A program made the position numbers and the translations under genes. The notes below the pieces were generated by a model. It had not been told where the DNA came from. It was given only the letters and a program-made list of their open reading frames with translations, and searched no databases. Shown here piece by piece: positions 1 through 64,000 of a stretch of DNA of 64,000 nucleotides (the first letter of the stretch is position 1; each line of letters opens with the position of its first letter). Source of the stretch: Planococcus antarcticus DSM 14505 (GTDB lineage: Bacteria; Bacillota; Bacilli; Bacillales_A; Planococcaceae); contig NZ_CP016534.2 in NCBI RefSeq assembly GCF_001687565.2, forward strand, positions 1,740,501 to 1,804,500. Direction: 5' to 3'.

Positions 1-1
1 C

Positions 2-22
2 GAACAAGGAGGTGAGATGTAA
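2..22 (+). CDS. 3' tail of an upstream gene (partial)
   Basis: Reading the frame of the TAA at 20-22 gives a short open tail (E-Q-G-G-E-M-stop). This stop overlaps the ATG of the following ABC exporter gene as TAATG, the usual sign of translational coupling. Half-size exporters of the YheI/YheH type are encoded in pairs, so this is probably the end of the partner subunit. Only seven codons are visible, so the identity is inferred from position. Confidence 0.3.
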   Translation, partial: EQGGEM

Positions 23-1806
23 TGCTGACCAAAGAAACCGTAAAACAACAGAAACTTACCGGGCGGGACCAATGGATCATCTTCGGGCGTTTATTGCAAT
101 ACTTGCTGCCGCATAAGAAAATGTTAGCTTTAGCGATGGGTTTGTTGATCTTGACGGTGCTTGGCGATGTACTCGGTCCGTTGCTCATCAAAATTTTTAT
201 CGATGACTATTTGACGCCGGGAAGTTTTCCGACGGGCCCGGTCATTGGTTTAGCCGCTGCCTATTTGTTTATTCAAACGTCCAATGTCATCATTAGCTAT
301 TTTCAACTGCTGAAGTTTCAAGAGGCAGCATTAAAGATTATCCAGCAACTGCGGATTGATGTTTTCACCAAAGTACATAGTCTTGGGATGCGTTATTTTG
401 ATAAGACTCCCGCTGGTGGCATCGTGTCACGCGTCACCAATGACACCGAAGCCATCAAGGAAATGTTTGTCACCGTGCTGATCGGCTTTGTCCAAAGTGC
501 ATTCTTGATAGTCAGCGTTTACATCGCGATGTTTTTCCTTAACGTCCGTCTAGCACTTATTACGCTAGTGTTGCTGCCAATTCTCGGTTGGATTATTTAC
601 CTGTACCGAAAATACAGCTCGGTGTTTTACCAGGATTTACGGGAGCGTTTGGGGCAATTAAATGCCAAGTTATCCGAATCGGTGCAGGGCATGGGCATGA
701 TTCAGGCTTTTGGCCATTAAACCCGTCTCAAGGACGAGTTTAATGAAATCAATGACAAGCATTGGCTGGCAGGCAAGCGGAATATTAAAATCGACGGCTT
801 ACTGCTACGTCCCGCTATCGATCTTGTATACGCATTGGCGTTGATTATGCTGCTGAGCTATTTCGGGGTTACCTCATTTTCGAATACAGTCGAAGTCGGA
901 GTCATCTATGCGTTCGTCACCTATATCGATCGCTTTTTTGAACTCATCAATCAAGTCATGCAGCGTCTGTCGATATTTCAACAGGCCATTGTCGCTGCAT
1001 CCCGCGTTTTCCAACTGCTGGATGAACAAGAAAAAACATCCCGGCAGTCGGATGCCGCAGCTAAGATCGAGGGAGGCAAAATCGAATTTCGCGACGTCAG
1101 CTTTTCCTATGATGGCCATACCGAGGTTCTGAAGAATATTTCCTTTAGGGCGTGGCCGGGACAGACCGTTGCACTTGTTGGCCATACGGGAAGCGGCAAA
1201 AGTTCCATTATCAATTTACTGATGCGCTTTTATGAATTTGACAAAGGTGAAATCCTCATAGACGGCGTATCAGTGAAGTAATATGAGACAGACGAATTGC
1301 GCAGAAAAATGGGGCTGGTGTTGCAGGATCCTTTCTTGTTTTATGGCACAATCGAGAGTAATATCCGCCTCTACGATCAAACGATTGCGGCAGCGGCAGT
1401 CCGGGAAGCAGCCGAATTTGTCCGGGCAAACCGCTTTATCGAAGCATTGCCGGATGGCTATAGCCAAAAAGTGACTGAGCGGGGATCCACTTTTTCAAGT
1501 GGCCAGCGGCAATTGGTGGCTTTTGCGCGAACGATGGCGACCGATCCGAAAATTCTGGTGCTGGATGAAGCAACGGCTAGTATCGACACCGAAACGGAAG
1601 TGGCCATACAGGCTAGTCTTGAATGCATGAGGCGTGGGCGGACGACCATCGCAATCGCCCACAGGCTTAGTACCATTCAAGAGGCAGAACTTATTTTGGT
1701 ACTGTATCAAGGCGAAATTGTGGAGCGGGGCACACATCAGCAATTGCTTCAGCAGCGGGGCTTGTACCATAAAATGTATTTGCTGCAAAACGGAATCGTA
1801 GAGTAA
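22..1806 (+). pseudogene. Heterodimeric ABC multidrug exporter subunit (YheH-like), broken by two in-frame TAA codons
   Basis: One reading frame runs from the ATG at 22 (Shine-Dalgarno AAGGAGG just upstream) to the TAA at 1804. It encodes a half-transporter: an N-terminal ABC transmembrane domain, a Walker A motif (GHTGSGKSS), a Q-loop (VLQDPFLFYG), an ABC signature (FSSGQRQL), a Walker B (ILVLDEATAS) and an H-loop (IAHRLS). The frame is closed by TAA at 718-720, after FGH in the membrane domain, and by TAA at 1279-1281, after GVSVK in the nucleotide-binding domain. No frameshift is needed and the sequence between is otherwise well preserved, so the damage is recent or is a sequence error. 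The family exports drugs and lipids from the membrane as a YheI/YheH-type dimer; the partner would lie off the left edge. Confidence 0.85.
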
Positions 1807-1813
1807 ACAGGAG

Positions 1814-1839
1814 GAACGGCTCAGGCCGTTCTTTTTTTT
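1814..1839 (+). terminator. Rho-independent terminator
   Basis: A 7-bp stem (GAACGGC with GCCGTTC, loop TCAG) is followed by eight T. It closes the exporter transcription unit. Confidence 0.85.
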
Positions 1840-2199
1840 GATAAATGAGTTCATTTTGCAAATGAAAATTCACAACACGTTTGTTATTACTTACTATGTA
1901 ACAAACTACAAAAGGTTTTACTGAAAAGTTCAAAAACGTCAACAAGCAAAAAACTAAACAAGCAAAGATTATAAAACCAAAATGCCATACAAACAATGGT
2001 TCGAAATCGATTTTTAACAGAATTGTTAGCTCGATCGGCTTATGAAGTGGTGAAAGACATAGAGGTATTCTGCCAGCATGTGCTGAAACTAAGAGTAGAA
2101 GAATTTAATGGGATGAATTGGTCGCTTATTTGTCCACAAAGATTTCACAGGTACAAGAGCAGTGTTTCATCTTTAAATTTGATAAGATGGGAAGAGCAC
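1840..2199. other. Intergenic region without a recognisable gene
   Basis: This is AT-rich sequence between the exporter terminator and the ribosome binding site of ccdA. Short open frames here (for example one from 1996) have no Shine-Dalgarno and resemble nothing I know. The ccdA promoter must lie here, but I could not fix one confidently. Confidence 0.4.
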
Positions 2200-2216
2200 A
2201 GGAAGGAGAATTACCA

Positions 2217-2927
2217 GTGGCATCTGATATTAATTTGTTTTTGGCTTTTGGCGCAGGCTTTTTAAGTTTTATTTCGCCTTGTACGCTGCCTTTGTATCCT
2301 GCATTTTTATCCTATATAACAGGCATGACCATGGATGAAATTAAGAACGATAAAAAAGTGATGCAGCGACGGGGGATGTTCCATACGCTGTTTTTCTTAT
2401 TAGGATTTTCAACAATTTTCATTGCGCTCGGTTTTAGTACATCGTTCTTCTATGAATGGTTTATCCGCTATGATGAATTGATCCGCCAAGTAGGTGCTAT
2501 ATTTATTGTTTTGTTCGGGCTAATGATTGTCGGTGTCTTTTCACCGAAATTCCTTATGCAAGACCGAAAGTTCTCATTTAAAAATCGCCCAGCTGGATTT
2601 TTAGGAACATTCGTTATCGGGTTGGCGTTTGCAGCCGGCTGGACACCGTGTACAGGACCAATCACTGCGGCTATTTATGCGCTTGCTGCTGCCAATCCAG
2701 GGTCGGGTGTCTGGTATATGCTGGCATACGTACTCGGCTTTGCGATTCCATTTTTCGTCTTGTCGTTCTTCGTTGCACGTATGGGCTGGCTCCGCAAACA
2801 TAACCAGAAAATCATGAAGATCGGCGGTTATGTTATGATTGGAGTAGGTATTCTGTTGTTTTTCGATGGCATGACGTATCTAATCCGTATCCTGGGTCCG
2901 TTCTTTGGTGATTTCCAAGGATTCTAA
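2217..2927 (+). CDS. ccdA: Cytochrome c biogenesis protein CcdA
   Basis: A 236-residue polytopic membrane protein of the DsbD/CcdA family, matching the usual length of about 235. It passes reducing electrons from cytosolic thioredoxin across the membrane to extracytoplasmic thiol proteins, for cytochrome c maturation and, in spore formers, spore protein reduction. The two redox cysteines lie in the typical membrane motifs SPCTLP (Cys22) and TPCTGP (Cys145). The GTG at 2217 is chosen because GGAAGGAG sits eight bases upstream; an ATG at 2118 would add an atypical extension. The gene is followed by a thioredoxin-like gene and ccdC, close to the B. subtilis ccdA-yneI-yneJ order but with a thioredoxin-like gene in place of the response-regulator gene. 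Confidence 0.9.
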   Translation: MASDINLFLAFGAGFLSFISPCTLPLYPAFLSYITGMTMDEIKNDKKVMQRRGMFHTLFFLLGFSTIFIALGFSTSFFYEWFIRYDELIRQVGAIFIVLFGLMIVGVFSPKFLMQDRKFSFKNRPAGFLGTFVIGLAFAAGWTPCTGPITAAIYALAAANPGSGVWYMLAYVLGFAIPFFVLSFFVARMGWLRKHNQKIMKIGGYVMIGVGILLFFDGMTYLIRILGPFFGDFQGF

Positions 2928-2951
2928 TTTAACAGTAAGTAGGTGACAAGG

Positions 2952-3275
2952 ATGGAAACTATTTCCGGAATGCAAGAATACCAATCAAAAATTGGTGAAG
3001 GGCAGTCGTTTCTGCTTTTTGTGAAGACGGATAATTGCTCAGTCTGTGAAGGTTTGCGTCCTCAAGTCGAAGCATTTGAAAATGACTACCAACTGCCATT
3101 CTACTTGGTGAATGCAGCCAGAATTTCAGAACTGGCAGGGCAGTTGATGCTCTTTACAGCACCTGTAGTCCTATTATTCCGGCAAGGAAAGGAAATTCAT
3201 CGCTTTGCACGATTTGTACCGATTGAAGAATTGCGTCGCAGATTGGATGAGCTGGAGGGGAGTTTAAATGTTTGA
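2952..3275 (+). CDS. Thioredoxin-like protein
   Basis: A 107-residue protein with a thioredoxin fold pattern: strand FLLFVKT followed by the active-site-like CSVC at about residues 27-30, and the cis-proline region TAPVVLLF. It has no signal peptide, so it is probably cytosolic and could feed electrons to CcdA encoded upstream. The ATG at 2952 is preferred over a GTG at 2943 because AGTAGG lies eight bases before it. The 3' end overlaps ccdC by eight bases, indicating coupled translation. The exact substrate is unknown. Confidence 0.8.
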   Translation: METISGMQEYQSKIGEGQSFLLFVKTDNCSVCEGLRPQVEAFENDYQLPFYLVNAARISELAGQLMLFTAPVVLLFRQGKEIHRFARFVPIEELRRRLDELEGSLNV

Positions 3276-3768
3276 TCAAATCCCCACTGAAGTTTATTTG
3301 GTCGTCACAACTATTGGTGCGTTTGCAATGGGGTTACTGGCAATGGTTATTCGTTCGAAATCGGCTAAAAAACCGGCCTCGGTCAAGAAAATCATCCTGC
3401 CGCCGTTTTTTATGTCGACCGGTGCCCTGATGTTCATTTTCCCGTTTTTCCGTGTTTCATCTTTGCAGATTTTCGAAGCCCTAGCCGTCGGAATTCTTTT
3501 TTCAACTGTTTTAATCTGGACCTCCAGATTCGAAGTCCGTAATGGCGATATTTATTTGAAGCAATCGAAAGCATTTGTCTTTATCTTGTTTGGGCTGTTG
3601 CTAGTGCGTGTTATTGGCAAAGTAGTATTGAGTTCGAGCATAGATATCGGCGAATTGGGAGGTATGTTCTGGATCCTGGCTTTCGGTATGCTTTGGCCAT
3701 GGCGGCTGTCCATGCTATGGCAATACAAAAAAATCGCAGCAAAGGATAAAAGCGCTATTCCCACTTAA
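3268..3768 (+). CDS. ccdC: CcdC family membrane protein (YneJ-like)
   Basis: A 166-residue protein with about five hydrophobic segments. It resembles B. subtilis CcdC/YneJ in length and pattern (RSKSAKKP then KIILPPFFMSTGALMF). CcdC is linked by location to cytochrome c biogenesis, although its biochemical role is not settled. The start overlaps the end of the thioredoxin-like gene and is preceded by GGAGGGG. It is the last gene of the ccdA operon, ending at a terminator shared with the converging yneK gene. Confidence 0.85.
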   Translation: MFDQIPTEVYLVVTTIGAFAMGLLAMVIRSKSAKKPASVKKIILPPFFMSTGALMFIFPFFRVSSLQIFEALAVGILFSTVLIWTSRFEVRNGDIYLKQSKAFVFILFGLLLVRVIGKVVLSSSIDIGELGGMFWILAFGMLWPWRLSMLWQYKKIAAKDKSAIPT

Positions 3769-3784
3769 GGGAATGGCGCTTTTT
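3748..3784. terminator. Bidirectional terminator between ccdC and yneK
   Basis: Arms AAAAGCGCTATTCCC and GGGAATGGCGCTTTT flank a six-base loop, with A and T runs on either side. It serves both converging genes. Confidence 0.85.
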
Positions 3785-4217
3785 ACTGTTCAAAGTATCG
3801 TTCGTATGGACGGACATCGATTTCCATCTCAGCCAGTTTTTTTCTTAAAAATTTATGGTCGCGTTTTGGAGTTGCTAGAATATAACCGCGAATGATGTGT
3901 TCCAGCTTCATCTTTTTGACTTTTTCTTCAAGCAGGACTTGCCCGATCCTGCCAGCAATTTTCTGTTTTGCCACAGGACGGAATAAATCAGGAACCGGCT
4001 GCACTAACTCATTTAACATTGCCTTTTCTTCATCGCCCCACAAATGGATGGTTTTATCAACGTAATATTCTTCCCAGTTCAAATCTGAAAGGCCATCTTC
4101 CTTCGGCATAGACTTCAGGAACTTTCTGAACATGAAATATCCACCAATTGCGAAAAGCCCCACCAGCACGACTACCCAAAATAGGATAAACCACAAAAAC
4201 CAGCCACTCAGTTCCAT
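3783..4217 (-). CDS. yneK: YneK-like protein, DUF2621
   Basis: A 144-residue protein with one N-terminal membrane segment (residues 6-30, rich in W, F, V, L and G) and a charged cytosolic domain starting around DLNWEEYYV. This matches the DUF2621/YneK family of Bacillales, whose function is not known. The position next to ccdC is the same as in B. subtilis (yneJ-yneK), which supports the assignment. Confidence 0.8.
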   Translation of the reverse strand: MELSGWFLWFILFWVVVLVGLFAIGGYFMFRKFLKSMPKEDGLSDLNWEEYYVDKTIHLWGDEEKAMLNELVQPVPDLFRPVAKQKIAGRIGQVLLEEKVKKMKLEHIIRGYILATPKRDHKFLRKKLAEMEIDVRPYERYFEQ

Positions 4218-4336
4218 ATTGTTTCACCTCATTTTTCCATTACTTCTATTATAGAAGGGTTTAGAAAGAAATTCATTAAAAATGTATCTCTTTTTTCCAA
4301 CTGTGTCTATATAGCGAATGAAAGGAGGTGAGAAAC

Positions 4337-4555
4337 ATGGCCTTTAGTGATTTTAAAAGCGCCAGCATCCGCTGCACGTACGACAATGGCTTGGATGCAA
4401 ACGGCAAAGTAAAGAGAAAGTTTAAATCGTACCTCAATGTTAAAGAAGCTTCAACCGCAGACGGCATCTTCGAAACGGCAGCTGTATTGACGAACTTCGG
4501 AACAAAAACGTTGATGGATGTTGAAAAACAATCTGCAATGACGATCTATCAGTAA
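4337..4555 (+). CDS. DUF1659 small protein
   Basis: A 72-residue protein (MAFSDFKSASIR... ending AMTIYQ) of the DUF1659 family, common in Bacillales and of unknown function. A near-perfect Shine-Dalgarno (AAAGGAGG, eight bases before the ATG) marks the start. It is 22 bases upstream of a DUF2922 gene, and a YvrJ gene follows after a repeat array. These three families are often neighbours in related genomes, so a shared role is likely though unproven. Confidence 0.85.
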   Translation: MAFSDFKSASIRCTYDNGLDANGKVKRKFKSYLNVKEASTADGIFETAAVLTNFGTKTLMDVEKQSAMTIYQ

Positions 4556-4577
4556 ACAATTTAAGGAGGAGTAAGAG

Positions 4578-4793
4578 ATGGCAAAAACATTGGAATTGAT
4601 TTTCACGACCACTACAGGAAAAGATGTCACATTGACCGTGGACGAACCACGCGCGGATGTCACAGATGCGGAATTGCTGGCAGGGATGCAGGCAATCATC
4701 ACGCAGGATGTCTTCGAAGTGGAAGGTTCATCACTCAGCACTGTCAAAGGTGCACGGATTGTCGAACGGAATATTGTGGAGTACGAAGTATAA
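4578..4793 (+). CDS. DUF2922 small protein
   Basis: A 71-residue protein (MAKTLELIFTTTTGK...) of the DUF2922 family. It begins with a strand-rich segment, then DEPRADVTDAELLAGM and a C-terminal strand. It has a strong AAGGAGG site and shares a transcript with the upstream DUF1659 gene. Function is unknown. A terminator follows directly, so the YvrJ gene beyond the repeat array probably has a separate promoter or depends on read-through. Confidence 0.85.
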   Translation: MAKTLELIFTTTTGKDVTLTVDEPRADVTDAELLAGMQAIITQDVFEVEGSSLSTVKGARIVERNIVEYEV

Positions 4794-4798
4794 GTAAG

Positions 4799-4828
4799 AA
4801 GCTCTCCTGACTCGGGAGAGCTTTTTTT
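4799..4828 (+). terminator. Rho-independent terminator after DUF2922 gene
   Basis: AGCTCTCC pairs with GGAGAGCT, followed by seven T. Confidence 0.85.
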
Positions 4829-4845
4829 AGATAGTTGAATGAATA

Positions 4846-5360
4846 GGCTGCCTACGCTATTCTTTGTCCAGACTCCGGCGCCCAGCTCTTCGGGTCATAA
4901 GCCACCTCGGCTGTGCGGCTGAAAAGATGCCGCTTCGCCAAGGCGTCTTATGCCCGTCGAATCTACATGGCTACCTACGCTATTCATTTTGTCCAGACTC
5001 CGGCAGCCAGATTCTTGGGTCATAAGCCACCTCGGCTGTGCGGCTGAAAAGATGCCGCTTCGCCGAGGCGTCTTATGCCCGTCGAATCTACATGGCTGCC
5101 TACGCTATTCATTTTGTCCAGACTCCGGCAGCCAGATTCTTGGGTCATAAGCCACCTCGGCTGTGCGGCTGAAAAGATGCCGCTTCGCCAAGGCGTCTTA
5201 TGCCCGTCGAATCTACATGGCTACCTACGCTATTCATTTTGTCCAGACTCCGGCAGCCAGATTCTTGGGTCATAAGCCACCTCGGCTGTGCGGCTGAAAA
5301 GATGCCGCTTCGCCAAGGCGTCTTATGCCCGTCGAATCTACATGGCTGCCTACGCTATTC
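4846..5360. repeat. Four-unit 125-bp tandem repeat, each unit containing a large imperfect palindrome
   Basis: Four copies of a 125-bp unit start near 4846, 4971, 5096 and 5221, with a short fifth fragment ending at TACGCTATTC. Units 2-4 differ by only a few bases; unit 1 is more divergent. Each unit folds into a long stem: CATAAG at its left pairs with CTTATG at its right (5021-5077 in unit 2), enclosing ACCTCGGC / GCCGAGGC and an inner GCGGC / GCCGC hairpin. The array splits the DUF1659-DUF2922-YvrJ group. Open frames through it (repeating MPVESTWLP) are artefacts. It resembles REP-like intergenic palindromes of Bacillales. Confidence 0.9.
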
Positions 5361-5379
5361 TAGAATAGAGGTGAAAATA

Positions 5380-5508
5380 ATGGCAGAGTGGATGCAATGG
5401 ATTCAGGAACTTGGTTTCCCCATTTTTGTGTCTTTTTATTTGATGCATCGCGTGGAGACGAAATTAGTCGCCATTCATGACGCACTCATTACATTAAAGC
5501 TGTCCTAA
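5380..5508 (+). CDS. YvrJ family small membrane protein
   Basis: A 42-residue protein starting at the ATG at 5380 (TAGAGG eight bases upstream). It has one hydrophobic segment (LGFPIFVSFYLMHRVE) and a short tail ending ALITLKLS, which is the YvrJ family pattern. YvrJ proteins are membrane-anchored and of unknown function. The preceding frame reads into the repeat array and should not be taken as part of the protein. Confidence 0.8.
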   Translation: MAEWMQWIQELGFPIFVSFYLMHRVETKLVAIHDALITLKLS

Positions 5509-5602
5509 CTTCACAAATTTGTGACAATGACGGTGTAAGATATGTTGTGGAGTTTCTGCACTTTCGCTATGATTAAAAGGATGAAAGAGTGGAGGCAATC
5601 TC

Positions 5603-6166
5603 ATGCGATTTATTTCTTTTTCAGTTTTGCTGAGCCTGGTTCTGTTTTTAGGGGCATGTGGCAGTTCTACAATTGAGGAATTTTCTTATACAGATCATCG
5701 GGGAGACTCGGTGTCTTTAAAAGATTTAAAAGGTACGCCTTGGCTGGCAACTTTTGTTTTTACGAACTGTGAAACGGTGTGCCTGCCGATGACATTCAAT
5801 TTGAGCGGAATCCAAGAAGAGCTCGAAGCGGAAGGGTTAGACGAATACAAAATTGTGGCATTCAGTGTAGACCCAAATGTTGATACACCGGAAACCATGC
5901 AGGAATATTTGGCGCAATATTCGGTTCCAGATGAATCCAACTGGCATTTGCTTACGGGTTATGAGCAATCGGAGATATCGGAGTTTGCGAAAGATAATTT
6001 TAATTCTTTTGTGCGAAATGATCCCAAAAGCGATCAAGTCATACATGGTACAGCTTTCTACTTGGTAGACCAGAATGGAGTTGTCGTCAATAATTACGAC
6101 GGCTTTGAGAATGTGCCAGTGGAAGATATTAAGAACGATTTGCGCGAATTAATTGAAGAAAAGTAA
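5603..6166 (+). CDS. SCO1/SenC family lipoprotein, copper chaperone or thiol reductase for cytochrome oxidase
   Basis: A 187-residue protein with a lipoprotein signal (LFLGAC at about 14-19) followed by a thioredoxin-like SCO domain. It has the copper-binding CxxxC motif (CETVC) in TNCETVCLPM and the distal histidine (VIHGT). SCO proteins act on the outer face of the membrane and deliver copper to, or reduce, the CuA site of cytochrome c oxidase; B. subtilis YpmQ is the likely relative. GGAGG sits before the ATG. The gene appears monocistronic, ending at a terminator shared with mscL. Confidence 0.88.
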   Translation: MRFISFSVLLSLVLFLGACGSSTIEEFSYTDHRGDSVSLKDLKGTPWLATFVFTNCETVCLPMTFNLSGIQEELEAEGLDEYKIVAFSVDPNVDTPETMQEYLAQYSVPDESNWHLLTGYEQSEISEFAKDNFNSFVRNDPKSDQVIHGTAFYLVDQNGVVVNNYDGFENVPVEDIKNDLRELIEEK

Positions 6167-6191
6167 AAAACCGGTCATAGACCGGTTTTTT
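6166..6191. terminator. Bidirectional terminator between SCO gene and mscL
   Basis: AAAAAACCGGTC pairs with GACCGGTTTTTT around a short ATA loop, with T-rich sequence beyond on the plus strand and an A run giving a U tract on the minus strand. Confidence 0.8.
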
Positions 6192-6543
6192 CTTTTTTTA
6201 AAAGATCTCTGATTTCAAGCAGAATTTCCGGTTCTTCTTCAGCAGGCAAATCTTTTTTGCGTTTTAGTTTGGTGAAAATACGGATAACCACAAAAATCGA
6301 GAAAGCAATGATGAAAAAGTCGATAATCGCTTGTATAAATAAACCGTAATTCAAAACTACTTTATTAAAGGTATAACTCCAATTCTCGACGCTGACTCCA
6401 CCTACCAATATTCCGACCACTGGCATAATGATATCTTCAACTAAAGCAGAAACCACTTTCCCAAAAGCTGTACCGATAACAACGGCCACAGCAAGGTCAA
6501 GGAAGTTTCCTTTCAAGGCGAATTTTTTGAAATTCTCCCACAT
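6175..6543 (-). CDS. mscL: Large-conductance mechanosensitive channel MscL
   Basis: A 122-residue protein with the MscL N-terminus (MWENFKKFALKGNFLDLAVAV), a glycine-rich first transmembrane helix with VVIGTAFGKVVSALV, a second helix around FIIAFSIFVVI, and a charged C-terminal helix. It opens under high membrane tension to release solutes during hypo-osmotic shock. GGGAGG lies eight bases from the ATG at 6543, which is preferred over a GTG nine bases earlier. Confidence 0.97.
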   Translation of the reverse strand: MWENFKKFALKGNFLDLAVAVVIGTAFGKVVSALVEDIIMPVVGILVGGVSVENWSYTFNKVVLNYGLFIQAIIDFFIIAFSIFVVIRIFTKLKRKKDLPAEEEPEILLEIRDLLKKEKTGL

Positions 6544-6700
6544 AAAATTCACCTCCCGCTTTTAATTGTTAATAGTATCAGAAGAAAATGAATAATATAG
6601 CTCGATACAGAATTTTTGCAAAGCGGTCCATCCGCGGGGAAACGGCAATGAAAGGGAAGGTGTGCTACACTGAAACAAATGAATGATTAGGTGTGAAGAA

Positions 6701-7339
6701 ATGAAAAAAAAGAAGATACCCAAAAAATATAAGCGTCAATTAGGCTGTCTGATCCTTTTAGTGCCGGCAGTAATTGTTGCTGGTACACTCGGCATCCTTC
6801 TCTTTATGCTATTCAATTCGCCCTCCGTGATGGATACGCTCAAGGAAGCACCAAGCCGAATAATTGAACTGGAAGTGCCGGAAGAAAACATTCCACTTTA
6901 TAAAGAAGCGGGGGAGGTCTACAGCATTCCTTGGACTTTGCTTGCTGCCCATCACCGGATTGAAACCAGATTTTCGACTATGGATCCTTTGCTGTCCCCG
7001 GTTGGAGCAGAAGGGCACCTGCAATTTATGCCCTGCACATTTGTCGGATGGAGTCACCCCACTTGTTCTGGTAAAGGCCAAGGTGAGATTAGCGAAGAAG
7101 ACAAGACAAATCTTGACGTAATTGCGTACTATGGCGGCTACGGAGTTGATGGGAACGGAGATGGTATAGCGGATCCTTATAATCTAACGGATTCCCTATA
7201 CAGTGCAGCGAATTATTTGTCGCAGAATGGTGCAGCGGAAGGTGACCTGGAAAGCGCGATTTTCCAATATAACCACAGCGAAGAGTATGTAGCCGATGTC
7301 CTTCATTACTATAATCTATACGAAGAGGAATATAACTAA
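6701..7339 (+). CDS. Membrane-anchored lytic transglycosylase-like protein
   Basis: A 212-residue protein with a basic cytosolic start (KKKKIPKKYKRQ), one transmembrane helix (LGCLILLVPAVIVAGTLGIL), and an extracellular lysozyme-like domain. The domain shows IPWTLLAAHHRIETRF with a candidate catalytic Glu, then SPVGAEGHLQFMP, DGNGDGIADPYNLTDSLYSAANYL and IFQYNHSEEYVADVL, all typical of transglycosylase/lysozyme folds acting on peptidoglycan. GAEGHLQFMP replaces the common GAxGxMQFMP. It is probably involved in wall remodelling. It ends at a strong palindromic terminator. Confidence 0.82.
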   Translation: MKKKKIPKKYKRQLGCLILLVPAVIVAGTLGILLFMLFNSPSVMDTLKEAPSRIIELEVPEENIPLYKEAGEVYSIPWTLLAAHHRIETRFSTMDPLLSPVGAEGHLQFMPCTFVGWSHPTCSGKGQGEISEEDKTNLDVIAYYGGYGVDGNGDGIADPYNLTDSLYSAANYLSQNGAAEGDLESAIFQYNHSEEYVADVLHYYNLYEEEYN

Positions 7340-7347
7340 ACGCAAAA

Positions 7348-7373
7348 AAAGAGTGGACAATTGTCCACTCTTT
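7348..7373. terminator. Bidirectional terminator
   Basis: A perfect palindrome of AAAGAGTGGACAA and its complement, flanked by A and T runs, lies between converging genes. Confidence 0.85.
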
Positions 7374-7377
7374 ATTA

Positions 7378-7638
7378 TTAGGCTTTACGGCCTTTTCTCA
7401 TAGATCCCATAATCAGGCTAAGAACGAATACGAAGATCAAAGCACCAATTAATGCAGGGATGATTGCTACGTCCCAAATGACAGGACCTAAATCTCCTAG
7501 AATTAATCCACCTAACCAGGCACCAACGATACCTGCGATGATGTTACCGATAATGCCGCCTGGAACGTCTTTACCTAAAATCATTCCCGCGATCCAACCG
7601 ATGATACCACCCATAATAAGATATAAAATAATACCCAT
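7378..7638 (-). CDS. GlsB/YeaQ/YmgE family stress-response membrane protein
   Basis: An 86-residue, glycine-rich protein with three hydrophobic segments (YLIMGGIIGWIAGMILG, GGIIGNIIAGIVGAWLGG, ALIGALIFVFVLSLI). This is the transglycosylase-associated / YeaQ family found in general stress regulons; YwzA and YdaS are B. subtilis relatives. A possible SigB promoter is present upstream. The molecular function is not established. Confidence 0.88.
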   Translation of the reverse strand: MGIILYLIMGGIIGWIAGMILGKDVPGGIIGNIIAGIVGAWLGGLILGDLGPVIWDVAIIPALIGALIFVFVLSLIMGSMRKGRKA

Positions 7639-7686
7639 TTTTTCCAGCTCCTTTTAATGTGATGTATAATTGCTACACTCTAGGTA

Positions 7687-7711
7687 TAACCCCATTTAGT
7701 ACAGTTGAAAC
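7687..7711 (-). promoter_or_regulatory. Possible SigB-type promoter for the YeaQ-family gene
   Basis: On the minus strand GTTTCA (7711-7706) is followed after 13 bases by GGGTTAT (from 7692). This resembles the SigB consensus GTTTAA-N12-14-GGGTAT. Relatives of the downstream gene are known SigB targets. The -10 is not perfect, so this is tentative. Confidence 0.35.
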
Positions 7712-7728
7712 ATTAAAGGACAAAAAAA

Positions 7729-8271
7729 TTATAAAAGATGTGCGCCTAAGGTAGTGGTGAAATGCCGCAAAGCCCAATCGTGTCCTGCCTGATCAAAGCT
7801 GGCGACGCCATTTTCATGGATGAAAATCGTGTATCCCTTATTGTAGGCATCGACTGCAGTGTGTAGCACGCAGATATCCGTACATACCCCAGCAATATGG
7901 ATTTCTTCTATATTACGTTCACGCAGTAGCAATTCCAGATTGGTGCCGGCAAATGCACTGTATCTCGTTTTGTCCAACCATATGATGCGATTCGCATTTG
8001 CTTTATAGACCTCTGCGAGGCGACCGTAAAGCTCTCTTCCAGCAGTTCCTCTTATATTATGGGGAGGAAAAAGCTGCGCTTCTGGATGGAAGGCATCCTC
8101 TTTGTCGTGCAGATCGACTGGCATTACTACCAGTTCATCATCTTCCAAAAACTGTTCCGTCAATTTACAAATCGGTTCTTCAAGAGCTTGTCCAGGTTCT
8201 CCGCAGGTCAATGCGCCATTTTCTGCTACAAAATCCACCGTATAATCGACCACCAACAATGCTTTTTTCAT
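7729..8271 (-). CDS. pncA: Isochorismatase-family hydrolase, probable nicotinamidase
   Basis: A 180-residue cysteine hydrolase with the catalytic triad pattern: Asp in LLVVDYTVDF, Lys in WLDKTRYSAF and Cys in HIAGVCTDICVLHTAVDA. A DLHDKEDAFHPE stretch fits the nicotinamidase metal-binding site (DxHxxxxxxFxxH-like). It would convert nicotinamide to nicotinate for NAD salvage. The start at 8271 has TAGGAG eight bases upstream; a GTG at 8280 would have no room for a site. Other isochorismatase-family hydrolases are possible. Confidence 0.82.
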   Translation of the reverse strand: MKKALLVVDYTVDFVAENGALTCGEPGQALEEPICKLTEQFLEDDELVVMPVDLHDKEDAFHPEAQLFPPHNIRGTAGRELYGRLAEVYKANANRIIWLDKTRYSAFAGTNLELLLRERNIEEIHIAGVCTDICVLHTAVDAYNKGYTIFIHENGVASFDQAGHDWALRHFTTTLGAHLL

Positions 8272-8331
8272 TAACTCCACTCCTATTCTTTTTCTTGATT
8301 ATAAACCATAAAATTCCGAAAGAAACAATGC

Positions 8332-8360
8332 TTGTCATGAGACTTTGTTTTCAGTATAAT
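8332..8360 (+). promoter_or_regulatory. Strong SigA-type promoter
   Basis: TTGTCA (8332-8337), an exact 17-base spacer, and TATAAT (8355-8360). It drives the small membrane-peptide gene at 8391. Confidence 0.75.
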
Positions 8361-8390
8361 CAGACTATTAAGGGAGAAGGGGTGGTCCTG

Positions 8391-8498
8391 ATGCAATACG
8401 AAAATGTTGAAAAGCTGAATAGACAAGCAATAATTTTTGTTGTTATTCATACATTGCTCATTTTAAATTTTGCTTTGGATTTCGGTTTTTTTATATGA
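8391..8498 (+). CDS. 35-residue putative membrane peptide
   Basis: A short frame (MQYENVEKLNRQAII... ending FGFFI) with a charged N-terminus and a single hydrophobic segment of about 20 residues. Upstream are a near-consensus SigA promoter and a purine-rich AAGGGAGAAGGGG site, and a terminator follows within 50 bases. Together these make a complete small transcription unit. I do not recognise the family; it could be a small membrane regulator or a type I toxin-like peptide. Confidence 0.5.
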   Translation: MQYENVEKLNRQAIIFVVIHTLLILNFALDFGFFI

Positions 8499-8508
8499 CT
8501 GGAACTAT

Positions 8509-8546
8509 AAAACAGCCTATCCCAACTCAATGGGATAGGCTGTTTT
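8509..8546. terminator. Bidirectional terminator
   Basis: AAAACAGCCTATCCCA pairs with TGGGATAGGCTGTTTT around a short loop; A and T tracts lie on the outer sides. Confidence 0.85.
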
Positions 8547-9405
8547 ACGGTGTGCCTCGTTTTAGGCGAACCAAAGAATCCTTGAGAATCCGCGATGCAG
8601 AGTCAAGTGAGACGCCCAGGATTTCCTGGATTTCTTCCAGGTTCTTATGCTTAACAGAATACAGGTAATGGACGTAGGCAAAACGGATATCACCCGAGCG
8701 CATTGGGGTGCCGACAAAAGAGGAAAGTGCTTCGGTATAATCTGACAGTGATCCCATCTGAAACATCGTGTATTCGTTTTTCACTTTGGATGATAGCAAG
8801 TAGGGTGTCCCACGGAATACCGCGCGTTCAATACCCTCAAGCATAACGGGAATCTCTTTGCCGTTAAATCCCAGGAGGCATTGGTAGCCATCCTTTTTCT
8901 CAACCGCCAAAGTCAATTTTCCGCTGCGGTCATCAAAATTCTCCACGTCAATCGTTACCATATCCCGCAGTCGAAGTCCACGAAGATATAAAATGAAAAG
9001 AATTTTGGCATTCAAGGACAACTGATCAGCTTCGAGCACTGACTCTTTCTTTTTCAGCAAATCTTCATAATCTAAATAGATATCAGATGGCGTCAAATCC
9101 AGTTTTTCACTGAATTTGAACTTGGGCATAAAATCGTTTGGAATACGACCAATCTGCCACATATAGTCAAACCACCTTCTGATATAAATGAGTTTTCGGT
9201 TTAATGTGCTGTCTTTAATGCCGGATGCATGCTGATCCATTAGAAATTGCTGGATATCGGAAGGGCGAATGTTATGTGGTTCCACCGGTTTTTTGTACGT
9301 ATGCCTAAGAAAAGCGAAGAGCGAGCGAATCAATTGGACTTCATGAACAACTGTGTTCGGACTAATGCCGTTATCCAGTCGGAATTTCTCATAACCATAA
9401 GGCAT
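8545..9405 (-). CDS. Degenerate tyrosine-recombinase-like protein
   Basis: A 286-residue protein with the two-domain layout of XerC/XerD-type recombinases: an N-terminal SAM-like core-binding domain (SPNTVVHEVQLIRSLFAFLR) and a catalytic-fold domain (LFILYLRGLRLRDMVTIDVENF, then DIRFAYVHYLYSVKHKNL, EIQEILG). The two arginine positions (GLR and DIR) remain. The HxxR/LRH histidine, the LGH histidine (here LGV) and the C-terminal catalytic tyrosine are all missing. It is probably not an active recombinase and may act as a DNA-binding protein. It stands alone next to a DinB gene; start supported by GAGG nine bases upstream. Confidence 0.75.
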   Translation of the reverse strand: MPYGYEKFRLDNGISPNTVVHEVQLIRSLFAFLRHTYKKPVEPHNIRPSDIQQFLMDQHASGIKDSTLNRKLIYIRRWFDYMWQIGRIPNDFMPKFKFSEKLDLTPSDIYLDYEDLLKKKESVLEADQLSLNAKILFILYLRGLRLRDMVTIDVENFDDRSGKLTLAVEKKDGYQCLLGFNGKEIPVMLEGIERAVFRGTPYLLSSKVKNEYTMFQMGSLSDYTEALSSFVGTPMRSGDIRFAYVHYLYSVKHKNLEEIQEILGVSLDSASRILKDSLVRLKRGTP

Positions 9406-9627
9406 TATGCGTCACCTCTTCTAAATAGATTTACGTAAATTATACCATTCATTCAAGTAAATAGAACGTGTTTTCCCTTACGAATCCTATCTAGAGTCTG
9501 TCATTTTGTGCTTGCGGATAGTTGAAGGCAACAGGAAAAACAGATCTCGTTGGATGTATATAATTTATGCAGATTAGGGTATGTTAATAAGGATGGGTAA
9601 ATAGATGAAATAAAGGTGGATACCGAT

Positions 9628-10119
9628 ATGTTTAAAGAAGACAACGCAAAGATAAGAAGTCATATTCTTCAGGCAGTAGAGGGGATGACAGATGAAAAAT
9701 TAAATCAAAAACCATCCGCGGAAGAGTGGTCACCTATTCAGATACTGGATCATCTTCAATTAATGGAAAATACGGTTGCGAAAGGTGTGTCGCATGAACT
9801 TAAGAAAGAAACGAGTGAAAAAGCTTTGAAAAAACCGATTGCTCTGACAGTTAGCCGGTCATTCAAAGTGGAAGCGCCAAAACAGGTTGTACCGACAGAT
9901 GAATTCGTCACACTTACAGAAATGAAAGAACGCTTAAATGCCTCACATAATTTCCTGTATGAAGTATTTGGCCAGGCAACACATGAACAGCTCAAGCAAA
10001 AATCTATGGACCATCCAGTATTCGGTAAAGTTCCACTGATTCAATGGTTCCCATTTGTCGGTCTGCACGAAAAGCGCCATTTCAAGCAATTGGAGAAAAC
10101 ATTAAGTAAACTCGATTGA
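9628..10119 (+). CDS. DinB-superfamily protein
   Basis: A 163-residue four-helix-bundle protein. The metal-binding histidine pattern of DinB/YfiT proteins is visible: EEWSPIQILDHLQLME early, and FVGLHEKRHFKQLEKTL at the end. These proteins are often thiol-dependent S-transferases (bacillithiol users in Firmicutes), but the substrate cannot be told here. ATG at 9628 is chosen because AAAGGTGG precedes it by eight bases; a GTG at 9616 lies within that site. Confidence 0.82.
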   Translation: MFKEDNAKIRSHILQAVEGMTDEKLNQKPSAEEWSPIQILDHLQLMENTVAKGVSHELKKETSEKALKKPIALTVSRSFKVEAPKQVVPTDEFVTLTEMKERLNASHNFLYEVFGQATHEQLKQKSMDHPVFGKVPLIQWFPFVGLHEKRHFKQLEKTLSKLD

Positions 10120-10171
10120 TTCACAAGATAGTCATTTGAAAAACTTATCACATTGTATAATTTTAATGTAA

Positions 10172-10200
10172 TTTACTTATGCTCTCACGTTCGGTATGAT
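10172..10200 (+). promoter_or_regulatory. Candidate SigA promoter of acnA
   Basis: TTTACT (10172-10177), 17-base spacer, TATGAT (10195-10200), 60 bases before the acnA start codon. Spacing is ideal and both hexamers are near consensus. Confidence 0.5.
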
Positions 10201-10260
10201 AGAAGAGGAGAAAAGCGCTGTCACGGGCCTTTTCAAAAGATTCAAAGGAGGAACACACAC

Positions 10261-12975
10261 ATGGCAAAGAGCAGTTTGCACAACAGCCGCACTTCTTTTG
10301 AGCTTAACGGCAAAACGTATAATTATTACCGTTTAGCTGCATTAGAAGAAGCAGGGATCGCTAAAGTATCACGCCTTCCTTATTCAATTAAAGTTCTATT
10401 GGAATCCGTATTGCGTCAGCACGACGGATATGTTATCAAAGATGAGCATGTTGAAGAATTAGCAAAATGGGGCAAGGATGTCAACAAAGAAGCAGAAGTT
10501 CCATTCAAGCCCTCACGCGTTATCCTTCAAGATTTCACAGGCGTACCAGTAGTCGTTGATTTGGCTGCACTTCGTTCAGCGATGGCAGAAATGGGTGGAG
10601 ATCCAGACAAAATTAACCCTGAAATTCCAGTGGATCTTGTCATTGACCACTCGGTTCAAGTTGATAAATACGGCACTGAAGATTCACTCCGCATTAACAT
10701 GGAGCTTGAGTTTGACCGCAATGCAGAGCGTTACCAGTTCCTTAGCTGGGCTCAAAAAGCTTACGACAATTATCGTGCAGTTCCACCTGCGACAGGTATC
10801 GTTCACCAAGTAAACCTTGAGTACTTGGCAAACGTTGTCCACGCAATTGAAAACACAGACGGTACATTCGAAACTTTTCCTGATACATTGTTCGGAACAG
10901 ATTCACATACGACAATGATCAACGGAATTGGTGTTCTTGGATGGGGCGTTGGCGGCATTGAAGCTGAAGCCGGGATGCTCGGACAACCTTCATACTTCCC
11001 GATTCCTGAAGTTATCGGGGTTAAAATGACGGGTGAACTTCCAAACGGTGCAACTGCAACTGATTTGGCGTTGAAAGTGACACAAACTTTGCGTAAAAAA
11101 GGTGTAGTAGGTAAATTTGTTGAGTTCTTCGGTCCTGGTGTGACGACATTGCCACTTGCTGACCGCGCAACAATTGCCAATATGGCTCCAGAATACGGTG
11201 CAACTTGCGGATTCTTCCCAGTTGATGAAGAAGCACTTAATTATATGCGTTTGACTGCACGTGATGAAGACCAAATCGCTGTAACGAAGAAGTATTTGCA
11301 GGAGAACGATATGTTCTTCAAAGTTGAAAATGAAGATCCGATCTACACGGACCTTGTAGAAATCGATCTTTCTAAAATCGAACCAAACTTGGCAGGACCA
11401 AAACGTCCACAGGATTTGATTCCCTTGTCTCAAATGAAACCCGAGTTCAACAAAGCTGTAACAGGTGAAGAAGGGCCACACGGTTTTGCACTTGATGAAG
11501 CTGAAATCGAAAAAACAGCAACAGTCCAATTCAAAACCGGCAAAACTGCTGAAATGAAGACTGGTGCATTGGCAATTGCAGCTATTACATCTTGTACAAA
11601 CACTTCTAACCCATACGTAATGTTAGGTGCTGGATTAGTAGCGAAAAAGGCAGTAGAAAAAGGATTAGTTCCACCTGCATACGTGAAAACCTCACTAGCT
11701 CCGGGATCTAAAGTTGTTACAGGTTACTTAAATGATTCTGGTTTATTGGATTACATGAATCAAATCGGCTTTAACTTAGTTGGCTACGGCTGTACAACGT
11801 GTATCGGTAACTCGGGTCCATTGCTTCCTGAAATTGAAGAAGCGATTTTAGACAACGATTTGCTGGTGTCATCTGTATTATCTGGTAACCGTAACTTTGA
11901 AGGGCGCATCCATCCGCTTGTGAAAGCTAACTACTTGGCTTCTCCAATGCTAGTTGTTGCTTATGCACTTGCTGGGACAGTGGATATCGACTTCGCAGTT
12001 GAACCAATCGGCACTGATAAAGAAGGCAAAGACGTTTTCTTTAAAGATATCTGGCCATCAACTGAAGAAATCAAAAAAGTCGTTAAAGACACAGTCACTC
12101 CAGAATTGTTCCGCAAAGAGTACGAGCATGTATTTAACGAGAACGAAGCTTGGAACGCGATTGAGACAAACGATGATTCTTTGTATGAGTTTGATGCTAC
12201 ATCAACTTATATCCAAAATCCGCCATTCTTTGAAGGTCTTGCAAAAGAGCCTGCTCCAATCCAAGCGTTATCTGACCTTCGTGTTGTTGCGAAATTCGCA
12301 GACTCGATCACGACTGACCATATTTCACCAGCTGGTGCGATTGGTAAAGATACGCCAGCAGGTCTATACCTTCGTGAAAACGGCGTCGAGCCTCGTAACT
12401 TCAACTCTTACGGATCTCGTCGTGGTAACCATGAAGTCATGATGCGCGGAACATTCGCGAATATCCGTATTCGTAACCAGGTAGCCCCAGGAACAACAGG
12501 CGGTTACACGACTTACTGGCCAACGGGCGAGACAATGGCGATTTACGATGCAGCGATGAAGTATCAGGAACAAGGCACTGGACTTGTTGTCTTGACTGGT
12601 AAGGATTACGGCATGGGCTCTTCACGTGACTGGGCGGCTAAAGGAACATTCCTTCTAGGCATCAAAACAGTTATCGCTGAAAGCTATGAGCGTATTCACC
12701 GTTCAAACCTAGTAATGATGGGCGTTCTACCGTTGCAATTCGTTAACGGCGAAAGCGCAGATTCTCTTGGATTGACAGGACACGAAACCATCAGCGTCAA
12801 CTTGACTGATGACGTGAAACCACGCGACGTTCTTACTGTTACAGCTACTGCTGAAGATGGTAAAGTAACTGAGTTTAAAGTATTGGCACGTTTCGATTCC
12901 GAAGTGGAAGTAGATTATTTCCGCCACGGCGGCATCCTGCAAATGGTGCTTCGTAACAAATTACTTGAAGTATAA
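10261..12975 (+). CDS. acnA: Aconitate hydratase (aconitase A)
   Basis: A 904-residue aconitase of the AcnA/IRP1 type, close to the 909 residues of B. subtilis CitB. It isomerises citrate to isocitrate in the TCA cycle and, without its cluster, can bind RNA. The [4Fe-4S] ligands are Cys445 (SCTNTSNP), Cys511 and Cys514 ([11 protein letters not shown]). The substrate-site motif [15 protein letters not shown] is intact. ATG at 10261 with AAAGGAGG nine bases upstream is the clear start. The locus sits at the same place as citB of B. subtilis, just before yneP. Confidence 0.97.
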
Positions 12976-13140
12976 GAAAAGCAGAAGCGAACGTGTTGAT
13001 CCAACAGTCTTAAGACCTACTGGTGAAGTGATGTATTTTTAGTCGCACAGCCAGTTATGACCTAAAATCAATTCGTTAGACGAGCTAGACAATAAATAAT
13101 AAGCTAGGAATTAGAGTTTCTAAGCTATAAAAAAACTGCA

Positions 13141-13175
13141 AAAGGCTGCTGGGGATTTTCCTCAGCAGCCTTTTC
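13141..13175 (+). terminator. Terminator downstream of acnA
   Basis: AAAGGCTGCTGGGG pairs with CCTCAGCAGCCTTTT (one mismatch) and is followed by a T-rich stretch. Confidence 0.8.
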
Positions 13176-13227
13176 TCTTACATCTAAAAACGAATATCTT
13201 GTATACTGGTAAAGAGGTGAAATAGAC

Positions 13228-13668
13228 ATGTACATAAGTGAAAAAGAAATTGAAATCCGTTACGCGGAAACCGATCAAATGGGGGTAGTTTATCATGCTA
13301 ACTACATCATCTGGCTGGAAATCGGGCGTACTAAGCTGATTGAAGACTTAGGATTTACCTATGCAGGTATGGAGAAGGATGGTTATTTGTCTCCGGTGAC
13401 TGATATTTCCATTCAATATAGAGCCGCTCTTCGCTACGGGGAAAAAGCCTTTATCCGTACGTGGGTAGAGGAACACGGACGCCTGCGTACCAAATACGGC
13501 TATGAAATTGTCCATGACGATGGTGCAATTGCCGCAACTGCGATCTCCGAGCATGTTGTCGTCAAAAAAGAGTCATTCCGACCGGTTTCAATCAAAAAAA
13601 TCTATCCAGAATGGCATGAAAAATACGAAGAAATCAAAAGGCAGGCTGCTGATGGCGTTCGGAATTAA
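13228..13668 (+). CDS. yneP: Acyl-CoA thioesterase, YneP-like
   Basis: A 146-residue hotdog-fold protein with the 4-hydroxybenzoyl-CoA thioesterase signature: RYAETDQMGVVYHANYIIWLEIGRT, whose Asp in AETDQMG is the catalytic position. It hydrolyses an acyl-CoA thioester; the acyl group is not known. It overlaps the downstream yneQ-like gene by 17 bases, as part of the conserved yneP-yneQ pair after aconitase. Confidence 0.88.
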   Translation: MYISEKEIEIRYAETDQMGVVYHANYIIWLEIGRTKLIEDLGFTYAGMEKDGYLSPVTDISIQYRAALRYGEKAFIRTWVEEHGRLRTKYGYEIVHDDGAIAATAISEHVVVKKESFRPVSIKKIYPEWHEKYEEIKRQAADGVRN

Positions 13669-13960
13669 GCGAGACGAACTCGAACACTGGAAACAAGGGG
13701 TCATCGACGGAAAAATCTCGTTTTTGACCCATTACTGGGTGGATGACCGCTTTCCAGGCTGTAGTACGGTCACCAAAGTTGGCTGCTGCGACTTGGAAAA
13801 ACTTGTTTCTTGGGGCAGGCAGTATGGATTACAGCCTGAATGGCTAGATTTGCGAGGGGATTATCCGCATTTTGACTTGTTCGGTGAGCGTCAACGAGCA
13901 ATTTTGCGCCAAGAGGGCCAACTAGAGCAACTGAATAAATTGCAAAATAAAAAAGCATGA
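13652..13960 (+). CDS. yneQ: YneQ-like conserved protein
   Basis: A 102-residue protein starting at the ATG at 13652 inside the end of yneP (MAFGIKRDELEHWKQG, FLTHYWVDDRFPGCSTVTKVGC). The THYW...DRFPGC motif matches the conserved YneQ family; function unknown. The overlap with yneP implies coupled translation. Confidence 0.85.
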   Translation: MAFGIKRDELEHWKQGVIDGKISFLTHYWVDDRFPGCSTVTKVGCCDLEKLVSWGRQYGLQPEWLDLRGDYPHFDLFGERQRAILRQEGQLEQLNKLQNKKA

Positions 13961-13977
13961 GCTATTCATGCTTTTTT
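13950..13977. terminator. Bidirectional terminator between yneQ and yneR
   Basis: AAAAAGCATGA pairs with TCATGCTTTTTT around GCTAT. Confidence 0.85.
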
Positions 13978-14266
13978 ATTTTGCATATGAATAATCAAGT
14001 TCGTGCAAGTCATCGTTCACACTGACCTGGAGATTATGTCCATCAAAATACCAGACATCGCTTTGTTCAATAAAATAGGTGACTTGGTCTTGTTCCAGTT
14101 GGACAGCCATTTCATGTGGCTGATCCTTGGTTACACCCAGTGAAAATCCTGGCTGTAGCTTGCTTGAACCACCATAACGGACAAAGAAGCGGACCGCTTC
14201 TCCTGATACCACTTCCATTTCTTCCTTAAACCAATTGAGTGCATCGTCACTAATGTTAATCTGCAT
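13976..14266 (-). CDS. yneR: YneR-like HesB/IscA-fold protein
   Basis: A 96-residue protein with the HesB/IscA fold pattern (ALNWFKEEMEV, VRFFVRYGG, PGFSLGV, VWYFDGHNLQV). It lacks the three cysteines that bind iron-sulfur clusters in IscA, as in other YneR proteins, so a cluster-carrier role is doubtful. It lies directly upstream of, and reads away from, yneQ. Confidence 0.82.
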   Translation of the reverse strand: MQINISDDALNWFKEEMEVVSGEAVRFFVRYGGSSKLQPGFSLGVTKDQPHEMAVQLEQDQVTYFIEQSDVWYFDGHNLQVSVNDDLHELDYSYAK

Positions 14267-14286
14267 GTCACACGTCCTTCCACTGT

Positions 14287-14880
14287 TTATAGCCAGTTGA
14301 TTTTTGGTTCTGTGCCAGCACGAATACGGGCAATATTGGTGCGGTGGCGGAAGATGATGAATAACGCCAGAATATAAATGACAATCATGAACAAGTAGTC
14401 TCCTGTAAAGATTGCATAAATAGTTATGTAGATGATGAATACGACTGCCAGAATAATTGATGATAATGATACCATTTTAGTAATTTTTAATGCAATCAAT
14501 AGCACAGCAACCGCCATGATGAACAACGGCCATTGATAGCCGAGCAAGATGCCGCCAGATGTGGCAACGGCTTTTCCACCTTTAAATTTAGCGAATACCG
14601 GATAAATATGGCCAATAACTGCAATGATGCCAAAAACCAAAGGATGGATATCGGTTGTGATATAAAGTGGAATCAGTGTAGCAGCCGTTCCTTTCAGAAT
14701 GTCCAGCAGAGTGACGGCGATACCGGCTTTCTTGCCGAGTGTCCGGAATGTATTGGTAGCACCGAGGTTGCCGCTTCCTTTTGTTCGGATGTCTGTTTTG
14801 TAAAATAGTTTCCCGACCCATAAGGCAGACGGAATCGAGCCGAGGAGGTAAGCTAATAGAATGGGAAGCAGTATAGTCAT
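14287..14880 (-). CDS. plsY: Acyl-phosphate glycerol-3-phosphate acyltransferase PlsY
   Basis: A 197-residue integral membrane enzyme with the three conserved PlsY loops: SIPSALWVGKLFYKTDIR...GSGNLGATNTFR, GHIYPVFAKFKGGKAVATSGG, and RHRTNIARIRAGTEPKI. It transfers an acyl group from acyl-phosphate to glycerol-3-phosphate, the first step of phospholipid synthesis in most Gram-positives. The position next to yneR and yneT is conserved with B. subtilis yneS. Confidence 0.95.
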   Translation of the reverse strand: MTILLPILLAYLLGSIPSALWVGKLFYKTDIRTKGSGNLGATNTFRTLGKKAGIAVTLLDILKGTAATLIPLYITTDIHPLVFGIIAVIGHIYPVFAKFKGGKAVATSGGILLGYQWPLFIMAVAVLLIALKITKMVSLSSIILAVVFIIYITIYAIFTGDYLFMIVIYILALFIIFRHRTNIARIRAGTEPKINWL

Positions 14881-15016
14881 TATGAACTCCTTTAGAACAA
14901 CCTTATTTTGTAGTTTCAGTTTACCATGACTGATGTTCTTTGAACAATAGACGGCGAATTATTCAACAGGCAGGACGAAATCGTGTATGATAGAATAAAA
15001 AGGACAGGTGATCATC

Positions 15017-15424
15017 TTGAACAATCCGAGCCGCAAAGAAATCAAGAATGTACTCGATCATGCGAAAACCATTGCCGTAATCGGTCTTAGCCCAAATCCT
15101 AGCAGAACTTCCTATATCGTATCAGAATCTATGCAACGGGCAGGTTACCGCATCATTCCGGTTAATCCACGGGCAGATACTGTACTGGGTGAAAAAAGTT
15201 ACGCTTCTTTGAGTGACATTCCAGAAAAAGTGGATATCGTCAACGTTTTCCGGCGCAGTGAGTTTCTGGAGGGTATCGCCGATGAGTTCATAAAAATCGA
15301 TTGTCCAGTATTTTGGACACAATTAAATGTGGTTGATGAGAACGTATTTAATCGGTTGGCTGATGTGGGATATACAGTCATAATGGACCGTTGCATCAAA
15401 GTGGAACACGCCATCCTGAAATAA
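15017..15424 (+). CDS. yneT: CoA-binding protein, YneT-like
   Basis: A 135-residue Rossmann-fold protein with the CoA-binding domain pattern (KTIAVIGLSPNPSRTSYIVSESMQRAGYRIIPVNPRADTVLGEK). Function unknown beyond likely CoA or nucleotide binding. The TTG at 15017 is preferred over a GTG at 15008 since ACAGG lies eight bases before it; the resulting length equals YneT of B. subtilis. Confidence 0.83.
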   Translation: MNNPSRKEIKNVLDHAKTIAVIGLSPNPSRTSYIVSESMQRAGYRIIPVNPRADTVLGEKSYASLSDIPEKVDIVNVFRRSEFLEGIADEFIKIDCPVFWTQLNVVDENVFNRLADVGYTVIMDRCIKVEHAILK

Positions 15425-15434
15425 GGCAATACCG

Positions 15435-15461
15435 CAAAAGGGCGCCCAGCGCTCTTTTTCT
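15435..15461 (+). terminator. Terminator between yneT and parE
   Basis: AAAAGGGCGC pairs with GCGCTCTTTTT (one G-U), loop CCA, then a T tract. Confidence 0.7.
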
Positions 15462-15543
15462 ATGAAGTTTGACAGATAGACAAGAAATAGAATACGATAA
15501 AGAGAGAGAAAAAAGCGAACAAACGTTTGTTGGAGGGAATTAA

Positions 15544-17514
15544 ATGGCTAAAATTCAAAATACGGCATACAACGAAGAAGCGATTCAAGTACTCGAAGGC
15601 TTAGATGCTGTCAGGAAACGGCCAGGGATGTACATCGGTTCGACGGATACACGTGGACTTCACCATTTGGTCTATGAAATTGTCGATAACTCTGTCGATG
15701 AAGCACTTGCAGGCCACGGAGATAAAATCACCGTTACCATTCAGGATGACAATAGCATCAGTGTCCGGGATTACGGTCGCGGCATGCCAACGGGAATGCA
15801 CCGCAGTGGCAAACCCACACCGGAAGTGATTTTGACGGTTCTGCATGCCGGCGGGAAATTCGGGCAGGGCGGCTACAAGACAAGCGGAGGTCTTCACGGC
15901 GTCGGCGCATCTGTCGTCAATGCACTGTCTAAATTTTTGGAAGTGACGATTTTCCGAGATGGCAAAAAATACCGCCAGCGCTTTGAAAATGGCGGCAAAC
16001 CGGACACGACATTGGAAGAAATTGGTTCGACAAAAGAAAGTGGCACGTTAATCCACTTTTTGCCGGACGAAACCATTTTTTCAGTGTCCAAATACAATTA
16101 CGAGACCCTTTCGGAACGCCTGCGTGAATCTGCTTTCTTGTTGAAAGGACTGAAGATTGAGCTATTCGATCAGCGAACAGAAGCCAAGGATGTTTTTCAT
16201 TACGAAACGGGAATTGAAGCTTTTGTTGCCTATCTCAATGAAGAAAAAGATGTGCTTCATCCAGTGGCCTATATTGAAGGTCAACAGGACGAAATGGAAA
16301 TCGAGTTTTCTTTCCAATTTAACGATGGCTATTCCGAAACAATTCTATCGTTTGTTAACAACGTCCGGACCCGTGACGGCGGTACGCATGAAACCGGCGC
16401 GAAAGCGGCCATGACAAGAGTTTTCAATGATTATGCGCGAAAAATTAACTTGTTGAAAGACAAAGACAAGAACATAGAAGGCTCTGACATCCGAGAAGGT
16501 TTGGCGGCAATTATTTCTGTTCGCATCCCTGAAGCGATGCTGCAATTTGAAGGGCAGACGAAAAGCAAGCTGGGTACAAGCGAAGCGCGAAGCATTGTCG
16601 ATTCGGTTGTTTCTCAGAAATTGATGTACTTCCTGGAAGAAAACGCAGATCTCAGCGCTTCTCTCGTACGAAAAGCAATCCGGGCATCACAGGCCCGATT
16701 GGCTGCCCGAAAAGCACGGGAAGATGCGCGAAACGGCAAAAAACGCAAGAAATCGGATGCACTGTTGTCCGGTAAATTGACACCTGCCCAATCACGCAAC
16801 GCCTCGAAAAACGAATTATACTTGGTGGAGGGAGATTCGGCTGGTGGTTCTGCCAAACAGGGACGCGACCGGACATTCCAGGCAATCCTGCCGCTACGCG
16901 GGAAAGTCGTCAACACCGAAAAAGCGAAACTTGAAGAAATCATGAAAAATGAAGAAATTTCGACCATCATTCATGCTATTGGCGGAGGGGTTTCTTCTGA
17001 CTTTTCAATTGACGACATCGCCTACAATAAAATCATCATCATGACTGATGCGGATACCGATGGAGCGCATATTCAAGTGCTGTTGCTGACATTCTTCTTC
17101 CGTTATATGAAGCCATTAATCGAAGCGGGCAAAGTGTTTATCGCATTGCCGCCGCTCTACAAAGTTTCCAAAGGAGTTGGCAAAAAAGAAATCATCGATT
17201 ACGCCTGGACAGAAGCAGATTTGGATGCCTCCATCAAAAAAGTCGGCAAAGGCTATATGCTGCAGCGTTACAAAGGTTTGGGTGAGATGAACGCAGACCA
17301 GTTATGGGAAACCACCATGAACCCGGAGACCCGTACGCTGATTCGCGTTACGATTGAAGACAGTGCACGCGCAGAACGTGGCATTACAACATTAATGGGT
17401 GATAAAGTGGAACCAAGACGCCGCTGGATTGAAAACAATGTCGACTTTGGACTGGAAGATGATAGCAATATACTAGAAAATGATTTGATTCACGCTGAGG
17501 AGGAAATTGTATGA
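15544..17514 (+). CDS. parE: DNA topoisomerase IV subunit B
   Basis: A 656-residue GyrB/ParE-type ATPase subunit: GHKL ATPase domain ([35 protein letters not shown]), transducer domain, and TOPRIM domain ([30 protein letters not shown]). Assigned as ParE, not GyrB, because it is paired with parC and sits in the yneT-parE-parC order. It unlinks daughter chromosomes with ParC. The last codons overlap parC by ATGA. Confidence 0.97.
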
Positions 17515-19937
17515 CACAAACCGAAAGATACCAAGATTTGCCACTCGAAGAAGTAATCGGCGATCGGTTTGGCCGTTACAGCAAATACATTATCCAGGAC
17601 CGGGCGCTGCCGGATGCCCGTGACGGGTTAAAACCTGTTCAGCGCAGAATTTTATATGCGATGTACCATGAAGGCAATACTAACGATAAAGCGTTTCGTA
17701 AATCGGCCAAAACCGTTGGTAACGTTATCGGCAACTATCATCCACACGGAGACAGCTCGGTTTATGAAGCGATGGTGCGATTGAGCCAGGACTGGAAAAT
17801 TCGCCATATGCTCGTTGAAATGCACGGCAATAACGGCTCGATGGATGGTGATTCACCAGCTGCAATGCGTTACACAGAAGCCCGTTTGTCTGCCATTTCT
17901 TCCGAATTGCTGCGCGACATTGATAAACGCACAGTGGATTTTATTCCGAACTTTGATGATTCCGATATGGAACCGACTGTTTTGCCGGCCCGTTTCCCGA
18001 ACCTGTTGGTCAACGGATCGACCGGTATTTCTGCCGGTTACGCCACCGATATCCCACCGCATGCGCTTCATGAAGTGCTCGATGCCGTATTGATGCGCAT
18101 GGACAATCCACAAGCGACTGTTGCTGAACTGATGACCGTCATTAAGGGGCCGGATTTCCCGACAGGCGGCATTATCCAGGGACTGGACGGCATCCGTAAA
18201 GCTTACGAAACTGGCAAAGGCAAGATCATCGTCCGTTCAAAAGCCCAAATAGAACCGTTAAAAGGCGGAAAAGAGCAAATTGTCGTTACGGAAATTCCTT
18301 TTGAAGTCAATAAAGCCAATATGATCAAGAAAATCGATGATCACCGCTTTGACCGCAAGCTTGAAGGCATCTCTGAAGTGCGGGATGAATCCGATAGAAG
18401 CGGTTTGCGCATTGTCATCGAATTGAAAAAAGATGTGCAAGCCAACGGGATTTTAAGCTATCTTTACAAAAATACCGATCTGCAAGTCAGCTACAACTTC
18501 AATATGGTCGCTATCTATAAGCGTCGTCCGACAATGATGACTTTGCAGACGATGCTGGATGCCTATATCGAACATCAGAAAGAAGTCATCACCAAGCGTT
18601 CGGAATTCGATCTGCAAAAAGCTAGTGATCGCATGCATATTGTGGAAGGCTTGATGAAAGCTTTGTCGATTCTGGATAAAGTCATCAAAACCATCCGTTC
18701 TTCAAAAGACAAACGCGATGCCAAGAACAACTTGATTGCGTCGTTTGATTTCTCTGAAGCGCAGTCCGAAGCGATTGTGTCCTTGCAATTATACCGACTG
18801 ACCAATACCGACATCACCGACCTGCAAAAAGAAGAAAACGATCTGAAGAAACTGATCGCTGAATTGACGGGTATCCTGACTAGCCCGACCAAATTGAAAA
18901 ATATCATCAAGAAAGAATTAGCAAGCATCCGTAAGCAATTCGCCGAACCACGCCGTTCGGTTATTGAAGACAAGATCGAAGAAATCACCATCACACGTGA
19001 AATCATGATTCCAAGTGAAGAAGTGGTAGTGACAATCACGAAAGAAGGCTATGTTAAGCGGACCAGTACACGTTCGCATGCGGCTTCAAACGGCAAGGAC
19101 TTTGCGATGAAAGAATCGGATTACTTGCTGTTCGAAGGCAATTTGAATACGCAGCATACGATTCTGATTTTTACCACGGCTGGGAACTTCGTTTTCCAAC
19201 CGATCAACGAGTTGCCTGATATCAAATGGAAAGATCTTGGACAGCATTTATCCAGCATCGTGCAATTGGATGCTAATGAATCTGTTCTTGCGGTTTATCC
19301 ATTCGAGAAATTTGATGCAGATGCTAGTATCCTAACCGTTTCAAAACTAGGCCAGGTCAAACGTTCGGCTTTGAAGGATTATCAGATTCAGCGCTATTCA
19401 CGCGCCATTAAGACAATGAATCTAAAATCAGACGATGCGATGATTTATGCGACATTAGTGACCAAAGAAACAGAATTATTCATCGGTACAAAGCAAGCCT
19501 ACGGTGTCCGTTTCCCACTGGACGAAGTTCCACTGACCGGACTTCGTACCGGAGGGGTCAAAGGCGTCAACTTGAAGGACGGCGACGAGGCCGTTTCAGC
19601 TGTCATGATTGACCCGGAAGTGAAGCAGGAGCTTGTGTTGATCACTCATCGCGGGGCGGCGAAGAAAATGAAGCTGCAGGAATTTGAAAGCGGCAACCGT
19701 GCGAAGCGTGGTGTTGTCATGCTTCGGGAATTAAAATCTAACCCTCACCGTGTGGTAGCTGTAATTGGCGCGACCGGAAAAGAAGAAATTATTTTGGAAA
19801 CTGCCAAAGGTATTCGAATCTCTTTGGTTGCTAATTCATTGAAAAACGTAGATCGTTATTCGAATGGTTCATTTATTGCGGATGAGGCAACAGATGGGCA
19901 AGTGAATTCTGCCTATCGTTTTGAAAGAAAAGAATAA
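17511..19937 (+). CDS. parC: DNA topoisomerase IV subunit A
   Basis: An 808-residue DNA-cleaving subunit. The catalytic tyrosine is Tyr121 ([11 protein letters not shown]) within the winged-helix domain, followed by the tower and coiled-coil and a C-terminal beta-pinwheel. The quinolone-determining stretch [11 protein letters not shown] (77-87) keeps the wild-type Ser and Glu, so no classical resistance change is visible. The start codon overlaps the parE stop (ATGA), ensuring balanced synthesis. Confidence 0.97.
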
Positions 19938-19941
19938 TTTA

Positions 19942-19982
19942 AAATCCTCCTTCTTTTATTCAAAGAGAAGGGGGATTTCTTT
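19942..19982 (+). terminator. Terminator after parC
   Basis: AAATCCTCCTTCTTTT pairs with GAGAAGGGGGATTTCTTT (with one G-U/mismatch), with a T-rich end. Confidence 0.7.
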
Positions 19983-20135
19983 ATGAATATTTAAATGGAT
20001 TCAAATGCTTATGAATGGTTAAAATTTAACGAGCTTGAATAAATATGAATAGTTTTGCGCGGGTAAAAACCTCGTAGAAGTAGAGGATGATCAAGCTCGG
20101 GCTTTGTTTGGTGAACTTTTTCGGGGGTCTTCACG

Positions 20136-20268
20136 AAATGCACGAACGCGAGTGGATATGCACGCTTTTTCGATAATACGCACGCTTGGGGAAAACCACG
20201 CACGATCCAGTTGCTGTTACGCACGTTCAGGGGGAAAATACGCAAGAAAGCCAAGGTTCTACGCATAA
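20136..20268. repeat. Degenerate ACGCACG array with about 20-bp spacing
   Basis: The heptamer (A/T)(C/T)GCACG or a close variant recurs at about 20158, 20178, 20197, 20219, 20239 and 20260, each 19-22 bases after the last, separated by A- or G-rich filler. It lies in the 500-bp gap between parC and ilvA. No gene is evident; an antisense frame through it is not convincing. Confidence 0.6.
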
Positions 20269-20449
20269 AAACACGGAGAAATATTTTCCCTATTGTTCCT
20301 CGGCTATTACCTGAAGACATGTGAGTTGAAAAAGAAAAAACTAAACTAATGTATTAAAATTTTTAGTTTAATTGTCGCAATTTTCTCACCAATTGAGCGC
20401 TTTGATGTGTTAGAGTAGTGAGATAAATAAAAACAAGAGGGTGACATCT

Positions 20450-21739
20450 ATGACTAAAACCAACATCACAGAGCTTGACAGGGAAGTGACTTTTTCAAAA
20501 GTATCTGTGGAAGAAATCATGGTTGCTAACCAAGCACTTAAGGATGTCGTCATCAAGACGCCATTGCAAAAAAATGAGCTGCTGTCCGCACGATATGGCT
20601 GCAATGTTTACTTGAAGCGCGAGGATTTGCAGGTAGTTCGATCCTTTAAGCTACGTGGTGCCTATAATTTCATCCGCAGCTTGAATGCTCCGGAACGCGC
20701 CAAAGGAGTGGTATGTGCAAGCGCCGGCAATCATGCACAAGGTGTCGCTTACTCATGCTTTGCACTCGGCATCGAAGGGAAAATCTTTATGCCACTGACG
20801 ACGCCACGCCAAAAAGTGTCGCAGGTCAAACGTTTTGGGGGTGACAAGGTATCGGTTGTCTTGACAGGAGACTCCTTTGACGACTCTTTTACAGCGGCGA
20901 TGGAATATTGTACAGAAGAAGAAAAAATCTTTGTTCATCCTTTTAATGACAACCGCATCATTGCAGGACAAGGAACGGTTGCTGTGGAAATTCTCAATGA
21001 TATGCAGGAATCGGTCGATTATTTGTTTTGTGCAATTGGCGGCGGCGGATTGGCGTCAGGCGTAGGCTCTTACCTAAAAGGCATCAGCCCTTCGACTAAA
21101 CTGATTGGCGTCGAACCAGCGGGGGCTGCCGGCATGAAAACTTCGCTGGCCAATGGTCAAGTGACGCGCCTCGACACGGTTGATACCTTTGTTGACGGGG
21201 CTGCGGTCAAACAGGTCGGTGATCTTTCCATGGCTATCTGTTCCGAGGTACTAGATGACATCGCACTGGTCCCAGAAGGCAAGGTCTGCACAACCATTTT
21301 GCAGCTGTATAACGAAAATGCCATAGTCGCAGAACCAGCTGGCGCTTTGTCCATAGCCGCTCTTGATTTCTATAAAGATGACATTAGAGGCAAAAACGTG
21401 GTATGCGTCATCAGTGGGGGCAATAACGACATTGAGCGGATGCAGGAAATAAAGGAAAAGTCCTTGATCTATGAAGGGCTCAAGCATTATTTCATCGTCA
21501 CATTCCCGCAACGTGCAGGCGCACTTCGCAAATTTATGGAACAAGTGCTGGGTGAAACCGATGACATCACCCATTTCGAATACACGAAACGAACAAACCG
21601 CGAAGAAGGCCCGGTTCTAGTCGGCATCGAACTGAAATGCCGAGAAGACTATGAACCACTCGTCAAACGCATGGCAGAAAATGGTTTTCCGTACAAAGAT
21701 ATCAATAATGATTCCCTGCTGTTTAATTTATTGATTTAG
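20450..21739 (+). CDS. ilvA: Threonine dehydratase (threonine deaminase), biosynthetic type
   Basis: A 429-residue PLP enzyme. The Schiff-base lysine is in VVRSFKLRGAYN, phosphate-binding loop GGGGLASGVG, and a C-terminal ACT-like regulatory domain begins near YEGLKHYFIVTFPQRAGALRKF. It converts threonine to 2-oxobutanoate plus ammonia for isoleucine synthesis and is expected to be inhibited by isoleucine through the ACT-like domain. AAGAGGG lies eight bases before the ATG at 20450. It is monocistronic and away from other ilv genes. Confidence 0.93.
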   Translation: MTKTNITELDREVTFSKVSVEEIMVANQALKDVVIKTPLQKNELLSARYGCNVYLKREDLQVVRSFKLRGAYNFIRSLNAPERAKGVVCASAGNHAQGVAYSCFALGIEGKIFMPLTTPRQKVSQVKRFGGDKVSVVLTGDSFDDSFTAAMEYCTEEEKIFVHPFNDNRIIAGQGTVAVEILNDMQESVDYLFCAIGGGGLASGVGSYLKGISPSTKLIGVEPAGAAGMKTSLANGQVTRLDTVDTFVDGAAVKQVGDLSMAICSEVLDDIALVPEGKVCTTILQLYNENAIVAEPAGALSIAALDFYKDDIRGKNVVCVISGGNNDIERMQEIKEKSLIYEGLKHYFIVTFPQRAGALRKFMEQVLGETDDITHFEYTKRTNREEGPVLVGIELKCREDYEPLVKRMAENGFPYKDINNDSLLFNLLI

Positions 21740-21920
21740 GGAATTGACAGCCTTTTGATCATCCAGACTTACTTGAATAAACAGGCGTTTTGCAATGTGC
21801 ATTAGCACAAAGGCGAACGCTTGTTTAACGTTTTAAATAGCTGAAAAAACTGGAAATCGACAGCTGTCAGGGTTTTTTGAATGGTACGGTGAAGTCAACT
21901 AAAGAGACGGGGTGGGACAA

Positions 21921-22481
21921 GTGGAAAAACGGTGTTTATGGGCGCAAAGCAATATGCTCATGCAGAACTATCACGACGAAGAATGGTGCAAGCCGAGCTG
22001 GGATGATCGATATATTTTCGAAATGCTGATACTAGAAGGCGCTCAAGCCGGTCTATCCTGGAATATCGTGTTATCCAAGCGCAACGCTTACCAGGAGGCT
22101 TTTGATCATTTTGACATTGCGCATTGTGCGGAGCTGACAGATGCGAATCTGTTGTCCATAAAGGAAAATTGTGCAGTAATCAAGCATGGTGCAAAGCTTC
22201 AATCAGTCCGTACAAATGCCCAGGCGGTGCTAAGTATCTTGAAAGAGTGGGACAGTTTTGCTGAGTTCCTGTGGAGCTATACAGACGGCAAGACAATCCA
22301 CAACAATTGGGAGACCGATAGACAGATTCCCGCTCAGTCCTCAGTATCGGTTCAGCTTAGCAAAGATTTGAAAAAGCGGGGCTTCAAGTTTGTAGGGCCT
22401 GTGACGACATACTCTTTCATGCAGGCCATTGGGATGATCAATGATCATATCAAAGATTGTGAATACCGTACGCAAAATTAA
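21921..22481 (+). CDS. tag: DNA-3-methyladenine glycosylase I
   Basis: A 186-residue Tag-type glycosylase. The conserved RCLWAQ near the N-terminus, YHDEEWCKPSWDDRYIFEMLILEGAQAGLSW, and KRGFKFVGPVTTYSFMQAIGMINDH are family hallmarks. The zinc-snap residues appear kept in part (N-terminal Cys; later HIKDCEY). It excises 3-methyladenine from alkylated DNA. GTG at 21921 has GACGGGG eight bases upstream and gives the usual M-x-x-RC start. Confidence 0.92.
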   Translation: MEKRCLWAQSNMLMQNYHDEEWCKPSWDDRYIFEMLILEGAQAGLSWNIVLSKRNAYQEAFDHFDIAHCAELTDANLLSIKENCAVIKHGAKLQSVRTNAQAVLSILKEWDSFAEFLWSYTDGKTIHNNWETDRQIPAQSSVSVQLSKDLKKRGFKFVGPVTTYSFMQAIGMINDHIKDCEYRTQN

Positions 22482-22495
22482 TGCGAAACAAATTA

Positions 22496-22533
22496 AAGAA
22501 CAGAGAAGCCGAGTCATTGCTTCTCTGTTCTTT
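22496..22533 (+). terminator. Terminator after tag
   Basis: AAAGAACAGAGAAGC pairs with GCTTCTCTGTTCTTT, then T-rich sequence. Confidence 0.85.
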
Positions 22534-22711
22534 TTCGTTTCCACAAGGAATTTCCAGATAAATGCAGAATACAGGTAAAGAAGGTAAGTAAGATGTACAC
22601 AAAAAAAGATGGAAATAAAAGGGGAGAATTTCATTGGAACAGTTTGATCGCCATCCTTGTATTTGTTACAAGCCTATCGTTTTCCCCAACCCGGTGCCTG
22701 GAAGAACCGCC

Positions 22712-23140
22712 CTATTCGTCTCGCCAGTTGATCTGTAACTGCTGAAGGTGAGCGGTCAATTCGGTATCCAAATCAAGGAGACAAACAGTGAAATCTTGAA
22801 CGTTCAGCAATTCGATTCCATGTCTATATAAGCTGTAATGCCAAAGATAGCTCATATCTTTGGTAGGATCTTGGTGGTTAAAGTCCATAATCAACTTTCG
22901 TATGGAATCATCCAGACTGCCAAAATAAATCGAGTTGTCTTCCATATTTAGCCAATGACTCACTTTTAAATCGGACACGGATTCGAATTCGGGTCTTCCG
23001 TTCAATAAAAAATTTTCGGGGGCGTATTCTCCGTTTGGGAACACGACATTAAACTCATCCGCCAAGCCGAGCGCGACATTCAAAAGCTCGTCCCAGCGCA
23101 AGGACAACTCAATGCTTTGGATCACTGCAAATTTAATCAT
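22712..23140 (-). CDS. Conserved-looking protein of unknown function
   Basis: A 142-residue soluble, acidic protein (MIKFAVIQSIELSLRWDELLNVALGLADEF...). It has no signal or membrane segment. A GAGG site precedes the ATG. I do not recognise the family; the composition, with alternating helices and W/Y-rich patches, resembles small immunity-type proteins, but this is only an impression. It stands alone between tag and fbp. Confidence 0.6.
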   Translation of the reverse strand: MIKFAVIQSIELSLRWDELLNVALGLADEFNVVFPNGEYAPENFLLNGRPEFESVSDLKVSHWLNMEDNSIYFGSLDDSIRKLIMDFNHQDPTKDMSYLWHYSLYRHGIELLNVQDFTVCLLDLDTELTAHLQQLQINWRDE

Positions 23141-23470
23141 ATCAATTACCTCATTTTCTCTGAATGGATGGATTGCCTCCGTTTTCGGAAAGCTTTTCGC
23201 TGTTCTGTTTTTTCTACTAGAGCTTACAAGGTTTCTCCTGTAAACTGAGTCATAAGGAAGACTCTTTTTTCGTGAATTAGTTAACGCGACCTATTTGCTT
23301 AATGATACGATTAATTCTATCCAAATAAAACCAGATTATTAAAGTCATGTGCATATATTTACTGTTAGCTTGGCCAGCTGCTGATCCTGAATTTTCAATC
23401 TTTATCTTATCCGTTTCTATCGTTCCGATGCATGGAAGAATGGAAGCGAGACGCGAAGGGGGATTACGTG
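23141..23470. other. Intergenic region before fbp
   Basis: AT-rich gap between divergent genes. It must contain promoters for both, but I see no clear consensus, riboswitch or repeat. Confidence 0.4.
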
Positions 23471-25405
23471 ATGTTGAATTTAAAATATTTGGATTTGTTA
23501 GCGCAAAAATATGACTGCGAAGAAAAAGTCGCGACTGAAATCATTAATCTTGAAGCCATCCTAGATCTTCCCAAAGGGACCGAACATTTTGTGAGCGATT
23601 TACACGGAGAGTTCCAGGCATTTCAACATGTGCTGCGAAACGGTTCCGGAAATGTGAAAGTGAAAATAAGAGATCTGTTCAAGAATGAGCTGAGCGAAAA
23701 AGAACTCAACGAATTTGCGACGTTGGTTTATTATCCAGAAGAAAAACTGCAATTGATCAAAAGCCACTTCACCAGCAAAAAAGAATTGCAAGCCTGGTAC
23801 ATAGAAGTTATTGAACGGCTACTGAAGCTTATTTCTTATGCAGCCTCTAAATACACACGTTCAAAACTGCGCAAAGCTTTGCCGAATCAGTTTGTCTACA
23901 TTATTGAAGAGCTGCTGTACAAAACAGATGAGTTTAAAAACAAAAAAGAGTATTACGCCAAAATGGTTGAACAAATCATCTCGCTGGGACAAGCCGATCA
24001 GCTGATTATTGGCCTTGCCTATACGACTCAACGCCTAACGGTAGATCATTTGCATGTGGTAGGTGACATTTACGACCGGGGTCCGGATCCGCATAAAATC
24101 GTGGATACACTGATCGATTATCATTCTGTGGACATTCAATGGGGAAACCACGACGTCTTGTGGATCGGTGCATATGCCGGATCGAAAGTGTGCCTGGCGA
24201 ACATTCTAAGGATTTGTGCACGCTACAATAACTTGGATATTATTGAAGATGTCTACGGCATCAACTTGCGACCACTGTTGAACTTGGCGGAGAAGTATTA
24301 CGATGACAATCCAGCTTTTCATCCGAAAAGAATTTCAGGTGAAAAAATGACGGAGCAGGAACAGCTGCAAATCACTAAAATCCATCAGGCCATTTCTGTC
24401 ATCCAGTTCAAGTTGGAAAGCCCAATTATCAAGAGGCGCCCTTGCTTTGCGATGGAAGACCGCCTGTTGTTAGAGAAAGTCGATTACGAGAAAAAGCAAG
24501 CAACCATCCACGGAAAAACCTATCCACTCGAAAACACGTGTTTTGCAACGATCAATCCAGAGCAGCCAGATGAACTATTGGAAGAAGAAAAACGGGTCAT
24601 GGATAAACTGCTGTTCTCTGTACAGCATTCAGAAAAACTGACACGGCATATGCGTTTTCTTATGAAAAAAGGCAGCCTTTATTTGAAGTACAATGGCAAT
24701 CTGCTCATTCACGGGTGCATTCCACTGGAAGAAAACGGCAATATGGAAAAAATGGAGATTGAAGGGAAGAGTTATGCCGGACGGGAATTGTTGGATCTTT
24801 TCGAACGTTATTTGCGCTATTCCTTCGCCCATCCGGAAGAAACCGATGACTTTGCGACCGATATGGTCTGGTACCTATGGACAGGAGAATACTCGTCCCT
24901 TTTCGGAAAGCGTGAAATGACTACCTTTGAGCGCTATTTTATTAAAGACAAAGAAACGCATAAGGAACGGAAAAATCCTTATTATTATTTGCGCGAAGAT
25001 GAGGAAATATGCCGCAAAATACTGGCTGAATTCGAGTTAAATCCGGATCATGGGCGTATCATCAACGGTCATACACCGGTCAAGGAGCGGGACGGGGAAA
25101 ACCCAATCAAAGCGAATGGCAAAATGTTAGTCATTGACGGTGGCTTCTCGAAAGCTTACCAGTCAACGACAGGAATTGCCGGATATACGTTGCTGTACAA
25201 TTCCTACGGCATGCAGCTAGTTGCTCATCAGCTGTTTAATTCAAAAGAAGAAGTTCTGCAAAACGGGACGGACGTATTATCCGTTAAACGGCTAGTTGAC
25301 GAGGAACTAGAGCGCAAGAAAGTCCGGGAAACGAATATTGGAGAAGGCTTGCTGCAGGAGATTTTCAATTTGAACAGTTTAAGGGAATACCGTTATATGA
25401 AGTAA
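23471..25405 (+). CDS. fbp: Fructose-1,6-bisphosphatase class III
   Basis: A 644-residue protein of the Firmicutes-specific class III family. It has the metallophosphatase motifs [12 protein letters not shown] (Asp/His), [25 protein letters not shown] and IINGHTPVK. It hydrolyses fructose-1,6-bisphosphate in gluconeogenesis. The ATG at 23471 is chosen (AAGGGGG eight bases upstream) over a longer frame from 23432; the mature start ([18 protein letters not shown]) aligns with the conserved family region. Confidence 0.95.
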
Positions 25406-25433
25406 GCGTTTTTTGAAACAATAGGGGCATAGG

Positions 25434-25477
25434 AAAAGGAAGAGCTGCAACGAAATCGTGCTGGCTCTTCCTTTTTT
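25434..25477 (+). terminator. Terminator after fbp
   Basis: AAAAGGAAGAGC pairs with GCTCTTCCTTTT followed by Ts. Confidence 0.8.
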
Positions 25478-25536
25478 GTGTCTGCATGTAAATAATTGAA
25501 TCTAAACAATATAACATCTTTGTTATGAATATTCCG

Positions 25537-25640
25537 CAAACTAGCTCCGCTTTCCTGCGGGCTTGCGCCAAACTAACTCGGACTTACAGCCCGAGTGGAT
25601 TTCGGCACTTTGTTTTCCCGCGGGAGTCTCCACTAGTTTG
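25537..25640. repeat. Nested inverted-repeat element, copy A
   Basis: Outer arms CAAACTAG (25537) and CTAGTTTG (25633) enclose a CCTGCGGG / CCCGCGGG pair and an inner hairpin with ACTCGG and CCCGAGT. Conserved blocks include CCGAGTGGATTTC, AGTCTCC and TTTGCTCC. A second copy with different but again matching outer arms lies near 62763. It resembles an intergenic element common in Planococcaceae (from memory). Confidence 0.75.
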
Positions 25641-25884
25641 CTCCATATTCTACTGGTTAAGCAACCTATAATGTTAGTTTTCATTAGGTAACAGATGGAA
25701 AATTCTTATAGGTGAGAGAATGGGAAATTAAAAACTGACCTCTGTAATTATTACTATCCTATAATCACTGACCGAATCCTTAGATATTGAAGACTTGTTA
25801 TGTAATAAAAATAGACACCTCATTTATTTCGAATTGGTGTCTATTTGCAGGTGTATCTACTTTTAAAATTCAATTAATTTTTCA
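25641..25884. other. Intergenic region, no gene seen
   Basis: AT-rich, with a hairpin near 25815-25850 (ACACC... GGTGTCT) that probably terminates the minus-strand DUF606 operon. Confidence 0.4.
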
Positions 25885-26376
25885 TTACCCTTTTACTGAG
25901 CCACGAACATCGAAAGACTTTCTTTTCCTTTCACGCTGTTCCAGTTTCGGTCCCAATTGAAACAGCACAATACCACTGCTGATCAACAGCACGCCGAACA
26001 GGGACTGCCAGGTGAAAGGGATTTTTTCGAGGCCGAACCAGCCGAGTGTATCCCACATCAAGCCGAAGAAAATCTGCGACACCATGATGAGGGAAATGGC
26101 ACGGCTTGGACCGAGAATCTGTACGCCTTGAGTAACACAGGCAACGACGCCAACTCCGAGAATACCACTGAACCAGAACCAAGGCTGTGCCTGGAATCTA
26201 AACAGGCCGCTCCCTTCAAAAGTCAGTCCCGCAGCCAGAGATGCCAAAAATCCGAGCAGCAAGACGAGTGCTGTAGTGTTCCAGACACTGACTCGTTTTT
26301 TGACGTTAGCATTGAATGTATTTTGAAGGCAGACAAATGCGCCGCCGAGTAACGCCAGTAAGATGCCGATTGCCAT
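25885..26376 (-). CDS. DMT-type transporter, DUF606/YdcZ family (second subunit)
   Basis: A 163-residue protein with about five hydrophobic segments (MAIGILLALLGGAFVCLQ...) typical of the half-size DUF606 family in the drug/metabolite transporter superfamily. Such proteins usually come in pairs. The partner is the gene at 27065-27490, with a Crp/Fnr regulator between. The substrate is unknown. Tight spacing (11 bases) after the regulator gene indicates one operon. Confidence 0.82.
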   Translation of the reverse strand: MAIGILLALLGGAFVCLQNTFNANVKKRVSVWNTTALVLLLGFLASLAAGLTFEGSGLFRFQAQPWFWFSGILGVGVVACVTQGVQILGPSRAISLIMVSQIFFGLMWDTLGWFGLEKIPFTWQSLFGVLLISSGIVLFQLGPKLEQRERKRKSFDVRGSVKG

Positions 26377-26387
26377 AACTTGTACTC

Positions 26388-27053
26388 CTATTCGTAAATA
26401 TTTTGAACCGCCTGAGCAAGCAGGGAGGCGCGGTCAAGGATGGTAATCCTTCCGCGTTTCTTGGTAATCCAGCCGGCCTTTTGAAATTGCAGCAAGATCC
26501 GGTTCAAATGACGATAGCTTGTGCCGATCAAGTCTGCCATGTCGACAAGGGAAGTGGCATCGAGTTTCGGCTGCGTCGGTGTCATGGACAGCAAGTAGCT
26601 GGCCAGGCGAACGTCTACCGGATAAAGCAGGTTGAAGTTCATGGCGTACGATTTCATTTCAAATTTCCGCGTAATCGTTTTCAAGAGAAACTCGAGCCAC
26701 ACGGCATTGTCTCCCATTTCTTTTCGCAGCACGTGATATGGGATCCGGATGACCCGAGTATTAGTGACCGCTTCCACCGTGTTGATGAGCGGGCAGTGCT
26801 GGACATATTCGATGTCCCCCACCAAATCGAACGGGCTTTTGAATGCCAAGATCAACCGTTTCCCTTCAGGAGACAGCATGGAAACCTTCAGTTTTCCTTC
26901 GACTAGCAGATAAAGCGTGTCGGAATCGTCTCCTTGAGACAGCAGTCGCTCACCACTGGACAACTTTTCTATGTGCATAGAATGCCGGAGCCGTTCCGGA
27001 AATATATCCGCCAGTTCGTACCGGCGAAGAAAATTGTGGATAGCTTGGTCCAT
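26388..27053 (-). CDS. Crp/Fnr-family transcriptional regulator
   Basis: A 221-residue regulator: an N-terminal cyclic-nucleotide-binding-like beta-roll (ERLLSQGDDSDTLYLLVEGKLKVSM), a dimerisation helix, and a C-terminal winged helix (SLVDMADLIGTSYRHLNRILLQFQKAGWI). It has no Fe-S cysteine cluster at its N-terminus and resembles the YeiL type. ATG at 27053 has AAGGAGG six bases upstream. It lies between two DUF606 transporter genes in one operon and probably regulates them via the palindrome at 27547-27558. Confidence 0.87.
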   Translation of the reverse strand: MDQAIHNFLRRYELADIFPERLRHSMHIEKLSSGERLLSQGDDSDTLYLLVEGKLKVSMLSPEGKRLILAFKSPFDLVGDIEYVQHCPLINTVEAVTNTRVIRIPYHVLRKEMGDNAVWLEFLLKTITRKFEMKSYAMNFNLLYPVDVRLASYLLSMTPTQPKLDATSLVDMADLIGTSYRHLNRILLQFQKAGWITKKRGRITILDRASLLAQAVQNIYE

Positions 27054-27064
27054 TGTCATCCTCC

Positions 27065-27490
27065 TTACCATTTCAAAACAATGACTCCTGCAATCATCAG
27101 CAGCAGTCCGGCAATCTGTGTCCGGCCGATTTTTTGCTTGGCCATGTCGAACCAGCCCTTGCCGTCAATCAGCACGGCCGTAACGAGCTGTGCAATCAGG
27201 AAAACTCCGATTGTCAGCGTAACACCCATGCGGTGGACAGCGGTCATATTGCTATAAAGAACAACAGCCGCCAGCATTCCGCCGGAAGCATACAGCGGTG
27301 GAACTTGCGTTAAGTTCCGGTAGGACTGATCCCGCAGCAAGAGGACAATTAAGATGGCCAGCACAAAGCCTGTAAATTGCGTCATGGTAGCTGCTTGCCA
27401 AGTGCCGATACTGTCGCTGATTGTGGCGTTGGCGACACTTTGAAACGTCAGGAAAAAACCGCCCGCCAATGCGAAAAGCATGCCTTTCAT
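27065..27490 (-). CDS. DMT-type transporter, DUF606/YdcZ family (first subunit)
   Basis: A 141-residue membrane protein (MKGMLFALAGGFFLTFQSVANATIS...) with five hydrophobic segments, the first gene of the operon. ATG at 27490 has GGTGG nine bases upstream; the ATG at 27499 would be too close to the site. Likely works with the second DUF606 protein as a heterodimeric transporter or exporter. Confidence 0.82.
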   Translation of the reverse strand: MKGMLFALAGGFFLTFQSVANATISDSIGTWQAATMTQFTGFVLAILIVLLLRDQSYRNLTQVPPLYASGGMLAAVVLYSNMTAVHRMGVTLTIGVFLIAQLVTAVLIDGKGWFDMAKQKIGRTQIAGLLLMIAGVIVLKW

Positions 27491-27546
27491 TTTGTCCATC
27501 CACCTTTCTTTCGTTTTAATGTACAGGAATATAATGGGAGCTGAAA

Positions 27547-27558
27547 GGACATATGTCC
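27547..27558. promoter_or_regulatory. Palindromic operator candidate for the Crp/Fnr regulator
   Basis: GGACATATGTCC is a perfect 12-bp palindrome, extended on one side by near-symmetric AAA/TTT. It lies 57 bases upstream of the DUF606 operon, just above a TATATT-like -10. Position and symmetry fit an activator site for the operon's own regulator. Confidence 0.45.
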
Positions 27559-27870
27559 CTTTTGATCTAGTGTAACTGAGTTGACTGAATCTGTTTGCAG
27601 AATTTACACAAACTGAAAAAAAAGCGCAATCATTTTTTATGAAACATTCAGCAGTTTGGACATGCTTATTTTCACTATAATGTAAGTATTTACTGATATC
27701 ATGCACATCCCCAAAAATCGTTAGCATAGCATGTTCGTTTAAAATTTATCAGCCTTTGCAAAAATTTGTATGGTAAAATACTGACATAATATCTTGATGA
27801 AATCGAACGGTTTATCCAAAAAAATGTAGAAATCTTCATTTCATGATGATCAAGAGCGGAGTGAGTAGCC

Positions 27871-29925
27871 ATGTTAAAAGAACAAAATAGATATTCCAGG
27901 TTAGCAGAACTAACGAAAATCATCAATACAAAGCTCGAGTTGCATGAAGTGCTGGAGCATGTCACCACAGCCATATCAGAGGAAATCGTTCAATGTGATT
28001 CGGTTGGAATCTACTTGCCAGACGGCACCGGATACTTTAAAGCAGTAGCGGGAAAACCGGAGTTCATCAATGGACAATCCATCTTTTCACAAAAAATCGA
28101 CATTGAAACGGACCTGTTTGCAAAAGATGTCGTTACCGCTAAACAGACAATTTATATTCCCGATACTTCAAAGGACAATCGGCCAAACCCTAGCGCTGTG
28201 GCTTCATTCAAAATCCATTCTCTTCTTGGTCTTCCGATCATTTACGAGCAGAATCTATTTGGACTGGTTTTTCTATTTGATTGTGGAAAACCGATGAACA
28301 TCACAGAGATGCAGATTCAAAGCATAGAAGCGTATGTCAATATGGCAGCAGTGGCTATCCAAAACGCCAACAACTTAAAACAAAAAGAACAGTTAATTGT
28401 TGAAAAACAATTGTTGCTTGATGCCAACCGTGAGCTTTCCAGGTGTTCAACCGTAGAGGAAAGCTTGGATACCTGCTTTTATTATTTAAGCAAAACGGTA
28501 GATTGCAAGAATGTTGCAGTCTATTTGAAAGACTCAAATGATTCGGACACTCTAAGCTTTAATGGAATGAGCAAAGAAGCAGAATGGACAGAAGACGAAT
28601 GGAAAAAGGTTCTGAATGATATTCAAACAAATCAAAGCAAGAAACATATCGTCCATGAAGTAATTGTCCAGCAAACGATTAAGTTTATTCCAAGTGAGGA
28701 AAGATGCAAGCTATTGCTCATTCCATTGATTTCCAAAGGAGACGCTTTTGGTTTTATCGCCATTGCCTGCTTAATGGAGACCTTGCAGTCTGATGAGAAA
28801 TCGCAGGTGCATCTGGCACAGTCTATCGTCGATGCCACAGCACTCACCTATTCCAATCTAACTTACATGGACCAACTGGAACTTCGTGTGAAAAAGCGGA
28901 CAAATGAATTGGCTAATGCCAATGACAAAGTCACCAGTGTCATTGAAAGCATAACAGATGGATTTTTCGCATTAAACAAGGACTGGGAATTTATCTATGT
29001 CAATCACCACCAGCCACTTCCAGAAGGGAAAAAGGCCGAACATGTGATGGGCAAGACGATATGGTCGATTTTTTCGGAAAATTTTAATACTGTTCTCTAT
29101 AAAGAACTGTCCCGTGCAATGTTCGAGCGGGTCCCGGTGCATTTTGAAATATCTTCTGTTGCTGATTCCTATTGGTATGACGTGGTTGCCTATCCATTTG
29201 ACGATGGCATCTGCTGTTTGTGTAAAAACACTACAGAAAAAAAGAACTATGAAAACGAATTGAAACGTTTATCCAATTTAGAACTGATCGGACAGATGGC
29301 CGCGGGAATCAGCCACGAAATCCGGAATCCGATGACTACAGTTCGTGGTTTTCTGCAGTTGCTGACAGATAATAAAGAACTGAATCATTTTAACTCGTAT
29401 TTTGAGCTCATGATTGACGAGCTGGACCGCGCCAACTCTATTATTTCGGAATTTCTGTCGATTGGCAATACGCGGACGTCAGATTTACAGATGCTGGATT
29501 TGAATGCCATTATTCATGATATTTCTCCTTTATTGAAGATTGATACGCTCAATCAAAATAAATTTATTCAGTTTGAGACTCGTGACCTTCCCGAAATGTC
29601 TTTAAACCGCGATGAAATTCGTCAATTGCTCATTAATCTGTGTCGAAATGGTCTTGAAGCGATGGAAACCGGAAAAATGCTTAGGGTCCGTACATACATC
29701 GAAGAAGAGAAGACGGTCGTACTCGAAATTCTGGATCAAGGCAAGGGAATGGATGAGGAAGTTCTGAAAAAAATTGGCACTCCTTTCTATACGACAAAAG
29801 ACAACGGCACTGGCTTGGGATTGGGTGTCACATATGCCATTGCCGCTCGCCACAACGCGAAAATCGAAGTACAATCAAGTGCTGAAGGCACCGTGTTTTC
29901 CGTGAAATTCCATCTTGAAAGCTAG
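27871..29925 (+). CDS. GAF/PAS sensor histidine kinase
   Basis: A 684-residue cytosolic kinase without transmembrane helices. Order: a GAF domain (about 10-165), a second GAF-like domain (185-335), a PAS-like domain (350-455), HisKA with phospho-acceptor His482 (MAAGISHEIRNPMTTVRGF), and an HATPase_c domain (N box LINLCRNGLEAM, G1 ILDQGKGM, G2 NGTGLGLGV). The HisKA sequence resembles Bacillus sporulation kinases feeding Spo0F. No response regulator is adjacent. The GAF domains suggest sensing of a small cytosolic ligand; which one is unknown. Confidence 0.9.
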   Translation: MLKEQNRYSRLAELTKIINTKLELHEVLEHVTTAISEEIVQCDSVGIYLPDGTGYFKAVAGKPEFINGQSIFSQKIDIETDLFAKDVVTAKQTIYIPDTSKDNRPNPSAVASFKIHSLLGLPIIYEQNLFGLVFLFDCGKPMNITEMQIQSIEAYVNMAAVAIQNANNLKQKEQLIVEKQLLLDANRELSRCSTVEESLDTCFYYLSKTVDCKNVAVYLKDSNDSDTLSFNGMSKEAEWTEDEWKKVLNDIQTNQSKKHIVHEVIVQQTIKFIPSEERCKLLLIPLISKGDAFGFIAIACLMETLQSDEKSQVHLAQSIVDATALTYSNLTYMDQLELRVKKRTNELANANDKVTSVIESITDGFFALNKDWEFIYVNHHQPLPEGKKAEHVMGKTIWSIFSENFNTVLYKELSRAMFERVPVHFEISSVADSYWYDVVAYPFDDGICCLCKNTTEKKNYENELKRLSNLELIGQMAAGISHEIRNPMTTVRGFLQLLTDNKELNHFNSYFELMIDELDRANSIISEFLSIGNTRTSDLQMLDLNAIIHDISPLLKIDTLNQNKFIQFETRDLPEMSLNRDEIRQLLINLCRNGLEAMETGKMLRVRTYIEEEKTVVLEILDQGKGMDEEVLKKIGTPFYTTKDNGTGLGLGVTYAIAARHNAKIEVQSSAEGTVFSVKFHLES

Positions 29926-30071
29926 AAAAAGTAGAGCAAAGATAGTTTGGTGTTTAGCGGAACTCCATAACGAAAAGATGTGATTGCTTGTGCTGCAAGG
30001 TCTCTTCTTTTCCTCTGTAACAAAGAAAACTGCATAATCAACTTGGCCAAAAGAAAGGACAAAATGATTCA

Positions 30072-30590
30072 ATGGAAATATGGGGTTTATTCGATGGAGA
30101 ACGAAACTTACTCGGTAAACATCACGTTCGCGGTCAAGTAATGAGAGAAGGTGAATACCACCTCTTAGTGAAAATCTTCACCTTTAACAAGGATGGTGAG
30201 CTGTTGGTTACCTAAAGAGATGCGCTAAAGACTTGCCCTCTGTTATGGGAATGCACAGGAGGATCAGTGACCGCTGGAGAAGGCAGTTTGTCTGGAGCAA
30301 TTCGTGAACTTGAAAAAGAAACAGGGCTTGTTGCCAATCGGCAGGATCTTCTTCTTATCGGCAGTTTGAAGAAAAATAATTATTTTTTAGATAGCTATAC
30401 ATGGAAGAGTCCAGAGCAACTCAAACTGACCGATTTAAACTTGCAGATGGATGAAGTCTATTCAGCACAATTTATCAACTTGACTGAATGGGAAAGAATG
30501 AATAATATTCAATTGGTTGTTCCGGTGTTATGGGATCGGTATAATCTTTACGGCAGTGAAGTCGGTGAATGGATAAAACTTGAAAGTTAA
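30072..30590 (+). pseudogene. Nudix hydrolase broken by an in-frame TAA
   Basis: From the ATG at 30072 (MEIWGLFDGERNLLGKHHVRG) the frame stops at TAA 30213-30215, in LLVT-stop-RDALKTCPLLWECTGGSV, where family members usually carry Gln or a similar residue. It then runs on to 30590 with a Nudix box (GSVTAGEGSLSGAIRELEKETGL) in which one metal-binding Glu is Lys. CAA to TAA would explain the stop. The remainder shows no frameshift, so inactivation is recent. Confidence 0.8.
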
Positions 30591-30674
30591 GATCGTTTGC
30601 TAATGTTATTCGAATAATAAATAAAATCGAAAATTGATAAATAAAATTAAAATGATTTAAAGTAGAGATGTCTA

Positions 30675-31115
30675 GTGATTATTCAAATTCAAAATGCTAA
30701 TCCTGTTTATTTGTCTCCCAAACATATTCTTTCTGCAGCTGCCGTTGTTCTCAATGAGCGAGGTGAAATATTGCTGATTAAAGGTCCACGGAGAGGATGG
30801 GAAATGCCAGGAGGACAGGTTGAAGAAGGAGAATCTCTTAAAGAGGCTGCAATCCGAGAAGTAAAAGAAGAAGCGGGAATAGACATTGAAATCGAAAATT
30901 TTTGCGGTATGTTTCAAAATGTAGAAAAATCGATTTGCAATACGCTTTTTTTAGCGAAACCAGTCGGGGGCATAGAAACCACTTCGGCCGAAAGTCTGGA
31001 AGTAGCCTTTTATCCCATTGCAGAAGCTCTGGAAATGGTCACTTGGAAAAACTTTAAGCAAACAATCGAGTTCTGTCTAAATAGCAGTAGCCATCCGTTT
31101 TATATAGCATTTTGA
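30675..31115 (+). CDS. Nudix hydrolase
   Basis: A 146-residue protein with an intact Nudix box (GGQVEEGESLKEAAIREVKEEAGI, GX5EX7REUXEEXGU). It hydrolyses a nucleoside diphosphate linked to another moiety; the substrate is not predictable. A GTG at 30675 is the likely start, with only a weak AGAGATG-type site. It follows a broken Nudix paralogue-like gene by about 85 bases. Confidence 0.82.
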   Translation: MIIQIQNANPVYLSPKHILSAAAVVLNERGEILLIKGPRRGWEMPGGQVEEGESLKEAAIREVKEEAGIDIEIENFCGMFQNVEKSICNTLFLAKPVGGIETTSAESLEVAFYPIAEALEMVTWKNFKQTIEFCLNSSSHPFYIAF

Positions 31116-31129
31116 CAGAACACAACGAA

Positions 31130-31178
31130 AAAAAAGCAGGCTAAGAGCGGTTGATTCGCTCTTAGCCTGCTTTTTTTT
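31130..31178. terminator. Bidirectional terminator
   Basis: AAAAAGCAGGCTAAGAGCG pairs perfectly with CGCTCTTAGCCTGCTTTTT around a seven-base loop. Confidence 0.9.
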
Positions 31179-31190
31179 GATTGTCTGAAA

Positions 31191-31643
31191 TTATTCCTCG
31201 TCTTCAAGGTCGTCAATCAGCTTTTTCATCTCGGCAATTTCTTCGCGCTGGGCTTCTATAATTGAGTCCACCAACTCTCGGACGCGGGGATCAGAAATAT
31301 TGGCCCGTTCACTCGTCAAGATGGCGATTGAATGGTGAGGGATCATCGCTTTCATCCACCCTGTGTCTTCAATAAGCACTTGACTGCGGACAAGCCATAA
31401 TGAAAGAGCGAATACGACTGCACTTGACGCAAGAATCAGTGTGTTTATTTTTTTGTTTTTGTACATAGGCCACATGAATAGCAACATAACAAACGCCATA
31501 ATAGCCCCCATGATCAATGCCATATACAGTCTTGTTTCGCTATAGAAGATATGGTCCAGTTGAAATACATTCAAGAACATCAACCAGTACATCAAAAAAG
31601 TTGAAGTTGCAATCATAATTCCGAATTTTAAATAAGCATTCAT
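31191..31643 (-). CDS. DUF305 family membrane protein
   Basis: A 150-residue protein with three or four N-terminal membrane segments and a C-terminal DUF305 stretch (WMKAMIPHHSIAILTSERANISDPRVRELVDSIIEAQREEIAEMKKLI). The MIPHH motif may bind metal; relatives occur near copper-handling genes, but no such gene is adjacent here. AGGAGG lies before the ATG. Confidence 0.82.
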   Translation of the reverse strand: MNAYLKFGIMIATSTFLMYWLMFLNVFQLDHIFYSETRLYMALIMGAIMAFVMLLFMWPMYKNKKINTLILASSAVVFALSLWLVRSQVLIEDTGWMKAMIPHHSIAILTSERANISDPRVRELVDSIIEAQREEIAEMKKLIDDLEDEE

Positions 31644-31915
31644 AAGTCACTCTCCTCCTTTTGTCGTTAATTAGCTGAAAAATGGTTCTTCTTTATGTAT
31701 ATACCATGAATTACTTAGCTTAAACTCCATAGAATCTGCATAAATTAGATTGTGAGTGCTTCGATATAATGGCCTTTACGTCCTTATATGTTTAAAGGTA
31801 TTCAGTTTTTTATCGTAAGAGCTAAAAAATAAGTATTGTGAATTACTAGACTAAAGAATGATATGATTATTCTAACAATATGACATGCAAATATCTTGAG
31901 AACAAGAGGTGGAAA
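31644..31915. other. Intergenic region between divergent genes
   Basis: AT-rich with no recognisable gene. TTGTGA (31835) and TATGAT (31861) could be promoter hexamers, but the spacing is not ideal. Confidence 0.3.
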
Positions 31916-32776
31916 ATGTACATTTCAGCAATCATGACTCACTTGGCGGAAGAGAAAATTCTTCCTGCTGCGAATTGGGATATCACAGCACTGAATGGCG
32001 GAACGACGAGTGAGGTTTATCGTCTTGACCAAGAAAATAGCATGATCTATATCCTCAAAATAAACAAAGAAAAGGTGACTCAAGCAGAAGCTGAATTTCT
32101 TTTGGCGTATGAGCATGTTTCTCTACTGCCAAATTTAGTAACTGTCGATCGTACATATCTGTATATGATCTATACATATATTCCTGGGTCAACCACCACA
32201 TTCAACACCTGCAAAAAAGAGTTGCTTCAAACATTAGTGATCGACTTCATAAACCACTATCAAACTATTTCATCTCCTGAAGCCTGGGGCTGGCAAAATG
32301 CGTCAGTGAGCTCATGGGGGAAATTTCTATCGGAAGAAGTATTGGTGGCAACAGAAAGTCTGAGACCCTACTTGAAGAAGGAAAATATGACTATTATACC
32401 GCCTTCTTTTACTGAACTAACTAACAGCCACCTACAACAAATGCCTTATTTGCTGCACGGAGATTGTGGAGATCATAATTTTATCATCCGTGAAGAAAAG
32501 CTAGTTGGTGTCATCGATCCAACACCAATTTTCGGGTGGCCACATTACGATTTAATTTATGCTTTCTTTTCGTCTCCGCACGATGTAACGAAAGAAGCAT
32601 TGGATTTCGCCATCGATAGATTAATAGTGAAAGTGCCCAATAACAAACAGTTTTACGGAGAAGTGCTCATCATTTTGTATCAACGATTGGCAATCTGCAG
32701 GAAGCACCATCCTGCTGATTGGCAGGCCTATCTTGAGATTTGGAATTACTGGAACACAATCGTCAACAGCCAGTAA
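31916..32776 (+). CDS. APH/choline-kinase-type phosphotransferase family protein
   Basis: A 286-residue protein with the aminoglycoside phosphotransferase fold: glycine-poor N-lobe start (ALNGGTTSEVYRL), catalytic loop HGDCGDHNFI (Asp and Asn) and metal-binding DPTPIFGWPHYDLIYAFF. It phosphorylates a small hydroxylated substrate of unknown identity; drug resistance should not be assumed. The ATG at 31916 has AAGAGG six bases upstream. Confidence 0.83.
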   Translation: MYISAIMTHLAEEKILPAANWDITALNGGTTSEVYRLDQENSMIYILKINKEKVTQAEAEFLLAYEHVSLLPNLVTVDRTYLYMIYTYIPGSTTTFNTCKKELLQTLVIDFINHYQTISSPEAWGWQNASVSSWGKFLSEEVLVATESLRPYLKKENMTIIPPSFTELTNSHLQQMPYLLHGDCGDHNFIIREEKLVGVIDPTPIFGWPHYDLIYAFFSSPHDVTKEALDFAIDRLIVKVPNNKQFYGEVLIILYQRLAICRKHHPADWQAYLEIWNYWNTIVNSQ

Positions 32777-32851
32777 CTATTGTTTAGAGTGTTTATGCTT
32801 CAAGCCAAGTTCAATAACAACAAACAAGCTTAAGGCAAAGGAGTGTGCAAA

Positions 32852-33751
32852 TTGAAAGAAAAACTAATTTTCTCTTTTTTGGTCATCCTTACAACCGGTT
32901 TAATGGGTTCTTCTTTTGTAGTTGCTAAGATCGGTTTAATTTACATATCGCCTTTGTTGTTGGCAGGCATACGTTTTACCATAGCCGGCAGCATCATGAT
33001 TTTCTTTGTGCTGCTGTTTAAAAGAACGCATCCAAGGAATAGAGTCACATGGGCAAAAGTGGTCTTGATTGGTGCCATTCAAACTGCAGGCGTTATGGGC
33101 GCTATTTTCCTGAGCTTGCGAACCATTACTTCAGGGGAGTCAGCCATCCTAACTTTCATGAATCCATTGCTGGTAGTATTGATCGGCACACTTGCACTGG
33201 GCATGCGATACCGAGTGGTCCAGTGGCTGGGGGTATTCGTCGGATTTGCGGGTGTTTTTGTCACGATGGGAAGCCATTTGGATATTCAAATCGGTACTTT
33301 GCTTGGTTTTTTGAGCGCTGTTTTTTGGGCTGTAGGAACGCTGTTGATCAAAAAATGGGGAAGTGCCATTGATATATGGGTCTTAACCGCTTATCAGATG
33401 CTGTTTGGGGGCCTCATTTTACTAATTGGCTCGGTTTTCCTAGAAGCATCTTATTTTGTCTTAAACACTGCATCTATTTCAATTCTTTTATGGCTTTCTA
33501 TTCCAGCTTCGATTGTTCAATTTACAATTTGGTTTTATTTGTTGCAAAAAGGAGATTCCGGCAAGGTCAGTGCTTTCCTCTTTTTAGCTCCTTTTTTCGG
33601 CATTATATCTGGATGGCTAGTATTAGGAGAAGAAATCGGCTTGCCTCTTTTAATTGGTGGAAGTTTAATCTTTGTAGGAATTTTTCTTGTCAATTGGCCG
33701 GAAGAACGTATACCCGCGAACGCTAATCTTTACAGTGACCTAAAGCAGTAA
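32852..33751 (+). CDS. EamA/DMT family transporter
   Basis: A 299-residue protein with ten predicted helices and two EamA repeats (LTTGLMGSSFVVAKIGL, and FLSAVFWAVGTLLIKKWG). Metabolite exporter or importer of the drug/metabolite superfamily; substrate unknown. TTG at 32852 is selected because AAAGGAG lies eight bases upstream. Confidence 0.88.
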   Translation: MKEKLIFSFLVILTTGLMGSSFVVAKIGLIYISPLLLAGIRFTIAGSIMIFFVLLFKRTHPRNRVTWAKVVLIGAIQTAGVMGAIFLSLRTITSGESAILTFMNPLLVVLIGTLALGMRYRVVQWLGVFVGFAGVFVTMGSHLDIQIGTLLGFLSAVFWAVGTLLIKKWGSAIDIWVLTAYQMLFGGLILLIGSVFLEASYFVLNTASISILLWLSIPASIVQFTIWFYLLQKGDSGKVSAFLFLAPFFGIISGWLVLGEEIGLPLLIGGSLIFVGIFLVNWPEERIPANANLYSDLKQ

Positions 33752-33784
33752 GTGCATGCACGTAAGAAAGGATGGAGTACTAGT

Positions 33785-34342
33785 TTGATCCAAATAACGG
33801 GAATAAAAATTACGCTTACAGAAGCAACAGCAACTGGGCTAGACGAGCTCTATTACTGGCGCTTTATAGAAAAACAACAAGAAGCGAAAAAATGGAATGG
33901 CCCCTATATTCCAGAAGCATGGCTAAGTAAAGAAGAACACCGTAAAAAGTGGCTGGAAGAAGAAGTTATAACGAGCGGTGTACCAGCATCGCTTATTGTA
34001 AAAGTTGACGAAAAAGTAATTGGTTATGTGGGAGCCTATTGGGTGGACCATCATACAAATTGGCTAGAAACCGGGGTCGTCATTTACAATACCGAATATT
34101 GGAACGGTGGCTATGGTTCTGAAGCATATTAGCTATGGATCGATTTTCTTTTCGAGTTCACTGACCTGCACCGACTAGGAATGTCGACTTGGTCGGGCAA
34201 TGAGCGAATGGTGAAAGTGGCTGAACGGCTGGGTATGAAAGAAGAAGCGCGTATACGAAAAGCACGCATGGTAAAAGGGCAGTATCACGATGCGATTAAA
34301 ATGGGAATATTGCGGCAAGAGTGGGCAGCACGAGGCAAGTGA
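33785..34342 (+). pseudogene. GNAT acetyltransferase (RimJ/RimL type) broken by an in-frame TAG
   Basis: From a TTG at 33785 (AAAGGATGG upstream) the frame encodes an N-acetyltransferase: WLETGVVIYNTEYWNGGYGSEAY, then TAG at 34130-34132, then LWIDFLFEFTDLHRLGMSTWSGNERMVKVAERLGMKEEARI to TGA at 34340. CAG to TAG would explain the stop. The acetyl-CoA-binding region is split, so no active product is expected unless the stop is read through. Confidence 0.85.
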
Positions 34343-34371
34343 AGTGGAAGTTGTTACTGGAAAAACAACAT

Positions 34372-34415
34372 ACAAAAAGAAAGAACTAGCCAATCGGCTA
34401 GTTCTTTCTTTTTGT
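34372..34415. terminator. Bidirectional terminator
   Basis: A 20-bp perfect stem (ACAAAAAGAAAGAACTAGCC with its complement) around AATC lies between converging genes. Confidence 0.85.
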
Positions 34416-34431
34416 CAGAGCGCATTTTTCA

Positions 34432-35466
34432 TCAAACGATAAAATACGTAAGGATCGATAATAAAATTGACGTAATGGTCATAGCGGCAAGCGGCAATAA
34501 GGCACGTTCACGCAAATCTCGCAGGCTAACATTCAAGCCAAGTCCAACCATTGCAGCTGCCAGTAACCAAGTAGTCCATGTCGACACGAAGTCACGCAAC
34601 GCATCAGGGAAAGGAATAACGGGACCAAAGACATAACTTCCTAAAATACTGAGTGAGATAAAACCAAGTAGGAACCATGGGAATTCAACCTTCGCAGTAG
34701 TTTTCAGATCTTTGTTTTTCCGCTTCATCATGAAAATAAAGATAAAGCAAAGAGGAACAAGTAAGAAGACGCGGCCCAGTTTGCCTAATAAAGCCACAGC
34801 GAGTCCGTCTTCTCCAGCCGGAGCCCCGGCTAATGCGACATGGGCAATTTCATGAAGGCTGATGCCGACCCACATGCCGTATTCGATGTCGTCAAGCGGC
34901 AAAAATGGACGAATGATGGTATAAGAAATAGCGAATATAGTCCCCATTAATGCAATGATGCCGACGCCAATCGCAGTATCTTCGTCTTTTGCTTTGATGA
35001 TTGGGGCAATCGCTGCAATCGCAGCCGCTCCACAAACCCCGGTGCCAACGCCGAGCAGCAAGGAAATAGTTTGATCGGCTTTAAAGCGTTTTGCTAGCCA
35101 AATAGTCATCAAAATAGCAAAAGTAATAACGCCAATATCCCGTACAAGCAACCACAGTCCATCGCTCAAGACTGTATCAATATTTAATTTTAATCCGTAT
35201 AGAATAATGGCAACACGCAACAAACGTTTGGAAGAAAATGTGATGCCTGAGCGAATGGCACTGGGATAACTGAAAATTTGCCGGTAGAAAACTGCGATGA
35301 TAATGGCACAGGCCAATTGGCCAATCTGATCAAAGCCAGGTACTTGTGCTAATAGATACCCAACAAAAGCGAGCAAAAATGTAAATGCTACACCGCCTAG
35401 CCAAGCAATTTCCGGTGAAGACGGAGGTAAGTTGAAACGATTCAGTTTATTTTGATAGGTAGACAT
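34432..35466 (-). CDS. YeiH family putative sulfate exporter
   Basis: A 344-residue protein with about ten membrane segments and the conserved YeiH/UPF0324 sequences (GVCGAAAIAAIAPIIKAK, SLHEIAHVALAGAP, AMVGLGLNVSLRDL). The family is annotated as putative sulfate exporters on indirect evidence. ATG at 35466 has AGGAGG seven bases upstream. It diverges from a LysR gene, the common YeiH/YeiE arrangement, suggesting control by that regulator. Confidence 0.88.
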   Translation of the reverse strand: MSTYQNKLNRFNLPPSSPEIAWLGGVAFTFLLAFVGYLLAQVPGFDQIGQLACAIIIAVFYRQIFSYPSAIRSGITFSSKRLLRVAIILYGLKLNIDTVLSDGLWLLVRDIGVITFAILMTIWLAKRFKADQTISLLLGVGTGVCGAAAIAAIAPIIKAKDEDTAIGVGIIALMGTIFAISYTIIRPFLPLDDIEYGMWVGISLHEIAHVALAGAPAGEDGLAVALLGKLGRVFLLVPLCFIFIFMMKRKNKDLKTTAKVEFPWFLLGFISLSILGSYVFGPVIPFPDALRDFVSTWTTWLLAAAMVGLGLNVSLRDLRERALLPLAAMTITSILLSILTYFIV

Positions 35467-35571
35467 GATAAAACCTCCTGCAGTAAGCATAGAAAAACTC
35501 TATACATTAGTAAAATAAATAATTAGAATGGTGATGATAAGTAATTAGATATATAAAAGCGGAGGCATAGT

Positions 35572-36477
35572 ATGGATCAGCGATTAGAAGTATTTCTCAA
35601 GGTAATCGAAAAGAAGAATTTTTCCAGAGCAGCCGAAGCGTTGCACATGACACAACCAGCCGTTAGTCAATATATTCGGTCATTAGAAGAATCGACAGGA
35701 GTCAAGTTGATGGAACGAACCAATAAATACGTCAGGCTAAACAAAGCAGGTGAAATTGTTTTTCACCATGCTGTTGAAATTAAAGAACTTTATGCAAAAA
35801 TGAATCATCTTCTTGAAGATTTGACCCATAAAGCGAGCGGGTCGATTGCGATCGGTGCTAGTTATACATTCGGCGAATACTTGTTGCCACGCATTATTGC
35901 AGAAGCAAAAGAGCAATATCCAGACATTAAACCGACCGTCACCATTGGCAACACAACAACGATTGCAGGTCTCGTACTTAGTCACCAGCTGGATGTCGGT
36001 ATAGTAGAAGGTCATTTCAAAGGGGTACAGGAATTGAAGACTGAACCGTTTGCGGAAGATCGCATGGTCATCGTTGCTCCATCTGATCATTTTCTAACAC
36101 ATCGCAAAGAGCCAATAAAGATGGAAGAGTTGATAGAGGAAACATGGATTTTAAGAGAACTTGGCTCAGGTACGAGAGAAGCGACAGAAAATGTCTTTGA
36201 GCAATTTTCGATATCCCCACAGTCCATCATGCATTTCAGCAGTACTCAGCCAATCAAAGCCATGGTCGAGGCCGGTATGGGAATCAGCCTGCTGTCGGAA
36301 TGGGCGATTCAAAAAGAGCTGCGCTATGGGGACATAAAAGTCTTGGACGTTAAAGAAATGCCTTACACACGAGACTTTTCTATCGTTACTAGGTCGCCGT
36401 TCCAGACCAAAGCTCTTTCTGCATTCCTTGATTTGCTGAGAAGTCATAAGGAGTTGACTGATTTCAAAATTCTCTAA
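35572..36477 (+). CDS. LysR-family transcriptional regulator
   Basis: A 301-residue regulator: N-terminal HTH (VFLKVIEKKNFSRAAEALHMTQPAVSQYIRSLE) and a periplasmic-binding-like effector domain. It lies 105 bases from the divergently transcribed YeiH gene and resembles YeiE/CysL, linked to sulfur metabolism. GGAGG precedes the ATG. Likely activates the exporter gene in response to a small ligand. Confidence 0.92.
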   Translation: MDQRLEVFLKVIEKKNFSRAAEALHMTQPAVSQYIRSLEESTGVKLMERTNKYVRLNKAGEIVFHHAVEIKELYAKMNHLLEDLTHKASGSIAIGASYTFGEYLLPRIIAEAKEQYPDIKPTVTIGNTTTIAGLVLSHQLDVGIVEGHFKGVQELKTEPFAEDRMVIVAPSDHFLTHRKEPIKMEELIEETWILRELGSGTREATENVFEQFSISPQSIMHFSSTQPIKAMVEAGMGISLLSEWAIQKELRYGDIKVLDVKEMPYTRDFSIVTRSPFQTKALSAFLDLLRSHKELTDFKIL

Positions 36478-36572
36478 AGAAAGTTAGTGTTTAGTAGCAA
36501 AGATAGACATTATTAAACAAACAAAAAAACAATTCTGCCACTAATTACAGAATCGCTTTCATGTTACTCGGG

Positions 36573-36976
36573 TTAATTTATAAAGTTGATTTGCTCCTCA
36601 TTGACTAATGGATACATTGTCAATTGCGCGCTCTCTAAATCTACGTTGTTCATATTGACAGCGGAAATTTGGCTATTTTCGTAAGTCGTGTAATAATAAA
36701 TACCTTTATCGACATTGCAGCAAGAATAATAAATCGTGTATTCAAATTTTCCGTCACCTGCTTCACATAAGCCTTTTGGGTATGCTACTGATTTTAACAG
36801 ATGGAAAAATTGACCGATACTTTCAGTTTCAGAATCACCTGAGACCGAATTCAATTTAGCAAAAGCCGCTCTGACAAATCGGGAAGGTGAAGATAAATCC
36901 CCAGGAAGCCCAAGTCCTCCCATGCCAAGGCTATAAATAGTCAACTCTAGTTGTTTTGAAAATTTATTAGCTGGAG
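36573..36976 (-). pseudogene. 3' fragment of a choloylglycine hydrolase / penicillin acylase gene
   Basis: The minus strand encodes about 130 C-terminal residues of an Ntn-type linear amide hydrolase (FSKQLELTIYSLGMGGLG, LPGDLSSPSRFVRAAF, GLCEAGDGKFEYTIYYSCC, YYTTYENSQISAV). The N-terminal half, including the catalytic Cys, is missing: the frame runs into the end of an IS3-family element at about 36977. The rest of the gene is not on the other side of the element. Confidence 0.8.
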
Positions 36977-37052
36977 TGGATAGTCTACACTTAGTTGGAC
37001 AGAAAATATAAGGGGGCGTAGAATAGTCCACAATACGTGAGGAGAATCTACT

Positions 37053-37334
37053 ATGACCCAAAAGAGACGCACATTTTCTGCAGAATTTAAAAAACAGGTG
37101 GTTGCACTGCACGCAGGTGGAAAAAGCCGGGTAGATATTGTCCGAGAATATGACCTAACGGCTTCCGCACTCGATCGATGGATTGCCCAATTCAATCGAA
37201 CGGGTTCATTCGAAGAGAAGGATAATCGAAGCCCGCTGGAGGCAGAATTACTTGCCTACAAGAAACGAAACAAACAGTTGGAGATGGAAGTGGATATTTT
37301 AAAGCAAGCAGCGCTGATCATGGGACGAAAATAG
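37053..37334 (+). CDS. IS3-family transposase OrfA
   Basis: A 93-residue DNA-binding protein: HTH (AEFKKQVVALHAGGKSRVDIVREYDLTASALDRWI) followed by a leucine-rich coiled coil (LLAYKKRNKQLEMEVDILKQA). TGAGGAG precedes the ATG. The stop lies in a CGA-AAA-TAG context, a plausible -1 slippage site leading into OrfB. Confidence 0.92.
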   Translation: MTQKRRTFSAEFKKQVVALHAGGKSRVDIVREYDLTASALDRWIAQFNRTGSFEEKDNRSPLEAELLAYKKRNKQLEMEVDILKQAALIMGRK

Positions 37335-37375
37335 AGATCATTCAACAGAATCAACACCTCTATTCGGTATCAGCA

Positions 37376-38197
37376 ATGTGTAATGTCCTGCAAATCGCTC
37401 GCAGTACTTTTTACTATGAAACGTCCGTTTCAGTAGAAAAAGAACGCCAAAAAGCTCGAGCAGAACAAGAATTAAAAGATGAAATCTGGGCAATCTTTCA
37501 TGAGAATCGCCGTGTCTATGGGACGCGTAAACTGAAAGAAGAACTGAAGATCAGAAAGAATTGGATCGTCTCGAGACGTCGTATTGGACGCCTCATGGCG
37601 ACACTTGGCATCCAATCGAAATACGCACTGCCTTCGTACAAGCCGATGGTTACGCCTCCTAACGAAGCAACGTATCGAAACGTATTAAACCGTGAATTCA
37701 ATCCAACAGAGAAAAGTGCCGTATTGGTTAGTGACTTAACGTACGTGAAGGTTGGCGGCCGGTGGAATTATATTTGTTTCCTTCTCGATCTCTATAACCG
37801 TGAAATTGTCGGGTACAGTCTGGGTGAGCGAAAAGACGCTGCTTTAGTTCAGCGTGCCTTCGCGACGGTCAAAAGCGACCTGGGAGCCGTGAACATTTTC
37901 CATACAGACCGTGGATCTGAATTTAAAAATGCCGGTATTGATGCCTTACTAGAGACGCATCAAATTGAACGGTCGCTGAGTCAAAAAGGAAACCCTTATG
38001 ACAATGCGGTGGCAGAAGCTACGTTTAAGATTCTGAAGACGGAACTGATCAACGGCATGCACTTTGAATCCCTTAATCAGCTATCACTTGAGCTATTTGA
38101 TTACGTCCATTGGTACAATCATATTCGTTTACACGGCAGCTTAGGCTACACCAGCCCTGTCACTTATCGAAACGCAGCCCTTAAAAAAGTTGTTTGA
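37376..38197 (+). CDS. IS3-family transposase OrfB (DDE integrase domain)
   Basis: The 273 residues from the first ATG include an N-terminal HTH_21 region (WAIFHENRRVYGTRKLKEEL) and the rve DDE core: Asp in LVSDLTYVKVG, Asp in HTDRGSEF, and Glu in NPYDNAVAEATFK. The frame stays open upstream to the end of orfA (KIEIIQQNQHLYSVSAM), so the active form is probably an OrfAB fusion made by -1 frameshifting. Intact. Confidence 0.92.
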   Translation: MCNVLQIARSTFYYETSVSVEKERQKARAEQELKDEIWAIFHENRRVYGTRKLKEELKIRKNWIVSRRRIGRLMATLGIQSKYALPSYKPMVTPPNEATYRNVLNREFNPTEKSAVLVSDLTYVKVGGRWNYICFLLDLYNREIVGYSLGERKDAALVQRAFATVKSDLGAVNIFHTDRGSEFKNAGIDALLETHQIERSLSQKGNPYDNAVAEATFKILKTELINGMHFESLNQLSLELFDYVHWYNHIRLHGSLGYTSPVTYRNAALKKVV

Positions 38198-38215
38198 TTT
38201 AGTGTTGACTTACCA

Positions 38216-38266
38216 AGATGGGGCATTTCTCGTACTACTATTTATCGGTATTTGGAAAAGAAGTAG
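38216..38266 (+). pseudogene. Last codons of a resolvase/invertase gene
   Basis: Directly after the IS the frame reads RWGISRTTIYRYLEKK-stop, the typical C-terminal helix-turn-helix of serine resolvases. All preceding sequence is replaced by the IS, so this is a remnant, possibly plasmid- or transposon-derived. Confidence 0.65.
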
Positions 38267-38305
38267 CTCTCAAGAATATGTGACATAAGGAAATAAGGTA
38301 GAAGA

Positions 38306-38556
38306 ACAAAAAAAAGCCTCTAACCGAAGTTAGAGGCTTATATATTTAGGGGGTTATTACCTGGGCGGCGTATCCAGGATCTCTGGTAACTCATCGTGAG
38401 CGCGTGGGGAACCTTTCCCACCTTAATAACCCTTCGTTACTAATTTCATTTGAGTAACACAGATAAATTTAATGGGTCTTCACAAACTTCCATGAGACTC
38501 GAAAAGTATTCGACCCACCATGGTCCGCATGATTAAGAGGCGTGATGGGTTCTGTT
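38306..38556 (-). ncRNA. Structured non-coding RNA candidate, family not recognised
   Basis: On the minus strand an extended -10 (TGTTATAAT, 38570-38562) is followed by about 250 bases without a long frame and a textbook terminator: AAGCCTCTAAC, UUCG tetraloop, complement, then about nine U (38339 to 38306). In between are several helices: ACCCATCA with TGGTGGGT; TCGAA with TTCGA; GTTACT with AGTAAC; and a multibranch domain closed by GGGTTATTA / TAATAACCC containing GTGGG/CCCAC, CTC/GAG and CCAG/CTGG hairpins. I checked by memory for SRP RNA, RNase P, tmRNA, T-box and common riboswitch signatures and saw none. 6S-type or raiA-type RNAs cannot be excluded. Confidence 0.6.
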
Positions 38557-38758
38557 CCTACCATTATAACATTGAGTTTCTTCTATTATATAGTCCTAAA
38601 CTGCAGCGACCTGTTTTATTGTTATCACTATAGAATAAACATCTATATGTTAATCCGGCAATAAGAGCTCAAAATTATCCAACTATACATTGACTAAAAA
38701 ATAAATTATTTTTTATTCCTGACCAAAGAAGAGGACAGAAAAAAGAAAAGTTGATTGG

Positions 38759-38776
38759 TTTGTAGTCGACTACAAA
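38759..38776. promoter_or_regulatory. Palindromic operator overlapping the promoter of the Xre cassette
   Basis: TTTGTAGTCGACTACAAA is a perfect 18-bp palindrome. A -35-like TTGTAG (38760-38765) lies in it, 17 bases before TATAAT (38783-38788). This fits autorepression by the Xre protein encoded downstream. Confidence 0.7.
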
Positions 38777-38815
38777 TAGTTATATAATAAATGTAGTTAA
38801 AGGAGGCGGTAGAAC

Positions 38816-39160
38816 ATGAGAACAAATGAAGTAGTGATTGAAAAAGTAAAGATTTGGCTCCAAGAAAATGGGAAGTCCCATCAATGGTTAGCTGAAGAAC
38901 TAAACATAAGCAAAGCATTAGTTGGCCATATGCTGTCGGGTAATCGAACGATTCAACCAAAAAGAATCCCTGAGTTAGCAAAAGTACTTGGTTTGTCGGT
39001 GAACGAACTGATGGAAGACAGCTCTCTTAACTCAAAACGGTTGGTTGTCCAGTTGAGAGGAACAACGTCCAACCGACGCTCCAAGCAAGAAGTGGAAGAG
39101 TTGCTATTCGCAATTGAAGATTATCTTGGGTTGAAGCGTGGGCAAAAAAATGGATCGTAA
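38816..39160 (+). CDS. Xre-family transcriptional regulator
   Basis: A 114-residue protein with an N-terminal HTH_3 domain (WLQENGKSHQWLAEELNISKALVGHMLSGNRTI) and a charged C-terminal tail. AAAGGAGG precedes the ATG. It overlaps the ImmA/IrrE gene by 11 bases and lies behind a palindromic operator. Xre plus ImmA/IrrE pairs control mobile elements (ICEBs1 ImmR/ImmA), stress responses, or predicted toxin-antitoxin modules, the peptidase cleaving the repressor. Confidence 0.9.
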   Translation: MRTNEVVIEKVKIWLQENGKSHQWLAEELNISKALVGHMLSGNRTIQPKRIPELAKVLGLSVNELMEDSSLNSKRLVVQLRGTTSNRRSKQEVEELLFAIEDYLGLKRGQKNGS

Positions 39161-39893
39161 AAAACAGGCAGAAGCGATTGCAGAGGCGTTTGCAGCTGAT
39201 TTTTTAGAAGAAACCACTGCTAATGCGATATTTATTGGTTCACATATCGAACGAATACTCGCTAGTAAAGCAAAAGTGATTTACCAATATGTAGAAGATC
39301 CTACTTATTACGGGGCAGCCGTCAGTCACGAATCGGGAGCTCAATTTATCGCGCTCAATACGTTTCATCCGTTGCGGGTGCGGTATTTTACGGCAGCGCA
39401 TGAGCTTTGGCATTTGTCTGAAGCTAGCCAGTTACAGGACGAAGATTTTGATCACGAACGCGCAGCTGATCGCTTTGCCGCAGCAATCATGTTGCCGAAG
39501 GCAATAATGAAGGATTTATGGCTTCAGTTCAAGAAGTTATATGAGCCGAAAGAAGCCATTATTCTCATTGCAGATTTTTCGGAAGTTCCTTATGAAGCCG
39601 TGGTTCGTCGGTTGAAAGAATTAGGAATTTCCCTTATTGGAGTTTCCTTTACTGAAGAGGAATGGAAGAACGAACGAGTAAAGTTGGACTTGTCTGAGAG
39701 CACGTTAGATTTTCCGCAACCGTTTGAACGTTTTACCGCCTATGAGCACGTTGTCGAAGATGCTCTTGAAAAAGGAGTCGTTGATTCTTTGGCCGCATCC
39801 CATAAACTAAAGAAGTACAACAGCCAGTTGGCGAAAAAATTGCAGGAACAAGAAATGAAGCGTGTCGCAGAGGAAGAACAGCATGAAACGTAA
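39150..39893 (+). CDS. ImmA/IrrE family metallo-endopeptidase
   Basis: A 247-residue protein with the COG2856 zinc-protease motif HELWH (RYFTAAHELWHLSEA) and downstream Glu (DHERAADRFAAAIMLP). A C-terminal helical region rich in K and E follows. By analogy with ImmA it may cleave the adjacent Xre repressor. Its last codons overlap the start of the PIN-domain gene (ATGA-type overlap), so the three genes are one operon. Confidence 0.9.
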   Translation: MDRKKQAEAIAEAFAADFLEETTANAIFIGSHIERILASKAKVIYQYVEDPTYYGAAVSHESGAQFIALNTFHPLRVRYFTAAHELWHLSEASQLQDEDFDHERAADRFAAAIMLPKAIMKDLWLQFKKLYEPKEAIILIADFSEVPYEAVVRRLKELGISLIGVSFTEEEWKNERVKLDLSESTLDFPQPFERFTAYEHVVEDALEKGVVDSLAASHKLKKYNSQLAKKLQEQEMKRVAEEEQHET

Positions 39894-40497
39894 AGGCAAA
39901 GTGTTTATTGACGCCAATATGATCATTCATGCTGGAAGTTTTCAGAAGACGGATGTGTTCCAATGGTTGAATCAGTAATACGAAGAGATCTATGTTCATA
40001 TAGAAGTTCTAAAGGAGCTTCAGGTAGCATCGGTACGGAAAAAGGCAGACGAATTCATAGCGAGTGGGCAATGGATTTTGTTTGATCCGCAAGCAGAAAC
40101 ACTCGTCCCGACAGAAGAATTGTATGATTTGTATGTGATCTATCTTAGGGAAATGCGCGAGGCATTTTATCAGCTCGATGTAAAAAAAGAGGCTGAAGGA
40201 CGCCGATTGAAAAACACAAACGACCTTGGCGAAATTCACAGCTTAGCAGCCGCAATGCTCCTGAGTGCAGGAATCATTTGTAGCAATGACTTGGATATTC
40301 GTGAGGTCATTGAAGATGCCCCTATTTACATCACCGTTGAAGAGGACGAAGAAAGTGTGTTGATGGAACAAGATACACTGGAAGATTTTTGTTACTTTGT
40401 GATTTCACATGAAATTGCCGAACGAAGTATGGTGCGAAAATTCTTCAAAGCCATTCAACCGCAGAAGATTGGGAAATTCGATAGACGAATAACCTGA
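39883..40497 (+). pseudogene. PIN-domain protein broken by an in-frame TAA
   Basis: From the ATG at 39883 (MKRKGKVFIDANMIIHAGSF) the frame stops at TAA 39976-39978 after QWLNQ, then continues in the same frame to 40497. The PIN-type acidic residues are visible: Asp in FIDANMII, Glu in LGEIHSLAAA and Asp in CSNDLDI, so the original protein was probably a metal-dependent ribonuclease. A single base change (for example CAA to TAA) would restore it. No alternative start with a ribosome site is seen after the stop. In an Xre-ImmA-PIN operon this would be the toxin-like effector. Confidence 0.75.
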
Positions 40498-40986
40498 TTC
40501 GCAGGGAGCAACCTGTTCACACACGAGTGGTTTCTGTTCGTAAACGTGGAGTGCAGCAAAAGAACGTTCGTAAAGTGTGTTGCCACCTTTACGAACGTTC
40601 TTTCTATAGGTTTTACTCTGTTTTTAAAGCGTTCGTAAAAGTGTACTTTTACGAACGCTTTACTGGAAACAAGAATATGATATAGAAGGAAGTTATTTTG
40701 TTTGTAAGAGACAGAGCGTTAGAGTTGCGAATCATTTTGTAAGAGGAGGCGACTCCAGCTTCCAGAAGGCTTTTAGTAGTCCCTAATACGCAAACTTGTT
40801 ACATTCTGAATTCACCAAAAAACTAAGCTGAAGCAATTTTTACTATAGCATCGCGACGAGCTGAGAACGTCTATTTTTTACACTCACCTCTACTAAAATT
40901 ATTCGACTTCAAACTTCTAAAATTAAACTGCCATTGTCCTACTGAATATCGGACAATGGCAGTTTAGATGGTTTCTTGTAAATGGT
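40498..40986. other. Intergenic region with two perfect CGTTCGTAAA palindromes
   Basis: No gene is seen. Hairpin 1: AAAGAACGTTCGTAAAG (40559-40575) pairs with 40587-40603. Hairpin 2: AAAGCGTTCGTAAAAGT (40626-40642) pairs with 40645-40661. A further TTCGTAAACG half lies near 40538. Another related motif (TTTCACGAACGTTTTT) is at 54931. Confidence 0.7.
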
Positions 40987-41328
40987 CTACTTTACGGTAA
41001 CTAATTCAACAGGACCGTGGTCGTCACAGTGCCCGTCATGGACATGGTGCAGACGGCCATTCACTAAATAATCCACGTGGTCACCATGTGGAACCATTTC
41101 ATGTCCGCAATCGCTGTCGTGCTTGCAACCACAATTCATAGGTACACAAACATCCGGGTTCATCTCGGTAATAGAAATTTTGCATTCATCCCAATGTCCT
41201 TCATGCTCATGATGAAGATGTCCGTTATGCACATAGTCGATGTGATCCTCATGCTTTATCTTTGTGTGGCCGCATGACAGATTATGCTGGTGGGAATGAT
41301 GCTCATGGACATTGTGTTGGGTACTCAT
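40987..41328 (-). CDS. Histidine-rich metal-binding protein with an internal duplication
   Basis: A 113-residue soluble protein, about a quarter histidine. Two copies of the pattern CGH...H-D-H-x-DY..NG.LHH.H.GH..D occur (around residues 19-48 and 74-103). No signal peptide. It probably binds zinc or a related metal in the cytosol as a buffer or chaperone. Its location beside zinc-uptake and CobW genes supports this; a Zur-like TAATATTA motif sits upstream (about 41355-41375) but is weak. Confidence 0.8.
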   Translation of the reverse strand: MSTQHNVHEHHSHQHNLSCGHTKIKHEDHIDYVHNGHLHHEHEGHWDECKISITEMNPDVCVPMNCGCKHDSDCGHEMVPHGDHVDYLVNGRLHHVHDGHCDDHGPVELVTVK

Positions 41329-41779
41329 AAAAAAACCTCCTTTGTATTTTTTTGTTGTTGATAATATTATTTCCTTTTCAAAGATTTACGAAACATATTT
41401 CTGATATATGTGCTTTTGGCATAGTTTAAGACCACTTTATCGCCTGTAAATTGTAAATGCGAGTTAAAAGGAGCAGACTCCTCAGAAATTTTCGGGAGGG
41501 CATGTTCAAAATCAGTCCTTTCCGGGGACTAATCCAAAACCGTCCGTGCAACGTCTGGCGGAATCACCGCTTTCTACCAGGTATCGGACCTCTGCTAAAT
41601 GGCGTAATCGGATAATCTATATATGAACAAGTGTACTTTTAAAAACAAAAATTTAATTGTTATTCGAATGAAAGCAATAAATGACGAGTCACTTCTGAAA
41701 TTTTTGACGGCAATAGGCTGAAGAAAAAATAGGAACTGATCAATTGAAATCCCAGAGAATGCTAGTGCTAAGTCTCTTT
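41329..41779. other. Intergenic region, no gene seen
   Basis: Spans about 450 bases between the His-rich gene and the first Zur box. A few imperfect GC-rich tracts (41480-41610) could be decayed coding sequence, but I cannot name it. Confidence 0.3.
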
Positions 41780-41800
41780 AAATCGTAATGATTACTTTTA
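41780..41800. promoter_or_regulatory. Zur-box-like operator 1 (cobW)
   Basis: AAATCGTAAT-G-ATTACTTTTA matches the Bacillus Zur box (AAATCGTAAT, one base, ATTACGATTT) in the left arm and most of the right. It lies 46 bases before the first CobW gene. Confidence 0.75.
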
Positions 41801-41846
41801 ACAACCTTTGCGTTATAGTAATGGAACAACAATGAAAGGGTGATAA

Positions 41847-42782
41847 ATGATGAAAAAGGTAGAAATAATTATTTTATCCGGCTTTTTAGGGTCCGGGAAA
41901 ACGACTTTTCTACAAAAAATTCTAGCAAAAGAGCAACAAGCTGAAAGAAAAGTTGCGGTAATTATGAATGAAGTGGGAAAAGTCTCGATTGATTCAGATT
42001 CTGTTCCTAAAGAAACACCCTTAAAAGAATTGCTTAACGGCTGTGTCTGCTGCACACTTTCCGGGGAGTTTGAAATACAAATAGCTGAACTCTTGCGCGA
42101 ATACGATTTAGATGTCATTTATATCGAAACCACTGGAGTGGCCCACCCAATCGAAGTATTGGATACTTGTTTATCTCCTCTTTTAGCTGAGAAACTAAAG
42201 ATTCGTTCCATTATCACTCTTGTAGATGCTGTTAGCTGGATCAATCGAAAAAAATTAAGGATACCTCTTCAGCGACTTATCATAGAACAAGTAAAACATG
42301 CTGATATTATTTTATTGAATAAAGTGGATTGTGTATCTAAGCATACACAGAATTGTATAGAAGAAGAAGTACGCAGTATTAATCCTTCTGGAAAAATTGT
42401 TCCAACCGTTTTCGCAGAAGTCAATGTCAATGAACTAATTACTTCCGAGAAACTAGAAAACGGCGAACATGAAAAAGTGCATGTCACCCAACATCTTCAT
42501 ATAAAAACCTATGTCCATACCTTTTTACATCCTATTAATCAGAAGTTATTTGAAGAATTTTTAAAAGCAATGCCAGATACGATCTATCGTATTAAAGGAT
42601 ATATTCGCTTCACTGAGAGTGAAGAAACTCTTCTTTTTCAATATTCATATGGAATGCCCTTTCACACCAAAGCAGGGTTAAAGATGAAAAATACGCTTGT
42701 TTTTATCGGGGATGATATTGACCATGATATTCTCCAAAAGATATTGAATGACATAGAGAAAAAAAGTATTCTCCCAATTTGA
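41847..42782 (+). CDS. CobW/COG0523 GTPase, probable zinc metallochaperone
   Basis: A 311-residue protein of the CobW/YciC/ZagA family: Walker A (GFLGSGKTT), the metal-binding GCVCC motif in LLNGCVCCTLSGEF, Walker B (VIYIETTG) and a GTP-base motif LNKVD. Zur control makes it a candidate zinc chaperone that delivers zinc to enzymes when zinc is scarce. AAAGGG lies six bases upstream of the ATG at 41847. Confidence 0.88.
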   Translation: MMKKVEIIILSGFLGSGKTTFLQKILAKEQQAERKVAVIMNEVGKVSIDSDSVPKETPLKELLNGCVCCTLSGEFEIQIAELLREYDLDVIYIETTGVAHPIEVLDTCLSPLLAEKLKIRSIITLVDAVSWINRKKLRIPLQRLIIEQVKHADIILLNKVDCVSKHTQNCIEEEVRSINPSGKIVPTVFAEVNVNELITSEKLENGEHEKVHVTQHLHIKTYVHTFLHPINQKLFEEFLKAMPDTIYRIKGYIRFTESEETLLFQYSYGMPFHTKAGLKMKNTLVFIGDDIDHDILQKILNDIEKKSILPI

Positions 42783-42842
42783 AGATGGTTCTTCATTGTA
42801 TTGGTTGTGTTTTCTGATATAAAGAGATAAAATTTAAATTGC

Positions 42843-42863
42843 AAATAGTAATCATTACGATTT
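42843..42863. promoter_or_regulatory. Zur-box-like operator 2 ([2Fe-2S]/cobW/sufU operon)
   Basis: AAATAGTAAT-C-ATTACGATTT is a near-perfect Zur box in the promoter region of the operon starting at 42982. Confidence 0.75.
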
Positions 42864-42981
42864 ATAGCGTTGTGATGACTGAAAAATAAAGAACGAAGTC
42901 AAAAAAGAAAACAGAATTAAACTTTTGATTAAGTAAAAGACTCATCATCACGATTTCGATTTAACTGGAGGGAACTTCTAA

Positions 42982-43368
42982 ATGGCTACTTGGGATCTAC
43001 AAACCACGGAACATCATGTTCTTATATGCAACGGTGGAAGCTGCAACCAATTTGGAGCTGAAGAATTAACACAAGCAATTCGATCTGAAATTTCTCGCCG
43101 AGAGTTGGACGGTACTATTCACACTACCCGTACTCGGTGCAATGGACGATGTCATGACAAATGTGTTGTTATCGATTATCCCAAAGGCATATGGTATAAG
43201 GACTTAAAGCCAGAGGATGCCCATCTCTTTGTTGATTCTCTTCATGCAAATGAAAATTTTTCAACGAAAATAAGCCATTCTTTTAATGGCGAGGTTTTCG
43301 AGCGCTCAACGGGTGTCGTTAAAGGTGTTGCTAAAGATAGCGAAAAAGTAAGTAAGGCATCAAAATAA
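42982..43368 (+). CDS. [2Fe-2S] thioredoxin-like ferredoxin family protein
   Basis: A 128-residue protein whose first half follows the (2Fe-2S) thioredoxin-like ferredoxin pattern: LICNGGSCNQFGAEEL (Cys16, Cys21) and RCNGRCHDKCVVIDYP (Cys53, Cys57, Cys61). The C-terminal tail is variable and Lys/Ser-rich. It is first in a Zur-box operon with a second CobW GTPase and a SufU-like protein, so it may take part in metal or Fe-S handling under zinc limitation. Its redox partner is unknown. Confidence 0.8.
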   Translation: MATWDLQTTEHHVLICNGGSCNQFGAEELTQAIRSEISRRELDGTIHTTRTRCNGRCHDKCVVIDYPKGIWYKDLKPEDAHLFVDSLHANENFSTKISHSFNGEVFERSTGVVKGVAKDSEKVSKASK

Positions 43369-43387
43369 CTAAACGGAGATGAATGCG

Positions 43388-44401
43388 ATGACTTTATCAA
43401 AACCGGCTAAAATTCCTGTTACTATTTTGACAGGCTATCTTGGCGCAGGGAAAACCACCCTTTTAAATCGGATACTAACGGAAAAGCACAATCAAAAGGT
43501 TGCGGTCATTGTCAATGAGTTTGGAGAAGTAGGAATAGATAATCAGCTAGTTGTTAGTGGAGACGAGGAAATTCTAGAAATGAACAATGGCTGTATCTGT
43601 TGTACTGTTCGTGGTGATTTAATTCGGATTTTGCGCACGTTAACTTTTTCCATGGAAGAAGGAAAAGTGAAATTCGATCGTGTCTTAATTGAAACTACGG
43701 GCTTAGCTGACCCAGCCCCAGTGGCCCAAACTTTCTTCATGGATGAATTGCTTTCACAAAAGTTCCAAGTAGACAGCATTATCACTGTTGTAGATAGTAA
43801 ACATGTTACAAGGCATCTGGACGGAAATGATGAGGCTCAAGAGCAAATTGCTTTTGCAGATGTTCTCATTTTAAATAAAACGGATTTAGTATCAGAAGAC
43901 GAATTGAATAAACTAGAGAAAAGAATTTCGAAAATGAACCCTGCTGCTAAGCGTATTCAGGCTCGAAATTGCGAAATCAATTTAAATACTATCTTGGGCA
44001 TCAACACATTTGATGTGACTCGGAAGCTTGAAATTGATCCTCATTTTTTGGAAGATCATCACGATCATGAGCATGATGATAGAGTGTCTTCCGTTGCTTT
44101 TATAGAAACTAAACCCCTCGATTTAATTAAAGTAGAGCAATGGATGAGTTACTTGGTACGTGAAAAGGGAGAGGACCTCTTACGATATAAAGGGATTCTT
44201 TCTATTAGGGGTATAGACGAAAGAATCGTCTTTCAGGGTCTTCATATGTTATTTTCAGGACATCCTGGTCGCAAATGGAAAGAAAATGAATCAAGACTAA
44301 GTGAGCTTGTGTTTATTGGGAAAAATTTAGACAAAGGAGAACTGGAAAGGCAATTCAAAGATTGTATAGCAAATGACCCCGTGGCTACTACCACAAAATA
44401 A
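43388..44401 (+). CDS. CobW/COG0523 GTPase (second copy)
   Basis: A 337-residue CobW-family GTPase: GYLGAGKTT (Walker A), [13 protein letters not shown] (metal site), [10 protein letters not shown] (Walker B), LNKTDLV, a His/Asp-rich metal-binding linker DHHDHEHDD and a C-terminal CobW_C domain ([11 protein letters not shown]). It is distinct from the first copy (different linker). ACGGAG lies nine bases from the ATG at 43388; an ATG at 43379 would be too close to it. Probably a zinc metallochaperone in the same operon as the [2Fe-2S] and SufU-like genes. Confidence 0.9.
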
Positions 44402-44416
44402 GGAGGTGCTATTTTT

Positions 44417-44878
44417 ATGCTTGATGACTTGTATCGCCATGTTATCATGGAGCATTATCGGCGAAAAAGAAATTTCCAAGAATTACGGGGAAATAGGATT
44501 CGAAAGGTGCACTTCAAAAACCCCACGTGCGGCGATGTCATGACATTGTATTTAGATATAGAACAAGACCATGTGAATAAAGCGGCTTTTATTGGCGAGG
44601 GCTGTAGTATAAGCATGGCCTCAGCCTCTATGATGACAGAACTGATTGAAAATAAATCAATTAAAGAGATTGCATCTCTAAGAAATGCATTTGAAGTTTT
44701 AATTCGGCGGGGAGAAAAGACAACAGCAATAGACTTAGGCGATAGCTTATCGCTAGAAGGTGTGCATAAATTGAAAGCCCGACATAATTGTGCATTGATG
44801 ACTTGGCAGGCACTCGATAAACTATTAAAAGAAAACCAAGACTATAACTTAAATACCTCCCAGTTAATGGATAAATAA
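44417..44878 (+). CDS. SufU/IscU-like Fe-S assembly protein
   Basis: A 153-residue SufU-type protein that keeps the four zinc ligands of Bacillus SufU: Cys and Asp in NPTCGD, Cys in GEGCSIS and Cys in ARHNCALMTWQAL. SufU is a zinc-dependent sulfurtransferase partner of SufS. The housekeeping copy is normally in the suf operon, so this is probably an extra paralogue placed under Zur control. AGGAGG precedes the ATG. Confidence 0.87.
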   Translation: MLDDLYRHVIMEHYRRKRNFQELRGNRIRKVHFKNPTCGDVMTLYLDIEQDHVNKAAFIGEGCSISMASASMMTELIENKSIKEIASLRNAFEVLIRRGEKTTAIDLGDSLSLEGVHKLKARHNCALMTWQALDKLLKENQDYNLNTSQLMDK

Positions 44879-44908
44879 ATAAAAGCACCCTGCAGTTAGG
44901 CTGCGATG

Positions 44909-44945
44909 AGATGACTCTGGTATTGTATCGGAGTCATCTTTTTTT
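44909..44945 (+). terminator. Terminator after the sufU-like gene
   Basis: AGATGACTC pairs with GAGTCATCT around a 13-base loop and is followed by seven T. Confidence 0.8.
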
Positions 44946-45071
44946 GACGCTATTGCTTGAGCATTCTGCTGGAATCATCCGCCAGTCCTTTCATTTTGGA
45001 AAGACAGGTTGTTTGTTAGTCAATGAGGGTCATCTTATTTGCGTGCGTAAATGAACATGATGCGAATTACA

Positions 45072-45099
45072 ATACAATGGCCATTGTATAACCGCGGTT
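45072..45099. promoter_or_regulatory. Two adjacent perfect palindromes upstream of adcA
   Basis: ATACAATGGCCATTGTAT (45072-45089) is an 18-bp perfect palindrome and AACCGCGGTT (45090-45099) is a 10-bp one, directly abutting. They lie about 10 bases upstream of the -35 of the adcA promoter and are unlike the Zur box, so a second regulator may act here. Confidence 0.5.
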
Positions 45100-45109
45100 T
45101 AAAATTTGC

Positions 45110-45138
45110 TTGTCTTTTTTGGGAGGAAATGCTAGAGT
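45110..45138 (+). promoter_or_regulatory. Candidate SigA promoter of adcA
   Basis: TTGTCT (45110-45115), 17 bases, TAGAGT (45133-45138). The Zur box at 45155 lies just downstream, at about the transcription start, which suits repression. Confidence 0.45.
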
Positions 45139-45154
45139 ATCTATAGCTTCCTGT

Positions 45155-45175
45155 AAATCGTAATGATTACGATTT
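45155..45175. promoter_or_regulatory. Perfect Zur box (adcABC operator)
   Basis: AAATCGTAAT, a single G, and ATTACGATTT: an exact inverted repeat matching the Bacillus Zur consensus. It sits 44 bases before the adcA-like start codon. Confidence 0.9.
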
Positions 45176-45218
45176 AAAAGGTATCTAAATTTTTGCTATA
45201 AAGAAATGAGGAGAAATA

Positions 45219-46277
45219 ATGAATTTGGCAAAAGTAAAAACTTCGATGGTATTAATTCTGTCTTGCATCCTTGCATTGGCTGGATGCAATAGCAATCAGA
45301 ATGAATCTTCCGGTCAAAACGAAGACTCATCGGCATCAGATGATCAATTAAAGATTGTGACGACCTTTTTTCCTATGTATGAGTTCACTAGGAATATTAC
45401 CCAAGATAAAGCTAATGTGGAACTTTTAGTTCCCTCAAATGTTGAACCACATGATTGGAAACCCACTCCGAAAGATATGGCGATGATCCAAGAGGCAGAT
45501 GTGGTCATTTATAACAGTACCTATATGGAAACTTGGATTACTTCTATTCAAGATAGTTTAGATGAGAATCAACCCTTGTTTGTAGAAGCTAGTCAGGGTA
45601 TTGACTTAATGGAAGGGGCCGCCCACGAGCATGATCACGAAGAAGTCTATGGGCATGGAGAAGAAGAAGGTCACCACGAAGAATACCATGAGTACGGAGA
45701 AGAAGGGGACCACCATGAGGAAGAAGAGGTTCACCATGAACATGGCGGTGAGCAATTAGATCCGCACGTATGGTTAAGTCCAGTGCTTGCTCAGGAAGAA
45801 GTCAAAACCATTACGGACGCGATTGTAAAGTTAGATCCAGAAAATCAACGCTATTATGAAAGTCGTAGTGAGGAATATACCCAAGAATTAAAAGAATTAG
45901 ATGAACTATTTCACAAAACATTAAAAGATATTTCTGGGAAAGAAATTATAACTCAACATGCTGCTTTTGGCTATTTAGCCAGAGAATATGATTTGGTTCA
46001 AGTACCCATTGCAGGATTGTCACCTTCTCAGGAACCGAGTCCAGCGAAGCTTGCTGAATTAAAGGATTTCGCTGAAGAAAAAGAAATAAATGTGATTTAT
46101 TTTGGAGAGACGACCTCCCCCAAAGTGGCCGAAACATTAGCTACTGAAATTGGGGCGGAAACGGAAGTATTGAGCACTTTAGAAGGTTTAAGCCAAGAAG
46201 ATAAAGAAGCAGGTTTAGGTTATATAGACATTATGAAAAATAACTTAACGTCACTGGAAAAGTCCCTTAAAAAATAG
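45219..46277 (+). CDS. adcA: Zinc-binding lipoprotein of an ABC importer (AdcA/ZnuA type)
   Basis: A 352-residue cluster A-I substrate-binding protein. A lipoprotein signal (LALAGC) is followed by TTFFPMYEFTRNI and NVEPHDWKPTPKD (first metal His), then a long His/Glu-rich loop (AAHEHDHEEVYGHGEEEGHH), LDPHVWLSP (second His), TQHAAFGYLAREY (third His) and a late acidic ligand. Captures zinc outside the membrane and passes it to AdcB. Directly under a perfect Zur box. Confidence 0.93.
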   Translation: MNLAKVKTSMVLILSCILALAGCNSNQNESSGQNEDSSASDDQLKIVTTFFPMYEFTRNITQDKANVELLVPSNVEPHDWKPTPKDMAMIQEADVVIYNSTYMETWITSIQDSLDENQPLFVEASQGIDLMEGAAHEHDHEEVYGHGEEEGHHEEYHEYGEEGDHHEEEEVHHEHGGEQLDPHVWLSPVLAQEEVKTITDAIVKLDPENQRYYESRSEEYTQELKELDELFHKTLKDISGKEIITQHAAFGYLAREYDLVQVPIAGLSPSQEPSPAKLAELKDFAEEKEINVIYFGETTSPKVAETLATEIGAETEVLSTLEGLSQEDKEAGLGYIDIMKNNLTSLEKSLKK

Positions 46278-46499
46278 TCTAAGCAACAGTTCTTTGCTGT
46301 TAATTGCACCGTATTAGTTGCAATAGATGTGAAAGTACAGGGCTGGTACAATGCGGCAGCAACATATAAATACCCATGCCACGGGCGAGAAAATATAAAC
46401 AGCAGCTGAAATGAATGATTATGTTTGAAAAAGGCAAAGAATCAAAAAACTGATTAAGAATTTTTTATGTGTGTATCTTTTCTGGTAAGGAGAGAGAGT
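46278..46499. other. Gap between adcA and adcC genes
   Basis: About 220 bases. No second Zur box or terminator is clear, so the three importer genes may share a transcript, though an internal promoter is possible. Confidence 0.35.
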
Positions 46500-47207
46500 A
46501 TGAAACTTATTTCACTGAAAAACATAGTATTTGGTTATAACCATGTCCCTATACTCAACGGGGTTTCCTTTGATATTCAAAGTGGGGAGTTCGTTGGTGT
46601 AATGGGACCGAATGGAGCCTCCAAATCGACAATTTTACGTATCCTGCTTGGGTTGTTAAAGCCGTGGGAAGGTAGTGTGACGACCAGAAAAAGAAACATT
46701 CAAGGAAAACCTCTCACCATCGGTTATGTACCGCAACAAATTTCTTCATTTAATATAGGATTTCCAAGTACCGTACAAGAACTGGTCAGATCAGGCAGAT
46801 ATAAAAAAGGCAAATGGTTAAAGACATTAACCAAAGACGATTTAGCGCAAATCGAAAACGCATTAAAAATGGTGGGAATGTGGGAGTTTCGTTCTCGTAA
46901 GATTGGAGATTTATCAGGAGGGCAAAAGCAGAAAATAATTATCGCCAGAGTACTTGCAAGCGATCCGGATCTTCTCGTGCTAGATGAGCCAACAACGGGA
47001 ATGGATGCAGAAAGTAGAATGGAATTTTACAGATTTATGTCCCACCAAGTAAAAAAGCATAATCGAACCGTTTTAATGGTTACCCATGAACAAGACGAGG
47101 TTGAGCGTTATTTAGACAAAGTACTTCGATTAGAGAAAGGAGAGCAAGGTGAGTGGAAATGTTTGACCTTGGATTCATGCAACGAGCATTTTGGGCAGGT
47201 GGATTGA
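46500..47207 (+). CDS. adcC: Zinc ABC transporter ATP-binding protein (AdcC/ZnuC type)
   Basis: A 235-residue ATPase with Walker [10 protein letters not shown] (the A-S-K variant seen in this subfamily), Q-loop YVPQQ, signature LSGGQKQK, Walker [13 protein letters not shown] and H-loop VTHEQDE. It powers zinc import. ATG at 46500 follows a GGAGAGAG site. The 3' end overlaps the permease gene by 49 bases. Confidence 0.92.
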
Positions 47208-48004
47208 TTGGTATTATGAGCCCATTGCTAGGAATTTACCTTGTTTTGAGAAGACAAGCTTTGATGGCAGATACTCTATCTCATATTTCACTTTCAGGTG
47301 TAGCCATCGGTTTTTTTATTAACCAGAATATTACACTTTCGACAATTCTGGTGGTAATCGCAGGGGCAATAGGAATCGAGTATATGAGAAGGGGATATAA
47401 AACCTATTCAGAAGTTTCAATTGCCATTATGATGGCCGCAGGATTATCGTTTGCTTTAGTTTTATTATCTTTAAGTGATGGCGGATTGACAACCAATATC
47501 GAGCAATATCTATTTGGTTCAATCGTCACCACAAGTGCCAAACAGCTTTATGTGTTAGCAGTTGTGACGTTAATAGTCCTTCTTTTTCTCTTTTTTTTCA
47601 GGAGAGCGCTGTACTTAATGACTTTTGATGAAGATACAGCTTACACAAGTGGCATTAACACGAATTTATTGTCATTATCCTTTAGCATTCTGGTTGGAAT
47701 AGCTATTTCAGTTATTATACCAACAATCGGCGTGCTCTTAGTTTCTGCTTTGATGGTGCTGCCAGCAGCTTTTGCAATTAGGTTTACAAAAGGGTTCAAA
47801 GCAGTGATGATTACAGCGATTGTAATTGCTCTGTTTAGTATTTATTCCGGTTTAATCTCTTCCTATATGTTTGGTACTCCACCGGGTGCTACGATTACTT
47901 TAATTTTAGTCATTAGTTTAGTAATTGGTTCTATTATACAAAAAACAATCATTCACTTAACTAGAAGAGGGAAGAAGGAAATTCGTAGAGTTACTTATAA
48001 ATAA
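47159..48004 (+). CDS. adcB: Zinc ABC transporter permease (AdcB/ZnuB type)
   Basis: A 281-residue membrane protein with eight or nine helices of the ABC-3 family: [25 protein letters not shown] and [19 protein letters not shown] are the conserved blocks. Forms the zinc channel with AdcC. AAGG lies before the ATG at 47159; a GTG at 47153 is less likely. Confidence 0.93.
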
Positions 48005-48056
48005 CGTTTGGTTTTAGGTATTACCATAAACAATCACTAAAAAGGCGGTTTTCTAA

Positions 48057-48629
48057 ATGATTCTTTCCGGGTTAACAATTGCAGAAAAAATAGAAAAGAA
48101 AGAACTTACAATTAAGCCAATGGCATCAAGCCAGGTTCAACCAGCCTCCATTGATTTGCGGATTTCAAATCATTTTTTAATCATGGATGAGCATTCAACC
48201 CCTTATATTTCATTAGAGAAACCTGCTAAATATAAAGAGGTTTACCAAGATACAATCATCATACCCCCTCAAGGTTTTGTTCTTGGGACGACAATTGAGA
48301 CTGTTGAATTACCCAACGACCTAACGGCTTTTGTCGAAGGAAGAAGCTCAATTGGAAGACTGGGTTTATTTATTCAGAATGCAGGTTGGGTAGACCCTGG
48401 ATTTAAAGGCCATATCACCTTGGAACTTTATAACGCAAACCGTATACCCATCGAGCTAAAAGCAGGAAGACGTCTTTGTCAGCTAGTCTTTGCTAAGTTA
48501 GACCAAGAGGGCCACACCTATAAAGGGAAGTATAATTACCAACAAAAAGCAACCGAAAGCCGTATCTACCTTGATAACGATAAAGAAGAAATACATCAAA
48601 AAAAACCGAAATTTGAGCAATTCGATTAA
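48057..48629 (+). CDS. dcd: dCTP deaminase
   Basis: A 190-residue Dcd/dUTPase-fold enzyme ([59 protein letters not shown]). The catalytic Glu and Ser-Arg-Ser loop appear intact. It converts dCTP to dUTP and needs no zinc, unlike the zinc-dependent dCMP deaminase of the usual Bacillus pathway. It sits 52 bases after the zinc permease gene, so it is probably in the Zur operon as a zinc-sparing substitute. A bifunctional dCTP deaminase/dUTPase is possible. Confidence 0.88.
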
Positions 48630-48647
48630 ATGTAGTCTAAGTTTGGG

Positions 48648-48677
48648 AACAGCTTCTTTCAAAAAGAAGCTGTTTTT
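48648..48677 (+). terminator. Terminator after dcd
   Basis: AACAGCTTCTTT pairs with AAAGAAGCTGTT, followed by T residues. It marks the end of the zinc operon. Confidence 0.8.
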
Positions 48678-48786
48678 AATGAATTGAGCATGTATAAAAT
48701 GTAGCAAAATATGATGAAGTTGTTGAGGGTTCAACTCGTTTGAACTTCTATTTAAAAACAGGACTGATTTAAGGAGAGGTGATTTT

Positions 48787-49542
48787 ATGGTAAGTAATCA
48801 ATTGAAACTAGAAACAACCCCTTGGTATGAAGAACATTTCCAGACAGACTATATAAAAATTTATCAACACAGACACAGTGAGGCAGAAAATGAGTTGAGG
48901 AAATTATTGGAACTAATTCCTTGGGAAAAAGGGCAATCAGTTCTTGACTTATGTTGCGGTTATGGAAGACATTCACGTTACCTTGCAGAACTTGGCTGGA
49001 GAGTTACTGGAGTCGATCTATCAGCTCCATTGCTCCAAGAGGCAATCCGTTTGACTGTGAATTTACCGATTCAATATATGAGGTGTGACATGAGAAATAT
49101 TCCGTTTCAAAAGGAAATGGATCTGGTGTTAAACATGTTTACAAGCTTTGGGTATTTTCCCCAGGATGCGGAAAACGAAAAAGTAATTGAGGGAATTAGC
49201 CAATCTCTAAAAGAAGGCGGCTATTTCATTATGGATTATCTTAATCCTAAATTCGTTGAAGAAAACCTCATACCTTATTCAAGAGAAGAGATTGGACCGA
49301 TCGAATTAATTCAGTATAGGAAAGTTGAAAACGGACATGTGCATAAAAATATCTTTATGATTTCCGGCAGCGAAGAAAAACAGTACGAAGAAATTATTAA
49401 GCTGTATGATCTTGACAAAATGATGAAAATGTTAACATCAAAAGGGCTTTATGTCCAAAAAATTCTTGGACATTACGACGGCAGCGAATATCATTTCCAG
49501 AAATCTCCGCGAATGATTTTTATTTGTAAAAAAGGTCAATAA
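48787..49542 (+). CDS. Class I SAM-dependent methyltransferase
   Basis: A 251-residue protein with motif I VLDLCCGYGRHSRYLAELG, motif II VTGVDLS and a post-I stretch MRCDMRNIPF. Substrate unknown; the MYFPQD/ENGHVHKN region resembles small-molecule methyltransferases. AAGGAGAGG precedes the ATG. Not obviously linked to zinc. Confidence 0.85.
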   Translation: MVSNQLKLETTPWYEEHFQTDYIKIYQHRHSEAENELRKLLELIPWEKGQSVLDLCCGYGRHSRYLAELGWRVTGVDLSAPLLQEAIRLTVNLPIQYMRCDMRNIPFQKEMDLVLNMFTSFGYFPQDAENEKVIEGISQSLKEGGYFIMDYLNPKFVEENLIPYSREEIGPIELIQYRKVENGHVHKNIFMISGSEEKQYEEIIKLYDLDKMMKMLTSKGLYVQKILGHYDGSEYHFQKSPRMIFICKKGQ

Positions 49543-49617
49543 GACATTCATCTTTTCTATACGTGTTAATTGTCAATTCAAGTCGAACACACCAAAAAAT
49601 CCGAAAGGAGCAGAACG

Positions 49618-50409
49618 ATGAAAATAAATGATAACTGGCATTTCCAAGTTGGGGAATTTAAACTCATCGCTTTATCAGATGGGGCGTTTCCGGTATCCAA
49701 GGAATTCTTTTTTTCGAATACGCCTCAGGACATAATTGAACATATTCCTGAAGAGTTCAATGCTCCCCTAAACTTTTTGCTTATTGATACAGGAGAGAAA
49801 AAAATACTAATAGACGCAGGCTTTGGTGAGGAATATTTGCCGACTGGGGGCTACTTGCTAAGGCAGCTTCAACAGGAAGGGATCCGGCCTGAAGATATTC
49901 ACACAATCATCATTACTCACGGCCATTTAGATCATATCGGGGGGCTTTCTCAAAATGGAAAACCCGTCTTTTCCAATGCTGAACATCTGATTACAGCTGA
50001 AGAGTGGAATTACTGGTCAAAGCATCCGGAAACTACGGAATCAATGACCTTGGCTGCACTAAAAGGCCAGATCACCTTCATTCATTCTAATTTTCACATT
50101 TGTCGGGGCATCTCAGTTAAGCATACTCCAGGCCATACAGAAGGCCATCTGACGGTTTCTATTGAGTCGCAAGGCACACGCTTGTTGGTCGCTTCCGATA
50201 TTCTCAACGACCCAGTCACTCTTTCACATCCTGCCTCTCATATTGCTGCCGAACTGGATCCTGGCAAGGGCATGGAGACACGCCAGGCTTTTTTGCAAGA
50301 AGCCCATGAGCAATCAGCACAAGTTTTTGCATGTCATTATCCGTTTCCAGGACTGGGTAAAGTGAAGAAAGTCGAAGGGCAATGGACATGGGTGCCCCTG
50401 GATAACTAA
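49618..50409 (+). CDS. MBL-fold metallo-hydrolase
   Basis: A 263-residue protein with the metallo-beta-lactamase fold: THGHLDHIGG (HxHxDH), HTPGHTEGH, SDILNDP and a C-terminal His (FACHYPFPGLG). Likely a thioesterase- or lactonase-type hydrolase with two metals; the substrate is not predictable. AAAGGAG precedes the ATG at 49618. Confidence 0.88.
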   Translation: MKINDNWHFQVGEFKLIALSDGAFPVSKEFFFSNTPQDIIEHIPEEFNAPLNFLLIDTGEKKILIDAGFGEEYLPTGGYLLRQLQQEGIRPEDIHTIIITHGHLDHIGGLSQNGKPVFSNAEHLITAEEWNYWSKHPETTESMTLAALKGQITFIHSNFHICRGISVKHTPGHTEGHLTVSIESQGTRLLVASDILNDPVTLSHPASHIAAELDPGKGMETRQAFLQEAHEQSAQVFACHYPFPGLGKVKKVEGQWTWVPLDN

Positions 50410-50485
50410 AAGAGGCGGTTCAGCAGAGAAGCACCGATGTGAATGCGAATCCTCTGCACCAAAGCTAGTGGAAGGAGTGAAAAAA

Positions 50486-50650
50486 GTGAAATTCCCCAGC
50501 AAAGCTGAACGGCTGGTTTTATTTGGATCCAAACCACCTGGTCCCAGAAATAATTTGGTGTTGAGCCAAAAAAGGAGCAGACAAATTTGTCTGCTCCTTA
50601 AAACTGACTTTATTAATTTAATAAATATATTACGCTCTTTTTTCATCTAA
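50486..50650 (+). CDS. Possible 54-residue protein (weak)
   Basis: A GTG at 50486 has GAAGGAG eight bases upstream and opens a short frame (MKFPSKAERLVLFGSKPPGPRNN...). The latter part runs through the palindrome at 50572-50599 and into the neighbouring gene's 3' end, so only the first 25 residues look like protein. It may be a remnant. Confidence 0.2.
   Translation: MKFPSKAERLVLFGSKPPGPRNNLVLSQKRSRQICLLLKTDFINLINILRSFFI
50572..50599. terminator. Perfect palindromic terminator
   Basis: AAGGAGCAGACAAA and its complement without a loop spacer, flanked by A's on the left and T-poor sequence on the right; it probably terminates the minus-strand gene. Confidence 0.65.
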
Positions 50651-50827
50651 TCGCCGACGAAGCACTAGAGCCGAACTAGCAAATATAACGAAAGCTATTG
50701 TTGAACCAGCAGTAATTACCTTCAACACATTTCCAAATGGAGGATTGAATAACAGAGCAACCGAGATGATCAAAACGGCACCAGTTAATCCCATCCCTAA
50801 AATTAAGAATACCAAAATTTTATTCAT
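50630..50827 (-). CDS. Small two-helix membrane protein
   Basis: A 65-residue protein with two hydrophobic segments (ILVFLILGMGLTGAVLIISVALLF and VITAGSTIAFVIFASSALVL) and a basic tail (RRRLDEKRA). AAAAGAGG lies seven bases upstream of the ATG. Function unknown; a terminator follows. Confidence 0.6.
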   Translation of the reverse strand: MNKILVFLILGMGLTGAVLIISVALLFNPPFGNVLKVITAGSTIAFVIFASSALVLRRRLDEKRA

Positions 50828-51048
50828 CAATTCACCTCTTTTTATTTTATCCTTATACTACCATAGAAATGATTTAAAATATTTTTAAAAAAGTATTGAT
50901 CGGAAATATGTCTGCTGAACAAAATCAGTTCTCGAAGAAGAAAGCTAGCTTTCTGAAAATAATCTAGTTTACATATCATGAGTCATCGGAAGCAATTCAT
51001 ATAAGAATGGAGAGAAGAGAGGTTGATTAATGTCTTTCTTTGGTCTTC

Positions 51049-51819
51049 TGTCAAGAAAGTGGACACAGAAAAACTGTACTTTTTCTTCAAAAACCCTATC
51101 GCGCTCCGCTTGATCGGACAGCCATGAGAAGCGGTTCAAAAGCGAACCACTTCTCATGGCTGTCAAACTGTCACGAAACCAATCGTTCTGATATCAGGGA
51201 TGCGTATTTTTTTCATAGTTTTCGGGTGACAAATAACCGAGTGTGGAGTGCCGTCTACGCAAATTATAGAAGTCATCGATGTAATGGCCGATTGCCTTTC
51301 GAGCGTCTTCCCGTGTTCGGAACCGGTGGCGGTAAATTAGCTCTTTCTTAATGGTGGCGTGAAACGATTCGATGCAGGCGTTATCGTACGGATCTCCCTT
51401 GCGGCTCATGCTGATTTGGAATTCGGCTTTTTTCAAGCACTTAATGTACTCATCGGAACAGTATTGAGAGCCGCGGTCAGAGTGATGGATTGGCTCACCA
51501 GTGGGATTTCGCAAGAGCAGCGCCTCTTGCAGCGCCCCAAGTGGCAGTTCGGTCTTCATCGTGACATCCAGACTCCACCCGATAATCTTGCGCGAGAATA
51601 GATCCATTACACTCGCCAGATACAACCATCCCTCTAGCGTCCAGATATACGTGATATCGTATACCCAGACCGTATTGGGCTTGTCGACATTAAAACGGCG
51701 CTCGAGAAGATTTGGGTAAACGAATTGGTGATGGTTGGAATCCGTCGTTGTCACGAATTGTTTTACTGGCAATGCACAGAGTCCTAGCTCTTTCATGTAA
51801 CGACCCTGTGTTAGGCTGG
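51049..51819 (-). mobile_element. Truncated IS3-family element
   Basis: The right terminal repeat TGTCAAGAAAGTGGACAC begins at 51049. Next to it is a long hairpin (GACAGCCATGAGAAG at 51117 with its complement ending 51167). The body carries the 3' two thirds of an orfB on the minus strand. The other end is cut off at about 51820 where a second IS begins; the missing orfA and left end are not on the far side of that element. Confidence 0.8.
51194..51819 (-). pseudogene. IS3-family transposase OrfB, 5'-truncated
   Basis: The minus-strand frame encodes the rve integrase core: Asp in VYDITYIWTLEGWLYLASV, Asp in HHSDRGSQYCS, Glu in DNACIESFHATIKKE. The N-terminal HTH_21 part is missing; the frame begins TTTSLTQGRYMKELGL and is interrupted at the junction with the next IS. 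The core is preserved but unlikely to be expressed as a working transposase. Confidence 0.85.
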
Positions 51820-51874
51820 TTGTCGTACGAAACTCTCTTGTTATACTTTAATTATTAGATGAAGGTTGTGCGAC

Positions 51875-52374
51875 ATGACGAGTGAAAATAGAACGCGTTA
51901 TACGAAAGAACAGAAGGACGCTATCCTGAAACGGATGATGCCCCCTCAAAACGAATCCGTTAAAAGCATCACGGAAGATCTCGAGATTTCCAAACAAACA
52001 CTTTATAAATGGCGAAAACAAGCACGCAGTGCCGGATAAGCGACACCGGGAAATGACCAAGCATCCGAACGCTGGAACAGTGAAGATAAGTTTCTGGTGG
52101 TGCTGGAAACCTACGCGATGACGCGGAATACTGCCGGAAAAAGGGCTTGTACAAAGAACAGATTGATGCTTGGCGCATCAGTTGTCTAGGGGCCAACACA
52201 GGTGAAATCAACCAGACCAAACGGCTTTCTCAGGAACTGAAGGAAGAAAAACGGCGGACAGCTGAAGTGGAAAAAGATCTGCGTAAAAAAGAGAAGGCGC
52301 TGGCTGAAGCTGCGGCGTTATTGCTTCTGCGAAAAAAGGCCCGAGCGATTTGGGGGGATCCAGAGGACGAATGA
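51875..52374 (+). pseudogene. IS transposase OrfA, broken
   Basis: The ATG at 51875 opens MTSENRTRYTKEQKDAILKRM..., an HTH protein, stopped by TAA at 52037-52039. The frame continues (ATPGNDQASERW) to about 52110, then shifts frame with loss of some bases into EYCRKKGLYKEQIDAWRISC and a charged coiled coil ending at 52374. At least one stop and one frameshift make it inactive. Confidence 0.8.
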
Positions 52375-53438
52375 TCCGCCCGCCAGATCGCCGACGTGCG
52401 GTTGAACTCATCCAAGAAGCGAACCGCAACGGGGCCCGCTTGGCCCGTGCCTGTCAGGAATTGAATATCAATGTCCGCACGTATGAACGGTGGGTCTCCG
52501 GTGGCGAAGTGAAAGAAGATCAACGCCCCCACGCCGAGCGACCTGTGCCTCAAAATAAACTGAGTGAAGAAGAGCGACAAGAAGTGCTGCAAATCGGTAA
52601 GAAAGAAGAATTTGTGGACTTGCCTCCTTCCCAGATTGTGCCGAAGCTCGCCGATCGGTCCATCTACATCGCCTCTGAATCGACGATGTACCGTATTTTG
52701 CGCCAAGAACAGATGCAACAGCACCGCGGCCAAAGCAAACGCCCGAAAGCGAAATTGCCGGAGAGCTATTTGGCGACGGATCCGAACCAGGTCTGGACGT
52801 GGGATATCACGTGGCTGAAAGGTCCGGTGAAAGGGCTATATTATCGACTCTATTTGATCATCGACCTGTTTAGTCGAAAGATTGTCGGCTGGGAAGTGTG
52901 GGAAATGGAAGATGCCAATCATGCGGCCGATCTGATCAGAAAAACCGTCGTCAGCGAAAAAATACACGGAGCGCCACTGGTACTGCATTCCGATAACGGC
53001 AGCCCGATGAAAGCCGCGACGTTCCAGGCGTTGCTTAAGAAACTGGGGATTCAAAGTTCATACTCCAGACCGCGCGTCAGTAACGACAATCCGTATTCGG
53101 AAGCCATTTTTCGGACACTTAAATACCGGCCAGAGTTTCCGGTTGACGGATTTGCCTCTCTTGAAGAGGCACGGGAATGGACCACTCGGTTCGTCCACTG
53201 GCATACGCATGAGCATCAGCACAGCAGTATTAACTTTGTGACGCCAGAACAGCGTCACACGGGTGTTCACGTGGAAGTACTGAAAAATCGGCATGAAGTT
53301 TACATACAAGCGAAACAAAATCGGCCGGAACGGTGGGCAAGAACGACAAAAAATTGGCAACCGCATGAATCCGTCGCATTGAATCCGATGAAAGAGAAGG
53401 CGCGGACGGATCAGTTGCTTCAACGGCAGAAGGAATAA
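52371..53438 (+). CDS. IS3-family transposase OrfB
   Basis: A 355-residue transposase: an N-terminal Arg-rich HTH region, then the rve core with Asp in WTWDITWLKG, Asp in LHSDNGSPMK and Glu in NPYSEAIFRTLKY. The ATG at 52371 overlaps the end of orfA; the frame is open from TTGGGGGGA at 52350, a run that could support slippage. It may still be complete, though OrfA is broken. Confidence 0.85.
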   Translation: MIRPPDRRRAVELIQEANRNGARLARACQELNINVRTYERWVSGGEVKEDQRPHAERPVPQNKLSEEERQEVLQIGKKEEFVDLPPSQIVPKLADRSIYIASESTMYRILRQEQMQQHRGQSKRPKAKLPESYLATDPNQVWTWDITWLKGPVKGLYYRLYLIIDLFSRKIVGWEVWEMEDANHAADLIRKTVVSEKIHGAPLVLHSDNGSPMKAATFQALLKKLGIQSSYSRPRVSNDNPYSEAIFRTLKYRPEFPVDGFASLEEAREWTTRFVHWHTHEHQHSSINFVTPEQRHTGVHVEVLKNRHEVYIQAKQNRPERWARTTKNWQPHESVALNPMKEKARTDQLLQRQKE

Positions 53439-53494
53439 ATAGCAGTTTTCGAAAACAGAGAGATGCGACAACTATATTGACAAACACCGATACC

Positions 53495-53594
53495 GAGTAA
53501 GGTTAATATGGTGACGTATTAACAAATAGGGGTGGCACCACGATTTTAGTAATCTCGTCCCCAAGACAATTGTCTTGGGGGTGAGATTTTTTTG
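53495..53594 (+). promoter_or_regulatory. Truncated T-box leader (stem III, T-box and terminator only)
   Basis: GTTAATA/TATTAAC forms a stem-III-like hairpin, followed by the T-box signature GGGGTGGCACCACG (53529-53542) and a terminator (AATCTCGTCCCCAAGACA with a near-complementary arm, then seven T, 53551-53594). The specifier stem I that reads the tRNA anticodon is absent: the IS ends at 53471, about 25 bases upstream. A tRNA-responsive switch once controlled the MFS gene but can no longer select its tRNA. Confidence 0.8.
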
Positions 53595-53626
53595 TTTGGC
53601 TAAAATTCATTGGGGGAGCGGTTACG

Positions 53627-54850
53627 ATGAAAAACTGGAAGTATTCTTTATTATTGTTAGGTGATATCGGTATTTCGAATATAGGCGGATGGGTTTATCT
53701 GATTGCCTTGAATTTAATTATCCTCAATGAAACGGGCTCTCCTCTAGCAATCTCTTTACTGTATATTTTAGGGCCGATCGCGACGATTTGTTCTAATTCA
53801 TGGGCAGGAAGCCTAATAGATCGTATTAATTCGAGGAAGTTTATGATTGGGTTAGATATTTCACGTGCTTTATGTATTGCATTGATCCCTGTGCTTCCTT
53901 CGCTGGTCTATGTTTATGTCATCGTATTTATCATTAATATCGGAAGTGCCATGTTTGAGCCCACGTCAATGGTGTATATGACCAAACTAATACCAGAGAA
54001 AGATCGCCAACGATTTAATGCTTTGAGAAGCTTTATCAATTCTTGCGGAACATTAATCGGCCCTGCAATAGCGGATATTTTATTTTGGATGGGCACACCT
54101 GACACGGCTATCTATATAAACTCCGTTGCGTTAATTTTGTCAGCTTTTATCATCTTTTTATTGCCTAATGTTGATTCGCAAACAGTACCATCCGAAACTG
54201 AAAAACTTTCTCGGAAGATGATAAAAGATGACTTTAAAGTAGTTTACAAGTTCAGTCATACTCATACTTTTATTTTAAAGATTTATCTTCTTTTTGTTGG
54301 AATGACGATATTTATGACTGCCCTAGATTCATTAGAAGCAGCTTTTGCGAAAGAAGTTATTCTGATGTCAGACACGAACTATGGATTCTTACTCAGTGTA
54401 TTTGGAACGGGAATTATTTTGGGTTCTGTTATCAACACCGTTTTTTCCAAACAATTGGCAGTCAACTTGCTAATCGGGGGTGGATCTATTTTTACTGCAG
54501 TCGGTTATCTTGCTCTCTACAGCTCTCAAGGTTTTATCAGTGCTGCAATGGGAACTTTTGTGATTGGATTTGCCATCACTTTTGCAAACACGGGTTATTT
54601 GACGTTCTATCAGAACAATGTGCCAGTGAAAATGATGGGGAGGTTTGGCAGTTTGTTCAGTATGGTTGAAGCTTTGTTTATAATCATTCTAACCGTAATA
54701 ATTGGTTTGGCAGCTGAATTGACTTCAATACGGTCTGTAGGCTTAATAGGTTCATTTACTTTTTTATTATTAGGGATTATGGCATTCAAGGTAGTAACCG
54801 CTAAAAGAAGAAAAGTACATTTTGGAGAGAATATGAACTTAAACAGTTAG
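53627..54850 (+). CDS. MFS transporter
   Basis: A 407-residue, 12-helix major facilitator of the macrolide-efflux/EntS-like type (LYILGPIATICSNSWAGSLIDRINSRKFMIGLDISRAL gives the loop 2-3 motif in two blocks). GGGGGAG lies eight bases before the ATG. Its T-box leader suggests past control by amino-acid starvation, so an amino acid or a peptide-derived compound may be the cargo. Substrate is not proven. Confidence 0.87.
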   Translation: MKNWKYSLLLLGDIGISNIGGWVYLIALNLIILNETGSPLAISLLYILGPIATICSNSWAGSLIDRINSRKFMIGLDISRALCIALIPVLPSLVYVYVIVFIINIGSAMFEPTSMVYMTKLIPEKDRQRFNALRSFINSCGTLIGPAIADILFWMGTPDTAIYINSVALILSAFIIFLLPNVDSQTVPSETEKLSRKMIKDDFKVVYKFSHTHTFILKIYLLFVGMTIFMTALDSLEAAFAKEVILMSDTNYGFLLSVFGTGIILGSVINTVFSKQLAVNLLIGGGSIFTAVGYLALYSSQGFISAAMGTFVIGFAITFANTGYLTFYQNNVPVKMMGRFGSLFSMVEALFIIILTVIIGLAAELTSIRSVGLIGSFTFLLLGIMAFKVVTAKRRKVHFGENMNLNS

Positions 54851-55119
54851 TTATTTATGTGTGGTACGGAAAGTCCGCTATTGGAAGAGAAGAAATATTT
54901 AAATGTTTCTTTTTTTCTTCGTAGATGCGCACTTTCACGAACGTTTTTAATATCAATTGGCATTTTTTATTGAACATTGAGTGTTCATTTCACTATTCCA
55001 ATTTGTTTGGGAATGAAACCCTCTATTAAAAAGTGTTATTTGATTAGTTCTATATCAAATCATTTACATATATTGTATGATTATAGTCTGAATAGAAAGA
55101 AAAAATATCAGGAGAGTGG
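54851..55119. other. Intergenic region
   Basis: AT-rich. A TTTCACGAACGTTTTT motif at 54931 resembles the 40.5-kb palindrome family. A 70-codon frame from 54977 is not supported. Confidence 0.3.
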
Positions 55120-55690
55120 AAAGAGAGAATTATCAAAACAGACAGAGGAAACGTTGAAGTCTTTCATAAAGGAGAGGAGGAGCCGTTAGCCACTACACAT
55201 CTTTACAGTGAATTCAAACAAACCTGCAATTGATGGTAGCGGCTTTTATGAATGATTACTATGTGTATTTGATTAAGCTTCGCGGAGCTGGAAGTTCTGT
55301 TAAAGCAAATAAAGCTGAAGAGCATAGCCTGGATGAGATGTTGAAAGTTCTAGAAATATTTAGGAAAGTACTTGAGCATGAAAAGGTGGCTTTTATCGGA
55401 CATTCTACTGGATTACAATCGGATTGCAGACATTGTGACCATACTGAATGATCCTAGACTCATCCTTGAATTTCGTCAATAAGCTATTTAAGAATGGGCG
55501 CTATTTTCTTATCAATCAGAAGATAAATTAAAAGAATCTATGAAAAAACCGAACTGCGGTAAAACGGGTGGTCTGCGTTTGGATCATTTTTTGGAAATAA
55601 ATCTTCTACCTATGATCTCTAAGAACGAACAAAAGAAGTTCATAATCCGATTTTTATTTATTCAGGGGGAGCACGATGCACAATAAATGG
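55120..55690 (+). pseudogene. Decayed alpha/beta hydrolase (proline-iminopeptidase-like)
   Basis: Pieces of one hydrolase appear in several frames: IIKTDRGNVEVFHKGEEEP, then MNDYYVYLIKLRGAG and the nucleophile elbow region KVAFIGHSTG, then RIADIVTILNDPRLILEF, then KESMKKPNCGKTGG and IFIYSG. Frameshifts (near 55220 and 55415) and several TAA codons (for example 55480, 55618) separate them, and the segment after the elbow is deleted. Confidence 0.75.
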
Positions 55691-55712
55691 CAATTTGAAA
55701 AGGGGTAAATTT

Positions 55713-56198
55713 ATGGATTTATTAGTTCGAAAAATGCGAGCGGAAGACATTAAACAAGTACAAGATATTGCACACAAAACTTGGAATTCTACTTATGAGG
55801 GGATAATTCCATTAGATGTACAAGAGAATTTTCTGAGGTCTGCTTACAATGACGAAAGAATGGAGCAACGCATGGAGTCATCGGTTATTTTTGTAGTCGA
55901 TATTTCTGGAAAAGTTGTTGGTTTTGCTAATTTTTCACAAGTAAATAAAGATGGAATAGTTGGATTAGCTGCTATTTATATTTATCCTGAATTTCAAGGA
56001 AAAGGTATAGGTTCAGCGTTGTTACAAAAAGGCATTAAAGCGTTAGATGGTGTGAAAGAAATTTTTGTGGATGTAGAAAAGGACAATCTGTCAGGGCTGA
56101 AATTTTATGAAGCAAAAGCATTTGAAGTTGTTAGAGAGTTTGATGATGATTTTGATGGACATATACTGAAAACAATAGAAATGGTTTTGAAAGTATAA
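55713..56198 (+). CDS. GNAT-family N-acetyltransferase
   Basis: A 161-residue acetyltransferase: acetyl-CoA site IYPEFQGKGIGSALLQKGI and motif B VEKDNLSGLKFYEAKAFEVV. The acceptor substrate is unknown. The ATG at 55713 has AAAAGGGG upstream, giving a cleaner start than the ATG at 55695. Confidence 0.88.
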   Translation: MDLLVRKMRAEDIKQVQDIAHKTWNSTYEGIIPLDVQENFLRSAYNDERMEQRMESSVIFVVDISGKVVGFANFSQVNKDGIVGLAAIYIYPEFQGKGIGSALLQKGIKALDGVKEIFVDVEKDNLSGLKFYEAKAFEVVREFDDDFDGHILKTIEMVLKV

Positions 56199-56446
56199 GA
56201 CATCGTTTTGCTACTGGTTACGCAAGGGGAGCCTCGAGAATTATGGCTAAATAGATAAATCATTTTCTTGTTTGAAGGTCGATCGGTTGCAGGAAACTAG
56301 AGAATATCGCCCCTCCTAAAGAAGCCGAGCACTTTGTCACCGGAAGTGCAAGCACATCTGGCATCGAAAACTTTTCAAAGTAAAGGCGTTTCGAATATTT
56401 CAGAAATATTTTTTTATCGAAATCGAGAGTGAAGGGTGAAGTCAAA
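56199..56446. other. Intergenic region
   Basis: About 250 bases with no gene I recognise; the start of the next gene has GAAGGG just before it. Confidence 0.3.
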
Positions 56447-56746
56447 ATGAAATATGTCATTATAGGCGGAATCGGGATTTTATCAGGTATTATGTTATTA
56501 GGGTTTACCTTGGTTGCGGCGGCGGTTTACGCACTGGAGTTATCGTCGGTCGGCTATTTTGAACATTGGGGGCTCTACGGCTCTGCGCTCATAGAAATCG
56601 GAATTGTTCCGATACTTATCAGTACCAGTTTATTTATTACAGGCCTTACGTTTCTCTACAGGTCTGCGGACAACGAATGGAAAGCGAAGTACTTTTTAGT
56701 CGAAGAAACAACAAATGAACCAATAGTAGAAAAAGAAAACCAATAG
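56447..56746 (+). CDS. Three-helix membrane protein of unknown function
   Basis: A 99-residue protein with two strong hydrophobic segments (IIGGIGILSGIMLLGFTLVAAAVYAL and IEIGIVPILISTSLFITGLTFL) and an acidic tail. ATG at 56447 follows GAAGGG. I do not recognise the family. Confidence 0.65.
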   Translation: MKYVIIGGIGILSGIMLLGFTLVAAAVYALELSSVGYFEHWGLYGSALIEIGIVPILISTSLFITGLTFLYRSADNEWKAKYFLVEETTNEPIVEKENQ

Positions 56747-57209
56747 CAGTTGTAAGCTGAACGCCAAATGGTGGAAACCTTAAAAAGTGACCTATTGGGT
56801 TTTTTCTGTTTTCAAGCCTCACTATACTAAAATTTTCTATGATGGACTGAAGAGTTTCAAAGGAAACAGAAAAGAAGAAGCTAGACTTCGAGCTTCTTCT
56901 CTTGTTATGGACAGTACTTGTTTAAACCTTTAAACACAAAGGTTTTGAAAAAGCAGAGGTGATTGGTCTTTTTCTCGGCAATGTGTTGGCCTTAAAAGTT
57001 AGAAAAGAGCCAGATCTGAATGGTTTTGTGGTTTTATTGATAAAAGAAGCTCGAGTTGCTGGAAAAATCTGCAGGTAAATGCTGAGTGCACGAAAAAAAC
57101 TGCCGTCCTAACTTTAGGTCGGCAGTTTTTTCAAATTGTAGTGTAGGTGTAAGGCAAGTTTACCTACTAGCTGCAAGAGTGTAACAGCGGGTTTCGGCTA
57201 TTGATAATC
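56747..57209. other. Intergenic region with a possible coding remnant
   Basis: A stretch 56934-57075 reads KHKGFEKAEVIGLFLGNVLALKVRKE... with no start and ends in TAA; perhaps a decayed gene. A hairpin (AAAAACTGCCG with CGGCAGTTTTT, 57095-57132) is a terminator, probably for bioY on the minus strand. Confidence 0.3.
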
Positions 57210-57779
57210 TTAAGTGATTTTTTGTTCTGTGACATATAAAAGTCTTGCCGATTTCAACCGGTTTCTAACTGAGATTCCAATCCATGCAGCGAGAGCGGCT
57301 TTAATAACACCTACGAAAATGAAAGGGGCAAACCCACCCAAAAATGCTCCTGTCCATGAAAGGTTAGCAAATATCTTTAACCAAACGGTTCCAAAAATCA
57401 ATGCGACAAACATGCCGATAACATTTGCAATAATCGCATTAGTAACTGTAAAACTTGTTTTCTGAAGGTAAAAACCAATAACAAAGGCAGTTGGAATAAA
57501 CCCAAACAAATATCCGCCGGTTGGCCCAAACAAGCTCCCCAATCCGCCAGACATTTGCGAGAAAACGGGAATTCCGACTGCACCGATTCCCAAATAAACC
57601 AACACAGATATCGTTCCGTATTTAGGGCCTAAGATCGTTGCGGCAAGCCCAATCGCCAATGTTTGACCTGTAATAGGTACTAGCGGCAATGGAATCGTTA
57701 TCTGGGCCAATATACCAATAATCGCTGCAAAGAGTGCAGTAACAATCATCATTCTCAACTTCAAATTTGATCCTGTCAC
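57210..57779 (-). CDS. bioY: Biotin transporter BioY
   Basis: A 189-residue S component of an ECF biotin importer: TGQTLAIGLAATILGPKYGTISVLVYLGIGAVGIPVFS and GPTGGYLFGFIPTAFVIGF are the BioY hallmarks. It works with the general ECF A/A'/T module encoded elsewhere. The GTG at 57779 is chosen because AAGGAGG lies ten bases upstream; longer frames would run through the BirA operator. Confidence 0.93.
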   Translation of the reverse strand: MTGSNLKLRMMIVTALFAAIIGILAQITIPLPLVPITGQTLAIGLAATILGPKYGTISVLVYLGIGAVGIPVFSQMSGGLGSLFGPTGGYLFGFIPTAFVIGFYLQKTSFTVTNAIIANVIGMFVALIFGTVWLKIFANLSWTGAFLGGFAPFIFVGVIKAALAAWIGISVRNRLKSARLLYVTEQKIT

Positions 57780-57798
57780 GGGGTGTATACCTCCTTTA

Positions 57799-57831
57799 TT
57801 AGTTAACTTATTTAAATTTAAGGTTAACTCA
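57799..57831. promoter_or_regulatory. BirA biotin-repressor operator
   Basis: TTAGTTAAC and GTTAACTCA as inverted half-sites separated by 15 bases, upstream of bioY. This matches the BirA box (TTGTTAACC, spacer, GGTTAACAA). bioY should be repressed when biotin is plentiful. Confidence 0.8.
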
Positions 57832-57904
57832 TATCTTATCTTATACGGATAAAGCCTGTCAATAAGCTTTTTTAGTAATAAAAACCGACCTGAATAAGGT
57901 GATT

Positions 57905-58290
57905 TCAAATTGATGAAATAGAAGTACAGGAGAACAGATAGGGAAGTCGTTTTTTCTAAAAACTTTTAAACTAAAAAATATGGACAGCGGAGCTCCAATT
58001 TAAGCCTTCTACTTACAGTGTTTAGTGCCACGCTACCATGAAATTCTCGGTAGCCTAGTTTTTCTATGGATTCTGTGGAATTCGTTTTGTTCAGGAAGAA
58101 AGTCGAAAGTACATAGCCAAAAAACTAGTCCAGTCAAAAATCACTGCCCTCATTGGGGTTGTATCAATTAACGAACTCGCCCTATAAGTTCCCTCCTGGA
58201 TAAACTAATTTCCAAAAAAATGAAACCGTTATCACACAATTCCGTATATGGGTTATTAAGTTTTGTTCAGCAACAAAAAAAGGGGAATTT
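57905..58290. other. Intergenic region, no gene seen
   Basis: Around 380 bases without a convincing frame, repeat or regulatory motif. Confidence 0.3.
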
Positions 58291-58293
58291 GTT

Positions 58294-58720
58294 CTGAAAT
58301 GGTTTTTATATTATTTCATTTGGACACTAGCAATCGGACTAATATTGTATTTTGGAATGTAACTACAGGAGCAGGTGCTGAAAGATCCCAAATGACATTT
58401 AACCTTTTCTCAATTCAAGTATACATTTTTCTATTTCCAGTGATTATCGACTTACTGATTTGCATGCCAAAATTTATGCTGCAAAGAAAGAAAGAGATTC
58501 TTGGAATTTTGATTGGATTAAATTCGTAGCTATTGGATTACCGGCGCTTTATATTGTACTAGTGATTTTCTTGCCATACTCGCCACTATTTGGAAGTTGG
58601 CTCCCTATACCCAAAATCCTTCTCTTTGGTGAAGCGACTGTCCCTACCATTGCAGGATTAGTTTTTGGCTATAAGGTGTTAGAAATTTTTAAATCTGAAA
58701 GCGTTAAGAATTATGTGTAA
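58294..58720 (+). pseudogene. Small membrane protein broken by two frameshifts
   Basis: Three frames join into one plausible polytopic protein: KWFLYYFIWTLAIGLILYFGM, then TTGAGAERSQMTFNLFSIQ plus a second helix, then KERDSWNFDWIKFVAIGL and a third/fourth helix ending KSESVKNYV. The shifts lie near 58360 and 58490. A GGGGAA-type site precedes a CTG/TTG start. The intact family is unknown to me; two shifts imply decay rather than read errors. Confidence 0.6.
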
Positions 58721-58739
58721 ATGGCATCATAGTCGAGCT

Positions 58740-58897
58740 TCGCCAACAGGGCGTTATACGGCTGACAGCATTTTAGCCCGTAGTTAATCCTGCCCTTGCT
58801 TTGTTTCAACTGCGCGGCTGAAGGACAGCAATTTCTTTTCCGGGCAATCAATCCCGATTACCACACGTTCCCGTAGAACGATATGGGCATAGCTCAT
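58740..58897 (-). pseudogene. N-terminal remnant of an IS30-type transposase
   Basis: On the minus strand AAGGAG and ATG (58897) open MSYAHIVLRERVVIG, typical of IS30-family transposase starts. The homology then fades after about 30 codons with stops. Remnant only. Confidence 0.6.
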
Positions 58898-59120
58898 TTG
58901 GAAACACTCCTTAGTTGATTTATCCATTTGAGCTATTTTTATTTTCTAGCTGTTCGACTTTATATGATGACTTACAACAAAATAAGTTGCGATTGAGGTT
59001 GATTCTGTATTTGGTACTGACAGAAACTACTCTTCAAGATAATAGGCTACTAATAAACATTAATAGATCTTTTTAGTCATTAAAAGTTCGGATTAAATAC
59101 TGGCAGAAAGAGATGATAAA

Positions 59121-59497
59121 TTGAATAAACTCTTAGCAGTTGTGTCAATCGCTGTTTTACTTTCAACATGTAATTTAACTGGTTCTTCGATAAGCATCTT
59201 CAAGGTAGAGAGAGTACCAAAAAAATGTCCAAGAGCTGGGTAGATCCGGAGGCTGCTCTCCAGTTTATAACTAAAAATGGCGAAATAGCCTACCTCATTT
59301 ATCAATCACGGGACACTGTGACAGCTGAACTTGAAGAAGATGGAGATAAATTAAACATTAAACTAAAGACAGCTACCAAAGTTAGCAATTTAGTTGAGCA
59401 ACACGTCTACAAACTAAAAGTAGACAAGGATACTGAAGTGATTGAGGTGCTTATCAATGGCAATTCTACTCCCATTGATATTGTTTCAGGTTCATAA
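59121..59497 (+). pseudogene. Lipoprotein gene with a frameshift in a poly-A run
   Basis: A TTG at 59121 opens a lipoprotein signal (MNKLLAVVSIAVLLSTC with the lipobox Cys). The frame is lost near the AAAAAAA run at 59219-59225, after which another frame (SKSWVDPEAALQFITKNGEIAYLIYQ...) continues to 59497. One base in the run would join them. Function unknown. A sequencing error is possible. Confidence 0.55.
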
Positions 59498-59601
59498 AAT
59501 TTTCATTCAAACAGTTTTGGATTTCTAAGGAAACTAATCAGAAGGAGGAATATTTTACTGAAAAATCCTACTCAATTCTCTCAGCAATTTTTTTTGCTTT
59601 A

Positions 59602-59832
59602 ATGATTCTGCCGTTTGCACTTCCTTATTCACCAGAAGGCTTTGACCGTTTGGTGTTTATTATAGAAATCGATTTCTATTTGCCGCTTCTTTTCGGTGTA
59701 GCAAGAATCGTTCTGGGATTACTCGGGGTGATAGGAAATGTCAGACTTTATTTGGTGTCGTCAAACGCATGTGGTTTAGGGATATATGTATATATTGCTT
59801 TTACAGCTATTTTCGGTTTTAAAGAACCTTGA
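59602..59832 (+). CDS. Small membrane protein with unclear start
   Basis: The frame (MILPFALPYSPEGFDRLVF...) has two to three hydrophobic segments. The ATG at 59602 has no ribosome site, while a strong AAGGAGGAATATTTT ends where an in-frame ACT codon stands (about 59558), so the native start was probably lost there. The in-frame upstream part (EKSYSILSAIFFAL) looks coding. Confidence 0.45.
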   Translation: MILPFALPYSPEGFDRLVFIIEIDFYLPLLFGVARIVLGLLGVIGNVRLYLVSSNACGLGIYVYIAFTAIFGFKEP

Positions 59833-59903
59833 TTCGATTCCTTCATTTCATACAGGATGTATATCGAGCAACAGTACTGCAATTATCAGAAGAACATTAA
59901 ACA

Positions 59904-59942
59904 TTTCAGGAGATTGTAGCGATGGCCAACAATCTCCTGAAA
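59904..59942. terminator. Strong hairpin after the small membrane protein gene
   Basis: TTTCAGGAGATTGT pairs with ACAATCTCCTGAAA; no clear T tract follows on the plus strand. A second hairpin (AAAACTGCCG... CGGCAGTTTT, 59987-60030) closes the minus-strand channel gene. Confidence 0.55.
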
Positions 59943-60070
59943 GTAACCAACATATGCCAGCTGTATTCAAAATCCACTACATAATAAAAACTGCCGGAGA
60001 AAAAGAATCCTCATTCTTCGGCAGTTTTATTTTAAGGACTTTTGGGACAGCCTCGTTTTATTTTTTTAGC

Positions 60071-60847
60071 TTAGTTCGCTTCAGAAAAGATTGAGTTTAC
60101 GGCCATTTTCGCTATGGTACTGTTGGACATGATAAACTTATCGACCTTTACGTGCGAGAAGCTTGGGAGATGTTCCTCCCGTTCAACTTCCACAGTCGTA
60201 TATACACGTGGGGACATTCTTTCTACAGCTGTGGCAATCAGCAGTGATTTCCCATCGGTCAGCATCTGATCCTCAATCCGGTCGTCCGCAAAAATCAGGA
60301 CCGCTTTCGCCTGTTGAACATTTGCCTGTCGCAGTACTTTTTCGTGGGTGGCATTCCCTCGGACATAGTGAATTCTTGTATTGATCTCTTTTGCTTTTTC
60401 CAGTCTATCAATCACCACAACCTCGATTTGTTCATCTTGCTTCAATATCTCAGCTATTGCATTTTCAGCTTTATATGACCAATCGATGATGACAATATGG
60501 TTTTTTCCCTTGAACATCAACTCGCCCCTTTCTTCCCGTTTTTTATGTAAGGTTAGACTTTCTATCGCTTTTCCAATGAATGACGCAAACAATCCGATGC
60601 CTATTATGTATAAAAAAACTACTGTAAAAATTCTTCCTGCAGAAGTGGCAGGATAAAGGTCACCGTAACCGACTGTCAAGATAGTCGTCATAGTAAACCA
60701 TAATGAATCTGCATATTTAGTAAAAGTTGATGGCTCTATGACAGGGAGTAGGAGTGTACTGAAAGCAATGAGTACCATTGTGCTGACAGTGAGTATAAGC
60801 CAGGACAGGCTGGTCGCCTGCAGGTAGAGTCGTCGTAGTATAATCAA
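60071..60847 (-). CDS. Potassium channel with RCK-type domain (YugO-like)
   Basis: A 258-residue protein: two transmembrane helices flanking the pore with the selectivity filter TVGYGD (residues 58-63), then a cytosolic TrkA-N/RCK domain (GKNHIVIIDWSYKAENAIAEIL) in which the usual nucleotide glycine is replaced. A relative, B. subtilis YugO, mediates potassium release in biofilm electrical signalling. TTG start at 60847 with AAAAGGGG upstream. Monocistronic. Confidence 0.9.
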   Translation of the reverse strand: MIILRRLYLQATSLSWLILTVSTMVLIAFSTLLLPVIEPSTFTKYADSLWFTMTTILTVGYGDLYPATSAGRIFTVVFLYIIGIGLFASFIGKAIESLTLHKKREERGELMFKGKNHIVIIDWSYKAENAIAEILKQDEQIEVVVIDRLEKAKEINTRIHYVRGNATHEKVLRQANVQQAKAVLIFADDRIEDQMLTDGKSLLIATAVERMSPRVYTTVEVEREEHLPSFSHVKVDKFIMSNSTIAKMAVNSIFSEAN

Positions 60848-61029
60848 TTTTGAATTTCCCCTTTTATATTAAGTATACACTATTAAAATGAGCACTGATC
60901 ACGCGGTTTTACGCTGCTATATTGAATGGTAATGTAGGAGTCAGTCGCGCCTACTGCAAGCATTTAGCTCTTAACATAACATAAAAAATCCGTGTTGCCG
61001 CTGAAAGATATGGAAACCGGCTATATCAT
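60848..61029. other. Intergenic region
   Basis: AT-rich; no gene recognised. Confidence 0.3.
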
Positions 61030-61389
61030 CACCCTTAATATTGGCAGTTCGAGAATCATCTTGTTCTACATCAATTCAGTTGCTTTGGCCTCATATCTTT
61101 TGTAAGGAATCATGCTGTCTTGAAGCTCATGAAGTAGCTTCTAACCACAGGTGCATCGGAGATACCGAATGACATATGTCGTTCGACGCCAACTTCCATG
61201 CACAACTTCTGTTTTCGTGATCCTGCACTTCGTAATCCATCTCACCACATGTAGATATGGGGGGGCAAGCGACTCGTTCTGGACATGTAAAAAAACACCT
61301 GTTAAGGCATCGATGATTATAAAATAATCGTTTACGATAATCATATTTTGAGGGGACGCCTTCTTTATAGCACGGCAATGGCTGTACAT
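61030..61389 (-). pseudogene. Degenerate DUF6431-like / IS-associated remnant
   Basis: Minus-strand frames encode MIIVNDYFIIIDAL..., then TYVIRYLRCTCG-stop-KLLHELQDSMIPYKRYEA, resembling the DUF6431 pattern (cysteine-containing strand, then LP..IIPYKRY) often found beside or within insertion elements. TAG codons at 61143-61141 and about 61062 interrupt it. Assignment is from memory of the family pattern. Confidence 0.35.
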
Positions 61390-61615
61390 TTAATCCTTTC
61401 TCCAGACTTCCTATGTACATTGTATTCGTCAATTCTGTTGCAACATTAACAGGTTACATTGGAAAAAGCGGTTTACCTCAATATTAAAGGGTAGTTTAGA
61501 AAAGAATCCTCAAATGAACAATGCAAAAAATTCTGGATAACTCTTTATTGTTAATTTATTTACCAGAATTTTCTAAGCAAATGTATAACTTGAAAATAGT
61601 GAAGGAGGAAAGAAA

Positions 61616-62439
61616 ATGGGAAAGCTACAAAATAAGGTTACGGTCATTACAGGTGGAGCGACTGGAATAGGAAAAGCTACAGCGGAAGTTTTTGCAGCCG
61701 AAGGGGCAATTGTGCTAATTGCGGATATTTAGCAAGACGCGTTAACCGAAACAGTTGCTCAAATAAATAAAAATGGTGGAAAGGCCAAAAGCTTTCAAGT
61801 GAATATTGCAAAAGAAGAGGAAATAAAACATTTGCCAACCAAGTAAAAGATGAATATGGAACCATCCATGCTTTATTCAATAATGCTGGGATAGACCAAG
61901 AAGGCGGAAAAGTGCATGAATATCCGGTTGACTTGTTTGACGAAATTATGGAAACAGATTTGCGTGGCACCTTTCTTATGAGCAAATATTTTATTCCACT
62001 CATGCTAGAAAATGGAGGGGCGATCGTCAATAATGCCTCTATGTCTGGAAGTTTTGCTGACTTAAACCGTTCAGGTTATAACGCAGCAAAAGGCGGTATT
62101 ATCAATTTCACAAAATCCCTCGCAATTGAATATGGGAGATCCAATATTCGGGCAAATTCCGTATCACCGGGAACCATTGAAACACCACTTATCGATCATT
62201 TGGCTGGGTCAAAGGAAGAAGAAAGCGGAAAACAGTTTAGAGAGACAAATAGATGGCTGGCACCTTTAGGACGTCTTGGAGATCCTAAAGAAATTGCAAC
62301 GACAGTTTTGTTTCTGGTTTCTGGCGACAGTTCTTATCTCACAGGACAAGATATTGTGGTAGACGGCGGTATTACAGCTTATACGTGGCCGGGCAAAATG
62401 GTGATGGACGATAGTTGGAAAAAAACAACAGAAGACTAA
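61616..62439 (+). pseudogene. Short-chain dehydrogenase/reductase with in-frame TAG and a frameshift
   Basis: The ATG at 61616 (GAAGGAGG upstream) opens an [15 protein letters not shown] (cofactor-binding TGxxxGxG), then TAG at 61730-61732 after LIADI, then QDALTETVAQINKNGGKA. Near 61827-61835 (ATAAAACA) one base is missing, and the protein resumes in another frame: LFNNAGI (NNAG), MSGS, catalytic YNAAK and SPGTIETPL to 62439. Likely glucose dehydrogenase-like NAD(P) oxidoreductase. The catalytic part is otherwise intact. Confidence 0.85.
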
Positions 62440-62494
62440 TGGAAGTAAGTAAAGACTAGATGGTTTTATACGAGTCTGTTACTCATGCTTTTAG

Positions 62495-62522
62495 AAAAAG
62501 GCTGCCATCCGGCAGCCTTTTC
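62495..62522 (+). terminator. Terminator after the SDR gene
   Basis: AAAAGGCTGCC pairs with GGCAGCCTTTT around ATCC. Confidence 0.85.
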
Positions 62523-62760
62523 ATTTTCCAATATATCATTAAGTCTATTAAAAATTTTCCGACTCCAAATGCATTCAGGACTTCCAAGACTTTTTTTATC
62601 GACTCATTCTAACTGTTCAGCTTCTTAAATCAGCAAGTGTTGTCATACTCCTCACCCCTTCAAAAAATATATATTCCGTTTTGTCCGTTTTACGGAATCG
62701 TAAAGTTATTTTTCCTTGCTATATAAGTTGAACGAATGATTCCGGGCTGTTAATGTTCTG
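62523..62760. other. Intergenic region
   Basis: AT-rich; no gene recognised. Confidence 0.3.
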
Positions 62761-62761
62761 C

Positions 62762-62872
62762 CAATCAGCTGCTAAGCGCTTGCGCTGAACGAACTCGGGC
62801 CTGCCCGAGTGGATTTCTTTCCATGTCACTTGCGCTGCTCTCATAACAGTCTCCGCTGATTTGCTCCGTATC
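62762..62872. repeat. Nested inverted-repeat element, copy B
   Basis: Outer arms CAATCAGC (62762) and GCTGATTTG (62855-62863) enclose an inner perfect hairpin ACTCGGGC/GCCCGAGT (62793-62810). CCGAGTGGATTTC, AGTCTCC and TTTGCTCC match copy A at 25537, but the outer arms differ and still pair, that is, they covary. Confidence 0.75.
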
Positions 62873-62939
62873 TTGATGACTTGTTACTCAAGGGTGCTTA
62901 GAAGAAAGAGCGCAAGTCGGCGAAGGGCAAAGATGTGCT

Positions 62940-63180
62940 CCTGCATCGCTGCGCTAGCTTCGTCGCAAAGCCGTTGCCCGAACTCTCTTCGTTCAATGAC
63001 TTTCCTGCTGGAGCAGTGAAGCGACATCCTGGAGACCCCGCAGGAGCTTGCGACGAGGAGGCTGGGGCGAGGTCCTTGGCAACTGGCACCGCGACGTCCT
63101 ATCGCGCCAGTTGCATGATCCACATCCTGTGGGCCCAAAGCGTCCGTCTGGAGCGATTTCTTCGTTTCCCTACCTCGTTG
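62940..63180. repeat. Degenerate, inversely oriented relative of the inverted-repeat element
   Basis: GGAGCA, GGAGACCCCGCAGGAGC and TGGAGCGATTT...CGTTTCC are block matches to the same element read on the other strand. It contains a hairpin CAACTGGC (63080) with GCCAGTTG (63106). No protein-coding frame here is credible. Confidence 0.5.
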
Positions 63181-63204
63181 AGTTGAAAAAGCTGTTTCTT
63201 TAAT

Positions 63205-63480
63205 TCAACTTATATATAAAAAATTTGTCAGGTCTGGGTTTCTATGAACTTTTGCAAACCCATAAACGGCTGCATAACAAGGCTTATTTCGATAATGATC
63301 AGGAAAATAAATGAAGCAGTGATATTCGGTCCAATGCGGTTCTGAAAGAAGCTTAAAAATTTCGATACCTACTTCACCACCACGAAAAATCAGTTTCACT
63401 CGATAAGGCTTTTTCTCTCCTGATGAATAGATTGATTCTTGATCTTCTTGGAAATCTATATATACTTGGAAAACCAGCAT
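63205..63480 (-). CDS. Hypothetical 91-residue protein
   Basis: An open frame on the minus strand (MLVFQVYIDFQEDQES... ending NFLYIS) rich in aromatic residues and beta-like segments. No clear ribosome site before the ATG at 63480. I do not recognise it; it may be a remnant. Confidence 0.35.
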   Translation of the reverse strand: MLVFQVYIDFQEDQESIYSSGEKKPYRVKLIFRGGEVGIEIFKLLSEPHWTEYHCFIYFPDHYRNKPCYAAVYGFAKVHRNPDLTNFLYIS

Positions 63481-63996
63481 TCTAAGCGCTTTAACCGCTT
63501 AACTAATCCAAAAGGGCTGTTATACTTTTTCTGTGTCTTGGCAGATATACCAGGAAGATATGATGATCCGAAAAAAAACAGCCTCTTGCTGCCATCACAT
63601 CCAGCGAATTGACCCGTTTAATGGGGAAGGAGAATGGGGGGGCCATTGAAATCAGTTTCTACATGATTAATCATGGTTGCGATTGCCCGAATTTTTTCTC
63701 GCGCAGAAGATATTCTTAGTTGCAAAAAAATATTGGTGGAATTATCAGATCTATTTTATCATATACAAATAAGACGTGAACTACAAAAGCAGTATAATAA
63801 CAACTTGTACTGGCTAAAGAATTAACTTTATGCTTTTGAAAATTACCAGTTCTAAGATAAGGCGGGAAATAATGACGAATGGAATCGATTTTTATATTGC
63901 GCCGATTGTAAAATTAAGCTAGACAACTGAAAAAGCCATTCGTGATACACTCTAAATGTATTTTCCGACCAAAGAAAAACAGAGGAGTGATCACGA
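63481..63996. other. Gap before the right edge
   Basis: No gene recognised. A 15-codon frame at 63872 (MTNGIDFYIAPIVKLS) has AAGGCGGG upstream but is probably the start of a decayed gene. A promoter for the edge gene should lie near 63900-63960. Confidence 0.3.
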
Positions 63997-64000
63997 ATGA
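63997..64000 (+). CDS. Start of a gene at the right edge (partial)
   Basis: ATG at 63997 with GAGGAG nine bases upstream. Only the start codon is visible; identity unknown. Confidence 0.4.

Follow-up and report, generated by a model that had tools for sequence, protein, structure and literature searches.

A composite abiF-like and skipping-rope RNA of Planococcus antarcticus as a candidate orphan double antitoxin

The new observation of this study is the adjacency of stand-alone PBECR3-type nuclease genes and skipping-rope RNA, a family that Rfam types only as an sRNA gene; the genomic evidence points to this family being RNA antitoxins. One copy lies in the 64,000-nt stretch of DNA analysed here (the window; contig NZ_CP016534.2 of Planococcus antarcticus DSM 14505, positions 1,740,501 to 1,804,500), where it is joined, within one longer predicted RNA, to a 5′ part related to abiF RNA. 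We propose this composite as a candidate orphan double antitoxin, abiF-like plus skipping-rope, which would act in trans, and consider this reading slightly more probable than its opposite.

Architecture and surroundings of the predicted RNA

On the minus strand, a predicted RNA of some 249 nt extends from about 38557 to 38308 and comprises, in 5′ to 3′ order, an abiF-like hairpin, a CGAA/TTCG hairpin, a linker, a skipping-rope RNA, and a UUCG terminator. The features of the locus are as follows.

38563..38571, minus strand: extended −10, TGtTATAAT (TGnTATAAT), by sequence
about 38557, minus strand: predicted transcription start, placed from the extended −10
38513..38550, minus strand: abiF-like RNA module, ACCCAUCA...GGUGGGU stem (RF03085, 26.7 bits, below cut-off)
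38500..38512, minus strand: short hairpin CGAA/TTCG, shared by the three fused copies
38432..38499, minus strand: linker, with the hairpin GTTACT/AGTAAC inside (38436–38458)
38352..38431, minus strand: complete skipping-rope RNA (RF02924; Rfam 68.3 bits, E 2.4e-14, model positions 1–80 of 80)
38308..38339, minus strand: intrinsic terminator with UUCG loop and T run (stem 38314–38339; z −6.29), 3′ end of the predicted RNA
37053..38197, plus strand: transposase, presumably IS3-type (ORFs 37053–37334 and 37376–38197; rve and HTH_21 in the second ORF)
38219..38266, plus strand: serine recombinase C-terminal remnant beside the IS3-type element (by eye)
38816..39160, plus strand: Xre-type HTH protein, divergent neighbour (PF01381; PADLOC candidate PDC-M69A)
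39138..39893, plus strand: ImmA/IrrE peptidase, neighbour (PF06114; PADLOC candidate PDC-M69B)
39862..40497, plus strand: PIN gene with an in-frame stop (longer open copy in G123)

A preliminary description had presented the region 38306–38575 as an unrecognised, highly structured minus-strand RNA with its own promoter and terminator. The structured character is borne out by folding: the 265-nt minus strand reaches −76.6 kcal/mol (z −2.60), and one out of 200 shuffles was as good. Folded part by part, the terminator lies far outside chance, the skipping-rope and abiF parts are both moderate against shuffles (z −1.53 and −1.70, respectively), and the linker is at shuffle level (z −0.74; 48 of 200 shuffles). 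Since the linker folds like shuffles and the GTTACT/AGTAAC hairpin is missing in the fused copy of G123, not all of the seven helices originally counted in this structured stretch are conserved. The UUCG-capped terminator was correctly recognised. The promoter stands in part: the extended −10 is present, but a two-hexamer sigma-70 scan finds no promoter on the minus strand of this locus. An exact TATAAT occurs shortly 5′ of the abiF module in 11 of 22 abiF copies compared; the fused copy of G123 has TACACT in its place, i.e., a weakened −10.

The label “unrecognised” has to be given up, as the 3′ 80 nt match skipping-rope RNA over its full length, well above the curated RF02924 cut-off of 36.7 bits, and the 5′ part is related by DNA to abiF RNA, though below the cut-off of that family. 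The window copy is the sole RF02924 match of the genome at E up to 0.001. Its multibranch domain, as described earlier, is formed by a GGTTATTA/TAATAACC helix closing several hairpins. Among relatives this helix varies in a paired way (11 arm pairs set by hand): pair types change at positions 1–6 and 8, and pairing is broken at position 4 in one, at position 6 in two, and at position 7 in five out of 11. Automatic covariance modelling of a MAFFT alignment recovered only five pairs and was set aside. Rfam models 80 nt; in the window the predicted RNA is longer and has these 80 nt in its 3′ part. The earlier suggestion of a riboregulator or ribozyme holds in its first half, for a regulatory-type RNA; nothing points to a ribozyme, and Rfam supports neither a ribozyme nor a riboswitch. 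Matches to suhB/mmgR, sau-19, NsiR1, and SpF51 over the terminator are all below cut-off.

The skipping-rope motif was reportedly described in a 2017 paper. No function is stated for it in the accessible parts of the literature found, and among the matches listed by the literature search, as far as their accessible parts go, no paper links it to a toxin. A pseudoknot is shown by Rfam and named in a figure legend (PMC7779021).

Both the mobile-element junction, with the transposase beside the recombinase end, and the Xre–ImmA–PIN cassette noted earlier are present. Longer recombinase ORFs occupy the corresponding position in G086 and G088, as well as in G123, where the end differs; plasmid L203 has an annotated recombinase there. 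The “PIN domain” label is the annotation of Lysinibacillus plasmid relatives; a 139-aa piece of the window gene has no Pfam match. No toxin gene adjoins the RNA, with no PBECR match within 1500 nt, and the PBECR3 profile (PF18812) finds nothing in the whole genome of the window, so nothing at hand needs that antitoxin.

Skipping-rope RNA beside PBECR nuclease genes

In the family survey, skipping-rope RNA was found in 19 of 261 genomes, in 17 of them above the cut-off. A small PBECR ORF or a piece of one adjoins the RNA in ten of these 19 loci, eight lying 5′ of the RNA on the same strand, one being convergent (L015) and one a remnant (L011); four of these ORFs match PF18812 above cut-off. Conversely, PF18812 occurs in 11 of the 261 genomes, ten of which also carry skipping-rope RNA, nine with the two side by side (Fisher's test, 2.9e-12, kinship ignored). 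In the tenth, G063, the match is on a different contig and a C-terminal PBECR piece stays by the RNA, the gene apparently having been split by an insertion. The eleventh genome, G146, lacks skipping-rope RNA.

The phylum sample of 398 genomes yielded PF18812 in 20 genomes at 24 places; the 20 places above cut-off represent 13 stand-alone genes, one of them divided between two places, and six long proteins. Skipping-rope RNA adjoins 12 out of the 13 stand-alone genes and none of the three long proteins scanned (the RNA scan left out L171, L173, L177, L178, and L180). Two PBECR3 loci are without the RNA, namely, L165 (191 aa) and the PF18812 gene of G146 (L181). Among loci whose PF18812 match is below cut-off, skipping-rope RNA scores 40.5 bits in L174 and 36.5 bits, narrowly short of its own cut-off, in L176, and is absent from L175.

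Plasmid and phage loci were chosen by toxin protein match, with query proteins from RNA-linked loci; on this basis skipping-rope RNA is present above cut-off in 12 out of 12 plasmid loci examined (of 23 records with a toxin match), including Bacillus subtilis pTA1060 (convergent) and plasmids of Enterococcus faecalis, Treponema, and Fusobacterium. Among three phage loci examined, of seven records, L206 has the RNA; for L217 and L222 the record stops at the gene. Four loci (L203, L206, L208, L209) were first found as RNA matches and are also listed by the protein searches; Planococcus plasmid L221 equals contig G017:C3 in length and is probably identical with it. On a Mycoplasmatota plasmid the RNA comes first, followed by PBECR; the RNA-first order is seen in L215 and L067, and elsewhere the RNA is mostly 3′ of the toxin or convergent. 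With tandem, convergent, and RNA-first layouts all observed, the linkage holds across gene orders and hosts.

Seen from the RNA side, a PBECR ORF or piece lies within 1500 nt in 42 of 83 skipping-rope places, and 41 have no such match, some because the sequence ends. These places are the 19 family loci and 64 of 72 pattern places, eight having been dropped by eye as chance (L058, L060, L069, L072, L073, L078, L098, L108); L046 (no Rfam hit), L051, and L052 (no Rfam scan) were kept. L038–L041 are outside this count; in L041 a PBECR-like gene precedes the RNA (by eye).

Given this adjacency in the phylum (12 of 13), family (nine of 11), and plasmid (12 of 12) sets, the probable role of skipping-rope RNA is that of RNA antitoxin to stand-alone PBECR2/3 nucleases. 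The arrangement resembles type III toxin–antitoxin systems (ToxIN, CptIN, TenpIN), in which, too, a toxin gene recurrently adjoins the gene of a structured RNA, the toxin is a predicted endoribonuclease, and the loci occur on plasmids, phages, and chromosomes. The fold of ToxN is MazF-like. Unlike there, the partner proposed here for skipping-rope RNA is a PBECR protein (putative BECR fold), not ToxN, the RNA is mostly 3′ of the toxin or convergent, and there is no repeat array: among 71 pattern loci only L082 has two pattern copies. These copies (L082:2863 and 3371) are near-identical and separated by 508 nt, and within 1500 nt of them there is no PBECR match. The toxins tested are covered by no model of PADLOC (two proteins) or NCBIfam (four proteins), the PDB yields no sequence match to the toxin profile, and Foldseek gives nothing below E 0.001; no ToxN/MazF structure is among 50 VIA rows for the toxin, which excludes nothing.

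Proteins adjoining skipping-rope RNA are annotated “spbA protein,” “plasmid-related protein,” or “PBECR2 nuclease fold.” The spb locus (spbA, spbB) is known from Bacillus thuringiensis plasmid pTX14-3, and a link between spbB and skipping-rope RNA is a tentative lead. In an Enterococcus faecalis plasmid, a PBECR-like protein by the RNA (L213:544-975) carries the label dihydroorotate dehydrogenase, which is probably wrong.

Several skipping-rope copies stand by or behind YafQ, ParE, split Abi_2, or PemK genes. These copies hint, more strongly than any other observation, that the RNA is not tied to one toxin; it might travel with many modules as a partner. In two small-plasmid loci, an ORF with HTH-like matches below cut-off stands just before PBECR and is possibly another partner.

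The abiF-like module and the fused copies

The 5′ module shares with abiF RNA (RF03085; RCd22 of the Clostridioides difficile AbiF system) the stem and the GCCUCUUAA..AUGC core. It differs in staying below the RF03085 cut-off of 37 bits, in having skipping-rope RNA directly downstream instead of an Abi_2 gene, and in lacking the U run after the stem. According to the accessible part of PMC12373285, abiF RNA is a tested RNA antitoxin that acts in trans in C. difficile, and RCd22 has two abiF motifs, compared with one in the window RNA.

A DNA search with the module gave matches in 122 of the 261 family genomes, many of them hit only via a word of 20–30 bases upstream of the −10. The 18 best loci (L113–L130) were classified by what lies behind the RNA. 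In four, an Abi_2 gene follows directly (L118, L121, L126, L128; Pfam), and three of these four are above the Rfam cut-off. An Abi_2 fragment (L119), a PBECR3 gene (L116 and L124), and an apparently broken PBECR3 gene (L120), all recognised by eye, account for one, two, and one locus, respectively; three are fused to skipping-rope RNA, and nothing is recognised in the remaining seven. The order abiF RNA, PBECR3 gene, skipping-rope RNA is found in two relatives. The RF03085 cut-off is passed by L120, L121, L124, L126, and L128 and narrowly missed by L116 and L211; L118 and the three fused loci are unlisted at E up to 0.05. At looser thresholds the fused copy of G107 scores 20.4 bits, and that of G123 is not recovered at E up to 1. 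On plasmids, the copies L204 and L210 stand before genes annotated as Abi family; no Abi-family gene follows L207. A degenerate abiF pattern has zero matches in viral contigs.

The U run after the stem is present in the four Abi_2 loci and in L120, and absent from the fused copies and from the two loci with an open PBECR3 gene (L116, L124), where transcription would be able to continue past the abiF module.

Three fused copies are known, all in the genus: the window, G107, and G123. Their abiF modules are identical at 33–35 of 38 positions and their skipping-rope modules at 71–72 of 80, and the hairpin plus linker measures 81 nt in the window, 34 nt in G123, and 90 nt in G107. One pair of the CGAA/TTCG hairpin is G–C in the window, G–U in G107, and A–U in G123, and the terminator stems differ at paired positions (by eye). 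The module identity and the pairing kept through these changes argue for selection on both modules, as far as three sequences can tell; the upstream flank being itself 63/90 to 75/98 identical (70–77% over aligned positions), the contrast between modules and flank is only moderate. ImmA and PIN genes or pieces flank all three copies on one side, an Xre ORF is present beside those of the window and G123 and unlisted in G107, and PF18812 has no match in any of the three genomes. Away from the fused copies, G123 and G107 each have an abiF-like element (L225, G123:C2:54758-54794; L226, G107:C35:19116-19151), at 28.6 bits, below cut-off.

Immediately upstream of the −10 in the window, at 38573–38595 on the minus strand, is the word GACTATATAATAGAAGAAACTCA, of 20–23 bases, which recurs in many family genomes, often exactly. 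Some copies lie within a coding stretch (DYIIEETQ), others are intergenic or near tRNAs, and the word may be a recombination or insertion target.

Possible functions of the composite RNA

In the proposed mechanism, skipping-rope RNA made beside a toxin gene would bind and silence the PBECR nuclease, like ToxI and abiF RNA. An ancestral-type locus would have had the order abiF RNA, PBECR3, skipping-rope seen in two relatives; we infer that the toxin gene was lost and that both RNA modules, joined by a variable linker, were retained in the window and the two other genomes. A single predicted transcript would carry both antitoxin-type modules to the intrinsic terminator, and the orphan RNA would protect the cell by neutralising, in trans, toxins of the PBECR3 and AbiF types that plasmids and phages bring in.

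The main rival is that the locus is a relic, its RNAs functionless leftovers of an abiF RNA–PBECR3–skipping-rope module after loss of PBECR3. The decaying surroundings speak for it, with the cut recombinase, the stop in the PIN gene, and a second, decayed abiF copy in the genome (C1:2037985), as do the fused copies lying under the abiF cut-off or unmatched by the model and, in L120, the apparently broken PBECR3 gene behind the abiF RNA. We nevertheless regard a relic as rather unlikely: three species keep both modules at 87–92% identity while the linker ranges from 34 to 90 nt, the joining hairpin has survived a change on both sides of one pair, and the terminator stems vary at paired positions. 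Alternatively, skipping-rope RNA could be a mobility or regulatory element (a serine recombinase site, or a PBECR substrate or cofactor), the window copy marking a site of toxin-cassette exchange. A shared recombinase family is nearby in six of the 83 contexts, the same RNA stands behind PBECR3, YafQ, ParE, split Abi_2, and PemK, and the layouts vary; but adjacency to stand-alone PBECR genes is nearly fixed, as that to recombinases is not, and this, along with the terminators and the conserved complex fold, makes the idea improbable.

A resident protein such as the chromosomal Abi_2 might instead be regulated in trans, the mobile toxins being no longer served. All eight genus genomes searched, the window's and seven of seven others, have an Abi_2 gene, and for C. 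difficile, PMC12373285 describes a trans action of abiF RNA. The abiF motif is present, however, at only one of eight Abi_2 loci examined (L133–L140), that of G100 (L133), the window genome's own gene having none and the single match of L137, with six mismatches, being chance-like; the skipping-rope half would also be left unexplained, and we hold such regulation to be improbable.

The orphan double antitoxin belongs to a wider proposal, which we rate as evenly balanced between right and wrong: skipping-rope RNA would be the antitoxin of an unnamed type III-like PBECR2/3 system in several phyla, small plasmids, and phages, with toxin-less copies in hosts and phages, some fused with abiF into a two-headed antitoxin against two unrelated toxins. 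It would give a candidate function to an Rfam family and a candidate partner to PBECR2/3 proteins now labelled hypothetical, “spbA,” “plasmid-related,” or “dihydroorotate dehydrogenase.” If true, RNA-antitoxin systems would gain a toxin fold, and multi-domain anti-defence proteins would have an RNA counterpart in the fused orphan RNA.

For copies carried by phages, counter-defence would be a sensible role. In viral contigs L042, L048, and L054 (115–129 kb), skipping-rope RNA lies among tRNA genes, in two with tmRNA, and no PBECR match occurs within 1500 nt. By inspection without a profile search, no PBECR was recognised beside the RNA in L038, L039, satellite phage Javan99 (L205), and a B. licheniformis plasmid (L202). 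The orphan copy of Javan99 is directly preceded by the Streptococcus sRNA SpF41 (RF02435; L205:1356-1458). In L039, three hairpins and then skipping-rope RNA lie behind a PemK/MazF-like gene (930-1085 and 1107-1712, minus strand); the hairpins match no Rfam family at cut-off, each begins with ACGTCCCA, and they may be a further RNA-antitoxin array.
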